The position numbers were made by a program, and so were the translations under genes. Source: a virus. From it: a DNA stretch of 40,503 bases. Below, piece by piece: positions 1 to 40,503 of this stretch (positions within the stretch are counted from its first letter, which is position 1; every line of letters starts with the position of its first letter). The stretch covers positions 1-40,503 of IMG/VR virus record IMGVR_UViG_3300031785_000014; one strand, written 5' to 3'. The notes below the pieces were generated by a model. The model was not told the DNA's origin. It saw only the letters and a list, made by a program, of their open reading frames with translations, and made no database searches.

Positions 1-1170
1 TCTTTTGATTGCGTTACCTATGCCAGAGAAAAAGTTTATAATTGGCGCAAACATATTTTTAACAAAACTCATAATCTTATCTGGTATACTGGTTACAAAA
101 TCTTTAATTTTAGTATATGCGTTTGAAAAGAATTCACCAACAGCCGTAAATATATTACTAAAGAAAGTAAATATTTCGTTTATATCTTTTGTGATAGTTT
201 CTTTGGCTGTAGCATATGCATTTGTAAAGAAACCTATAACACTATCATATATGCCACTAAAGAAATCTTTTATACCTGTAAATAAATTACCAACATATTC
301 GTGTATGGCATTTACCATTTTGTTCCAAGGTTCTGATATTAGATTTACCAAATCCATAAACAATGGTTTTAAGAAATTAATTATCATCAATGGTATTGCA
401 AACACAGCTCTTACTATACCCTCAAATATATCATTAATACCACCTAATATATCACCTGAAAATAACTTTTTAAAACCATCAATAAACTTTTCTACGGTGC
501 CAAATACAAAACTTAATGCCTCACCAATACCTTTTATAATACCTTTTATTAAGAAATCACCAATTGCCATCAATACATCAATAGCAGGTTGCATTTTTGT
601 AATAATACTTTTTATTTTGTCTAATGCTGGTGCTAATGCTTTTGCTATTTCATCTGAATATTTGTAAACTAGTGTAAAACCTAATATAAGAGCACCAAGA
701 GGACCAAATCTACCAAATAGTTTTACTAACAAACCACCTTTGCCAAAAAATGCTATGATAGGTGCAAATAGTTTTTTAATAAAACCAGCACCAGGCAAGG
801 CACCTAAAAATCCAAATATACCACCACCCTTTTTCTGTTCATCATCACTACCTTGAGATTGGTCTGTTATTTTTAATTGTTCGTCTTCACCTGTTTCTTT
901 ACCTAATTCTGTTTGTTGTTGTTTTTCTAATCTTGCTTTATCTTTTTCAAAACCTAATGCTTTCTTTAATTGGTCAACAACATTGCCAACACCTCTTAAA
1001 GTTCTAACTTGTATGTCTCTTATTTGTTCTAGTATTTGTGATTGTGAATCTGTACTCTCTGCCAATAAAGCAGAGTTAGAAGTAGCAACTAGTGAAGACC
1101 CAACTACTTTTTGTTGTGCCTCTACTACAGCTAATGCTGTTCCTAGATTCTTTTCGGTTTTGTCTTCCAT
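1..1170 (-). CDS. Tape-measure-like tail protein (3' end cut by window edge)
   Basis: Open from ATG at 1170 to the left edge without a stop, at least 390 residues. The N-terminal ~110 residues are polar and Gln/Glu-rich. From about residue 115 (KKGGGIFGFLGALPGAGF) the protein becomes a long run of amphipathic and hydrophobic segments, with repeated Phe-Phe-Ser/Thr-Asn-Ala-Tyr units in the last 100 visible residues. That pattern is typical of phage tape-measure proteins. It directly follows the gp26/gp51 frameshift pair, the usual place for a tape-measure gene after its chaperones; T4 uses gp29 for this role. A weak SD (AGTAGG) overlaps the stop of the gene before it. Role is inferred from composition and synteny only. 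The long plus-strand ORF at 5-667 is its shadow. Confidence 0.55.
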   Translation of the reverse strand, partial: MEDKTEKNLGTALAVVEAQQKVVGSSLVATSNSALLAESTDSQSQILEQIRDIQVRTLRGVGNVVDQLKKALGFEKDKARLEKQQQTELGKETGEDEQLKITDQSQGSDDEQKKGGGIFGFLGALPGAGFIKKLFAPIIAFFGKGGLLVKLFGRFGPLGALILGFTLVYKYSDEIAKALAPALDKIKSIITKMQPAIDVLMAIGDFLIKGIIKGIGEALSFVFGTVEKFIDGFKKLFSGDILGGINDIFEGIVRAVFAIPLMIINFLKPLFMDLVNLISEPWNKMVNAIHEYVGNLFTGIKDFFSGIYDSVIGFFTNAYATAKETITKDINEIFTFFSNIFTAVGEFFSNAYTKIKDFVTSIPDKIMSFVKNMFAPIINFFSGIGNAIKR

Positions 1171-1177
1171 TTACCTA

Positions 1178-1453
1178 CTACTTTTGAATATTAGTTTTCT
1201 TGCCGTTGACATATAGACCAAACCAGGCAGCGCCAGCACCAACAACAACTGATACTAAACCTGCTTGAGCGTTATTTGGATTATCTAATGCCATAAACCA
1301 AGTCACCACTTCGTAAAATGCATAACCATATAAGACCATCATAAGTCTTGGTACGGTTCTCCAGTTTGATAAAAATTGTGGTAACTCTTCTTTTAAAAAC
1401 CACCAAACCCATTTAATTGAGCCTACTGCTTTTTCTTTTACTTGTAAGTTCAT
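1178..1453 (-). CDS. Small two-helix membrane protein, holin candidate
   Basis: 91 residues. Hydrophobic stretches lie around residues 38-55 (MMVLYGYAFYEVVTWFMA) and 65-82 (GLVSVVVGAGAAWFGLYV), separated by a short polar loop; the C-terminus is basic. Size and topology match phage holins, but no family is recognised with confidence, so holin is a guess. The ATG at 1453 overlaps the stop of the 33-codon gene before it (ATGA), showing translational coupling, and the tape-measure-like gene starts 7 nt after its stop. Confidence 0.6.
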   Translation of the reverse strand: MNLQVKEKAVGSIKWVWWFLKEELPQFLSNWRTVPRLMMVLYGYAFYEVVTWFMALDNPNNAQAGLVSVVVGAGAAWFGLYVNGKKTNIQK

Positions 1454-1551
1454 CTTTTATACTTCTCTCTCCAGTAATTTTTTCTTTTTAATAATCTTAT
1501 CTCATATTCTAACGTGTCAATTCCCAATATTCTTTTAATAAAGTTTATCAT
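1450..1551 (-). CDS. 33-aa basic micro-protein
   Basis: ATG at 1551 overlaps the TGA of the gp51-like frame (ATGA) and its own TGA overlaps the ATG of the next gene (ATGA), so it sits in a perfectly tiled chain. The product starts MINFIKRILGIDTLEYEIRL and ends in a strongly basic tail. No family recognised. The double coupling is the main evidence that it is translated. Confidence 0.5.
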   Translation of the reverse strand: MINFIKRILGIDTLEYEIRLLKRKNYWREKYKR

Positions 1552-1733
1552 TTCATTCGTTCTCTTTGTTTTTCTTTTTCCTCTTTGATATAATTAATCA
1601 AAAGGTTCACATATATTTCCCTTTCCCACGGTAACATCATATTTAATTCTGTCAAAGAATATTTATGATGTTGCATAAGAGCAAAATTCACTTGATAGTG
1701 ATTTTCAAGTGTATCGTGTGAAAGGGCTACCCG
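1548..1733 (-). CDS. 51: gp51-like segment read by -1 frameshift from gp26
   Basis: An open frame, -1 relative to gp26, runs from the end of gp26 to a TGA at 1548-1550. It encodes about 61 residues including HHKYSLTELNMMLPWEREIY and an acidic/basic helix, resembling the short gp51-type (baseplate hub assembly) proteins of marine T4-like phages as I remember them. There is no ATG before the conserved part: the first candidates are GTG at 1691 without an SD, then an internal ATG. Entry through the slippery site at 1733-1739 would give a gp26-gp51 fusion of about 299 residues. The 0-frame protein stops 4 nt after the slip site. The gp51 assignment is from pattern memory; the frame geometry is seen directly. 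Confidence 0.6.
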   Translation of the reverse strand, partial: RVALSHDTLENHYQVNFALMQHHKYSLTELNMMLPWEREIYVNLLINYIKEEKEKQRERMK

Positions 1734-2446
1734 AAAAAATCAGATAGACCTGTCAATGTAATATTACTCTTAACCTTGGTCTTTGGGTTTTCAACTTCAA
1801 CTACGTGCTTCAATTGAGGCATAGTCTCATAAAATTTTTGAATATCCTTAAATGCTTTACTAGGAATACTCTCAACAAATTTGTCCATTTCCTCTTTTGA
1901 ATAATCAGACGCCAAATGCACATTCTCACCCTCTTGGATTTGATATATGCCTTTTGATATCACATCAAATAAAGTTTTACTATCTGCACCTTTAGCATAG
2001 TTTTTTGTAGGGTCAATAGAATTGATTGTAGGATATCTCATCAATACACCAATCTTTTTGTCCTCATCAATTAAAACTTTGTTTGTGTGTGAATCATCAA
2101 CTTGTACATCAACTTTAGTTAAATCAACTTCAGCTTCTGCATAAGTTTCCTTATCGTCTGGACACAAAACTTTTAGTTTCGCTATCTCACCAACTGATTT
2201 AGACCTAATCTGTAAAAATACATATTCTAAATCGAAGGTAGGTAGTTCATCAACATTTAATTGACCAAACGTACAAGTAGATACTATATCTTTTAACGCT
2301 TGAACAATTTGTTTTTGATTTTGCGACTCAAGAGCCTGTAATAAAATCTTTTCCTCTTTCACTATAAAGGGTCTGTATTTTACCACAACGTCTGTTGATG
2401 GTAACGTCAACTCATAACTCGCTGTTTCTAATATAGGCAATGCCAT
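1727..2446 (-). CDS. 26: Baseplate hub protein gp26-like (T4_baseplate family)
   Basis: 239 residues, close to T4 gp26 (208). The N-terminus ALPILETASYELTLPST followed by KYRPFIVKEEKILLQAL is the hallmark of the T4 baseplate protein family. In T4, gp26 is needed for assembly of the baseplate hub. Start at 2446 has a strong SD (AAGGAGA). The gene ends ...SDFFG-stop on a slippery heptamer that can redirect ribosomes into the gp51-like frame, reminiscent of lambda-type tail assembly chaperones made just upstream of the tape-measure gene. It follows the tail-tube-like gene and precedes the tape-measure-like gene. Confidence 0.85.
   Translation of the reverse strand: MALPILETASYELTLPSTDVVVKYRPFIVKEEKILLQALESQNQKQIVQALKDIVSTCTFGQLNVDELPTFDLEYVFLQIRSKSVGEIAKLKVLCPDDKETYAEAEVDLTKVDVQVDDSHTNKVLIDEDKKIGVLMRYPTINSIDPTKNYAKGADSKTLFDVISKGIYQIQEGENVHLASDYSKEEMDKFVESIPSKAFKDIQKFYETMPQLKHVVEVENPKTKVKSNITLTGLSDFFG
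1733..1739 (-). promoter_or_regulatory. -1 ribosomal frameshift slippery heptamer T TTT TTC
   Basis: The minus strand reads GAT TTT TTC GGG TAG at the end of gp26. The heptamer T-TTT-TTC is a canonical X-XXY-YYZ site in the correct phase, and slipping by -1 gives TTT TTT CGG GTA GCC, which enters the downstream open frame. A 7-bp hairpin (1689-1695 with 1705-1711, 9-nt loop) begins about 21 nt further on, farther than usual for a stimulator; a minimal GGG-TAG-CCC fold lies immediately downstream. Confidence 0.65.
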
Positions 2447-2465
2447 AATATTATCTCCTTACGTA

Positions 2466-3410
2466 TTATAAAAATGGTGGAAATACTCTTCCACCGGTAA
2501 CTCTACCAATTGGTAGATTTCTTCTAGTTGTTTGTATGATATCTCTGCCTGCTCTTCTTATTTCAGGAGGCAGTTTACTTAATAAACCACCAAACAATCC
2601 AAAATCTTTTCCTGCTTTTATCTCTGGTACATCACCAAAAGCGGCACCGACCGTAGCGCCTTCTACTTGGTCTATTGTCAAATTAATCCATCTTCTAAAA
2701 TTTAAGGTTACAGGCAAATTAACTAATGAGTCGTTTTGGCTGTAATCATATGTCAATGCACCTATTGTTTGAGGATAAACCTCATAAAGTCTTACTGCAT
2801 AGGTAACTCTATCTTTATCTTGTTCACTTTCAAATTGGCCTAACTGCATAATATCCATAGAACCAACATAGTCATCATAGTAATTCATATTGTGAGTTTG
2901 ATAATTAAATATTTTTTTCTGCCAAGTTTCCCAAAATTGTCTTTGTCTTAAAAATTTATCACCATAAAAAGTTGCTTCAATTGTACCACTAAAACTATAT
3001 GCATATGGCATTTCTCTTTTAGGTCCATACATAATATGGCTTGTTGTGTTTATGTCTCTACTAGGCATATCAATTTTATTACACATCATACCTATATTTC
3101 TAACCATAGTTAGAGATTCTAAATCGTTTTTAGTTCCTGCACTACCACCACCAAACTCACTTGCCAATACCTCTGATTCAGTTAATATTCTTTGAGGCGG
3201 ATTTACCATAATTAAAAACCTATTTGGTCTTGCAACACCCTCACCTTGATTTACTTCAGCAATAAATCTGTTTATTGTTGATTCAGGATTACCACCAGGT
3301 TTTCTTCTTAAACGTTCATCAGCATTTACGTTATCAAGTGACCTATCTCTAGGTAAACCTACTCTGATATCGTAATTACCAATACGTCTTCCGCCTCTTA
3401 AAATAGCCAT
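2466..3410 (-). CDS. Baseplate tail-tube initiator/cap protein (gp54/gp48-like)
   Basis: 314 residues, the size of T4 gp54 (320). After a basic, Gly/Arg-rich N-terminus it has a tail-tube-type core: RFLIMVNPPQRI near residue 63, KFLRQRQFWETWQKKIF near 150 and an acidic strand pair ending in LYEVYPQTIGALTYDYSQND near 210, the segment shared by gp19, gp48 and gp54. The product probably nucleates or caps the tail tube on the baseplate. SD AAAGGAC precedes the ATG at 3410. gp48 versus gp54 cannot be decided by eye. Confidence 0.65.
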   Translation of the reverse strand: MAILRGGRRIGNYDIRVGLPRDRSLDNVNADERLRRKPGGNPESTINRFIAEVNQGEGVARPNRFLIMVNPPQRILTESEVLASEFGGGSAGTKNDLESLTMVRNIGMMCNKIDMPSRDINTTSHIMYGPKREMPYAYSFSGTIEATFYGDKFLRQRQFWETWQKKIFNYQTHNMNYYDDYVGSMDIMQLGQFESEQDKDRVTYAVRLYEVYPQTIGALTYDYSQNDSLVNLPVTLNFRRWINLTIDQVEGATVGAAFGDVPEIKAGKDFGLFGGLLSKLPPEIRRAGRDIIQTTRRNLPIGRVTGGRVFPPFL

Positions 3411-3411
3411 T

Positions 3412-3636
3412 TTAGTCCTTTATTAAATTACAAGTTTCTTTATTTGCTTGTAAACCATCTTCTTTGTTATACAACCAAACATATGAGTAAACAACATTCT
3501 CTTGTTTATCTACACATTTTTTACCGAAACTTAATTTTGGATTTTTAGGTATTGAACAACCAGCAATCAATAATGATACTACTATAATTATTACAATACT
3601 AGTTACCAAACCTAAAGTTTCTCTTACATCTTTCAT
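3412..3636 (-). CDS. Small lipoprotein
   Basis: 74 residues. A hydrophobic segment (TSIVIIIVVSLLIAGC) ends in a lipobox with Cys27, followed by a short charged domain with two further Cys. It is probably exported and lipid-anchored. It lies between two tail/structural-type genes, with its ATG overlapping the preceding stop (TAATG). Function unknown; an outer-membrane spanin role is conceivable but nothing specific supports it. Confidence 0.7.
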   Translation of the reverse strand: MKDVRETLGLVTSIVIIIVVSLLIAGCSIPKNPKLSFGKKCVDKQENVVYSYVWLYNKEDGLQANKETCNLIKD

Positions 3637-4190
3637 TATATTTTCCTTCTACTATCGGCAAATACTTTACCAAGACTTGCCTTTTTAAATTGTGCTACAG
3701 GTAGGTATATCGCTATCGCCATTTCATCTACATCAACTCTTAAAAAATTACTCTGTACTTGACGCCAAAGATATTTTTTAATGGCTGGTTTAATTAGACC
3801 TATACCTTTTACTGCGTTATAGGTCACCTGTAATCTTGTTGAGCTATCAAATTTACTATTGGTAGCAAAACTTTGTAATTGGTCTAATAATTTATATCTC
3901 AAACCATATGGTAAATAGTGAAAATTTAAACCAACAAATCCACCTCTAAATGTATCAACTGGTAATACTAGTGGAAATATGTCATAAAATGGTAGTTTTT
4001 GTGCTGTTTTAGGGTCATAGAAAAACATACACATTCTACCAGCACTAGGTCTACCTAATAACTTACCACTTCTCATTAACTTACCTGCCGTTGCCTTATC
4101 TGCAATTAAGGAGGCTGCATTACGGTACCAACTAGCACCTTTTAGTTGTTTGTCTTGTAAATCAACTAGTGGATTAAATATATTTACCAT
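3636..4190 (-). CDS. Conserved marine T4-like phage protein, probably structural
   Basis: 184 residues. A basic N-terminal half leads to a dense aromatic core (GRMCMFFYDPKTAQKLPFYD, then LNFHYLPYGLRYKLLDQL near residue 90) and a Lys/Arg-rich end. I recognise this layout from conserved proteins of marine T4-like phages but cannot name the function. It is the first gene after the gp32 terminator and has a TATAAATA late box ending 6 nt before its ATG, so late expression and a virion or assembly role are likely. No good SD fits between the box and the ATG. Confidence 0.65.
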   Translation of the reverse strand: MVNIFNPLVDLQDKQLKGASWYRNAASLIADKATAGKLMRSGKLLGRPSAGRMCMFFYDPKTAQKLPFYDIFPLVLPVDTFRGGFVGLNFHYLPYGLRYKLLDQLQSFATNSKFDSSTRLQVTYNAVKGIGLIKPAIKKYLWRQVQSNFLRVDVDEMAIAIYLPVAQFKKASLGKVFADSRRKI

Positions 4191-4195
4191 ACCAC

Positions 4196-4203
4196 TATTT
4201 ATA
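4196..4203 (-). promoter_or_regulatory. T4-type late promoter TATAAATA
   Basis: Exact TATAAATA on the minus strand, directly after the gp32 terminator stem and 5 nt before the ATG at 4190. In T4 the box is recognised by gp55 RNA polymerase with gp33 and the clamp. Transcription would start at about the ATG, giving an essentially leaderless message. Confidence 0.6.
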
Positions 4204-4235
4204 AGAAAACCCTTAGCGATTTCTCGCTAAGGGTT
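4203..4235 (-). terminator. Rho-independent terminator after gp32
   Basis: Perfect 12-bp stem (4208-4219 with 4224-4235) closed by a GAAA (GNRA) tetraloop on the transcribed strand and followed by TTTTCTTAT. It lies 28 nt after the gp32 stop and separates gp32 from the tail genes. Confidence 0.85.
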
Positions 4236-4263
4236 AAGCATTCGTGATTGTGAGAGAGAAAGA

Positions 4264-5160
4264 TTAATCTTCGTCTGCTAATTTGCTAAAGTACGATAAA
4301 GTATCGTCATCACTAGCAGGCTCAGATTTACCATCACTTGAGCTTGGTACGGAAGTTGTAGTAGTTTGTGGTGGGAGGTCTACATTCTCTACGGTTTCCG
4401 TATTTCGTTGTCCCATAATTACCCTATTCAGTTTCTCTTTGAGTTCATCATAGGTCTTAAAATTACTAGGGTCAACAAAAGGGTTTAGAGGATATTGTTT
4501 TGACCAAATATTTTTAATGTCATCATCTGACTCTTTTATTTGGCTAACACCCTCAAATTCAGACTTGTCATAGTTCCAATAGCCATCTACTTTTCTGATT
4601 TTTAACTTAAAGTTAGCACCTTTCCAGAAATCAAATGGGTTAATTGGTGTCTCATCATCAAACGCTGGTTGCATTGCTTCAGTAATCTTATCAAAAATCT
4701 TTTTACCAAATTTAAATAAGAAAACTTTACCTTCGTTTTCAGGATGTTTCGGGTCTGACACAACAAAGATGTTTGAGTAGTATGATAATTTTCTTTTTCT
4801 CTTACGAGCAATTTCTTTATCACTATCAACACCTGTGTTCCATAATCTTGTATTCTCTTCAGACACCGGGTCTTTTTGATTTAGTGTCGTTAAAGAATTT
4901 TCAATATACCAACCGCCTTTATCTTGGAAAGCGTGAGACCAAACTCTTTGCCAAGGCATTTCTTCGCCTGTACTTGCTGGCAAAAATCTGATAACAGCAT
5001 AACCATTACCAGTTTTATCTAGTTCAGGTTTCCAAATTCTGTCGTCTTGATATTTGTTTTTAGAATTACCAGAGACTTCTGGTTTTTCGCTTGATTGCTC
5101 TAATGCTTTTGTGATTTTATCAAAAGAGCTTTGACTTTGTTTTAAACTTTCAAAATCCAT
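4264..5160 (-). CDS. 32: Single-stranded DNA-binding protein gp32
   Basis: 298 residues (T4 gp32 is 301). N-terminal cooperativity region, then an OB-type core with GNGYAVIRFLPASTGEEMPW, KGGWYIENSLTT, DPVSEENTRLWNTG and GKVFLFKFGKKIFDKI, and an acidic tail (DDDTLSYFSKLADED) that in T4 recruits replication partners. It coats ssDNA during replication, recombination and repair. The Cys/His zinc ligands of T4 gp32 are absent here. The gene has an SD (AGGAG), a strong terminator downstream, and both an early-type promoter (5442-5470) and a TATAAATA box (5218-5225) upstream, fitting expression through much of infection. gp59 lies two genes upstream, as in the T4 32-59-33 cluster. Confidence 0.95.
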   Translation of the reverse strand: MDFESLKQSQSSFDKITKALEQSSEKPEVSGNSKNKYQDDRIWKPELDKTGNGYAVIRFLPASTGEEMPWQRVWSHAFQDKGGWYIENSLTTLNQKDPVSEENTRLWNTGVDSDKEIARKRKRKLSYYSNIFVVSDPKHPENEGKVFLFKFGKKIFDKITEAMQPAFDDETPINPFDFWKGANFKLKIRKVDGYWNYDKSEFEGVSQIKESDDDIKNIWSKQYPLNPFVDPSNFKTYDELKEKLNRVIMGQRNTETVENVDLPPQTTTTSVPSSSDGKSEPASDDDTLSYFSKLADED

Positions 5161-5434
5161 ATCGTATTTCTCCTATATTCGTTGTATTTGTGTTGGCTAT
5201 ATTATCGCCATCATAGTTATTTATAATAGTTAATGCGTCTCTGGCAGGATTTATTGGTTTACCTGCAATCTTCCAGAAAGAGTCCAATCTGATTTTAGAT
5301 AGGTTCTTACTCAAAACTACCCTTGGTGTCTTCAGCCATACGGCCATAACCCTCCAAGAATATGCCTTTTGCCCTCTTAAGCAATTTTCAGCCACAAAGG
5401 AAAATACATTTGCAAATATATTTTTTTTACGCAT
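5150..5434 (-). CDS. Hypothetical 94-aa protein upstream of gp32
   Basis: No family recognised. The N-terminus is basic and hydrophobic (MRKKNIFANVFSFVAENCLR), the middle rich in Lys/Trp, the end Asn-rich (NNYDGDNIANTN). The stop overlaps the gp32 start by 11 nt. A TTGACA-17-TATATT promoter ends 7 nt before the ATG, so the mRNA would be leaderless. Tight packing and the promoter support it; lack of similarity and of an SD leave doubt. Confidence 0.45.
   Translation of the reverse strand: MRKKNIFANVFSFVAENCLRGQKAYSWRVMAVWLKTPRVVLSKNLSKIRLDSFWKIAGKPINPARDALTIINNYDGDNIANTNTTNIGEIRYGF
5218..5225 (-). promoter_or_regulatory. Candidate late promoter TATAAATA upstream of gp32
   Basis: Exact TATAAATA 58 nt upstream of the gp32 ATG, inside the 3' part of the 94-codon ORF. 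The position suits a late source of gp32 mRNA, but chance occurrence in AT-rich coding sequence is possible. Confidence 0.45.
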
Positions 5435-5441
5435 TGTTCTT

Positions 5442-5470
5442 AATATACTACATTGATTCTAATTTGTCAA
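5442..5470 (-). promoter_or_regulatory. Sigma-70-type promoter for the 94-aa gene and gp32
   Basis: TTGACA (5465-5470), 17-bp spacer, TATATT (5442-5447), within the 3' end of the preceding gene. The expected start, about 7 nt after the -10 box, coincides with the ATG at 5434. Confidence 0.7.
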
Positions 5471-6287
5471 TGCTGGAATAGTCAACATAGTATAAATTTT
5501 TCTGACCCTCCCACTCTAAAATTTGACCATTTACATTGTCTTTTAAGTTCAAATCTCTGTTTACTTTGTAAAATGTGGTATGTGGATATCTCTTCATAAG
5601 ACTCAACCATTGGTTGACCCAATTATCGTGTGGTGTGGGGCCATTATCAGGTGCCAAATAGTGTTTTGTGCCTTTGTAAATATTATTGATACGACTTGTT
5701 GTAGATTTTAAATCGTGACCTATTAAATAAACTTCTTTTGCCTTGTAATACTCACACGCAACATAACCACTTGACGGACCAGCAGCCCAACCAAGGTCTT
5801 TTGGTATCATTATATCACTTAAATTATGAGACTTATCATTTTTAGGGTGTATCCAAGATAGTTTAACTTGACCAATACTAATTTTCTTTTCAATTACTTC
5901 TTTGTTCTTTTTAATTACGTGAGCAAGGCCTTCTAATTTAGAGCCGTGAAATACAAACTCTTCGGCTGTGCCTCTTTCATTTTCTGTAAAAACACCTTTT
6001 TCATTCTTTACTAATTCTAAATCCATTTTAGATATTGCACCCTCAACCATCATTTTATAATGAAAGGCAGGTACTTTTGTCCAATCTCTAAAGAAACAAG
6101 GTATTTTATATGCCACACCTTTGTGGTAGACTTCGTGCATTATACCGTGGTCAACACCTGTTAATGCGTCTGGCATAAAGTCTCTATATAATGCATTACA
6201 ACCCATAATGGTGCCTAATGGTCTTAATTTTTCTAAATCAAAACCTAATCTTGATTCACCATTACCAATACAGAATACTCTAGCCAT
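5448..6287 (-). CDS. Conserved phage protein with Rossmann-like N-terminus (DUF115/MptE-like?)
   Basis: 279 residues. It opens with a nucleotide-binding-like turn, ARVFCIGNGESRLGFDLEKL, then MGCNALYRDFMPD and SVD/GVD-type acidic strands; WAAGPSSGYVACEYY and VYLIGHDLKS lie near 180-205. I recall close relatives in many marine phages and a resemblance to the DUF115/6-hydroxymethylpterin diphosphokinase-like fold, but the reaction is not known. It lies between gp59 and gp32, overlapping the gp59 end by 8 nt, so it is co-expressed with replication genes. Confidence 0.6.
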   Translation of the reverse strand: MARVFCIGNGESRLGFDLEKLRPLGTIMGCNALYRDFMPDALTGVDHGIMHEVYHKGVAYKIPCFFRDWTKVPAFHYKMMVEGAISKMDLELVKNEKGVFTENERGTAEEFVFHGSKLEGLAHVIKKNKEVIEKKISIGQVKLSWIHPKNDKSHNLSDIMIPKDLGWAAGPSSGYVACEYYKAKEVYLIGHDLKSTTSRINNIYKGTKHYLAPDNGPTPHDNWVNQWLSLMKRYPHTTFYKVNRDLNLKDNVNGQILEWEGQKNLYYVDYSSIDKLESM

Positions 6288-6891
6288 TTACAAAAATATC
6301 CTTCATAATCATTTTAGCCTCTGTCATATTAAAATTAAGAAAAGGTTTTAATCTGGTAATCGTATGTGAGATTTTAGGCCAGACAACCTTTTCATTAATA
6401 TCTTTATCCCAATTTTTAAAAAACGCAAGATGTTTATCCAAATAGATGGCGGTTTGGTAGTTAATTTTCCCTTGAATAAGTAATCGCAAGACTCTAGGAT
6501 GTTGTCCATTAGATACGCAAAAGCCATCATCAAAAGAAATGCGCTTACGGCTAAAATCATCAGCAATCCGTACGCAATCGTCCCTAAAATGGTATCTAAA
6601 AGATTCTTTATACTTTTTATATCTGGAATAATTCTCAATACCTTCATTATCTAATAAGTTTCCTATCCATTTGTCGCCATCAATAACAAAATTACTAACA
6701 AAATAATCCAAGATATCTCGTTCATTAAAACGCTTTGATAACTTATGAAAAAAGTATCTATCTTTTCTTTTAGTAAACGTGTCCAATGTTGCATTTGTTT
6801 TACCACCATATTTTACATAGTCGTATGTGTCGGTTGTGAAGTGTAATTTAACACCAAGATACACTTTATATACATCAAAACCACCATACAT
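6280..6891 (-). CDS. 59: Helicase loader gp59
   Basis: 203 residues against 217 in T4. FDVYKVYLGVKLHF at the start, KRKDRYFFHKLSKRF near 40 and FVSNFVIDGDKWIGNLLDNE near 65 align with the T4 gp59 pattern (DKYFFQKLSEKY, FISNLVANQDAWIGD). gp59 loads the gp41 replicative helicase onto gp32-coated forks and recombination intermediates. Its ATG overlaps the stop of the small membrane gene before it (TAATG). Position next to gp33 and near gp32 reproduces the T4 cluster. Confidence 0.85.
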   Translation of the reverse strand: MYGGFDVYKVYLGVKLHFTTDTYDYVKYGGKTNATLDTFTKRKDRYFFHKLSKRFNERDILDYFVSNFVIDGDKWIGNLLDNEGIENYSRYKKYKESFRYHFRDDCVRIADDFSRKRISFDDGFCVSNGQHPRVLRLLIQGKINYQTAIYLDKHLAFFKNWDKDINEKVVWPKISHTITRLKPFLNFNMTEAKMIMKDIFVNG

Positions 6892-7034
6892 TAATGTTTA
6901 TCCCTAGTCTCATCATAACCATAATCCATAACAATACTTATAATAGTAAAAATTACGCCTAATAGTATTATACTCCATAGACCTTTATCTACTTCTACAA
7001 ATAATAAATGATATAGAAATTCTAAACCATTCAT
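6891..7034 (-). CDS. 47-aa single-helix membrane protein
   Basis: ATG at 7034 overlaps the gp33 stop (ATGA) and the TAA overlaps the gp59 ATG (TAATG). The product has one transmembrane helix (WSIILLGVIFTIISIVMDYG) and a charged C-terminus. No function known. Perfect coupling on both sides supports translation. Confidence 0.6.
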   Translation of the reverse strand: MNGLEFLYHLLFVEVDKGLWSIILLGVIFTIISIVMDYGYDETRDKH

Positions 7035-7249
7035 ACAGGTAAAGTACCGCCTTTTTTAATCTTCAATAGATTAGCGTCTAAAGCCTCTGCTTTAATTTTT
7101 TCTTTTAATGATTTTGATATTAGTCTTGTTGTTGTTTCAACTTCTATATTGTTTGATTCGCAATAGTGGACTATGGCGTCAATATAAGAAATTGGTCTTT
7201 TATCTTTTACGATATCGTTTATTTTTTGGGTAAATTCTTTACTATTCAT
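7031..7249 (-). CDS. 33: Late transcription co-activator gp33-like
   Basis: 72 residues. MNSKEFTQKINDIVKDKR, then ISYIDAIVHYCESNNIEVET, a Lys-rich helix and a hydrophobic end TLPV match the short gp33 proteins of marine T4-like phages in layout. T4 gp33 bridges RNA polymerase and the gp45 clamp at TATAAATA promoters, and such boxes occur in this window. It is the first gene of the 33-59-32 cluster and lies directly downstream of the tmRNA. Confidence 0.75.
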   Translation of the reverse strand: MNSKEFTQKINDIVKDKRPISYIDAIVHYCESNNIEVETTTRLISKSLKEKIKAEALDANLLKIKKGGTLPV

Positions 7250-7284
7250 AGGTCCATATATATCATAATTTTATTTAAATGTAA

Positions 7285-7443
7285 AGCGTAGGTGTTTCTG
7301 TTGCCAAGTACACCTACAAACTCCGTCACCTAAAAATTAGGCAGCAAGGGCAAAATTTGAATTGCCATTTAAATTGCGTTTAAGTTCGCCAACTATTACT
7401 CTCTATAAAGTTTTTCGGTAAGAGTCGAACCTACCACACCCCC
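7285..7443 (-). ncRNA. tmRNA coding piece
   Basis: Starts with the acceptor strand GGGGGUG (7437-7443) and GUAGGUUCGACUC, the conserved 5' tmRNA motif. UAAUAGUU precedes the resume codon, comparable to AAUAGUC in E. coli. After the tag stop there is an 8-bp hairpin (7310-7317 with 7288-7295). Only 53 nt separate the 5' end from the resume codon, so a normal PK1 does not seem to fit. Confidence 0.8.
7337..7390 (-). other. tmRNA tag reading frame
   Basis: From the likely resume codon GGC (7388-7390) the frame reads GELKRNLNGNSNFALAA and then TAA. The ALAA end is the classic tmRNA degron recognised by ClpXP-type proteases in bacteria. At 17 encoded residues the tag is longer than the 10 of E. 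coli. The frame starting one base later (GCG AAC) hits a stop after six codons without an ALAA end, so the GGC frame is preferred. Confidence 0.75.
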
Positions 7444-7453
7444 CATAAACACA

Positions 7454-7552
7454 CTATTTACAAAGGTCTTCATATTTTAAAGTATGTAATCTATGCTTAC
7501 TTAAATCACCTTGGTGTTTAAAAGTAAACAATTTTTTTAACCACTTTAACAT
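7454..7552 (-). CDS. 32-aa ORF inside the tmRNA intervening segment
   Basis: The segment between the two tmRNA pieces contains ATG at 7552 preceded by AGGAG at a 5-nt spacing, and an open frame of 32 codons ending in TAG at 7454-7456. The product is basic (MLKWLKKLFTFKHQGDLSKH...), amphipathic at its N-terminus. The frame fills most of the 121-nt intervening segment. No family recognised. If real, its message is the discarded spacer of a processed RNA. Confidence 0.5.
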   Translation of the reverse strand: MLKWLKKLFTFKHQGDLSKHRLHTLKYEDLCK

Positions 7553-7574
7553 ATAATCTCCTCTAATGTGTTTA

Positions 7575-7640
7575 TGGTGGAGGTGGTGGGAGTTGCACCC
7601 ACGTCCTCAATACTTATTATGCTTTATGTCAACAAGTAAT
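7575..7640 (-). ncRNA. tmRNA acceptor piece
   Basis: Contains GUAUUGAGGACG, a 5-bp T-stem (GTGGG 7586-7590 with CCCAC 7598-7602) with loop UGCAACU, acceptor strand CACCUCC (7579-7585), discriminator A and encoded CCA. It begins right after, or slightly inside, the stop of the secreted-protein gene. The 5' processing site cannot be placed exactly. Confidence 0.8.
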
Positions 7641-7641
7641 T

Positions 7642-8001
7642 CTATGTTTGCTCTTTGTGTGCATATGCTAGGTCAAAAGAGTGAGATACTATACAGCTTT
7701 CTAGTCCATCTGGACTTGTTAAAACAATAAGGTGTTGACTTCTATCTTTTGACACAAACGTATATACAAAGTAGGCGCTTGGATTTTCGGCTTTTGCGCC
7801 TTCTCTCGCTACTGAAAACGTCTCTGGATTAAAATCAAACCTTTGTATGTACATATTCACGACCTCACTAGGACCACATTGAGCAGGTAAACCTAATGGC
7901 ATTAAGCCAGCGTCTGGTATTTCTGCGTATTCGTGGTCTGCTTTTGCTTGAGTGATAAACACACCTAAGCTAATGAGCAATGCTATTATTATTTTTTGCA
8001 T
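7642..8001 (-). CDS. Secreted protein of unknown function
   Basis: 119 residues with a clear Sec signal peptide (MQKIIIALLISLGVFITQAKA, cleavage near 21). The mature part of about 98 residues has two Cys (in AQCGPSEVV and ESCIVSHSF) that could form a disulfide. No family recognised. It precedes the tmRNA by almost nothing, so both may share a transcript; a TATAAATA box lies 69 nt upstream. Confidence 0.75.
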   Translation of the reverse strand: MQKIIIALLISLGVFITQAKADHEYAEIPDAGLMPLGLPAQCGPSEVVNMYIQRFDFNPETFSVAREGAKAENPSAYFVYTFVSKDRSQHLIVLTSPDGLESCIVSHSFDLAYAHKEQT

Positions 8002-8032
8002 TTTTTCTCCTGTGAGACTTAATAAGGTTTGA

Positions 8033-8716
8033 TTATTGATTTATTTTTGATTTATTAAGTTCTTCATAATATTTATAAAAGTCCTTAATATCTTTTTCTA
8101 GTTGAGACAAATAATCTTTTTTTTGTTTCACGAAACTATGGCAACTGCCGTCTTCACCTGCTTGTAAGATGACAACTTGTTCTATTGGTTTGCCGAATAG
8201 CTCTTCATACATAATTGCATAAGCAGTACATTGCAAATAGTAATTAGTATTCCAACTATCAATACGTTCTTTGTTTGCCGTTTTGAAATCAATTACAGAT
8301 AATTTACCATTGTACTCAGCGATACAATCAACTTGACCAGCAAGTGTCAATTTATGTGAGTACATAATTCTTTCTAAACAATGTATGTTATTGATTTGGT
8401 CAAGATAAGGTTTTAAAAGTCTGAACATACCGATAGGTAAGACATCACGTATCGTTTGTGGTTCACCTTTTAAATATTGTTCAACTAGAGTATGTGTTGC
8501 CTTACCTCTACGAGCTGCTCTAGCCATTTCCCATTTAGCAGCCTCTTCACCAACATTCTTACGCCATTGTTCTAAACCTTCTTTTTTCTTGATACCTAAA
8601 ATACTGGTAACTGAAGGATAGTTTTTGCCGTCAATGTTGTAAAATCTAAATCCGTTTTGATTCATTCCCTTGGACTTTGGGAATTTACTTTCGTCTAATT
8701 GTATAAAATTTGCCAT
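8033..8716 (-). CDS. PD-(D/E)XK exonuclease (RecB/Cas4-like)
   Basis: 227 residues from ATG at 8716; an upstream in-frame TTG at 8731 is less likely. It has the full nuclease motif set: GKATHTLVEQYL (His75), Glu116, AGQVDCIAEYNG with Asp130, and LSVIDFKTANK with Asp143 and Lys145, then YYLQCTAYAIMYEE, the QxxxY-type helix. Such enzymes process DNA ends in recombination, repair or host DNA breakdown. A strong TTGACA-17-TATAAT promoter (8750-8778) drives it, implying early expression. Confidence 0.85.
   Translation of the reverse strand: MANFIQLDESKFPKSKGMNQNGFRFYNIDGKNYPSVTSILGIKKKEGLEQWRKNVGEEAAKWEMARAARRGKATHTLVEQYLKGEPQTIRDVLPIGMFRLLKPYLDQINNIHCLERIMYSHKLTLAGQVDCIAEYNGKLSVIDFKTANKERIDSWNTNYYLQCTAYAIMYEELFGKPIEQVVILQAGEDGSCHSFVKQKKDYLSQLEKDIKDFYKYYEELNKSKINQ
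8070..8077 (-). promoter_or_regulatory. Candidate late promoter TATAAATA for the secreted protein and tmRNA
   Basis: Exact TATAAATA 69 nt before the ATG at 8001, within the 3' end of the nuclease gene. The codons around it (Phe-Tyr-Lys-Tyr-Tyr) could produce it by chance. Confidence 0.4.
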
Positions 8717-8749
8717 TATATTTGTTTCCAATTCTTTGTCATTTTCTCT

Positions 8750-8778
8750 ATTATATACATCACAACCATAAATGTCAA
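8750..8778 (-). promoter_or_regulatory. Consensus sigma-70 promoter for the nuclease gene
   Basis: TTGACA (8773-8778), 17-bp spacer, TATAAT (8750-8755): a perfect consensus, leaving a leader of about 27 nt before the ATG at 8716. Confidence 0.85.
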
Positions 8779-8821
8779 GCCTAATTTGACCTATATAACG
8801 TTAAATGGTCGTTAATTAATT

Positions 8822-8846
8822 CGGGACTATCTCTTAACTCGTCCCG
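8822..8846 (-). terminator. Hairpin downstream of the M15 peptidase gene, weak terminator candidate
   Basis: CGGGAC (8841-8846 on the minus strand) pairs with GTCCCG (8822-8827), with a 13-nt loop, 10 nt after the peptidase stop and before the nuclease promoter. No U-run follows, so termination is uncertain. Confidence 0.3.
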
Positions 8847-8855
8847 CTTTGCCTT

Positions 8856-9326
8856 TCAATTAGGGTCATAAGACTCATAACAAGTCTTATTGCTTTCGTT
8901 CTTAAATGCCCTCAATATCTGCTTTCGGTTTTCACCATCTGCACGATAAGAGCAATGTACCCACCCGGAATTAGGTTCATCTAAATTGTGGAATTCCAAT
9001 ATCATTTGGTCAAAATCACAATTCTCTGAAATCCACTTTACCAATTCAGCGTTGCTCAATCCAAACACCTCGAAATCCGCCGCCTGCCCCTTGGCGTGCT
9101 GTGAATTTTTGCTTGAGCCTATGGCCTCGCAAAGGTCTGGACTACGATACCCACTAGATACGGATACAACCTTACCATAATGGTCTCTAACTTTTTGTAA
9201 AACATTTTCACATAATGCTTTTAAAGCATTCATATGGTCTTCACTAGGATTATTATTAATCCCTTTACGGATAGCTGTCTGTGAAGCTGTCATTTCTTTT
9301 AAACTAAAATTGTTGCTTAGTTTCAT
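8856..9326 (-). CDS. Peptidase M15-type D-Ala-D-Ala carboxypeptidase/endolysin
   Basis: 156 residues. SLKEMTASQTAIRKGINN is the usual start of the Peptidase_M15_3 family; SSGYRSP, then SQHAKGQAADFEV (His77, Asp84) and WVHCSY (His124) supply the zinc ligands. It cleaves peptidoglycan peptides and, without a signal peptide, probably acts as an endolysin after holin opening. The catalytic part (about 9060-9130) is visibly richer in GC than its neighbours, a hint of separate origin. Confidence 0.85.
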   Translation of the reverse strand: MKLSNNFSLKEMTASQTAIRKGINNNPSEDHMNALKALCENVLQKVRDHYGKVVSVSSGYRSPDLCEAIGSSKNSQHAKGQAADFEVFGLSNAELVKWISENCDFDQMILEFHNLDEPNSGWVHCSYRADGENRKQILRAFKNESNKTCYESYDPN

Positions 9327-9332
9327 TTGTTC

Positions 9333-9722
9333 TTAACCTCTTGTTAGTTTCATTAACTTTTCTATTTGTGCCTTAATAATTGGACTTCTATTAGGCCAAT
9401 GTATGTAAGGTTCATCACTCTTCATTAGGTTATATAAAAATGGTAATATCAATTTTTCTATATCTTTGAACCTTGTTTTAATATCTTCATCATTTATTTC
9501 TTTTGTTACCGATTCTTTATCAGCAACAATCTGCATAACCTCATTCATCATAGATTTAATAGATGATACATCATTTTTTACTTTTGATAATTCTAAATTT
9601 TGATTGTCAATAGCTTTAGGGTCTATCGTTGTTTCCTGTTTAGGCATATTGCTAACAGGCGTCATACCCCAATCATCATCAAGGTCAAAACCACGCATAT
9701 AATCTGGTATATCTTTTGACAT
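9333..9722 (-). CDS. Conserved marine T4-like phage protein, coiled coil
   Basis: 129 residues. It begins KDIPDYMRGFDLDDDWGM, has a central coiled-coil-like region (residues 40-85) and ends in IHWPNRSPIIKAQIEKLMKL. I recognise this start and end from conserved proteins of T4-like cyanophages; function is unknown. Its ATG overlaps the stop of the next gene upstream by one base. Confidence 0.65.
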   Translation of the reverse strand: MSKDIPDYMRGFDLDDDWGMTPVSNMPKQETTIDPKAIDNQNLELSKVKNDVSSIKSMMNEVMQIVADKESVTKEINDEDIKTRFKDIEKLILPFLYNLMKSDEPYIHWPNRSPIIKAQIEKLMKLTRG

Positions 9723-10033
9723 TATTTTTTACCTTGCTTTCTTCTACGGTGTTTTTGTATTACTTGTTCTGTTTTGGCCTGTTTGATAGACTTTTTGCCA
9801 TACCTATCTGCTAATGGTGATGTTGGATGTGCTTCTGCTATTCTTGACATATTTTCTTTCCAACCTTGGTCACTTCTATAACTACGACCACTTACACCTG
9901 CAACTATATTTATCTTATTGATAATCTGTTTTATGTGTGGATTCTGTTCTAAATATGTCTCTTTATCCGCCATTGACATAAAGTCATCAAAGACTTTTCC
10001 TGTCTTTGTATTTTCAAAAGTATAAGTCGGCAT
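9722..10033 (-). CDS. Conserved phage protein, FmdB-like fold without cysteines
   Basis: 103 residues. MPTYTFENTKTGKVFDDFMS resembles the start of FmdB-type zinc ribbons, but the Cys are missing. A hydrophobic strand follows, then a basic tail (QKHRRRKQGKK) suited to nucleic-acid contact. It is tiled with one-base overlaps to both neighbours in the same conserved run. Function unknown. Confidence 0.65.
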   Translation of the reverse strand: MPTYTFENTKTGKVFDDFMSMADKETYLEQNPHIKQIINKINIVAGVSGRSYRSDQGWKENMSRIAEAHPTSPLADRYGKKSIKQAKTEQVIQKHRRRKQGKK

Positions 10034-10260
10034 TAGCCTTGACTCTTAAGCGGGTCAACATAAGTGAAATACTTATCTAACATAGCTAATTGGTCATCAT
10101 ACTCTGCAATCACTTTTAACTCTTTTTCGATTTCAGCTAACACATCGCCGTGTTCACCAATACCGACCGCTTTTTGCATAAGTATTTCAACATTTGCTTT
10201 ATGTTTTGAAATATGACCTTCAGCGTGTTTTCTAACCGCTTCGATTATTTCTTTACGCAT
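10033..10260 (-). CDS. Conserved small helical phage protein
   Basis: 75 residues, almost entirely helical: MRKEIIEAVRKHAEGHISKH, then VGIGEHGDVLAEIEKEL. The HAEGHISKH and GIGEH segments recur in marine T4-like phages as far as I recall. No function known. It overlaps the preceding small gene by 16 nt and has an SD (AAGGAG) inside that gene. Confidence 0.65.
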   Translation of the reverse strand: MRKEIIEAVRKHAEGHISKHKANVEILMQKAVGIGEHGDVLAEIEKELKVIAEYDDQLAMLDKYFTYVDPLKSQG

Positions 10261-10406
10261 TTTTTCTCCTTCAATATTCTACCATAATTAGGCCACCCAA
10301 ATTTATCAGGTGACTCACCTACATAACGCCATCTTATTACGCCTGTGTCAGGATTTCTTTCGTAAATTTTAGGCTTAGATGTATTGTTCGTCTGTTTCGT
10401 TGCCAT
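10245..10406 (-). CDS. 53-aa conserved-type hypothetical
   Basis: Start chosen at ATG 10406, which has GAGGGT upstream, rather than an in-frame TTG at 10463 lying deep in the previous gene. The product contains KIYERNPDTGVIRWRYVGE and FGWPNYGRIL. It overlaps both neighbours by 16-32 nt. Function unknown. Confidence 0.6.
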   Translation of the reverse strand: MATKQTNNTSKPKIYERNPDTGVIRWRYVGESPDKFGWPNYGRILKEKKCVKK

Positions 10407-10968
10407 ATAATTTACCCTCTTTGTACCATTCTGGTACTTTTGCTGGACTTTTCCAAGTAGCAAATCTTTTTTTCTCTAGTATATAGTAGTTTCTATAACT
10501 ACCAACTGCGTCACCATCAACTTTACAATATTCAGGCATTGCTGGTTGTGGGTCAGTACCTATTTTATTTATTTTTGCATTTTTAGGTGGAAACTTTAAT
10601 AGTTCACCAAGTTTTGTAATTGTAATATGGTCATCTGTATGATTGTACCTTTTTTTATACTCTTCATTTAAAGCCATCATATGTTTATATAACCACATAT
10701 AGTTATAGGCACTTTCAAATAACCATATTGTACTAGGATGTTTTACCCAACCTGCTTTATATAGAACAGCGTCTATATTTTTATTAGGGTGTCGCCATCT
10801 TTTAATCTTTCTACCATTGGCAGTTTTATCATACCACTCTATACCATCTTGTACTCTATGGCAAGTAGATAATAATTGTGCTGATTCTAAAATCATTTTG
10901 ACTACGTGTTTATCACAACTCATTTCAGCTGCAACTACCGGGTCTCTATGCAAATAAAATATATTCAT
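10375..10968 (-). CDS. Conserved marine-phage protein of unknown function
   Basis: 197 residues. The start (MNIFYLHRDPVVAAEMSCDK, then HVVKMILESAQLLSTCHR) and the segments HPSTIWLFESAYNYMWLYKH and QPAMPEYC are conserved in many marine phages from memory. His, Cys and Trp are frequent, suggesting an enzyme, but I cannot name an activity. It overlaps the gene before it by one base. Confidence 0.65.
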   Translation of the reverse strand: MNIFYLHRDPVVAAEMSCDKHVVKMILESAQLLSTCHRVQDGIEWYDKTANGRKIKRWRHPNKNIDAVLYKAGWVKHPSTIWLFESAYNYMWLYKHMMALNEEYKKRYNHTDDHITITKLGELLKFPPKNAKINKIGTDPQPAMPEYCKVDGDAVGSYRNYYILEKKRFATWKSPAKVPEWYKEGKLYGNETDEQYI

Positions 10969-11153
10969 TAGTGTATTGCCTTCCTAAAATAATCCATCTT
11001 ATCATACTTTTCACACAACGCTTTAAAAGTATTGTACCAAAAGTTTTTACCCCAATCACTTGTTGCTTTCTTACATCTATCTTCAGCGCTTTTGATACGC
11101 CTCATCTGTAAATCTGGATGAATTAGTTTATTAATATCGTCTGTCATAATCAT
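10968..11153 (-). CDS. 61-aa hypothetical with promoter abutting the start
   Basis: Charged, helical product (DDINKLIHPDLQMRRIKSAE...). Three in-frame ATGs exist (11162, 11153, 11147). The first lies within or next to the -10 box and cannot be in the mRNA; the second is 7 nt after the -10 box, about where transcription should start. I take 11153, which implies a leaderless message; 11147 is the alternative. Confidence 0.55.
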   Translation of the reverse strand: MIMTDDINKLIHPDLQMRRIKSAEDRCKKATSDWGKNFWYNTFKALCEKYDKMDYFRKAIH

Positions 11154-11160
11154 TAGTTTC

Positions 11161-11189
11161 ATTATACCTCATTATATAGTTATTGTCAA
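11161..11189 (-). promoter_or_regulatory. Consensus sigma-70 promoter
   Basis: TTGACA (11184-11189), 17-bp spacer, TATAAT (11161-11166), a perfect consensus between the 54-aa lipoprotein gene and the gene starting at 11153. Confidence 0.85.
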
Positions 11190-11192
11190 GCT

Positions 11193-11357
11193 TTATTTAC
11201 CTACATTGGCACCATTAGTGATAACGGTTCGCAATAGTGAAAATTTAGGGTCGTTCCAATCTAGCTTTTTCTCACATTGTATATCTGAAACACAGGTTGT
11301 TTTCATACAACCCATTAACAGACTACTTATTGCTAGTAGGATTAATATTCGGGTCAT
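11193..11357 (-). CDS. 54-aa lipoprotein overlapping the membrane-protein gene
   Basis: ATG at 11357 lies in a different frame inside the 3' end of the multi-pass membrane gene; stop at 11193. MTRILILLAISSLLMGC is a compact lipoprotein signal with lipobox LMGC (Cys17), leaving a mature peptide of 38 residues with two more Cys. Nested small lipoproteins are reminiscent of Rz1-type outer spanins, and the gene lies in the late operon with the glucosaminidase, but the overlapping partner is not Rz-like, so the role is open. Confidence 0.6.
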   Translation of the reverse strand: MTRILILLAISSLLMGCMKTTCVSDIQCEKKLDWNDPKFSLLRTVITNGANVGK

Positions 11358-12381
11358 TCCACTCCATTATCTGGTCTAGTTTGATTCGGATTTCATCCGG
11401 GTCTAAACCTAATTGTTTTAACTCTTCAGTACCCATTTGTCTGAAAAAGTCCTCGTAATCTCTGTTTACTAGTTTTCTTTTACCTAATTTACCAAAAAAG
11501 TCTTTATAAACTTTTTGCTTATCTCGGTAGTTTTTCGCTCTAGCTTTTGCGTTAACAGCCTCTTTTTGCCAATCTTTTTGTTTTTTGGTGGCCTTCTCTT
11601 CCTCGTCTTTAATTTTTTGTTTTTCTGCTCTTGCATTTTTCCAAGTCCTTAATGATATGTTAGCCGCTATCAATAATAATACTGCTAATGGGTCAAAAAC
11701 AAATATTAAAACCATTATGGCATATCTTACTGCCTCATCAAAGTGGTCTTTTGCGTTCTCACCATAAATTAATTCTGCAATATATTTTAACGGACCAACC
11801 TCTGCTTCTATCTTTTGTTGGTCTAATTCTATTGTACTCTTTTGTTTATATAATTCTGATATATTAAATGTAGATTTTTGTATCTCTTCTTTTAATAATT
11901 TTCTCTCTTCTTCTTGTTTACGTCTCTCTCTTAAACCTCTTGTTGCATATTCATTATTTAAATACACTTCTATTGATTTATCTAATTGAGATAAAGTTTT
12001 TTCTGCTCTTTGTATATTACGTTCTTCTTGTTGTATTTGTTTATCAATTAAACTAGTTTGTATTGTAAAGTTTGCTTGTGGTTGTACACTATCAAGGTGT
12101 GCTTTTGATAAGAAGCCAAAAATACCCATAGACGTTATAAAAATTAAAACTATAACTGCCGTTGTTAAATATGCCTTTATAGTTTTTGGTACTAACTCAT
12201 TTCGCCAATTATTATACAACCAACTGGCCGCTACTAATTTACCAACTTCTAGGGCACTTCCCATAGCAATAATTGGTACATATGCACCGGCGAATATCGT
12301 TGCTAAACCTATAATAGAATAACCAGCAGCTATTATAGATATAGAAATCGCACTAAAAAATGTTAATATTATTGTAAACAT
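11323..12381 (-). CDS. Multi-pass membrane protein with long coiled coil
   Basis: 352 residues. Transmembrane segments near residues 3-25, 27-45 and 70-92 (TAVIVLIFITSMGIFGFLSK), a charged coiled coil at about 105-195, a further helix at about 220-245 (VRYAIMVLIFVFDPLAVLLL) and a basic cytoplasmic tail. Similar proteins occur in marine T4-like phages as conserved hypotheticals. Its 3' end encodes the 54-aa lipoprotein in another frame. Position after the glucosaminidase suggests envelope function. No activity known. Confidence 0.65.
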   Translation of the reverse strand: MFTIILTFFSAISISIIAAGYSIIGLATIFAGAYVPIIAMGSALEVGKLVAASWLYNNWRNELVPKTIKAYLTTAVIVLIFITSMGIFGFLSKAHLDSVQPQANFTIQTSLIDKQIQQEERNIQRAEKTLSQLDKSIEVYLNNEYATRGLRERRKQEEERKLLKEEIQKSTFNISELYKQKSTIELDQQKIEAEVGPLKYIAELIYGENAKDHFDEAVRYAIMVLIFVFDPLAVLLLIAANISLRTWKNARAEKQKIKDEEEKATKKQKDWQKEAVNAKARAKNYRDKQKVYKDFFGKLGKRKLVNRDYEDFFRQMGTEELKQLGLDPDEIRIKLDQIMEWNDPNINPTSNK

Positions 12382-12395
12382 AGTGATGGTATTTA

Positions 12396-13085
12396 TTACT
12401 TTTCTGAAATAACTTTATCAATCTTACTCATCATATTAATAACTCTTTGGTCATAATCTTCGGTTGTAGAAAATGCTTTTAAAGTTTTTATAAGTTTTTT
12501 TGAATCTAACTTTTGATTTTTTGCCAACATTTTAGCTCTCATAGTTCTAAAGTCTTCATATGCTGGGTGTTCATTTAATAATCTAATATATTCTTTTACA
12601 GAATCACATTTAGTTTCAAACACTCTAACACCCCAACCTTGCCACTCTTCTATGCCTTTTGGTAATAAATGTGGTGCTGTTGATTTAAATACTCTGATAC
12701 CAAATAAATTGTTTGCCTCTTTTGCAAATCTTGATTTACCCCAGCCAGACTCTAATACTGCCTGACCTACTAACATTTCTATTGGCACTCTTTTATCTGC
12801 TGGTGTTGTAAAGTTTAAATAATCAACACAATAGTTAACTGCTAATACAAATTCTTTATTAGTTTTATATCTCATTTCTGGTGGATATAAACCTAAATTT
12901 TGTGCCCATTTAGTATGCTCTTGTCTCAACTCTTCATTTGCCCATTTCTTTGCTAATGGGTTAGGGTAAAATGTACCGGCACCATAAACAATACCTAATA
13001 CTAACAATGACCAAAATATTCTTTTAGTCCACATCCAAACTCCTGGTAGTTTCTTACTTACTTCATTTTTAATTTTTTTTACCAT
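12396..13085 (-). CDS. Membrane-anchored glucosaminidase (Bax-like)
   Basis: 229 residues. A basic N-terminus is followed by one signal-anchor helix (residues 24-40), then a glucosaminidase-family domain with VGQAVLESGWGKSRFAKEAN (catalytic Glu112) and NLFGIR, and a helical end (VINMMSKIDKVI). It should cleave the glycan strands of peptidoglycan from the periplasmic side, either as a released signal-anchor endolysin or as a virion/assembly hydrolase. It lies in the late operon beginning at 14205. Confidence 0.85.
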   Translation of the reverse strand: MVKKIKNEVSKKLPGVWMWTKRIFWSLLVLGIVYGAGTFYPNPLAKKWANEELRQEHTKWAQNLGLYPPEMRYKTNKEFVLAVNYCVDYLNFTTPADKRVPIEMLVGQAVLESGWGKSRFAKEANNLFGIRVFKSTAPHLLPKGIEEWQGWGVRVFETKCDSVKEYIRLLNEHPAYEDFRTMRAKMLAKNQKLDSKKLIKTLKAFSTTEDYDQRVINMMSKIDKVISEK

Positions 13086-13086
13086 A

Positions 13087-13407
13087 CTACCTCTTAATTG
13101 CTATGTATTCAAATCCTGTAATATCGTGTGGTTCTTGTTCGCCATATTGAGACCAACTACCAACGTGAATTGGTGTCATACGTTTCTGAACAAACATAAT
13201 ATTAGGATTAGAAGACATCATTTTTTTAATCTTCTTAAATATTTTTTCTGATTGTTTTTCTGTAAAGTTGTCTAATACGTCTTTAGCCCAATTACCAGTA
13301 TAATAGGTAACTTTAGACTTATCGCTATCTATAAATTTTTCTAGGTTGATTGGCACATTATTGATAATGTGTTTTAGGTGGTGGTCTAGTTCTTTCGTCT
13401 TTCGCAT
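13087..13407 (-). CDS. Hypothetical 106-aa protein
   Basis: Basic N-terminal half with a helical segment NFTEKQSEKIFKKIKKMM near residue 47, then VQKRMTPIHVGSWSQYG and a C-terminal strand FEYIAIKR. No family recognised. It sits between the SprT-like and glucosaminidase genes and ends 1 nt before the latter starts. Confidence 0.6.
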   Translation of the reverse strand: MRKTKELDHHLKHIINNVPINLEKFIDSDKSKVTYYTGNWAKDVLDNFTEKQSEKIFKKIKKMMSSNPNIMFVQKRMTPIHVGSWSQYGEQEPHDITGFEYIAIKR

Positions 13408-13432
13408 AATATAATTCTCTCTTTGTTTAGGG

Positions 13433-13849
13433 TTATAAACCTAGACCAAGTGTCTTGGCCTTCTTTTCAAACGACCAGAATAACTTGTTATGGTTTCCTG
13501 TGTCGCCCAAATTCTGCATTTGATATAGGTGTACCATTTCGTGGCACAATGTATCAAGAAAGTATTGAAGATTAGGATAATTTGGTAACATTTCAAGATG
13601 GTATCTTCTAGTACCTTTTCTCTTCCACTCCAATATGTTGACTTGACCGACACATTTTTGTCTAGCCAAGTTCTTAATTTCAACTTCGTTAAATGGTGAT
13701 AATTTGCCACCAAACATTCCTTCGTTGATGACTTTAAAATATTTTTTGATTGCTTTATAGGTAGTTTTATATTGTCTCTCGCCAGAAGCATTTACACCTC
13801 TTTTGATGAGTTTTTTGACTTTGAGTTTTTTACTTGTAAGTTTTGGCAT
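13433..13849 (-). CDS. SprT-like zinc metalloprotease
   Basis: 138 residues, the size of a stand-alone SprT domain. The zinc motif HEMVHLYQ (His103, Glu104, His107) is followed by a third His (His120) in GNHNKLFWSFEKKAK. The very basic N-terminus (PKLTSKKLKVKKLIKRG) suggests DNA contact; SprT/Spartan proteins cut DNA-bound or crosslinked proteins. T4-like marine phages often carry one. It is co-transcribed with late envelope genes. Confidence 0.85.
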   Translation of the reverse strand: MPKLTSKKLKVKKLIKRGVNASGERQYKTTYKAIKKYFKVINEGMFGGKLSPFNEVEIKNLARQKCVGQVNILEWKRKGTRRYHLEMLPNYPNLQYFLDTLCHEMVHLYQMQNLGDTGNHNKLFWSFEKKAKTLGLGL

Positions 13850-13852
13850 AGC

Positions 13853-14176
13853 TTATTTACATTCATAGGAGCTACCTTCAAGTAATTTACATTTATATAC
13901 TCTATCTGATTCTTGTCTCAATTCTGAAGCAATACCTTCAAGAATATATGGTAAATGTTTTTGTATAACAAACGTCATTTCTGTAGCAAAGTTGTACGCC
14001 AACTTTTCCATTTCAGCTTCTAAAACTGAAGTGTCAACAGAACCGCCATTCATTTTTGTTTGTATGATATGACCTATAACTGCTGTGTTATACTCATTTG
14101 CGTCTGCTCTTGTAGCGTTAAATATGGCATAAGACCATATATAAACAACAAAGAACATAAAAATCAACTTTTTCAT
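13853..14176 (-). CDS. Secreted protein under a late promoter
   Basis: 107 residues. N-terminal signal (MKKLIFMFFVVYIWSYAIF, cleavage near ADA, residue 26), then a helical domain and a C-terminal Cys pair (KCKLLEGSSYECK). TATAAATA lies 22 nt before the ATG, with SD AGGAG between. First gene of the late operon with SprT, glucosaminidase and membrane protein. No family recognised. Confidence 0.75.
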   Translation of the reverse strand: MKKLIFMFFVVYIWSYAIFNATRADANEYNTAVIGHIIQTKMNGGSVDTSVLEAEMEKLAYNFATEMTFVIQKHLPYILEGIASELRQESDRVYKCKLLEGSSYECK

Positions 14177-14197
14177 AATGTATTTCTCCTATATCAA

Positions 14198-14205
14198 TAT
14201 TTATA
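14198..14205 (-). promoter_or_regulatory. T4-type late promoter TATAAATA
   Basis: Exact TATAAATA followed by TTGATATAGGAG and the ATG at 14176; the spacing is ideal for a late transcript with an SD. The 14206-14293 gap holds only AT-rich sequence with no clear hairpin. Confidence 0.8.
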
Positions 14206-14293
14206 GGTTAAGTATATACTACCGGGTGCGTTATGGCAACCATTTTTTTTATCAAAAAAGCGTGAAAAATAAGGGTTTTTTGTGAATTTTGTT

Positions 14294-14836
14294 CTATTTT
14301 TGTTCTGGTTTTACAAAATTATCGTCCCAACCAAACGCTTCTTTTACTACTGATTCACTTAATCCTTTATATACCTTATTCAACTTCTTATCTTTCATAT
14401 CAAGTAATACCTGTGCCTCTTCTTTTGATAGGCCTTCAAGTATCTGTATATACATTGTCTCTTTTTGAGTTTTGGTAGTATTAGCGTCAGCGCCTTCAAC
14501 AAAATGCCATAGTCTTTGAGCTTCATTTCTCAATAGAGTATGTTCAGTTCCTACTGGTGCTTCGTTAGCCATATAAGGCGGTGTACCACTAGGTAGTGCC
14601 CATTTAATTTTAGGGTCAAATGCACCTTTTAAAACCATTCTCAAAGAAGGCGAGTCATATTCTTGTAATACTGCTATCTTCTTTGGTTTGTCTTTTGCGT
14701 TATTTACTTTAGTTAGAATTTCTGAAATTAGCAATTCACCTGTACCTACATTACCAGTATCCATATTTGCTTTAGGCATAATACCTAATCTTTGTTGGTG
14801 TTGCGATTCCATAATTTTTTTATCATTGTCTGCCAT
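14294..14836 (-). CDS. DUF6433-like conserved marine-phage protein
   Basis: 180 residues from ATG 14836 (SD GGAGA; an in-frame TTG at 14848 is rejected). Hallmarks are LISEILTKVNNAKDKPKKI, then LQEYDSPSLRMVLKGAFDPK and APVGTEHTLLRNEAQRLWHF, and a helical end with LDMKDKKL. I recognise the DUF6433 family of marine phages. Function unknown. It has its own TATAAATA box 22 nt upstream, so it is probably abundant late in infection. Confidence 0.8.
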   Translation of the reverse strand: MADNDKKIMESQHQQRLGIMPKANMDTGNVGTGELLISEILTKVNNAKDKPKKIAVLQEYDSPSLRMVLKGAFDPKIKWALPSGTPPYMANEAPVGTEHTLLRNEAQRLWHFVEGADANTTKTQKETMYIQILEGLSKEEAQVLLDMKDKKLNKVYKGLSESVVKEAFGWDDNFVKPEQK

Positions 14837-14857
14837 ATTGTTCTCCAATTCGTATTC

Positions 14858-15040
14858 CTATTTATACTTCTTTAAATACTTCTTTTTGTACCATTTGTAA
14901 AACGCCTTATCTGTAAAGATTTCTGCTATTTCTGAAGCTGGTACTTGGTCACTTCTAATACAATCTGCTAATGATTGATACTCATAAGTATCAACTTTTC
15001 TGGTCATTGGTTTATTTTTTACTGATTCTGCCAAGGTCAT
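14858..15040 (-). CDS. 60-aa hypothetical
   Basis: Start placed at ATG 15040, just after the DUF2061-like gene stop; a longer in-frame version would sit inside that gene. Product TLAESVKNKPMTRKVDTYEY, then an acidic helix and a basic aromatic end (FYKWYKKKYLKKYK). No family recognised. Confidence 0.55.
   Translation of the reverse strand: MTLAESVKNKPMTRKVDTYEYQSLADCIRSDQVPASEIAEIFTDKAFYKWYKKKYLKKYK
14859..14866 (-). promoter_or_regulatory. T4-type late promoter TATAAATA
   Basis: Exact TATAAATA, overlapping the stop region of the preceding small gene, with an SD (GGAGA) between it and the ATG at 14836. Confidence 0.75.
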
Positions 15041-15042
15041 AA

Positions 15043-15276
15043 CTAGCCTGTCATTTTTTTCCAAGTTTTGTGTAGAAAGTAAAACCATATACCATTTATT
15101 GACGGTTCTATTAATGCAACTGCGCCTGATTCCCATAAACTAGCGCCTGTCATTACAGATACCACGGTCATTGCTATTATAATATGACCTAATGTATATA
15201 TAACGGCCAAGGTTACAGATGACCCTTTAATTAATGTCTTTAATGCTCCGTATATACCTTGATTAAATTCGCCCAT
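15043..15276 (-). CDS. DUF2061-like small membrane protein
   Basis: 77 residues from ATG 15276. Two hydrophobic helices (about 18-42 and 48-65) and the end WFYFLHKTWKKMTG match the DUF2061 layout (two helices, then LHE-x-x-W). This family is common in marine phages and bacteria; function unknown. The ATG overlaps the stop of the small membrane gene before it (TAATG). Confidence 0.65.
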   Translation of the reverse strand: MGEFNQGIYGALKTLIKGSSVTLAVIYTLGHIIIAMTVVSVMTGASLWESGAVALIEPSINGIWFYFLHKTWKKMTG

Positions 15277-15419
15277 TACCAACCCATATAATTTTTAAAT
15301 AAACAACCAACTATTACCATAAATGCAATAAAAAATCCTGGTATCATTGCCGCTGGGTGCATACGTTTCATAACATATTCGTTATGCTTTTCTATCTCTT
15401 CTATTTCTTTTTTATCCAT
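15276..15419 (-). CDS. 47-aa membrane protein
   Basis: MDKKEIEEIEKHNEYVMKRM followed by one transmembrane helix (MIPGFFIAFMVIVGCLF). ATG at 15419 overlaps the previous stop by 8 nt and its TAA overlaps the next ATG. The TTGACA-17-TATAGT promoter lies just upstream. Confidence 0.6.
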   Translation of the reverse strand: MDKKEIEEIEKHNEYVMKRMHPAAMIPGFFIAFMVIVGCLFKNYMGW

Positions 15420-15633
15420 AACTTGCTACTATAACAAACACTATACCACATATAAACATAATTGTCAATGTATGATTGCCTAAATTTGACCAACTAGTAC
15501 CAACGGTACTTGGATTTTTAGGGTCTATTATTGATTCTTTTGTGGATAATTTTCTTTTTACTAATTTAGGACCTTGTATGATATCATTACCATATTGGTC
15601 TTCGGTCTCAAATAATTGTGGTTGTTCACTCAT
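15412..15633 (-). CDS. 73-aa membrane protein
   Basis: Start at ATG 15633, overlapping the stop of the previous 47-aa gene (ATGA); an upstream in-frame GTG is unlikely. Polar N-terminus with FETEDQYGNDIIQGPKLVKR, then a C-terminal helix (LTIMFICGIVFVIVASYG): a tail-anchored topology. Function unknown. Confidence 0.6.
   Translation of the reverse strand: MSEQPQLFETEDQYGNDIIQGPKLVKRKLSTKESIIDPKNPSTVGTSWSNLGNHTLTIMFICGIVFVIVASYG
15440..15468 (-). promoter_or_regulatory. Sigma-70-type promoter within a gene end
   Basis: TTGACA (15463-15468), 17-bp spacer, TATAGT (15440-15445), inside the 3' end of the 73-aa gene. It would start transcription about 14 nt before the ATG at 15419. Confidence 0.6.
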
Positions 15634-15773
15634 TTTTTCTTTTGTGTTTGTTGCCACTTCTTATAACCATCTGCCCATTGTTGAGCTGTTTGCCCTTTAG
15701 GTATTGACCTTTCTATAAGATACTCTCTAAATTGCGTTAGTCTGTTTATAAGATATGTAATAAAATTAATCAT
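15630..15773 (-). CDS. 47-aa hypothetical
   Basis: ATG at 15773 overlaps the previous stop (TAATG); TGA at 15630 overlaps the next ATG (ATGA). Product INFITYLINRLTQFREYLIE with a Gln/Lys-rich end (WADGYKKWQQTQKKK). No family recognised; coupling on both sides supports it. Confidence 0.55.
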   Translation of the reverse strand: MINFITYLINRLTQFREYLIERSIPKGQTAQQWADGYKKWQQTQKKK

Positions 15774-15988
15774 TATAATTTTCTTACTATGTGTTTCCTT
15801 AATTCTTTTACAAAAAACTCTATCTTATCTATTGTTGCGATTAAAGTAGGGTCTGTAATATATTTACCTTGGTCTTTTAAATTGTCATACTCTTTAACTG
15901 AAATTTGCACCATTGGTGATAGGTCTCTATTGCCTTCATTTTCCATTGTTGCGTCTAAACTTCTTTGTTTCTCATCACTATCTGTCAT
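15773..15988 (-). CDS. 71-aa hypothetical
   Basis: Acidic N-terminal half (MTDSDEKQRSLDATMENEGN), then a helical segment ending IEFFVKELRKHIVRKL. First gene after the 16014-16040 terminator; no obvious promoter is visible in the AT-rich 15989-16013 gap. No family recognised. Confidence 0.55.
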   Translation of the reverse strand: MTDSDEKQRSLDATMENEGNRDLSPMVQISVKEYDNLKDQGKYITDPTLIATIDKIEFFVKELRKHIVRKL

Positions 15989-16013
15989 AAAAACCTTTTT
16001 TTAACCTTTTTGT

Positions 16014-16040
16014 GAAAACAGGGGCCTCGGGGGCCCCTGT
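16014..16040 (-). terminator. Strong rho-independent terminator
   Basis: 9-bp GC-rich stem ACAGGGGCC/GGCCCCTGT (16018-16026 with 16032-16040), loop of 5, followed by TTTTC on the transcribed strand, 15 nt after the winged-helix-like gene. The most stable hairpin I found in the window. Confidence 0.85.
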
Positions 16041-16054
16041 CTCCTGTCGTTTAA

Positions 16055-16318
16055 TTACGCCGAATAAGCAACTTGCTTACCGAACACAGCGTTGATACCA
16101 GCAGCTATAATAGCTTTTGATGGTGTTCCAACTCTGTAAGAAACGCCTTTTGATGTTCTATTCTCATAAATCATCATTCCTTCGTTTCTTAATTTACCAA
16201 CCATTGCAGCTGGTGATTTAAGGTCGTAAGTGTTTCTCATTTGTTTCCAAGAAACATCAGCACCTTTAGCAAAAAGATTTCTAATCTTTGCTGTTTTTGA
16301 TAGTTTGGTTCTAGCCAT
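16055..16318 (-). CDS. Small winged-helix-like conserved phage protein
   Basis: 87 residues from ATG 16318, which has SD AAGGAG; the upstream in-frame start at 16357 would add 13 residues without support. ARTKLSKTAKIRNLFAKGAD, VSWKQMRNTYDLKSPAAMVG, RNEGMMIYENRT and SYRVGTPSKAIIAAGI resemble a conserved protein of T4-like cyanophages with a helix-turn-helix look: two helices, then a beta wing. DNA binding is inferred. The strong terminator immediately downstream suggests a dedicated, abundant message. Confidence 0.7.
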   Translation of the reverse strand: MARTKLSKTAKIRNLFAKGADVSWKQMRNTYDLKSPAAMVGKLRNEGMMIYENRTSKGVSYRVGTPSKAIIAAGINAVFGKQVAYSA

Positions 16319-16401
16319 AACATTATCTCCTTCTAGGGTTTTAAAAAAATTAAACATATGTCTAATCCTCTCACTTTCTGCATATTAAAGTATGCCTACT
16401 A

Positions 16402-16884
16402 TTAGTCATCTAGGTCAAAATCAGGTTCAAATAAGTCCCCGCCTTCTCGTAGATATTCTAATTCTTTTTTTATGTCTTTTGATAAACCAGTTCTAGGTTT
16501 AGTAGGTTTATTCATAAACATATCATAAGTAATCTTAGCTGTTCTAAAATTACCATCTTTATTAACTTTTAAGTCTACCATTTTTTCACTCAACAATTGT
16601 GCTGGGTGTGGTAATTCAAAATCTCTATATACAAGACCTCTAATTGTATCAATCACTATTGCAAGGTCCTTTGTAAATGTTTGTGTTTTAGTTCTAACGC
16701 CATTATCAACAAACTTTTTAAGTAATTCAAATCCTATATCATCAACTAAAGATTCAACAAAGTCTCTAGTTTGTTTCTTTTTAAGTTCTTCGGCAAACTT
16801 TGATTGTTGTTTTTCACCGACAGGTACTTTTCTTTTAATCTTATCTGACGGAAACAATATAATATTTTCATTATCATTCACCAA
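16402..16884 (-). CDS. Conserved-type phage protein, unknown
   Basis: 160 residues. Basic N-terminal third, then helical RDFVESLVDDIGFELLKKFV, DLAIVIDTIRGLVYRDFELP and HPAQLLSEKMVDL, and an acidic end (DLFEPDFDLDD). The HPxQ/FxxxxEK pattern is familiar from T4-like marine phages but unassigned. It overlaps the glutaredoxin gene by 11 nt. Confidence 0.6.
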   Translation of the reverse strand: MVNDNENIILFPSDKIKRKVPVGEKQQSKFAEELKKKQTRDFVESLVDDIGFELLKKFVDNGVRTKTQTFTKDLAIVIDTIRGLVYRDFELPHPAQLLSEKMVDLKVNKDGNFRTAKITYDMFMNKPTKPRTGLSKDIKKELEYLREGGDLFEPDFDLDD

Positions 16885-17146
16885 TTATTTCTCCCTTGAA
16901 ATTAACTTTTTTTTTATCAGCAAAGTGTTCTACTAGCTGATTATATCCGCCAATCAATTTGCCATCAACTTTAATTTGTGGCATTGTCCTTACTGGTTTA
17001 CCAATATCTTCTATTAATTTTTTGGCATCACCGTTAAAATCTTCTTCTAGTGTTTTTTCTGTAAACTCTAGGTTAAGGCCTTTTAACAAGGCCTTAGCCT
17101 TCGTGCAATAAACACAATTAGTTTTGCTGTAAATTGTTATCGTCAT
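16874..17146 (-). CDS. Glutaredoxin
   Basis: 90 residues. MTITIYSKTNCVYCTKAKAL carries the CxxC active site (Cys11-Val-Tyr-Cys14); TMPQIKVDGKLIGGY contains the cis-Pro and glutathione-binding turn. It probably recycles the phage ribonucleotide reductase (NrdA at 32377-34692 keeps a C-terminal CESC pair). It overlaps the preceding lipoprotein gene by 29 nt. Confidence 0.92.
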   Translation of the reverse strand: MTITIYSKTNCVYCTKAKALLKGLNLEFTEKTLEEDFNGDAKKLIEDIGKPVRTMPQIKVDGKLIGGYNQLVEHFADKKKVNFKGEIIGE

Positions 17147-17747
17147 TAGAATTCTCTAATACTTTTTTAAACGCAATACTAGCATTTTCTTTAACATTAT
17201 AAGCGTCCATAGCCTGTTCAATAGTGTAATTATACATCTTATTGTACTCGCCAAGTGGTAGTCTCATACCAATCCACGCTCTATAATAACCGTTCTTTGT
17301 TTTGGTAACGTCTTGTTTCCATATCTCATAACCTCTTACAGGTGTATTTTTGATAACGTTAACTAACGTTGACTCAACCTCGGTAACGGTTGTTTTACTA
17401 TTTGTTTTACCTAATTCAGTTATAAACTGCTTAGATTGTTTGTTCATTTCACCTGCAACGATATCAGCGATTTCAGATTTAGCCTGCATTTTCGCTTTCT
17501 CTATTGCTAGTTGAAGGTCTGGTGAAACGGCTGTTGCAACACCAAATAGGCATAACTTATCTTTACCCTTACCAATTAGGTCTGTATCACAAGCTTTTCT
17601 TTCAGAAAAGTCTGACATATACCACTTCGGTACTTGGTTCATTGTCTTTCCGTTTTCAGATTTAATTTTGTATGTACCACCAGCACAGGCATTCAACATC
17701 AACGCAACTGCTATAGCACCTACAATTTTCACTTTATTTTTCATCAT
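17118..17747 (-). CDS. LPP20-like lipoprotein
   Basis: 209 residues. Lipoprotein signal ending LMLNAC (Cys21), then KWYMSDFSERKACDT and LCLFGVATAVSPDLQLAIEK-type strands, and a helical core: the arrangement of the LPP20/LPP20-like family, found in bacterial outer-membrane lipoproteins. A mature protein anchored in the host envelope is expected. Driven by TTGACT-17-TATGAT with SD AGGAG, so probably made early. It may have been acquired from a host; function in infection unknown. Confidence 0.75.
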   Translation of the reverse strand: MMKNKVKIVGAIAVALMLNACAGGTYKIKSENGKTMNQVPKWYMSDFSERKACDTDLIGKGKDKLCLFGVATAVSPDLQLAIEKAKMQAKSEIADIVAGEMNKQSKQFITELGKTNSKTTVTEVESTLVNVIKNTPVRGYEIWKQDVTKTKNGYYRAWIGMRLPLGEYNKMYNYTIEQAMDAYNVKENASIAFKKVLENSNDDNNLQQN

Positions 17748-17887
17748 TTTATTTTACTCTCCTGTACATCATATACTAAACTTTGTAAAAAGTCAAGCGT
17801 GGTTTGAACGTATCCTAACGCCTGGTCACTTGATACATCATATATTATAATGAGTGCAAGAGCAACTATGATTAAGTTTCTAATCAT
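17744..17887 (-). CDS. 47-aa membrane-anchored protein
   Basis: MIRNLIIVALALIIIYDVSS is one N-terminal helix or uncleaved signal, followed by a polar helix. ATG at 17887 lies 2 nt after the previous stop and the TGA overlaps the LPP20 gene start. The LPP20 promoter lies inside it. Confidence 0.5.
   Translation of the reverse strand: MIRNLIIVALALIIIYDVSSDQALGYVQTTLDFLQSLVYDVQESKIK
17768..17796 (-). promoter_or_regulatory. Sigma-70-type promoter for the LPP20-like gene
   Basis: TTGACT (17791-17796), 17-bp spacer, TATGAT (17768-17773), then GTACAGGAGAGTAAAATAAA and the ATG at 17747, a short leader with a good SD. Confidence 0.7.
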
Positions 17888-17888
17888 A

Positions 17889-18380
17889 TTACTTTACCTC
17901 CCATTTTCCGTTTGGTTTTAGACACATTGTACCATATGATTTAAAGGCGTGTCTAGGCCGAGAATATTCTCGGCAATATTTGGGGTTATTAATGTCGTGA
18001 TAATAGAACATAGCAAACAAATCCCAATAACTAGGACCGTCAAACTTTTTCCTACCATCAGCACATTCCATAACCTCTTCTTTTATTATAGTATCACCTT
18101 GTTGTTTAATGATAACTTTAATAAAGCAGTATTGGCCGCCTGTATCTTCAGGATTCAGGGGCTGAATTTTTTGATGATACACAGAGGTATCATTATTAAC
18201 TTGGTCGATTCGGTCTAATATCTCACCGACTTTTGAAGTATTAACTTTGCTAACAGGATAAGTTTTACCAGATAAATCTCCGTTCTCATTACCGATAGCA
18301 ATACCAGACATTAGTAAAAACACAATCAACACAAATGTCCAGGTCATATACTTTCTAAAATTATTAAATGGGTCAAACAT
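17889..18380 (-). CDS. Exported or membrane-anchored protein, unknown
   Basis: 163 residues. One N-terminal helix (MTWTFVLIVFLLMSGIAIG, residues 12-30), then a periplasmic-type domain with five Cys and the end MCLKPNGKWEVK. That end resembles CQMPDGQWIRKP in the surface-antigen-like lipoprotein at 18531, so the two may share a C-terminal module. Function unknown. Confidence 0.65.
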   Translation of the reverse strand: MFDPFNNFRKYMTWTFVLIVFLLMSGIAIGNENGDLSGKTYPVSKVNTSKVGEILDRIDQVNNDTSVYHQKIQPLNPEDTGGQYCFIKVIIKQQGDTIIKEEVMECADGRKKFDGPSYWDLFAMFYYHDINNPKYCREYSRPRHAFKSYGTMCLKPNGKWEVK

Positions 18381-18531
18381 ATTTTTTTAACTCCTTCACA
18401 CTTTCTTTTGTATTATAAATTTCTTCTTCTAATTCTTTTACTCTAACAGGACCTGAAATTTCAATTTCTGTTTCTTTATCTTTAATCTCTAATTCTAATT
18501 GTTCTATTCGTTCTTTATATCTATCACTCAT
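18373..18531 (-). CDS. 52-aa coiled-coil protein
   Basis: MSDRYKERIEQLELEIKDKE continues as a heptad-rich, highly charged helix broken once by ISGPVRV. ATG at 18531 overlaps the previous stop (TAATG); its TGA overlaps the start of the next gene. An internal GAAGGAG acts as SD for that gene. Confidence 0.6.
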   Translation of the reverse strand: MSDRYKERIEQLELEIKDKETEIEISGPVRVKELEEEIYNTKESVKELKKYV

Positions 18532-19025
18532 TATGGTTTCCTAATCCATTGACCATCAGGCATTTGACAAGCAGTACCAAATACAACTTCTCTATTAACA
18601 CCACCTACACCAACTAACGGCCAACTATTTGTAATGTCAATAGTGTGGTCATATTCTTTACACTTCAATGGCCCCTGTGTATATGATTTTGTTATGTGAA
18701 TTATACCTGAATTACCAGTTTTAGAATTATACCAGTTTGTATAACTTGAGCCGTTACCACTTGTATTTAAATGGTCTACAAATACGGCGTTATGAACATC
18801 TTTATCTGAATTGTATAATAGTTCGGCACCTATAAAAGAGCCTGTGATAGCACAACCGGCAATAGCATATGGGTCTGATACACCTAATGCAACACAACCT
18901 GCTGTAGTCGAAGCACCGGCTGATACTGCACCAACGTGAGTTCTATTTACGGTACTACAATTTGTTAATGTCAACACCATTATAATCATAATGGTTGTCT
19001 TTATCAATATTCTTTTCATAATCAT
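18531..19025 (-). CDS. 17-kDa-surface-antigen-like lipoprotein
   Basis: 164 residues. Lipoprotein signal ending TLTNC (Cys23), an Ala/Gly-rich zipper-like segment (VGAVSAGASTTAGCVALGVS, then IAGCAITGSFIGAELLY) and a C-terminal CKEYDHTIDI...FGTACQMPDGQW module. This is the layout of alphaproteobacterial 17-kDa surface antigens (Rickettsia type). It should sit in the outer membrane. A host-derived gene used to alter the cell surface is plausible but unproven. Confidence 0.7.
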   Translation of the reverse strand: MIMKRILIKTTIMIIMVLTLTNCSTVNRTHVGAVSAGASTTAGCVALGVSDPYAIAGCAITGSFIGAELLYNSDKDVHNAVFVDHLNTSGNGSSYTNWYNSKTGNSGIIHITKSYTQGPLKCKEYDHTIDITNSWPLVGVGGVNREVVFGTACQMPDGQWIRKP

Positions 19026-19200
19026 TTATATTCTCAAAAAATTCAATATCTACTTTACCCTTAGCCACTAATAAACAATCTGATTGAATTACCTCAATCT
19101 TGTTTCTTAATGTCTTATCAGACGGCGGAGTTTTTCTCAAATCATCCGCCATCATCTTGATAGAATCTATCTTATCACAAAATTGTTTAATATTATGCAT
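18955..19200 (-). CDS. 81-aa hypothetical
   Basis: Helical, charged product (MHNIKQFCDKIDSIKMMADD...; ends NHYDYNGVDINKL). It overlaps the lipoprotein gene by 71 nt, more than usual here, and its start overlaps the previous stop by one base. No family recognised. Confidence 0.5.
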   Translation of the reverse strand: MHNIKQFCDKIDSIKMMADDLRKTPPSDKTLRNKIEVIQSDCLLVAKGKVDIEFFENINDYEKNIDKDNHYDYNGVDINKL

Positions 19201-19538
19201 TAATCTAAATTCAAATTACTAAAGAAACCACTTAATTTGTTTTTTGTAGAAACAAATTGTGCTTTCATATCTGCCCAAGACTCTGCTTGGTACTCTTTTG
19301 TTTTTTCCCACTCACTTTGAGCAAACTCTGATACTTTACCAGGTACTTCAACTATCGCCTCTTTAAATTCAGTAGGCGTAATTGACTTCTCGTCTGCTTT
19401 CGCTTTATTAAGTTCTAAAGATACTAATATAAATGCAAATACTAAAACAATACCATACATTAATATTTTCTCCCATACTTTCTTTATTACTTTATCCACA
19501 ATTTCCTCCACTTGTTGGTCTGTTAGATAATTACTCAC
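19200..19538 (-). CDS. 112-aa membrane protein
   Basis: Amphipathic N-terminus (YLTDQQVEEIVDKVIKKV), one transmembrane helix (ILMYGIVLVFAFILVSLEL, residues 25-43), then a polar helical domain rich in Trp/Glu/Lys. It overlaps the gene before it by 8 nt. No family recognised. Confidence 0.6.
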   Translation of the reverse strand: MSNYLTDQQVEEIVDKVIKKVWEKILMYGIVLVFAFILVSLELNKAKADEKSITPTEFKEAIVEVPGKVSEFAQSEWEKTKEYQAESWADMKAQFVSTKNKLSGFFSNLNLD

Positions 19539-19872
19539 CTAAACCTCTTTCAGCTTTCTTCTCTGCTAATTCAAGTTCAGATATTCTCATTTTTTCGGCA
19601 TATGACATACCAAAAACTGATTGATAAAAGTGGTCAATCGGACTAGCACTTGACCAGGCTTCTAATAGTTTTTCAAAATTCACATCTATGTTAGAATAGT
19701 ATTGTGGTTTTTCTTTCTTTAATTTTATATGGTCTTTGAAGAATTGTATTCTGTTATCAAATTTGTCATTCTCTTTATCAAATTGTGATTTCTTTTTAGA
19801 CAACTTAATGTCTTTTTGTTTCGCAACATCAAACTCAGCGAATAGAGTCTCTTTACTATAATTAAACGACAT
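19531..19872 (-). CDS. 113-aa hypothetical, early
   Basis: Soluble, charged; VAKQKDIKLSKKKSQFDKEN and IQFFKDHIKLKKEKPQYYSN, with a helical Glu/Lys end. No family recognised. First gene after a good promoter (19902-19930) and with a strong SD (GGGAGGG), so early and well translated. Confidence 0.65.
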   Translation of the reverse strand: MSFNYSKETLFAEFDVAKQKDIKLSKKKSQFDKENDKFDNRIQFFKDHIKLKKEKPQYYSNIDVNFEKLLEAWSSASPIDHFYQSVFGMSYAEKMRISELELAEKKAERGLGE

Positions 19873-19901
19873 ATTATAACCCTCCCAAGTTAATTGTATA
19901 T

Positions 19902-19930
19902 ACTATACAGGAAAACGTTGGAAATGTCAA
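19902..19930 (-). promoter_or_regulatory. Sigma-70-type promoter
   Basis: TTGACA (19925-19930), 17-bp spacer, TATAGT (19902-19907), followed by a leader with GGGAGGG and the ATG at 19872. Confidence 0.75.
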
Positions 19931-20019
19931 GCCTCCAATAAATCGCATAAAGTCTCGCTTTTTGTACATATTTAAGCGCCTAGGATGCACCAGGATTGAC
20001 GAATCAACCATTTTACGTA

Positions 20020-20238
20020 CTACCGTACCCCCTCTGGAAAGGGTAAATTGTATTGTTCTTCAACTCCAGATTGTTCTAGTTTATGCTCTTCCTCAAGCCA
20101 AGTCTCAAACTCCTTGACTTCTTTTTCCTTATAGGCAACCGTTTCGTCAATCAATTTGATTGCACCGGTAGTATCGCCACTCACCAATTTTTGTTTTACC
20201 TTTTTCAGGTCATCAATAATTTGTAATACTTCGTTCAT
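20020..20238 (-). CDS. 72-aa coiled-coil hypothetical
   Basis: Helical: VLQIIDDLKKVKQKLVSGDT, then acidic EKEVKEFETWLEEEHKLEQS, ending NLPFPEGVR. Start overlaps the previous stop by one base. No family recognised. The 147 nt downstream (19873-20019) hold only the next promoter. Confidence 0.6.
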   Translation of the reverse strand: MNEVLQIIDDLKKVKQKLVSGDTTGAIKLIDETVAYKEKEVKEFETWLEEEHKLEQSGVEEQYNLPFPEGVR

Positions 20239-20576
20239 TAGACTTTCCTTCCTGCTGTCTTCAAGTCTGATTTGGAAACCACCATATATGGACCTTTGTT
20301 ATATGCTGGTACTATTGTGAATTTTTTACTCTCTTCTATTTTCCAAGAGTTGTCTTGTTTTGTCCCACCAGCACCAATGTAATTAGAAAGGACTGGTGCT
20401 GGTTGAACATCTGATAAATCGGTTGTAGGGTAATAACCCTCATTAATACTTATGCTTCGGGACTTAATGATATTACCATCATCTGAAACGTTTAGGCCTA
20501 AAGACCTCATCCATTTGATATGCTTTTTTAAAGCAATATTATATTTTTCTTCTCTAGTTAGTTTTGCCTTTGGCAT
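20238..20576 (-). CDS. Conserved marine-phage protein, unknown
   Basis: 112 residues from ATG 20576 (GAGG upstream; an in-frame GTG at 20588 is the alternative). N-terminus PKAKLTREEKYNIALKKHIK, centre with SNYIGAGGTKQDNSWK, and C-terminal TIVPAYNKGPYMVVSKSDLK, a pattern I have seen in marine phage hypotheticals. It overlaps the DUF3310 gene by 23 nt. Confidence 0.6.
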   Translation of the reverse strand: MPKAKLTREEKYNIALKKHIKWMRSLGLNVSDDGNIIKSRSISINEGYYPTTDLSDVQPAPVLSNYIGAGGTKQDNSWKIEESKKFTIVPAYNKGPYMVVSKSDLKTAGRKV

Positions 20577-20832
20577 CCTTGTCCTCACTTGACATTAATA
20601 ATATAACATAGTGAATCGCTTTTAATAAGTCTTTACGATTCTTACCAGCTTTCTTACCATACCTGCAAAGGTATTTAATGGCATTTGCTTGGCAAAAGTC
20701 TTTATCAATATTCAGGTGTCTTAACATATCCTGAACCTGGAAACCGTCTTTTGTGGTACTATAATGTTCACCATAAGTACCTTTGATGTAGTCGTGAATT
20801 TCTTTGATTATTTTATCTTCGTTGTATTTCAT
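20554..20832 (-). CDS. DUF3310 family protein
   Basis: 92 residues. GFQVQDMLRHLNIDKDFCQA, NAIKYLCRYGKKAGKNRKDL and KAIHYVILL are the DUF3310 signature (phage protein linked to nucleotide-kinase-like annotation). No catalytic role is established. Short SD (AAAGGA) before the ATG. Confidence 0.85.
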   Translation of the reverse strand: MKYNEDKIIKEIHDYIKGTYGEHYSTTKDGFQVQDMLRHLNIDKDFCQANAIKYLCRYGKKAGKNRKDLLKAIHYVILLMSSEDKDAKGKTN

Positions 20833-20849
20833 ATAGGTCCTTTCTAATT

Positions 20850-21065
20850 CTATATTCCTAAAGCCTTTATAACATCTTCCTCTGTATTTGGCAACCTTTT
20901 TCCTGATTGTATCCAGTCGGCCATCTGTTCAAAGTTAAATGCTTCGTCTGATTTTCCCTCTTTTTCTAACACCTTTTGTGCTAGTTTAAAAAACTTAAGC
21001 GTACCCATTTCTTGAGTCATACCATCTGGTCTTGATTGAAATTTACCTGGTCTTTGATTTGACAT
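20850..21065 (-). CDS. 71-aa hypothetical
   Basis: Basic start (SNQRPGKFQSRPDGMTQEMG), helical middle (LKFFKLAQKVLEKEGKSDEA) and an acidic end. Probably soluble. It overlaps the preceding gene by 23 nt. No family recognised. Confidence 0.55.
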   Translation of the reverse strand: MSNQRPGKFQSRPDGMTQEMGTLKFFKLAQKVLEKEGKSDEAFNFEQMADWIQSGKRLPNTEEDVIKALGI

Positions 21066-21303
21066 ATTTTACCTTTGTTTTAAAATCTTCTAAATGATTC
21101 AAGTTAGCGTGGCTACCTTTTTTATCTATTGCATATGCTAATGTAGCAGTATGTTCTTTTATAGTTTTGGCATATAAATCTTTTGCCTCTGCATAAGTTT
21201 TTAATATTGTTTTGGTGGTCTTATTCAATGGACGCCACTCAACAATAGAATATTCTACTGCGTTATCAATTATATCTTGTTCCCAAGGATTAGGCTGTGT
21301 CAT
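21043..21303 (-). CDS. 86-aa hypothetical
   Basis: Start chosen at ATG 21303 (TQPNPWEQDIIDNAVEYSIV...), since the longer version runs deeper into the gene before it. Helical and Lys/Thr-rich with YAEAKDLYAKTIKEHTATLA. It overlaps both neighbours by 14-23 nt. No family recognised. Confidence 0.55.
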   Translation of the reverse strand: MTQPNPWEQDIIDNAVEYSIVEWRPLNKTTKTILKTYAEAKDLYAKTIKEHTATLAYAIDKKGSHANLNHLEDFKTKVKYVKSKTR

Positions 21304-21460
21304 TGTTTGCCTTAATTGACTTCTCAATATCCTTATCGTATTTTTTATTTCTCTTTATCATCTTGTCAAGAATTTTCTTAACGTCTCTTGTTAAGTATAA
21401 CATATAAAATACCATACATAATACAAGAACAGATAAAGCTATACTTACTATATCGTTCAT
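21290..21460 (-). CDS. 56-aa single-helix membrane protein
   Basis: Start at ATG 21460, overlapping the previous stop (TAATG). MNDIVSIALSVLVLCMVFYM is a transmembrane helix, followed by a basic cytoplasmic-type tail (VKKILDKMIKRNKKYDKDIE). Function unknown. Confidence 0.6.
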   Translation of the reverse strand: MNDIVSIALSVLVLCMVFYMLYLTRDVKKILDKMIKRNKKYDKDIEKSIKANNDTA

Positions 21461-21744
21461 TATTTCCACCATTCGTTTTCAAGGTTAATTTGAACATCAA
21501 CATCTGACTTTTCCTTTTCAGTAAGGTTATCTTTTATCTGGTCAAAATAACACCAGTAAGTACCATTATCACCTGAATAGGTCACAGCACCTTTATAACC
21601 AAGGTCTGTATCATATGTTTTTGCATTTAGGGCTGTATCATTTTCAGCCGCTATATCGGTCATTTCTGTAGCGATACCGATATTGATTATCTCACCAGTT
21701 CTACCGTGATTACCGATAATCTTGTCGCCTACATTAATTATCAT
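21460..21744 (-). CDS. 94-aa hypothetical, beta-rich
   Basis: Starts IINVGDKIIGNHGRTGEIIN, like a small SH3/KOW-type barrel, then a Trp/Tyr strand (GTYWCYFDQIKD) and an acidic end (DVDVQINLENEWWK). It overlaps the next upstream gene by 11 nt. Fold is a guess; function unknown. Confidence 0.55.
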   Translation of the reverse strand: MIINVGDKIIGNHGRTGEIINIGIATEMTDIAAENDTALNAKTYDTDLGYKGAVTYSGDNGTYWCYFDQIKDNLTEKEKSDVDVQINLENEWWK

Positions 21745-22210
21745 TAGTGTATCCTCCTACTTGTTTGTTTAAATTTTTATGTTTATATCTTTCTGTAAGT
21801 TCTGGTTTAAAATCATATTTAAAAAATTGTCTGCCATTCCATAACTGACCATAATCATTAAATAAAGCGTTATCTAAACCTGTGCTTGTCTCTGCACCAA
21901 AAACATCATAATAAGTATTATAATATTCTGAACCGTGTATCATATCAACACCACTATGTCCAGTAGCATTACTAGCATTTTCAACATAATGCTTATCGCA
22001 ATACTTTTTAATTTTGTTTTTAAATGATTCTGAATTTAATCTCTTTAATTGAGATAATGGTACATTTCTAAAAATAGTGTGGTGAATTTTGAAAAAATCG
22101 TGGTCTTCGGGGTCTTGATACTCTTGCCAATAAGTTAAGTTTATAACTGATTCTCTTGTAATCATATTGTCAATCTCCTTCATAATATTTTTTTTCAATT
22201 CGTTATTCAT
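21734..22210 (-). CDS. 158-aa hypothetical
   Basis: Start at ATG 22210 (the preceding in-frame TTG is ignored). Helical N-terminus, then FKIHHTIFRNVPLSQLKRLN and a Tyr/Asn-rich middle (GSEYYNTYYDVFGAETSTGL). No family recognised. Start overlaps the previous gene's end by 8 nt. Confidence 0.6.
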   Translation of the reverse strand: MNNELKKNIMKEIDNMITRESVINLTYWQEYQDPEDHDFFKIHHTIFRNVPLSQLKRLNSESFKNKIKKYCDKHYVENASNATGHSGVDMIHGSEYYNTYYDVFGAETSTGLDNALFNDYGQLWNGRQFFKYDFKPELTERYKHKNLNKQVGGYTNDN

Positions 22211-22358
22211 CAATATCGTCTCTCAATGTTCTTAAATCGTCAACTGCGTCATTCATATCAGATTTTAAAAGTTCTACATCTGAGCTTGATTGACCATTAT
22301 CTAACTTGTCAATAACTTCGTTTAACTTATCAACTATTAAATATCTAGGTACTTTCAT
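22203..22358 (-). CDS. 51-aa acidic helical protein
   Basis: ATG at 22358 overlaps the previous stop by one base (TAATG). MKVPRYLIVDKLNEVIDKLD and an Asp-rich helix (SDMNDAVDDLRTLRDDIDE). No family recognised; coupling supports translation. Confidence 0.55.
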   Translation of the reverse strand: MKVPRYLIVDKLNEVIDKLDNGQSSSDVELLKSDMNDAVDDLRTLRDDIDE

Positions 22359-22564
22359 TAAGCAACCGCCTTAGCGTCTTCTAAAGCGTAATATAAAACG
22401 TCATCAATATTTTCATCATCAATATCAATCAACTCTAGGTTATCAACTTTAGAGATATCAGCTTTCGCTTTCTCTTTAGTAATTTTACCATCAGTATAAG
22501 ACTTGATGATATCGGTAACTTGCTCATCTGCAAGTTCAGTATAGTATGATTTAACTTTAGCCAT
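22358..22564 (-). CDS. 68-aa acidic protein under a strong promoter
   Basis: MAKVKSYYTELADEQVTDII, then a helix with KITKEKAKADISKV and an Asp/Glu-rich end, giving a small acidic protein. SD AAGGAG and a TTGACT-17-TATAAT promoter precede it. Such small acidic early proteins often bind host factors, but nothing specific is seen here. Confidence 0.65.
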   Translation of the reverse strand: MAKVKSYYTELADEQVTDIIKSYTDGKITKEKAKADISKVDNLELIDIDDENIDDVLYYALEDAKAVA

Positions 22565-22676
22565 AGTGTTTTTCTCCTTTATTGTTTATAATTATATCAA
22601 AAATTTGTAATAGAGTCAAGAGATTTCTTTTCTTAGCGTCTCTTATTCTCTCTTGTAGTGTTTTTTTCTTTATCAT
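22557..22676 (-). CDS. Possible 39-aa ORF
   Basis: ATG at 22676 follows a TATAAT box (22682-22687) by 5 nt and continues across the next promoter into the start of the 68-aa gene. The product is basic at first (MIKKKTLQERIRDAKKRNLL) and hydrophobic later. The -35 match (TTGCTT at a 19-bp spacing) is poor and there is no SD. The rest of the gap up to 22787 holds A-runs and AGAACAT repeats without a clear terminator. Confidence 0.25.
   Translation of the reverse strand: MIKKKTLQERIRDAKKRNLLTLLQIFDIIINNKGEKHYG
22591..22619 (-). promoter_or_regulatory. Sigma-70-type promoter
   Basis: TTGACT (22614-22619), 17-bp spacer, TATAAT (22591-22596), followed by AAACAATAAAGGAG and the ATG at 22564. Confidence 0.8.
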
Positions 22677-22787
22677 ATACAATTATAATATCATACCTGG
22701 CATAGAAAGCAAGCGTTTTTTTCACTTTTTTTGAATTTTTTTTTGAGACCTGGTCTACGTTCTGGAGCTAGATGTTCTGGTTATGTT

Positions 22788-23462
22788 CTATTTCCAGTTG
22801 TCTAGTACCCATTGTTCAGTAGATTCGTGTGGATTTGGTTGTCCGTGAAACACGGAAACCAACGATTCGGCGTCTTTTTCAAACGTCCAATCTGACTTAT
22901 GAAATCTAGGGTCTTCTCTGGTAAACCACTTATATGAAAAAGTCCATTTGTTAGGCATATATCTCATCCAGGGAAGGTGCTTAAGAAGTTCATAGGTCAC
23001 ATTTTGGTCTCCTTGAAACCGTCTCCATTTTGTTCTATCTTCATAATACTTTTCCCACACAGCCGGTGTGGCATTCTTATTATTCCATTTCATAATGGAC
23101 GAATTAATACCGTCAAAACCAGTAAAATCGTGTAATACACCAAAGGTCATATCATCACCAAAGGTGGCCATCTGGTCTATATTCTTTAATATAACCACAT
23201 CTAAATCCATATATAGATTTACGCCATCTAAACCATTGTCTGGATGAAACAACTGCATTTTATTCCACCACCCTTGTTCATCAAACAAAGGAAATTGTTT
23301 AAATTCTATATCACCTTTAACTCTTTTATGTAATTTGGTATTATCTGTATAACATACAAATTTATGGTCAACCGTTAAATGTCTCTTAACCATATTGTAT
23401 AGGTGTTGTACATAAATCGGTTTGTATTTGTTGCCATAAAAAACACAAACAAAATTTATCAT
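22788..23462 (-). CDS. Glycosyltransferase, GT-A fold with DxD
   Basis: 224 residues. FVCVFYGNKYKPIYVQHLYN, HKFVCYTDNT and VNLYMDLDVVILKN (DxD metal motif near residue 87) identify a GT-A nucleotide-sugar transferase; FQGDQNVTYELL and VSVFHGQPNPHES are the later substrate-pocket segments. Last gene of the glycan island. Substrate unknown: cell-surface polysaccharide, virion protein or DNA base could be the acceptor. Its start overlaps the preceding stop by 4 nt. Confidence 0.85.
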   Translation of the reverse strand: MINFVCVFYGNKYKPIYVQHLYNMVKRHLTVDHKFVCYTDNTKLHKRVKGDIEFKQFPLFDEQGWWNKMQLFHPDNGLDGVNLYMDLDVVILKNIDQMATFGDDMTFGVLHDFTGFDGINSSIMKWNNKNATPAVWEKYYEDRTKWRRFQGDQNVTYELLKHLPWMRYMPNKWTFSYKWFTREDPRFHKSDWTFEKDAESLVSVFHGQPNPHESTEQWVLDNWK

Positions 23463-24328
23463 ATCTTAACTTGTTCTTGAATCTGCTCTGGTTTTAGTAA
23501 GTTATTTGGTTGGTTCATCAATAGTTTATATGCTGTACCATCTTCTATCTCTGATAATTTAAATTGATTATCAACTACCATTTTCAACCATTCATTTACC
23601 GTTTTATGTCCTGGTCTCATAGGTTTTGTAATCTTACCCATATGTTGACCACATATAAAACTTGCTATATTTCTTTTATGTGCAAATACTGGTGTCATAT
23701 TTAATATTGCGTCAATGGCTGATAATGACATATTGGTTACTAATGCTTGACAACCTCTTAAATCGTCTCTTATATCAGTTTGCCACCATTGATTTCCTGG
23801 TCTAGGTTTTTGTCTAATCTTAATTGGCATTTCTGCAAACTCTGTATTAATAGTAGCCTGTTTAATTTGTTCACTTGCAACTTCAATCCATTTTGATACA
23901 GACATTCCGTTAATATGCATTGTTACCATTGGTGATGATGGCGCTAATAAGAAGTGTGTCATTTCACCTGTTTGCCAACCTTTAAATTGACAATCAATGC
24001 CCTCACTTTCTATTTTAGATAATCTAGTACCATCGCCTACTTTACCTCTTATTGTATGTAAATTACCTTTACATATTCTAAAGTACATTCTATCCCAATC
24101 AACTCTAGGCTCTGGATATCTAGTGAAAGGTGCGTTTAAATAACCTACATCTACGTACCACCATTCTTTATCAAATCTTATACATTCTCTAATTTTATCT
24201 ACATTTTTACCTGCTAAACCCCAGAAAAAATGTATTTCGTGGTCTGCGTCTTGCCAACCTTTTTTTATTGCTGGCCAAATTTTATGAGATAAACATTTAT
24301 CCCAAGCTATATTGTGGGTTATAATCAT
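23459..24328 (-). CDS. GT-B/KpsS-like glycan protein
   Basis: 289 residues. The C-terminal half has LRGCQALVTNMSLSAIDAIL, then MTPVFAHKRNIASF and LSEIEDGTAYKLL. The protein at 29050 has the same order (ELRNCFAMVSWHSMAACEAV, VPSFTSEHSPA, LSEITTDYAYKYI), so they are paralogues. The Ser-x-Ala-x-(D/E)A region resembles the nucleotide-sugar-binding end of capsule KpsS/KpsC-type transferases. The acceptor is unknown. Confidence 0.6.
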   Translation of the reverse strand: MIITHNIAWDKCLSHKIWPAIKKGWQDADHEIHFFWGLAGKNVDKIRECIRFDKEWWYVDVGYLNAPFTRYPEPRVDWDRMYFRICKGNLHTIRGKVGDGTRLSKIESEGIDCQFKGWQTGEMTHFLLAPSSPMVTMHINGMSVSKWIEVASEQIKQATINTEFAEMPIKIRQKPRPGNQWWQTDIRDDLRGCQALVTNMSLSAIDAILNMTPVFAHKRNIASFICGQHMGKITKPMRPGHKTVNEWLKMVVDNQFKLSEIEDGTAYKLLMNQPNNLLKPEQIQEQVKI

Positions 24329-24933
24329 CTTTTTTCCTTTTTTATTACATCTGCCATATCGTGATTGACCTTTGCGTGTCCTCTTTCATCTTGTCTAACT
24401 GCAAGAATAACGTCTCTTAATTTAGCCGTTTTTTTCAAACCATAATATCCAATAGCAATTTTTGGTGCTGGTATATTTTTTGTGCTACCATTATCAATCT
24501 GTTTTAAGTATTCTGTATAACTTATAACTGCCTGTTCCTCAAAGTATCCTACCATTCTATGTGCAACTTTAGGAAAGAATATGTATAAAAACATATAAAA
24601 ATGCCAGAATAAAAACTGAGCTGTAATAATCATCCATCTTTCAAACCAGTTTGGTTTTGCTATCTGTATGAATATCATAAGGTGCATACGTTCATTTTCT
24701 GCCTCTTCAAGTAGTTGTCTAATCCAACCTCTATCATCTGGTTTCATTTTTCTTAAACTTCGTAAATGATTCCACATACCTGCAACCATACCTGGTACAC
24801 CTGCTACCGTTTCTAATACAACAGCCCTATGACCATATCGTTTTGCAAAAAATGTATCTGCAAACCACCTTAATCTCATAGTAAAGAATAAAGCGCATTT
24901 ATCTCCGAAGTCTAATGGTTTTTTATGAATCAT
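24325..24933 (-). CDS. aox: Alternative oxidase (AOX)
   Basis: 202 residues, typical for a bacterial AOX. All diiron ligand motifs are present: LETVAGVPGMVAGM (Glu41), ENERMHLM (Glu81, His84), GYFEEQAV (Glu132) and RQDERGHAKVNH (Glu183, His186). Hydrophobic helices at about 100-120 fit monotopic membrane attachment. AOX oxidises quinol and reduces oxygen to water without proton pumping. Cyanophages carry the related plastoquinol oxidase PTOX; here it lies inside a glycan island, coupled by 4-nt overlaps to both neighbours. It may relieve over-reduction of the respiratory chain during infection. Confidence 0.93.
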   Translation of the reverse strand: MIHKKPLDFGDKCALFFTMRLRWFADTFFAKRYGHRAVVLETVAGVPGMVAGMWNHLRSLRKMKPDDRGWIRQLLEEAENERMHLMIFIQIAKPNWFERWMIITAQFLFWHFYMFLYIFFPKVAHRMVGYFEEQAVISYTEYLKQIDNGSTKNIPAPKIAIGYYGLKKTAKLRDVILAVRQDERGHAKVNHDMADVIKKEKR

Positions 24934-25598
24934 AAATTAATTTTCGTCATTTGATTGTATGTATCGTGCCATTCTTTTGAATAATCACAATCTTTATAGT
25001 CTTTAAAATAAGGACCACCTAATGTAAAGTGTACGTTTTTTGCATTTTCATTATAATCATATTCACCTACTAGCCAGTTCCACTCTAACGGTATCTTACC
25101 AATAGAAAAGTCATTTGGCAACCATTTAAATTGATGAAGTTCTAAACCAGAGGCTGTATTCACATATTCTGGTGTTAGTTTAGTACACATTATATTATGA
25201 AACAACATCATACTAGACCAATTTTTCTTTTCAAACTTCTCATTTTTTGCACCTCTAAATTTTACATTTTGTTTAGGTTCATAATCGTGTTGACAACACA
25301 TAACAGAATATTTAAAAGTTCTCATATCCCATAACTCGGTAATATCACTACGAAATAACATATCGCAATCCATAAATATAGACCAACCTTTAAAACCACT
25401 TAAATATGGCACCATAAATCTACTAAATGCAAAATCAGTAGATTGATTAGGTTGTTTTTCTCTTGTAAAGCCTGGTATATTACCTAAACATAATGGTGTA
25501 ATAGATACAGGCGTTGTAGCATATCTTCTAATACTTTCTGATAGAGTATGAAAGGCAACCTTTTCGCCCTCATCAAATCCTATGAAAATATTAATCAT
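24930..25598 (-). CDS. Glycosyltransferase, GT-A fold with DxD
   Basis: 222 residues from ATG 25598. INIFIGFDEGEKVAFHTLSE, FAFSRFMVPYLSGFKGWSIF and FMDCDMLFRSDI (DxD near residue 79) define a GT8-like nucleotide-sugar transferase; EWNWLVGEYDYN and VHFTLGGPYFKDY complete the pocket. The start overlaps the preceding stop by 8 nt. Acceptor unknown. Confidence 0.82.
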   Translation of the reverse strand: MINIFIGFDEGEKVAFHTLSESIRRYATTPVSITPLCLGNIPGFTREKQPNQSTDFAFSRFMVPYLSGFKGWSIFMDCDMLFRSDITELWDMRTFKYSVMCCQHDYEPKQNVKFRGAKNEKFEKKNWSSMMLFHNIMCTKLTPEYVNTASGLELHQFKWLPNDFSIGKIPLEWNWLVGEYDYNENAKNVHFTLGGPYFKDYKDCDYSKEWHDTYNQMTKINL

Positions 25599-26076
25599 AC
25601 GCAACTATACCATAAACAGGTTTCTTATGTTCTAAATCGTGTATCTCATCTACTTTGAAATTAGACCATTTATTTAATACAGGCTCAACTTTAAACTTAC
25701 ACAACTCAGCCTCTTTATCTTCAACCATTCTAGTTTGATTTATTCTTTCTCTCTCAAACCATTGATTCCAAAATCTTAACGTATTATCAAATTGTACAGG
25801 ATAAAAATTTAGTTCTTGTATTGTATTATTAACAAACATAGGCAATTCTTTAATTACCCAATAATAATACTTTTCTTTACCTGGTACTAAAATAGTTTTA
25901 AACTCTTCTTGCAACCAATCTTTTAATTCTTTTGATACTTCGTGATAAGTAAAATACTTTTCATATTTTCTAAATCTTTCGTCAATAGGTTTTTTTATAA
26001 CTTCATCATAACTTTCTATTAACTCTTTAGGTACTTTATTATTAATAATATCATCTGTATAATATGAATTTAACAT
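25591..26076 (-). CDS. Hypothetical protein in the glycan island
   Basis: 161 residues, acidic and aromatic-rich: KYEKYFTYHEVSKELKDWLQ, KYYYWVIKELPMFVNN, FWNQWFERERINQT. No family recognised. Overlaps on both sides (7-8 nt) put it in the same translational unit as the glycosyltransferases, so a role in the same pathway is likely. Confidence 0.6.
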   Translation of the reverse strand: MLNSYYTDDIINNKVPKELIESYDEVIKKPIDERFRKYEKYFTYHEVSKELKDWLQEEFKTILVPGKEKYYYWVIKELPMFVNNTIQELNFYPVQFDNTLRFWNQWFERERINQTRMVEDKEAELCKFKVEPVLNKWSNFKVDEIHDLEHKKPVYGIVAYD

Positions 26077-26798
26077 CTTGCTTCTGGACTCCTTAATGTT
26101 TTTTTTCTACTAGGTCCTTTTATATGGTCGTAAACAGGTCCTAATATAGACCTTGCTTGAACGTGACCACCTTTACCATCACCTAGATTATGATTCTTTG
26201 TTTTGTAGTCCTTTTCGTGTCTTTTTCTCACATAGTCCCATACATAACTATCGTGTTGTTCTTTTAATTTATATATCTCATCTTTGTCATACATAGATTT
26301 CATTTCTTGAGCATACTTCTTTATCTTTTCGTGTTGCATATTAAAGTATAAAAAGCCACACTCACTATATTGTTTTTCACCTCTACCTAGATAAGACATC
26401 ATCATATTATCTCTATGTATATATTTTTTAACCCAATCTGCGTCTATTCTTTTATAGAATATGCTGTCTGCGTCTATGCCTATTATACCATCATAATCTT
26501 CACTTGTCAAGACCTCATTGGTATATGCGTAAACTTTATAACAAAATCTGACACCATCTTTCAAAAAACCAGTTCTAGGGTCATCTGATACTGGTCTATG
26601 TTTATTTCTATTGATAAACTCCTCACATTCTGGTATCTCGTCAAAAATACTTCTAACTACAATATCTGTATGTGGTATATCATTTAAGTCTTCACTATAT
26701 ACAATTAAATCAAATGGCCATTTATATGATTCAAAGAATTTATAACCATATTGTTTATATAGTTTTTTATTTAATGTGGTAACTACTGCTATATTCAT
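26070..26798 (-). CDS. Glycosyltransferase-like protein, GT-A
   Basis: 242 residues from ATG 26798 (MNIAVVTTLNKKLYKQYGYK); an in-frame upstream start would add 16 residues inside the previous gene. IIGIDADSIFYKRID holds a DxD near residue 110 and GFLYFNMQHEKIKKY a typical later strand. Ends in KGGHVQARSILGPVYDHIKG. Probably a nucleotide-sugar transferase; overlaps the preceding gene by 4 nt. Confidence 0.7.
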   Translation of the reverse strand: MNIAVVTTLNKKLYKQYGYKFFESYKWPFDLIVYSEDLNDIPHTDIVVRSIFDEIPECEEFINRNKHRPVSDDPRTGFLKDGVRFCYKVYAYTNEVLTSEDYDGIIGIDADSIFYKRIDADWVKKYIHRDNMMMSYLGRGEKQYSECGFLYFNMQHEKIKKYAQEMKSMYDKDEIYKLKEQHDSYVWDYVRKRHEKDYKTKNHNLGDGKGGHVQARSILGPVYDHIKGPSRKKTLRSPEARC

Positions 26799-27703
26799 AG
26801 TAAATGCTTTAACGGTTTGCCCTCTATTATTTCTTCTACACTCCATTGTGTATATGATAATTTATATAAAAGAGAAAGTCTATCACCTAAAATAGGATTT
26901 TCTACGTTTTCTAAATCGTGTGATGAAATACCATACACAAAATTATATGGGCTAGGTGTAATAACTGGTATGCCATTCATCATTGCGTCTATCGAAGCAC
27001 CACTAGTATATGATATAGCACAATGAGCATTTGCTAAATCTTTTTCTAAACTATTCTCACTTATCTCAACTTGTTTTATTTTATACATAAGTTCAAACAT
27101 TTCTGTTATACTAGCGTTTGCTAATGGGTGGTTTCTAATAACTATTTTTCTTTTGGTAACTCTCATTAGGTGTTTTACCGTAGCCATCACCCATTGTTTT
27201 ATATCTAAACCTAATAACGAGGCGTCTGAAGGATTTTGACATAGTATTAATACATTTTTTGATTTATGTTTCTCACGCCAAGGTTTTAAATTTAAATCTA
27301 TTTGTTTTTTTAAAACTTGATATCTTTTATCGTCTGCCTGCCATTTAAAATCTGCAAGTTTAGGTAAGAAGTGGTCTAAACCAACTCTATAATGTGTATG
27401 TTCATCTGTAATTTTTCTACCTAAAATTGGTGTCTCAAATACAATTAATTTTTTATCTGTTGTTAAAGTATTATGTGTTCTTTCAATCTCGTTTTTTAAT
27501 CTTTGACTTTTGTTTTGTATCTTCCATAGTTTACTTGTATGTTTCTTTGTAGAACCAAATACTATTGCATTTTGACAATCTTTATAATCGTCAGTTTCAT
27601 TTAGTTCCCATTTCTTACCTTTGCTAAGTAAGTTCTTTTGTAAATCTACCAAAATATTTCTTTGATATAAATTTACACAGGTGTTTAGAAACATTATGTT
27701 CAT
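26795..27703 (-). CDS. GT-B/KpsS-like glycan protein
   Basis: 302 residues. NVLILCQNPSDASLLG begins the second Rossmann-like half; KIVIRNHPLANASI, DLANAHCAISYTSGASIDAM and NGIPVITPSPYNF follow: the (R/K)-x-HP plus Ser-Gly-Ala/Ser-x-Ala motifs of capsule-type transferases. Related in its C-terminal half to the proteins at 23459 and 29050. Acceptor unknown. Confidence 0.65.
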   Translation of the reverse strand: MNIMFLNTCVNLYQRNILVDLQKNLLSKGKKWELNETDDYKDCQNAIVFGSTKKHTSKLWKIQNKSQRLKNEIERTHNTLTTDKKLIVFETPILGRKITDEHTHYRVGLDHFLPKLADFKWQADDKRYQVLKKQIDLNLKPWREKHKSKNVLILCQNPSDASLLGLDIKQWVMATVKHLMRVTKRKIVIRNHPLANASITEMFELMYKIKQVEISENSLEKDLANAHCAISYTSGASIDAMMNGIPVITPSPYNFVYGISSHDLENVENPILGDRLSLLYKLSYTQWSVEEIIEGKPLKHLL

Positions 27704-27705
27704 TA

Positions 27706-28410
27706 TTAGCCTTGATGGTCAACTTTTAGTATAACCGCTTCACTTAATATTTTATTTCGTGGTCTATTTAAATATAATTGATAACCTTTATCTTTAAATT
27801 CTTTTAGTAAGTCTTCGTATTGTTTTATACTAGTTTCATTATCAATAAGTTTTACTTCAAATTCTATAAGAAAAGCCTTGAAGTCAACATTTAAATCTAA
27901 TACTTCTCTACAAAAATCAAACCATACACCCTCTATGTCTGCTTTAATTATATCTACTTTATTATCTACATCATTTAAACTTTTCTCTAAATTAATTGTA
28001 TCTACTTCAATAAAACTAGGATTTTCACCAAATTGTGGTAAAGGTAATAGTGAATAACATTTTGTCAAGTCTGAATTGTCATAGTAAAACTTCATCTTAC
28101 TATTCTCTTGCGAGAAAGTGCTATTTGCATATGCCTTTTGATGAAAGGTCATATTATCTTTAAAATTAAAATTAGTCTCAAATAATTTAACACTATCGGG
28201 TGTAGGGTCATAACAATGTATATTTAAATTACGATTATCCACACACATAGCCTGTTCCCAACCTACATCACGGTGTACGCCATACGATAATACATTCTTA
28301 CTTTCTTTTACTATTGATTCTGGTAACCAATAGTTTTTATATTGTTTGAAAGATTGAGGCTGTAAATATTTGCCTTCAATCTCTTTCATTCTATTATATA
28401 AATCACTCAT
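27706..28410 (-). CDS. FkbM-like methyltransferase
   Basis: 234 residues. VLSYGVHRDVGWEQAM is the SAM-binding motif I region, LNIHCYDPTPDSVKLFETNF motif II, and VDIIKADIEGVWFDFCREVL the FkbM hallmark (K-x-D-x-E-G). FkbM enzymes O-methylate sugars and natural products; in this island it probably caps a glycan. It overlaps the oxygenase gene by 8 nt. Confidence 0.8.
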   Translation of the reverse strand: MSDLYNRMKEIEGKYLQPQSFKQYKNYWLPESIVKESKNVLSYGVHRDVGWEQAMCVDNRNLNIHCYDPTPDSVKLFETNFNFKDNMTFHQKAYANSTFSQENSKMKFYYDNSDLTKCYSLLPLPQFGENPSFIEVDTINLEKSLNDVDNKVDIIKADIEGVWFDFCREVLDLNVDFKAFLIEFEVKLIDNETSIKQYEDLLKEFKDKGYQLYLNRPRNKILSEAVILKVDHQG

Positions 28411-29047
28411 ATACTTTCCAATCTGTTTTAAAGGTTACATAGTTTAATTGTATACCTCTTCTTTCTACATTTATTTGTTTGCCCTCTTCCATACCGTGCC
28501 ATTTATTAGGTCCGTGAAATACATAACCATAGTTGTGCCAAAATGGTACCGTTTTTTTCAATTCAAGTTTTTCATTATATAAATCTGTGCCTAAACTTAC
28601 ATTCTCACCAGTTTGGTTTACATATATTAAACTTGATATTAATTTTTCTGGTATATCACAATGAGGTTTTAAATAAAACCCTTGCGTATCATTTAGTATT
28701 TCTAATCTAACATATGAGTTTTTAAAATTATCTTTATTACCTACTAGTCTTGCAAATTCTTTTCTTACAGGTAAACTTTGCATTTCTTTTATAAAATTAA
28801 ATAAGTTAGGATATTTGTGTCTGTTTTCAATGGTAACATATTCTCTTATCTTATCATTTTGTTTACCAACACCATCTTTATAACCTGACCTTGTACCATC
28901 AAACAATACACCATCTTTAACAACCTCAGCGTTTCTTATTTCATCTATTTGAGCTTCGTTTAAGACCTGACCAAAAGTATGATACTCCCAAGGTTCGTGA
29001 TGGGTCTCTGCATTTCTTAAACTATTTAATAAAGGTTGATAAAACAT
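28403..29047 (-). CDS. 2-oxoglutarate/Fe(II)-dependent oxygenase
   Basis: 214 residues. FYLKPHCDIPEKLISSLIYV gives the HxD iron motif, and WHNYGYVFHGPNKWHGMEEG supplies the distal His, followed by RRGIQLNYV with the 2OG-binding Arg. Such oxygenases hydroxylate sugars, proteins or nucleic acids and are frequent in marine T4-like phages. Its place between the methyltransferase and a GT-B gene suggests glycan modification. Confidence 0.82.
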   Translation of the reverse strand: MFYQPLLNSLRNAETHHEPWEYHTFGQVLNEAQIDEIRNAEVVKDGVLFDGTRSGYKDGVGKQNDKIREYVTIENRHKYPNLFNFIKEMQSLPVRKEFARLVGNKDNFKNSYVRLEILNDTQGFYLKPHCDIPEKLISSLIYVNQTGENVSLGTDLYNEKLELKKTVPFWHNYGYVFHGPNKWHGMEEGKQINVERRGIQLNYVTFKTDWKVYE

Positions 29048-29049
29048 TT

Positions 29050-29934
29050 TTATTCTCCGTTAATATACTTATAAGCATAATCTGTTGTAATCTCACTTAA
29101 CAAAAACTGATTACCTATTAAAGACCATAACCACTTCTCTCTTAAATCAGAATATAATGGTTGTTCTATTTTATCTAGGTCATTTAAACTATATGATACT
29201 CTATTTGCTGGACTATGTTCACTTGTAAAACTAGGTACACCTGCAATAACGGCTTCACAAGCAGCCATACTATGCCAAGATACCATAGCAAAACAATTTC
29301 TTAATTCAACACTTAAAGGTGTTGAGTTTCTTTTACCGTGTTTTCTATTTACGTATTTGTATCTGACCTGAATTGGTCTATCTGTATGTTTTTTTAATTC
29401 AGTTTTTATGTTTTCTATCCAAGTTTCTACTTCAATATCGTACCAAGTTGCTGTATGTATAGATGGTGGTATAATTATAATTGTCTGACCATCTTTTTTC
29501 CAATCTTTTAATGTTATCTCATTTAAAGAATCTTTATGTCTGCTACACATACTTTTTATATTTTCAAATCTTTCTTTATGTCTCTCATCAATATCAATCA
29601 TCTGTACATTATTTTTTATAATTCTATACCAAGGTTGACCAAAACCTGGATGTGGTTGATAATCGTTAGAAAACAAATAAGGTTGGTCAAAATAATAATA
29701 AGGTATATTATTTGTTTCACAAGCTAATTGAAGTCTTTTAGTACCTCTAATAATACCTTGAAAACAAACCTCAACATCTTCATCTGGAAAGGTACCATTC
29801 CACATTGGCCAATGTTGATTGTAAAACTCTGGTCCTTTTATCTCTGCAAAATCAAAAAACTTTAGATTATGACCTTTACCAAACTCTTCTATATATTTTC
29901 TTGTTCCTCTTTTTGTATTAAACAGATACAGCAT
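29050..29934 (-). CDS. GT-B/KpsS-like glycan protein
   Basis: 294 residues from ATG 29934. MLYLFNTKRGTRKYIEEFGK, YYYFDQPYLFS, IIIIPPSIHTATWY (second half) and ELRNCFAMVSWHSMAACEAV with VPSFTSEHSP. Paralogous to the protein at 23459. First gene of the glycan island, overlapping the RuvC-like gene by 17 nt. Acceptor unknown. Confidence 0.6.
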   Translation of the reverse strand: MLYLFNTKRGTRKYIEEFGKGHNLKFFDFAEIKGPEFYNQHWPMWNGTFPDEDVEVCFQGIIRGTKRLQLACETNNIPYYYFDQPYLFSNDYQPHPGFGQPWYRIIKNNVQMIDIDERHKERFENIKSMCSRHKDSLNEITLKDWKKDGQTIIIIPPSIHTATWYDIEVETWIENIKTELKKHTDRPIQVRYKYVNRKHGKRNSTPLSVELRNCFAMVSWHSMAACEAVIAGVPSFTSEHSPANRVSYSLNDLDKIEQPLYSDLREKWLWSLIGNQFLLSEITTDYAYKYINGE

Positions 29935-30457
29935 TACCAACCTTCATAACAAAATAACTATCAGCGATATCTGATATAGGGTTACCTACTTTATCAGTAT
30001 CGAATATTTTTTTTAAATCCATTTTAGTTTCTTTAACAAATGCCTCATACATTTTTTCTTTGTCTGCATTACCTTTACCTGTTGCACCTTTCTTGACTAC
30101 ACTTGGTACAACAACCTCATAAGGTATTTTTTCTTCCATAAGTCTATACTTTAATAGACCAGTATTCTCTGCTATTTGAAATAATGCACGACCTTTTGAG
30201 CCGTATGAATAGTTTTCTATGTAAACTTTAGGCTCGTAAGTGCTTTTGATTATATTTAATGCGAAATCAGATATTTGTTTAAACCTCTGAATAGGGTCAG
30301 TCCATTCTTTATGTGCATAACCAACAATAGATTCATTCATTTCACATTGCCACTTCTTTTTATTAGTTAAATAGTAAAACATTAAACTGCCATTGTTAAT
30401 ACAAATGGCAGGGCTGGTTAAACTATAATCAATTCCAATTATCGTCTTCGCCGTCAT
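29918..30457 (-). CDS. RuvC-like Holliday junction resolvase
   Basis: 179 residues from ATG 30457, which places the first catalytic strand right at the N-terminus (MTAKTIIGIDYSLTSPAI, Asp10); an upstream ATG at 30484 is possible. VYIENYSYGSKGRALFQIAE supplies the Glu, KKGATGKGNADKEKMYEAF the conserved Lys/Gly region and PISDIADSYFV the final Asp pair. It should cleave branched DNA during recombination and packaging, a gp49-like role. It overlaps the zinc-ribbon gene by 29 nt. Confidence 0.85.
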   Translation of the reverse strand: MTAKTIIGIDYSLTSPAICINNGSLMFYYLTNKKKWQCEMNESIVGYAHKEWTDPIQRFKQISDFALNIIKSTYEPKVYIENYSYGSKGRALFQIAENTGLLKYRLMEEKIPYEVVVPSVVKKGATGKGNADKEKMYEAFVKETKMDLKKIFDTDKVGNPISDIADSYFVMKVGNAVSV

Positions 30458-30596
30458 ACCTGCTTTCAACATCATCTTCCTCATCTACTTCATATCCACA
30501 AAATGGACAAGTCAAAGGTTGTAAGTCAAACTTATCTTCGTCCCATTCTATGGTATATTTAGTCTGACAATTTTGGCAGGTTTTTGGTGTCTTCAT
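30429..30596 (-). CDS. 55-aa zinc-ribbon protein
   Basis: Two CxxC knuckles, CQNC (residues 7-10) and CPFC (30-33), separated by an acidic strand, and a very acidic tail (DEEDDVESRYDGEDDNWN). ATG at 30596 overlaps the NrdB stop (TAATG). Similar small zinc ribbons occur in T4-like cyanophages. Function unknown; DNA or protein contact likely. Confidence 0.7.
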   Translation of the reverse strand: MKTPKTCQNCQTKYTIEWDEDKFDLQPLTCPFCGYEVDEEDDVESRYDGEDDNWN

Positions 30597-31699
30597 TATA
30601 GTTTGAATTTTTTAAATTGGTCTTTCTTTACATCTTGTTTAATGCCGCCAATTACATAACTCTCTATTTCAGTTTCCTGTGGTGCGTTTTGAGTTGAACG
30701 GCTGTTTAGCCAATGTTCTACCCAAGGAAGTGGATTTGTTTTTTGTTCGTATTGAGGTGTTAGACCTATGCCTTTCATTCGTCTGTTTGCCATATATTCT
30801 ACAAACTGGTGTAATAGTTTTTCTGATAATCCAATCATACTTCCTTTGGAAAATAGATATGTTGCCCAACGTTTTTCCTCCTGTACTGCTTCATCATACA
30901 TTTGATAAACTTCTTTTTCAGTATCTTTAATTACTTTATTCATCACACTATCATTTTCATAATCTCTATAATTATTAATAATTCTTTGAGACATTGCTAG
31001 GTGTTGTGATTCATCACGAGCAATAAATGAAATAATTTTAGCAGAACCTTCTAGTAATTTTAATTCACCAAAAGCAAAACTACAAGCAAACGATACATAG
31101 AATCTTAAACCCTCTAATATATTTACCGTTACCAATGCTTTCCATAATTTCTTTTTAAGTTCATACATATCAACACTATCTGGTTTTAAATGCCATTTAT
31201 AACCTGTATTGATTAGGTCATCATAAGTTTCTGTAATAGTTTTTGCTCTTCTTTCTATCTTCTCATCACCAATAATTGTATCAAATACATCACTTGGTTG
31301 TGAATACAAATTTTTAATTATGTAAGTATAACTTCTACTATGAATAGTCTCAATAAAATCCCAGGTAACAATACAGCCTTCAATCTCTGGTAAAGAAACA
31401 AAAGGTAAAAATGCTAAACAAGGTCCTCTACCTTGAACACTATCTAACATAGTTTGATATTTTAGATTAGCAGTAAAGATAAACTTTTGTTGTTCAGTTA
31501 ATTCAGTATAATCATTTCTATCTTTCTGTAAAGATACTTCTTCAGGTCTCCAGAAATAACCTAATTGTTGTTGGTTTAGTTTATCAAATATAGGATATTT
31601 CATATCACTATATTGTTGTACTTGTAAATCTTCACCAAAAAACATTGGTTGTTTTGTAAAGTCTATACCTTTTTCTGTATTAAATACACTTCTTCCCAT
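30596..31699 (-). CDS. nrdB: Class Ia ribonucleotide reductase beta subunit
   Basis: 367 residues, close to E. coli NrdB. Metal ligands Asp86 (TMLDSVQG), Glu117 and His120 (FIETIHSRSY), Glu212 (FAFGELKLLEG), Glu230 and His233 (ARDESQH) are present, as is the radical Tyr124. With NrdA it makes deoxyribonucleotides for phage replication. It directly follows the unknown 222-aa gene (one-base overlap) that separates it from nrdA. Confidence 0.97.
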   Translation of the reverse strand: MGRSVFNTEKGIDFTKQPMFFGEDLQVQQYSDMKYPIFDKLNQQQLGYFWRPEEVSLQKDRNDYTELTEQQKFIFTANLKYQTMLDSVQGRGPCLAFLPFVSLPEIEGCIVTWDFIETIHSRSYTYIIKNLYSQPSDVFDTIIGDEKIERRAKTITETYDDLINTGYKWHLKPDSVDMYELKKKLWKALVTVNILEGLRFYVSFACSFAFGELKLLEGSAKIISFIARDESQHLAMSQRIINNYRDYENDSVMNKVIKDTEKEVYQMYDEAVQEEKRWATYLFSKGSMIGLSEKLLHQFVEYMANRRMKGIGLTPQYEQKTNPLPWVEHWLNSRSTQNAPQETEIESYVIGGIKQDVKKDQFKKFKL

Positions 31700-32367
31700 T
31701 ACTTGTAGTCCTTATCTTTTTTGCTTTCTCTTTGTTTGTCTTCATAAAAATAATCATTAGTGTCACCAAATGCCCATTTTTCCTCTTGTTCACAAAAGAA
31801 GTATCTAGTAGAAACCTGAAAGTCTGGTTTCTTTAGTTCTTTTGGTGTTAAACTTTGTTCATACCATATCATTCTATTATTAGGTTGAGCAAAGAATTGG
31901 CCGTTATCTAACTTACCAAAATTATGTTGTTTGTGTTCAGATGGTACTTCACTAACGCTAGCGTCTACCATATTAACATCACCGTGGCAAGCGTCAATAG
32001 TAAATAAGTATTCACCACCCATTCTTTTACCACCTTTTAACATAATTTCTACATCACAATTCTTTAATAATCTTTTAGACCATATCTGAATATTATTACT
32101 AAAACCGTCCCATAATTCTAAAGAACCTAGAGGTAATTGGTCTTCTTGTTTTATATCTTTTTTCCAAACAAATGCTGATAAAGGAAACTTATCAAAGCAA
32201 GCACCATAATCTGGTAGATATGCTTCAAACATTAAAGCACGACCTTGAACAGATTTTACGGCAATCATTACTGCTTCAACTAATTCGCCGTGACCTTTTT
32301 CTAAATCGTGTAGGTACTCTTTCTTTACCCAACATTTAATATACGGAGTATTTGCTACAAAGTTCAT
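31699..32367 (-). CDS. Conserved protein between nrdA and nrdB, unknown
   Basis: 222 residues. FVANTPYIKCWVKKEYLHDL, GHGELVEAVMIAVKSVQGRA, MFEAYLPDYGACFDKFPLSA and GEYLFTIDACHGDVNMVDAS are beta-rich segments. I recall the same gene in this place in other marine T4-like phages, but no function. Position suggests nucleotide metabolism or control of the reductase. Spacing to nrdA is 9 nt. Confidence 0.65.
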   Translation of the reverse strand: MNFVANTPYIKCWVKKEYLHDLEKGHGELVEAVMIAVKSVQGRALMFEAYLPDYGACFDKFPLSAFVWKKDIKQEDQLPLGSLELWDGFSNNIQIWSKRLLKNCDVEIMLKGGKRMGGEYLFTIDACHGDVNMVDASVSEVPSEHKQHNFGKLDNGQFFAQPNNRMIWYEQSLTPKELKKPDFQVSTRYFFCEQEEKWAFGDTNDYFYEDKQRESKKDKDYK

Positions 32368-32376
32368 ATATTATCC

Positions 32377-34692
32377 TTATATTGTACAGCTTTCACAATC
32401 CTCTTCGGTTTGTAAAGTTGCCGGTTCTGTTTCTTTAACTTCATCTTTCCACCCTAATGGATGTGATGGTTCGTCTTCATCTTTCTTACTATCATATGTG
32501 TTTTGATAATAAGATGTCTTCCAACCTAGTTTATAAGTTGTTAGTAAATCGTTAGCCATTACCGAAATAGGTACTTGACCCTCATCAAAATGTTCAGGAT
32601 TATATGACCAGTTGCCACTAATGGCTTGGTCAAAATACTTTTGCATTACTGCAACGATATTTATATATCCATTATTTCCTTTCATATCCCATAACAGCGT
32701 ATAATTGTCTCGCAATTTTTTATATTCTGGTACAATTTGTTTCAGCGTACCTTTTTTAGATTTTTTAATTGACAAATAGTCTCTAGGTGGTTCTATGCCG
32801 TTTGTAGCATTAGAAACCACACTAGAGGATTCTGACGGCATTTGAGCTGATAAGGTGCTATGTCTTAGCCCATTTTCTTTGATAGATTTTCTCAATTGTT
32901 CCCATTTCATAGATAGTTTACGATTTACAATCTCATCTACCTCTTTTTTATAGGTGTCAATTGGTAATATACCGTCGGAATATTTTGTTCTATTAAAGTA
33001 TTCGCAAGGTCCTTTTTCTTTTGCAACTTCATTACTTGCCTTTAATAGATAATACTGAAACGCCTCTGTTAATTCATCAACTTCTTTCCAGGCAGCCTTG
33101 TCTTCATATGATACTTTCATTCTTGCTAGATAATGTGCAAGACCAATATAACCAATACCTAATGAACGTCTTGCTTTAGTAGAAACTTCAGCCGCTTTTA
33201 CAGGATATTTTTGATGGTCTATAATTTCATCTAATGCTCTTACTGCCAAATCACATAAGTTTTCTAAATCTTCAATATAATTAATTTTACCTACATTGAT
33301 AGCAGATAAAATACATAATGCAATTTCACCTTTACCATCTATATGTTGAATAGGGTCAGTAGGTAAAGTAATCTCTTGGCATAAATTTGACATTGTGATT
33401 CTATCTTTAAATGAAGAGTGGTCATTACAATGGTCTATATTCATAATATAGATACGACCTGTTTCTGCTCTTTCTTTCAATATGTCAAAAAATAGTTCTT
33501 GAGCACCTACTTTGACTTTTTTAATACTGGTTTTTCTTTCAGCTTTAATGTATAAGTCATCAAATGCTTCTGTACCCCAAGCTTCGTAGAGTTCGGGTAC
33601 TTCGTGAGGAGAAAATAAAGTAATATCTTCGTCATTGATAAACCTTTCATAAAATAGTTTTGATAATTGAATAGAATAATCTAATTTTCTAACTCTATTA
33701 TCTTCGGTGCCTTTATTGTTTTTTAAAACAATTATATCTTCTATTTCTTGGTGCCATATAGGAAAATGAACCGTTGCACTACCACCTCTTACGCCATTTT
33801 GTGTACAACATTTTACGGTTGCCTCAAACTTTTTAAGAAACGGTATAACACCTGTGTGTTGTACTTCACCACCTCTTATTCTACTATTAATACCTCTAAT
33901 CCTACCAGCATTAATCCCAATCCCTGCTCTTTGTGCCACGTAGCCTCCGATTGCCATATCACTAGAAAAGATACTAGGTAAAGTATCATCAACATCCACC
34001 AACACACACGAAGCATATTGTTTGATAGGTGTTCGGACACCCGCCATAACAGGCGTTGGTATATTGATTTTAAATTTAGAGATTGCGTCATAATATTTTC
34101 TAACATAACTCATCCTTTTTGTTTTTGGATATCTTGCAAATAATGTGGCACTAATCATCATATACATAAATTGTGGTGTTTCAAACAATTCGCCTGTACT
34201 TCTATCTTGTACCAAGTATTTGTCAATAACCTGTCTTAATCCTGCATATGTAAAATCATAATCTCTTTCGTGATTAACCCAATTTTCCATACGGTCAAAA
34301 TCTTTTTTATCATATAGATTTAAAATGTCTTTATCATAAACATTTTTATCTACACATTTTTTAACGTGGTCATAAATGTGTGGATGGTCCCAAAGTTTTC
34401 TGAAAATTTGTTTTCTTAAAGAGAATAGTAATAGTCTTGAAGCGACATATTGATAATTAGGATTTTCTAGTGAAATTAAATCTGAAGCCGACCTAATTAG
34501 AATTTTTTGTATTTCATCTGTTGTAATGCCATTATAAAATTGAAGGCCACTATTCATTTCAACTTGCGAGGCCGATACACCTGTAATATCTTCACAAGCA
34601 TACTCAACCATTTCGTGAATCTTGTCAATGTTAAGAGGTTCAAGTCCTCTACCATTTCTTTTTTTCACCGAAATCGTTTGATTATCTACCAT
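32377..34692 (-). CDS. nrdA: Class Ia ribonucleotide reductase alpha subunit
   Basis: 771 residues. N-terminal ATP-cone-like region (1-95: SVKKRNGRGLEPLNIDKIHE), redox Cys229 (QYASCVLVD) and Cys460 (IALCILSA), catalytic Asn436-Cys438-Glu440 in SNLCQEI, radical-transfer Tyr pair (TSYYQNTYDS near 724) and a C-terminal CESC pair for reduction by glutaredoxin or thioredoxin. SD AGGAGAT before the ATG. Probably shares the promoter upstream of the primase gene. Confidence 0.98.
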   Translation of the reverse strand: MVDNQTISVKKRNGRGLEPLNIDKIHEMVEYACEDITGVSASQVEMNSGLQFYNGITTDEIQKILIRSASDLISLENPNYQYVASRLLLFSLRKQIFRKLWDHPHIYDHVKKCVDKNVYDKDILNLYDKKDFDRMENWVNHERDYDFTYAGLRQVIDKYLVQDRSTGELFETPQFMYMMISATLFARYPKTKRMSYVRKYYDAISKFKINIPTPVMAGVRTPIKQYASCVLVDVDDTLPSIFSSDMAIGGYVAQRAGIGINAGRIRGINSRIRGGEVQHTGVIPFLKKFEATVKCCTQNGVRGGSATVHFPIWHQEIEDIIVLKNNKGTEDNRVRKLDYSIQLSKLFYERFINDEDITLFSPHEVPELYEAWGTEAFDDLYIKAERKTSIKKVKVGAQELFFDILKERAETGRIYIMNIDHCNDHSSFKDRITMSNLCQEITLPTDPIQHIDGKGEIALCILSAINVGKINYIEDLENLCDLAVRALDEIIDHQKYPVKAAEVSTKARRSLGIGYIGLAHYLARMKVSYEDKAAWKEVDELTEAFQYYLLKASNEVAKEKGPCEYFNRTKYSDGILPIDTYKKEVDEIVNRKLSMKWEQLRKSIKENGLRHSTLSAQMPSESSSVVSNATNGIEPPRDYLSIKKSKKGTLKQIVPEYKKLRDNYTLLWDMKGNNGYINIVAVMQKYFDQAISGNWSYNPEHFDEGQVPISVMANDLLTTYKLGWKTSYYQNTYDSKKDEDEPSHPLGWKDEVKETEPATLQTEEDCESCTI

Positions 34693-34701
34693 TAATATCT
34701 C

Positions 34702-35700
34702 CTAACATTTCTTGTAATTATTTAATTGAGTCAACGCACTTAATTTTGAGTAAGTATTGGTACTTATAATATTACCAACCTCACTTTTTGTCTTTCCAGA
34801 CATTATCATTTCGTTTACATCTTTAAGTTGCAAGTCATTTGGCCAAATTACCACGTTATAATTTTCATCTACAACTTTATACATTCTTTTTATTATTTCT
34901 TTATTTCTTGGTTCGTTATCAAATATATAGGTTACATTTTCTGGCGGAACATTTAATTTTAAATCTGCACCACCAGCTGCTAAACAATTATTAATAAACA
35001 TACTATCAATAGGACCCTCTACAATATAAATGTGTTCTTGTAGATTAATCTTATCAAGACCAAATACTTTTTGTTTGTTTTCATCAAACTTAATTGTCAA
35101 ATATTTTGGTTGTTCTTTACCAAATGCACGACCTTGAAAAGCAAAAGGTTTGCCATCAACGCCATAAAAAGGAATAATTAATCTAGGGTGTTCACCTTTT
35201 GTATGAGGAAAAGTATTTGGTTTAACCTCATTTACAAAAGCCATAAATTTATTACATAGATATAATTTATCAAGATACTCGTTAGGTATTAATCTATTTT
35301 TAATATATTTTTTCGCTGGGTGTTTATCATCTAGTTCAGATATTTTAGTTAGTTTATCAAAATAATCTATCTGTTCAAACTTTGTAGGTTTGAAATCAAA
35401 TTTAGGTTTCGGCGTGGAGGGTGCCGAGCCTTTATATCTTTCTAATAAGTATTGTTCATACTTTTTAGGGTCTAAAAATTTTAGAAAATTACCAAGACTT
35501 TGGCCTTCGCCACAATTGTGGCATTTAAAAAACATATCATTTTTAACTTGATATAGATATGCTCTAGCCTTGGTTTTACTTTTTTTAGAATCACCACAAT
35601 GAGGACATCTAAAATTAAAAAGGTAATCACCTTTTTTCTTAAATTGGCCTAATCTTCCAGAGATTTCATTAATAAATTTTAAATCAATATAACTTGACAT
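34702..35700 (-). CDS. 61: DNA primase gp61-like
   Basis: 332 residues (T4 gp61 is 342). N-terminal zinc ribbon RCPHCGDSKK (Cys32, Cys35) and FKCHNCGEG (Cys60, Cys63), a basic middle, then a TOPRIM domain with YIVEGPIDSMF and TYIFDNEPRN. It makes primers for lagging-strand synthesis with the gp41 helicase. The promoter at 35711-35739 ends 10 nt before the ATG, and there is no SD, so the message is almost leaderless. Confidence 0.9.
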   Translation of the reverse strand: MSSYIDLKFINEISGRLGQFKKKGDYLFNFRCPHCGDSKKSKTKARAYLYQVKNDMFFKCHNCGEGQSLGNFLKFLDPKKYEQYLLERYKGSAPSTPKPKFDFKPTKFEQIDYFDKLTKISELDDKHPAKKYIKNRLIPNEYLDKLYLCNKFMAFVNEVKPNTFPHTKGEHPRLIIPFYGVDGKPFAFQGRAFGKEQPKYLTIKFDENKQKVFGLDKINLQEHIYIVEGPIDSMFINNCLAAGGADLKLNVPPENVTYIFDNEPRNKEIIKRMYKVVDENYNVVIWPNDLQLKDVNEMIMSGKTKSEVGNIISTNTYSKLSALTQLNNYKKC

Positions 35701-35710
35701 AGCAACTCAT

Positions 35711-35739
35711 AATATATATCAATATCAGCAATAAGTCAA
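35711..35739 (-). promoter_or_regulatory. Sigma-70-type promoter for primase and the nrd genes
   Basis: TTGACT (35734-35739), 17-bp spacer, TATATT (35711-35716). Predicted start about 4 nt before the primase ATG at 35700. Confidence 0.65.
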
Positions 35740-35746
35740 TGCTGGA

Positions 35747-36175
35747 TTAACTCATCATTTGAACAATGTGTGCAAAATTTCTTGACAGAATCCAACCAAC
35801 CACGATTGAACCACCTAATATCAACCATTTATATTTCTCTAGTGTACCAACTCTCCCGCCAATGTCAAGCTTGAGAGACTTAATTTCAATTAATAATCGT
35901 TTTTCTGTCTGCTGTATCTCTTTTTGAAGTTCTTTATAGACGGTATCTATCTCTAGTTGTCTTTCTCTTAACTTTGTAAAGATTACTTCGTCTGTTTGTT
36001 CTTGTCTGGATATTTTCTCTTCGTGAACGGCCAACATCTGTTTAATAGACGTTGATACATCTGTTAACTTGTCTATAGCCGTATCAAGTCTGTTATGGAT
36101 TTGGTTAACCTGTTCCACATCTTTCTTGAGGCCGGCTATATCAATCAATATCTCTTTTGTTCCGTTCTCGGCCAT
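35747..36175 (-). CDS. Tail-anchored coiled-coil membrane protein
   Basis: 142 residues. A long coiled coil (about 10-108) ends in one C-terminal helix (YKWLILGGSIVVGWILSR). Similar tail-anchored proteins occur in T4-like cyanophages. An inner-spanin or membrane-tether role is possible; not shown. A good SD cannot be assigned with certainty. Confidence 0.65.
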   Translation of the reverse strand: MAENGTKEILIDIAGLKKDVEQVNQIHNRLDTAIDKLTDVSTSIKQMLAVHEEKISRQEQTDEVIFTKLRERQLEIDTVYKELQKEIQQTEKRLLIEIKSLKLDIGGRVGTLEKYKWLILGGSIVVGWILSRNFAHIVQMMS

Positions 36176-36185
36176 TTTATTCTTC

Positions 36186-36533
36186 TTAATTACTTAATGG
36201 ATTTGTTGACTTTAATTTAAGTTCTTGTATTTGTAATTTTAAAACTTCTATCTCTTTTTGATTAATCGCTACTTGTTTTTCGTTTTTTGCAATACCTGAA
36301 ACATCTGGTCTTTCTTTATCTGATTTTTCAAGTAAAGATATTCTTTCGTTTGACTTAGCGATTTCACCAGTATTTTTTGCTATACCAGATATATCAACAT
36401 TAGAGCCTTCTATTGATGAAAGTCTAGTATTGAATTCGCCCCAAGCGTAAAAACCACCACCAATGGTAGCAATCACACCAATAAGGGCTGCATAGGTAGA
36501 AAGTTTATCTACTATTCCGTTTTTCATTTTCAT
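36186..36533 (-). CDS. N-terminally anchored coiled-coil protein
   Basis: 115 residues. One helix at 12-31 (YAALIGVIATIGGGFYAWGE), then a coiled coil containing two similar units, NVDISGIAKNTGEIAKSNER and PDVSGIAKNEKQVAINQKE. The topology mirrors that of its neighbour at 35747. Function unknown. Confidence 0.65.
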   Translation of the reverse strand: MKMKNGIVDKLSTYAALIGVIATIGGGFYAWGEFNTRLSSIEGSNVDISGIAKNTGEIAKSNERISLLEKSDKERPDVSGIAKNEKQVAINQKEIEVLKLQIQELKLKSTNPLSN

Positions 36534-36543
36534 AATTCCCTTT

Positions 36544-38655
36544 TTATTGTAATGACTTTAAAGCAGATATCTCTGCCTGTAAAGTATTTATCTTACTTTG
36601 AACCGTTATTAATTTACTTCGGTGTACAGCAATTGGGTCATTGTTTGAATACGCAGCTAATGAGGCGTCCTTGTATATTTGTTGCTGTTGTAAAATATTT
36701 AGTGTTTGAAAGAGCTCTAGGTTACCATCTGGCATATTACCTCCGTTTAAAGATTTATTCTTATAAGATGATAAATCTGGTGCCATTTGATTTAGAGCTT
36801 TTGATATAATAAAAGAAGTAGCCGCAATTTGTTGGTCTACTCTTTTAATTTTGGCTGTTATTTTTGCAATAATTTTTTCTACTTTTTTACCTATGCTGTC
36901 AATGTCGGCAGAGGTAATCTTCCTATTCTTGATAGATACGTTTGTCTTGCCTTCCACAACTTCGCTAGGACTCTCCTTCTCCTTCTGTCCTTCTGTTTCC
37001 TTATCTTCAGCCATTTCTGATTTAGAAGATATAGGTTTATTCTCTTGTCTTTCCGGTTCTGTTGTCTCTTCATTTGCCTCCAGAGTATTCTCTGTTTCAA
37101 CGGCCTCATCTGTACGTTCAGTTTCAGTAGCATTAGTATCCTCTTCGTTTCTGATATTAGTTGGTTTATTTTCTATTATCTCGGTTGGACTTTCTTCTAC
37201 TAATTCCTCATCAGGTGCCTCCTCTATTGTAGGTTCTTCCATTCTCTCTTCTCTCATTGTAGGTGGTAAACTTGTTACCATATCATCAGCAGGTGGTGTC
37301 ATAACAACTGCTTCGTCATAATTTTCAAATTCGTCTATTGCTTCAGGTTCAGGTCTTCTTAATACAATTGTATTTTCATCAGCGTACTCAATCATATTAG
37401 GATTAGTCTCTATAAAATCATTCATTTCATCATCTGTCAAATAGATATCTTCATCACCTGGCATTAACATATCACCTGTAATTGGTGGTAAATCTGAAGG
37501 CATTGGCATTATTTCCATATCTACCATATTCATATCACTAGGACCGACTGGTACTGGCATAATCATAACGTCCATTAACTCCTCTACCATCTGATTACCT
37601 AACTCTTCGTAAAATTCTGTTTCTGTAATATCTTCTACTATTAATTCATTTTGAAAATCATTTACTAAACCATTTGTTTCTAACATATCGTTAAATGTTT
37701 CCATAACAAAAGTATCTAAAGGCATAATTTCTATTTCGCCTATATCGTTTTCAATAATAACTTCTAAATCTACAAGTTGGCCTGTATCAAATGCTGGTGG
37801 TAAAAACAAATCACCATTTGTTTCTTGGAAATCTTCTAGGGCTGTCTCTACATTTTGGTCAATTGATTCAAATAAATCCATACCTGTTGAATCATCTGTA
37901 AAATCTAGTGCCTCATTTAAATCTGTACCGGCAGTTGTGCAAGTACCTAATTGTTGACAGCTAGTGGTTTGTCCTAGAGTTGTAATAGATAGTTGAACAT
38001 TATCTACATCTGGACCTCTATGATAATTGTCATTATTAGAACCATCACCTTGGTTATAAAGTTCAGTTCTTATTGTGAAGTCTGTTTGAGTGTTAGGATT
38101 TTGAGTGTAAACATTTGTATAGTTTTCAAAATTACCACCATTAAATGGTCTGTTAGGGTCGTGGTCGTTTATAGTTCTTGTTTGTGTAGTTACCGTACCA
38201 TCAGCGGCCGTGATAGTTTGTTTTAATGTTAAAGTGTTTTCAATACTATTCCAAAACCAAACATCTGCTGATTGAGTTGAAGTAAAACCTTCGTTAATTT
38301 GTGATTGTGTTAAGTGACCATCACCGACTAGAGCGCTGTCTTGATACACATTATCTTCGGTATGTCCTTCAAATGCTAATACACCACCTGAAGAATCTGA
38401 ACCTGATGGATATGTAAACCCAAAATTTCCGTGTGTGTGAATACCATCTGAACCAGTTGTTGACCAATCAGTTGTAGTTGTGGTATTACCTGTTCCGAAA
38501 GTTGAGTTTGTAAGAATATTACCTGTTACCGTGATACAGGTTCGGTCACCAAGAGAATTGGTGGTACACGTTGTCTCTGCCTTACTTGTACCGTTTATCG
38601 GTAAAATCGTAAGGATTAAGAGTAAGACCAAATTTGTAAAATTTAAAACACGCAT
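36544..38655 (-). CDS. Large acidic secreted protein
   Basis: 703 residues. Signal peptide about 1-27 (LVLLLILTILPINGTSKAET), a Thr/Ser/Gly/Asn-rich beta domain to about residue 235, an acidic Met-rich region (VMIMPVPVGPSDMNMVDMEI near 350), then a Glu/Thr-rich low-complexity region (about 430-590) and a C-terminal basic helical domain. No family recognised. It is probably exported or displayed on the virion. It starts right after the coiled-coil secreted gene, likely under the same late promoter. Confidence 0.75.
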   Translation of the reverse strand: MRVLNFTNLVLLLILTILPINGTSKAETTCTTNSLGDRTCITVTGNILTNSTFGTGNTTTTTDWSTTGSDGIHTHGNFGFTYPSGSDSSGGVLAFEGHTEDNVYQDSALVGDGHLTQSQINEGFTSTQSADVWFWNSIENTLTLKQTITAADGTVTTQTRTINDHDPNRPFNGGNFENYTNVYTQNPNTQTDFTIRTELYNQGDGSNNDNYHRGPDVDNVQLSITTLGQTTSCQQLGTCTTAGTDLNEALDFTDDSTGMDLFESIDQNVETALEDFQETNGDLFLPPAFDTGQLVDLEVIIENDIGEIEIMPLDTFVMETFNDMLETNGLVNDFQNELIVEDITETEFYEELGNQMVEELMDVMIMPVPVGPSDMNMVDMEIMPMPSDLPPITGDMLMPGDEDIYLTDDEMNDFIETNPNMIEYADENTIVLRRPEPEAIDEFENYDEAVVMTPPADDMVTSLPPTMREERMEEPTIEEAPDEELVEESPTEIIENKPTNIRNEEDTNATETERTDEAVETENTLEANEETTEPERQENKPISSKSEMAEDKETEGQKEKESPSEVVEGKTNVSIKNRKITSADIDSIGKKVEKIIAKITAKIKRVDQQIAATSFIISKALNQMAPDLSSYKNKSLNGGNMPDGNLELFQTLNILQQQQIYKDASLAAYSNNDPIAVHRSKLITVQSKINTLQAEISALKSLQ

Positions 38656-38658
38656 ATG

Positions 38659-38753
38659 CTACAATAAAACTCCAAATAAGCCAGCTAAGATTACCGTAAT
38701 CCATAAATTATTTCCTATCTCGGTGGGTTTTGTTTCATTAAGGCTTTTTTTTT
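38659..38753 (-). other. A9 run and -1 frame that would add a C-terminal membrane helix
   Basis: Nine A residues (38745-38753) read as three Lys codons near the end of the secreted coiled-coil gene. The -1 frame from there is open for 28 codons (SLNETKPTEIGNNLWITVIL and on) to TAG at 38659-38661, just before the next ATG at 38655. It forms a plausible transmembrane helix and contains no ATG, GTG or TTG before the helix. Ribosomal or polymerase slippage on A9 could produce it; an assembly homopolymer error is the alternative. Confidence 0.4.
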
Positions 38754-39488
38754 CTGTTTTTCTTTTTCTATAGCCTCGTCAACTTCTTTCCATTCACCTT
38801 TTGCTTTTTCTTCTTCTAATTTTTTTAATTTATCTTGTACTTTTTTCAGTTCTTCTAATCTAATTTTTTCTAATTTTTTTGCTTCTTCTTTATTTGCTTT
38901 CTCAACAACTTTTAAATTTTTCACATACTGGTCATAATCTGGTCTTAACTTATCATATTTTTTCCATTGTTGAGTTGCAGCCGCACCAATTTTACCTTCA
39001 AAAGGACAAGGTGTGCCTGATTGTTCCATTGCAAAGAACACTCTAGGGTCTTGACATAATATAGAAACGGCAGCCACTTTCATACCAAGGTCATTTAATA
39101 CTTTTGATAACTTGATACGTTCACAATTCTCGTCTGTCATATAAGTTCCAGCTGATACACCTAAACCAAATGTTGATATACCACCTGACATACCTACTAC
39201 GCAAAGGTCTTGCGACATTGCTGACATACTAGGTGCTGATGATTGAGCGGTTACTCTTGTATCACCAGAATATGAATTATTATTTGTTGTGGATGTGGTG
39301 TTAGAAGATGACCCACTTTGATATGTAGTGGTAGATTCTTGCGAATACCCACCTGATATTGTGGTATTACTTCCTGATGTGTTTGTTTGTGCGTTAGTCG
39401 TAGCCCCGCTAGAGGTAGTGTCAGCCCAAGCGACTTGTTGAAGTCCCATAGTGAAGAATAACAAAAGACCAATTAATAGTCTTTTCAT
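38715..39488 (-). CDS. Secreted coiled-coil protein, marine-phage conserved type
   Basis: 257 residues. Signal peptide 1-22 (LLIGLLLFFTMGLQQVAWA), a Ser/Thr/Asn-rich stretch (about 25-85), a conserved-looking core (SQDLCVVGMSGGISTFGLGV, NCERIKLSKVLNDLGMKVAA, SILCQDPRVFFAMEQSGTPC) and a Lys/Glu coiled coil. I recall the core from marine T4-like phages, perhaps virion-associated. SD AAAGGAC and a TATAAATA box 47 nt upstream. The 0-frame ends KKKALMKQNPPR; a -1 frame from the A9 run would instead add a membrane helix. Confidence 0.75.
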   Translation of the reverse strand: MKRLLIGLLLFFTMGLQQVAWADTTSSGATTNAQTNTSGSNTTISGGYSQESTTTYQSGSSSNTTSTTNNNSYSGDTRVTAQSSAPSMSAMSQDLCVVGMSGGISTFGLGVSAGTYMTDENCERIKLSKVLNDLGMKVAAVSILCQDPRVFFAMEQSGTPCPFEGKIGAAATQQWKKYDKLRPDYDQYVKNLKVVEKANKEEAKKLEKIRLEELKKVQDKLKKLEEEKAKGEWKEVDEAIEKEKQKKKALMKQNPPR

Positions 39489-39534
39489 TTATTCTATGTC
39501 CTTTTATCAAGTGATTTATCTTTTCACTCAATAG

Positions 39535-39542
39535 TATTTATA
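39535..39542 (-). promoter_or_regulatory. T4-type late promoter TATAAATA
   Basis: Exact TATAAATA in the 60-nt gap, 47 nt before the ATG at 39488, with an SD (AAAGGAC) in between. Probably drives the secreted coiled-coil and acidic proteins. Confidence 0.75.
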
Positions 39543-39548
39543 AAACTT

Positions 39549-39764
39549 TTATTCTAAAATTAAACTTTTTATACTTTTCTCACCTTGAATTATTTCCGTG
39601 TTCGCCTTTGACCTAATACATTTATATTGAATAGAACCTTTTTCCTTTAGCTGCCTCTCAGCCACCCGCTTTCCTTTCAAGCAAGCGCTCATAGATGGTT
39701 GAATTCTATGCTCCTTTATCTCGTGGTTAACGAACATCAATAGTGCTATTACCGTTTCTACCAT
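39549..39764 (-). CDS. Conserved small marine-phage protein
   Basis: 71 residues. VETVIALLMFVNHEIKEHRI then QPSMSACLKGKRVAERQL and IQYKCIRSKANTEII: the HRIQPS-x-S-x-CL-K pattern is familiar from many marine phages. The N-terminus is hydrophobic enough for a short anchor or strand. Function unknown. It follows the membrane gene before it by 5 nt. Confidence 0.65.
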   Translation of the reverse strand: MVETVIALLMFVNHEIKEHRIQPSMSACLKGKRVAERQLKEKGSIQYKCIRSKANTEIIQGEKSIKSLILE

Positions 39765-39769
39765 AGTCT

Positions 39770-40186
39770 TTAATTACCGTTTTTGTAAACAATCTCCCTA
39801 TTTGCGTCTTTTAATTTTTCAATGTCCTGCGACATTTTTTCTACTTGTTTCTGTAAAAATTCTATGTTCACTTTATTGGTCATATTCTGCTCAAGATTTT
39901 TTTCAATCTTTTCCACAGACTTATATAAATCCTCTATCAACATAAATTGCTCCGAGTCGGCAGGTAAACTACCCATTTCACCTCTCGGCCATTTAATTCT
40001 AAACTCTGTATTTTTTTCTAAATCGCTTGACATCAATTTTAATTCTGTTTGATGTCTATTTAATTGCTCTGTTATACCAAAATAACTCCATACTCCGATA
40101 GCGACGGCTCCGATTATGGCGAGCATATTCCTGACCGGCATTGAAATTGCCGTGTTGTCTGATATATCTAATCTTTTATCACTCAT
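39770..40186 (-). CDS. Single-helix membrane protein with coiled coil
   Basis: 138 residues from ATG 40186, which has GGAGG just upstream inside the preceding gene. Starts SDKRLDISDNTAISMPVRNM, one transmembrane helix (LAIIGAVAIGVWSYFGI), then a coiled coil with a small Gly/Pro-rich break. Conserved in T4-like marine phages from memory. The topology resembles an inner-membrane spanin next to the upstream lipoprotein, but the role is not known. Confidence 0.65.
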   Translation of the reverse strand: MSDKRLDISDNTAISMPVRNMLAIIGAVAIGVWSYFGITEQLNRHQTELKLMSSDLEKNTEFRIKWPRGEMGSLPADSEQFMLIEDLYKSVEKIEKNLEQNMTNKVNIEFLQKQVEKMSQDIEKLKDANREIVYKNGN

Positions 40187-40503
40187 TGTCCTCCGTTGGT
40201 TCATAGTATTCTTTATACTTATCTAACAAATCGTTAGTGTGTTTCAAATGTGCTCTTATCTGAGCAAAGTTTTTTGCAATCAATTGAAAGTCTTTATCAT
40301 TTAAACCAAATATTACCGGGTCAATACCCTCTTCTTCCATTTTTTTAAATACTTGGTCTGCATTATCTGAAGTTATGATAATCCATTTTAATTTTTCTAG
40401 TTCAGGCATAGTAGGTTTAACTAAATCTAGTTTTTGTCTAGGCACCTCTTCTTTAAAGATACTTAACTTTTTAACGCCTGAACAGCCTGTTAAAAATAAA
40501 ACT
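40179..40503 (-). CDS. Lipoprotein, 5' end cut by window edge
   Basis: The frame is open to the right edge and the visible N-terminus VLFLTGCSGVKKLSIFKEEV contains a lipobox (LTGC), so the true start lies beyond the window; a GTG at 40445 is internal. The mature part (LDLVKPTMPELEKLKWIIIT, DPVIFGLNDKDFQLIAKNFA, YKEYYEPTEDNE) matches a common small lipoprotein of marine T4-like phages. Its stop overlaps the next ATG by 8 nt. An outer-spanin partner for the 39770 product is possible. Confidence 0.7.
   Translation of the reverse strand, partial: VLFLTGCSGVKKLSIFKEEVPRQKLDLVKPTMPELEKLKWIIITSDNADQVFKKMEEEGIDPVIFGLNDKDFQLIAKNFAQIRAHLKHTNDLLDKYKEYYEPTEDNE

Follow-up and report, generated by a model that had tools for sequence, protein, structure and literature searches.

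In a pelagimyophage-type phage carrying a two-piece tmRNA of a kind already known, we find that the segment predicted to be removed during maturation of the tmRNA is very probably (about 85%) a small protein gene in its own right. Decades after permuted tmRNA genes became known, the piece between their two halves was still being treated as waste. In the 40,503-nucleotide viral DNA stretch analysed here (hereafter, the window), and in related phages, comparative sequence analysis establishes a permuted tmRNA, a covarying helix, a nested open reading frame (ORF) under selection, alternative states in which the intervening sequence (IVS) is empty or the gene is free-standing, and recurrence of the arrangement with unrelated genes.

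Results

The permuted tmRNA gene

On the minus strand of the window, ARAGORN calls a permuted tmRNA, c[7246,7669], with the tag GNSNFALAA, and two Rfam models match this ssrA gene (7246..7669): RF04321 (tmRNA_permuted) at 7637-7337 with 79.4 bits, above the curated cut-off of 47, and RF01849 (alpha_tmRNA) at 7682-7287 with 59.7 bits against a cut-off of 50, the latter complete over model positions 1-355, including the alpha-type 5' and 3' extensions. The first-pass annotation, made from the letters alone, had proposed a phage-encoded circularly permuted tmRNA and named RF01849 and the permuted mode of ARAGORN as suitable checks; both bear the proposal out. The gene is longer than the bounds it gave, 7285-7640, the models extending to 7669-7682.

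Read along the minus strand, the 3' half comes first, followed by the IVS and the 5' half, and the acceptor stem and T arm form between the halves. The 3' piece (7575..7639, with a model-defined end at about 7669-7682) is the tRNA-like 3' half and comprises a P2 strand, the T arm, the acceptor 3' strand, the discriminator A and the CCA, which is encoded at 7577-7575. The 5' piece (7285..7443) comprises the acceptor 5' strand, GGTTCGAC, the other P2 strand and the resume and tag region, in which ARAGORN places the coding sequence for GNSNFALAA and a TAA stop at 7337..7366. The 7-bp acceptor stem, GGGGGTG (7443-7437) with CACCTCC (7585-7579), and the tag ending in FALAA are both present as originally described, and the tag reading frame terminates in A-L-A-A. 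The third pair of the stem reads as a G3-U70 wobble, the alanine identity pair of functional tmRNA. The mature ends are predicted at 7575, the end of the CCA, and at 7443 (G1), and the fold of 7287-7640 has a z of -5.2.

The two pieces would be held together by the P2 helix, formed by the minus-strand sequences ATAAAG (7622..7627) and CTTTAT (7405..7410), a pairing that had been suggested from the window alone. Across 16 related phage tmRNAs, the seven columns of this helix are 91.8% paired, compared with 28-44% when the helix is slid, and each of the seven pairs (7/7) has changed on both strands, with 31 such cells where shuffling gives 10.4 on average. Such strong covariation supports the pairing as real.

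No SmpB gene was found in the 40.5-kb window, so that host SmpB would be needed for the management of ribosome rescue suggested by the first-pass annotation. A glutamine riboswitch has been reported in the ssrA gene of phage Melnitz (PMC9004378); in the window, by contrast, no further Rfam match, the glnA type included, was found at 6700-8100 up to E = 1, and a Melnitz-like riboswitch was accordingly rejected.

Affiliation of the phage

Gene order and protein similarity identify the window as a pelagimyophage-type, SAR11-type ocean phage, the nearest phage being Pelagibacter phage Mosig EXVC030M (MT647606). Between the window and Mosig, the ribonucleotide reductases share 86% identity, and the DNA shares 82% over the matched parts. 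The order endolysin, exonuclease, small gene, ssrA, late-transcription coactivator, helicase loader and single-strand binding protein is Mosig-like, the difference being an extra thymidylate synthase in Mosig at that place. In Mosig, SsrA is annotated in the same position, upstream of the late-transcription coactivator, which in the window is a gp33-like gene at 7031..7249 on the minus strand (PF16805, E 3.8e-23; phrog_254, E 3.4e-23). However, the IVS of Mosig is 44 nt long and contains no ORF, whereas that of the window is 131 nt long and contains one. Upstream of the tmRNA, a minus-strand gene of unknown function for 119 amino acids (7642..8001; no PHROG or Pfam family) overlaps the model-defined tmRNA start with its end. 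Elsewhere in the window, a 703-aa protein (36544-38655) likewise belongs to no PHROG or Pfam family.

The first-pass annotation had tied the phage to alphaproteobacterial hosts through the permutation itself. The link to SAR11 holds, by virtue of the Mosig-like order and proteins. Permutation, however, is not confined to alphaproteobacteria: betaproteobacterial and cyanobacterial lineages also have permuted tmRNAs, and Melnitz infects an OM43 host, so the argument from permutation to host is weak. Melnitz is a sister phage with an alpha-like permuted tmRNA, and its host is the OM43 methylotroph H5P1 (PMC9004378). A phage tmRNA of this sort is therefore not new in itself: Mosig carries an SsrA annotation, and a 2022 paper described two-piece tmRNAs in marine phages, Melnitz among them (PMC9004378).

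A conserved small gene in the intervening sequence

The IVS occupies 131 nt of the minus strand (7444..7574) between the CCA and G1. Although the locus had been read correctly as a two-piece tmRNA, the protein-coding gene within this interval had been overlooked. An ORF running from ATG to TAG (7454..7552, minus strand) encodes 32 amino acids, MLKWLKKLFTFKHQGDLSKHRLHTLKYEDLCK, and is preceded by a strong Shine-Dalgarno sequence, AGAGGAG, read at 7558..7564 of the same strand. The gene sits in the loop of a hairpin that prolongs the acceptor stem. The closing helix of this hairpin, given at first as 8 bp or longer, has 11 bp (7574-7564 with 7456-7446); it pairs the minus-strand 5' arm TAAACACATTA (7564..7574) with the 3' arm TAGTGTGTTTA (7446..7456), which includes the stop codon of the nested ORF, and it also appears in the minimum-energy fold. 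Closing-helix arms score a mean of 19.9, compared with 13.6 for re-paired arms, and none of 1000 re-pairings scored as high.

The reading frame is intact, without a frameshift, in six distinct nested sequences from independent contigs. Pairwise dN/dS values among these copies are mostly 0.1-0.4, 12 of the 21 variable columns fall at third codon positions, and the probability of remaining stop-free with so few amino acid changes is 0.002-0.02 per comparison. By these measures the nested protein is subject to purifying selection, the weight of the test being modest given six sequences of 32 codons. The 17 nt preceding the final base of the stop codon are almost invariant in the window family.

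The 32-aa peptide belongs to no Pfam or PHROG family, has no match among annotated phages (two queries) and was not found in genome contigs with one degenerate pattern. Its predicted structure is a single helix of low confidence. The peptide is probably a late accessory protein. In some phages its gene neighbours endolysin genes, which brings lysis to mind, but this is a guess, because only 22 of 117 family copies, many of them on short contigs, have a lysozyme motif within 3 kb.

Empty alleles and free-standing copies

Close relatives of the window have the same flanks around an empty IVS of 24-34 nt. One such relative (L018) matches the window at 92% identity as far as 7565, and the alignment resumes at 7454 (87%), leaving an empty IVS of 24 nt, TAAACACATTTATGTGTGCTTATG.

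Conversely, the gene occurs without a tmRNA around it. We defined a family of marine phage microproteins, SKHRLHTxKYEDLC, with the core GDLSKHRLHTxKYEDLC; the window copy carries SKHRLHTxxYEDLC after a short, W-containing N-terminus and thus belongs to it. With a first, tighter pattern, the peptide had seemed confined to tmRNAs. This was rejected when a looser pattern recovered 119 copies (54 distinct proteins) in viral contigs, most of them free-standing and outside any tmRNA. In three relatives of the window's phage (L156-L158), the microprotein gene follows the endolysin directly, between it and the exonuclease, and the tmRNA IVSs of these phages have contents that differ from the microprotein gene. 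Members of the family also lie in tmRNA IVSs with another acceptor stem (L588, L592, L655, L662 and L675), and L639 carries a further nested form. Because copies are both free-standing and nested, the gene has at times lain inside tmRNA IVSs and at times outside them. At L600 and other free-standing loci, the SKHRLHT gene often adjoins a phrog_2524 small protein of unknown function, and at some of the free-standing loci an endolysin gene adjoins it as well. In L665, a tmRNA is followed immediately, at about 5700-5800, by a gene of the window family.

Unrelated genes in other phage intervening sequences

When the collected loci were searched for permuted tmRNAs whose acceptor stem is complete, at least seven ORF families represented by two or more distinct sequences emerged in phage IVSs (123, 52, 50, 41, 34-47, 32 and 29 aa), together with several ORFs seen singly (73, 68, 61, 36, 30 and 28 aa). 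These families are mutually unrelated. Five are informative for selection and all five look purifying: dN/dS is 0.05 in the 52-aa family and 0.08-0.30 in the 50-aa family, and the 41-aa and 123-aa families point in the same direction. Variation among the 34-aa copies is slight, and the 29-aa copies resemble one another too closely for the test.

The acceptor stems around the 52-aa and 50-aa ORFs covary (GGGGGTG/CACCTCC, GGGCCTG/CAGGTCC, GGGGCTG/CAGCTCC and GGGGGCG/CGCCTCC), and in the 50-aa family the closing helix covaries as well, being 96.4% paired as opposed to 42-56% when slid, with double changes in three pairs. In most nested families, the Shine-Dalgarno region provides one arm of the closing helix and the final codons of the ORF provide the other. 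An Rfam permuted tmRNA match, in some cases of the alpha type and in others of the beta type, was obtained for 17 of 18 ORF-bearing loci, the sole miss being the 123-aa case (L260), which lies below the cut-off. For the 123-aa protein of this locus, a GNAT-like identity was considered, but the poor model (pLDDT 62) and the best Foldseek E-value (0.012) give only a hint of it.

Many of the ORF-bearing IVSs came from a pattern demanding a Shine-Dalgarno sequence and an ATG, and those loci are therefore uninformative on frequency, for which the sole basis is an unselected set of 69 distinct IVSs collected by the T arm alone. Five of these 69 contain a Shine-Dalgarno-led ORF of at least 28 aa; a sixth case, L422, is a 50-aa family member with no clear Shine-Dalgarno sequence. 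Antisense ORFs of that length with a Shine-Dalgarno sequence numbered zero in the same set, and shuffles of the 14 IVSs of at least 90 nt gave a mean of 0.18 such ORFs, with a maximum of 2.

Arrangements of other kinds were also seen. In L250, L257 and L265, a gene of the 52-aa family immediately precedes the tmRNA and is not in the IVS; the IVS of L257 has a different ORF, of 36 aa. Xanthomonas phage X1 (L692), XacN1 (L695) and Rb1 (L693) have permuted tmRNAs that are unannotated as such in the stretch shown; their IVSs, of 107-126 nt, contain no ORF with a Shine-Dalgarno sequence. In L156 (3195-3602) and L157 (3100-3507), a 112-nt IVS has an ATG frame that crosses G1 and enters the 5' piece without meeting a stop.

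Methylophilales phage Melnitz EXVC044M (MZ577097) resembles the window in having a phage permuted tmRNA with a long IVS. This IVS, of 142 nt, starts at about 1552 of the locus (L690, MZ577097.1) and contains an unannotated ORF, MFKWLSK...AKIPKYLSG. The frame, MFKWLSKTRLVVITRDYFRERNRKADAKIPKYLSG, has a relative in the nested ORF of L588, from which it differs at 16 of 22 synonymous and 17 of 80 nonsynonymous sites. Unlike the ORF of the window, the Melnitz frame has no stop within the IVS and lacks the SKHRLHTTKYEDLC end; like that of L156, it passes G1 and reaches a stop in the 5' piece. Once cut at G1, it would be stop-less.

Bacterial hosts as a control

The window shares its piece order, acceptor stem and T arm, encoded CCA and a tag ending in LAA with the alphaproteobacterial two-piece tmRNA of SAR11 (RF01849). 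However, in the four SAR11 genomes that were read closely the IVS is only 11-12 nt long and the tag is ANESYALAA, as opposed to 131 nt and GNSNFALAA in the window. Among the matches listed in 265 SAR11 genomes, the span is about 181-189 nt, too short to accommodate an ORF as well. Two SAR11 genomes, G165 and G172, have two permuted-tmRNA-model matches each. The longest IVS among 57 bacterial permuted tmRNAs measures 57 nt, and ORFs of at least 20 codons are absent from all of them; furthermore, the ORF start pattern occurs in 0 of 385 alphaproteobacterial genomes. In the phylum-wide host control, no genome scored above the beta_tmRNA cut-off, and the control thus covers hosts other than the betaproteobacterial ones.

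Discussion

These results fit a simple model of the locus. A single late transcript would be made, RNase P would cut before G1 and 3' processing would stop at the encoded CCA; release of the IVS by these two activities is drawn from what is said of two-piece tmRNAs generally in two papers (PMC11915505, PMC9004378). The resulting two-piece tmRNA would work with host SmpB, and the nested ORF would be translated either from the nascent precursor or from the excised RNA of about 131 nt. Because both cut sites flank the insert, it would cost the tmRNA nothing, and the excised IVS would act as a neutral docking site for small phage genes.

In most families other than that of the window, the predicted probability that the Shine-Dalgarno sequence is unpaired drops from about 0.7 while the chain is nascent to almost 0 once the IVS is complete and the sequence pairs with the end of the ORF, so that translation would take place mainly on the nascent chain. 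The modelling suggests, for these families, a limited time for translation before the tmRNA folds. In the window family, sequestration of the Shine-Dalgarno sequence by the closing helix was unsupported, the site being neither clearly freed nor sequestered. A more general scheme can be drawn from these observations, in which the IVS is a gene dock whose expression is coupled to tmRNA maturation, ribosomes loading only before the closing helix forms, and in which, in some phages (Melnitz and L156), the cut at G1 would yield a stop-less message and hence a substrate for trans-translation. We consider this extension less likely than not.

The nested peptides might instead act on the tmRNA system itself, for example by binding SmpB, tmRNA or the ribosome, in which case nesting would reflect functional coupling as opposed to a neutral dock. 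The predicted mutual exclusion of translation and closing-helix folding in most families is compatible with such a role, as are the position of the L665 gene and the stop-less frames before the cut site in L156 and Melnitz. However, the nested families are unrelated to one another; moreover, several of the products are, by eye, predicted membrane peptides, and many free-standing copies have no apparent tmRNA in view. Thus, we regard this possibility as unlikely.

Still less probable is that the IVS is only a longer spacer, in which the ORF arose by chance and its conservation stems from RNA structure such as the closing hairpin. Short ORFs are common in AT-rich sequence, the conserved helix takes in part of the last codons, and the near-invariant end of the window family's ORF could be accounted for in this way. 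Structure of this kind, however, does not explain why differences gather at the third base of codons or why several families have dN/dS values well under 1, nor why the same peptide is encoded free-standing elsewhere, whereas such ORFs are missing from the long IVSs of other phages and from the antisense strand in the unselected set.

That the tmRNA is a decaying or non-functional relic, with the cassette marking its inactivation, is scarcely credible: although the window scores of 79 and 60 bits are lower than those of SAR11 host tmRNAs (129-146 bits with RF04321) and ARAGORN missed the relatives L228 and L233, both relatives lie above the Rfam cut-off, the acceptor stem, T arm, encoded CCA, tag frame and P2 are all intact, P2 covaries across ORF-bearing and empty relatives alike, and acceptor stems covary around the nested ORFs of other families.

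The reading that we favor, a small protein gene within the segment of a phage tmRNA that is predicted to be removed, has partial parallels. In the open-access literature searched, we met with no account of a protein gene inside a tmRNA IVS; the 2025 tmRNA database paper mentions, in its passages on IVSs, one tRNA gene and one repeat (PMC11915505). The tRNA gene, a tRNA-Ala in the permuted tmRNA of GCA-2688965 sp002688965, is likewise a second gene inside an IVS, but as presented there it is a single RNA gene in a metagenome-assembled genome called archaeal, whereas the cases reported here are protein genes in phages (PMC11915505). Homing-endonuclease ORFs in group I introns, including those of the intron form of tmRNA treated in the same paper, also place a protein gene in a removed segment (PMC11915505). 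In contrast to those introns, the phage IVSs are predicted to be released by tRNA-type processing at the permutation, without splicing, and the nested proteins seen here are not known endonucleases.

If phages do use tmRNA IVSs to house protein genes, annotation pipelines are overlooking small genes of this class, and removal of the IVS would let one transcript yield both an mRNA and a structured RNA. Nested genes of this kind would also offer a direct test of the competition between translation and RNA processing, and the culturable phage Melnitz makes the idea testable.
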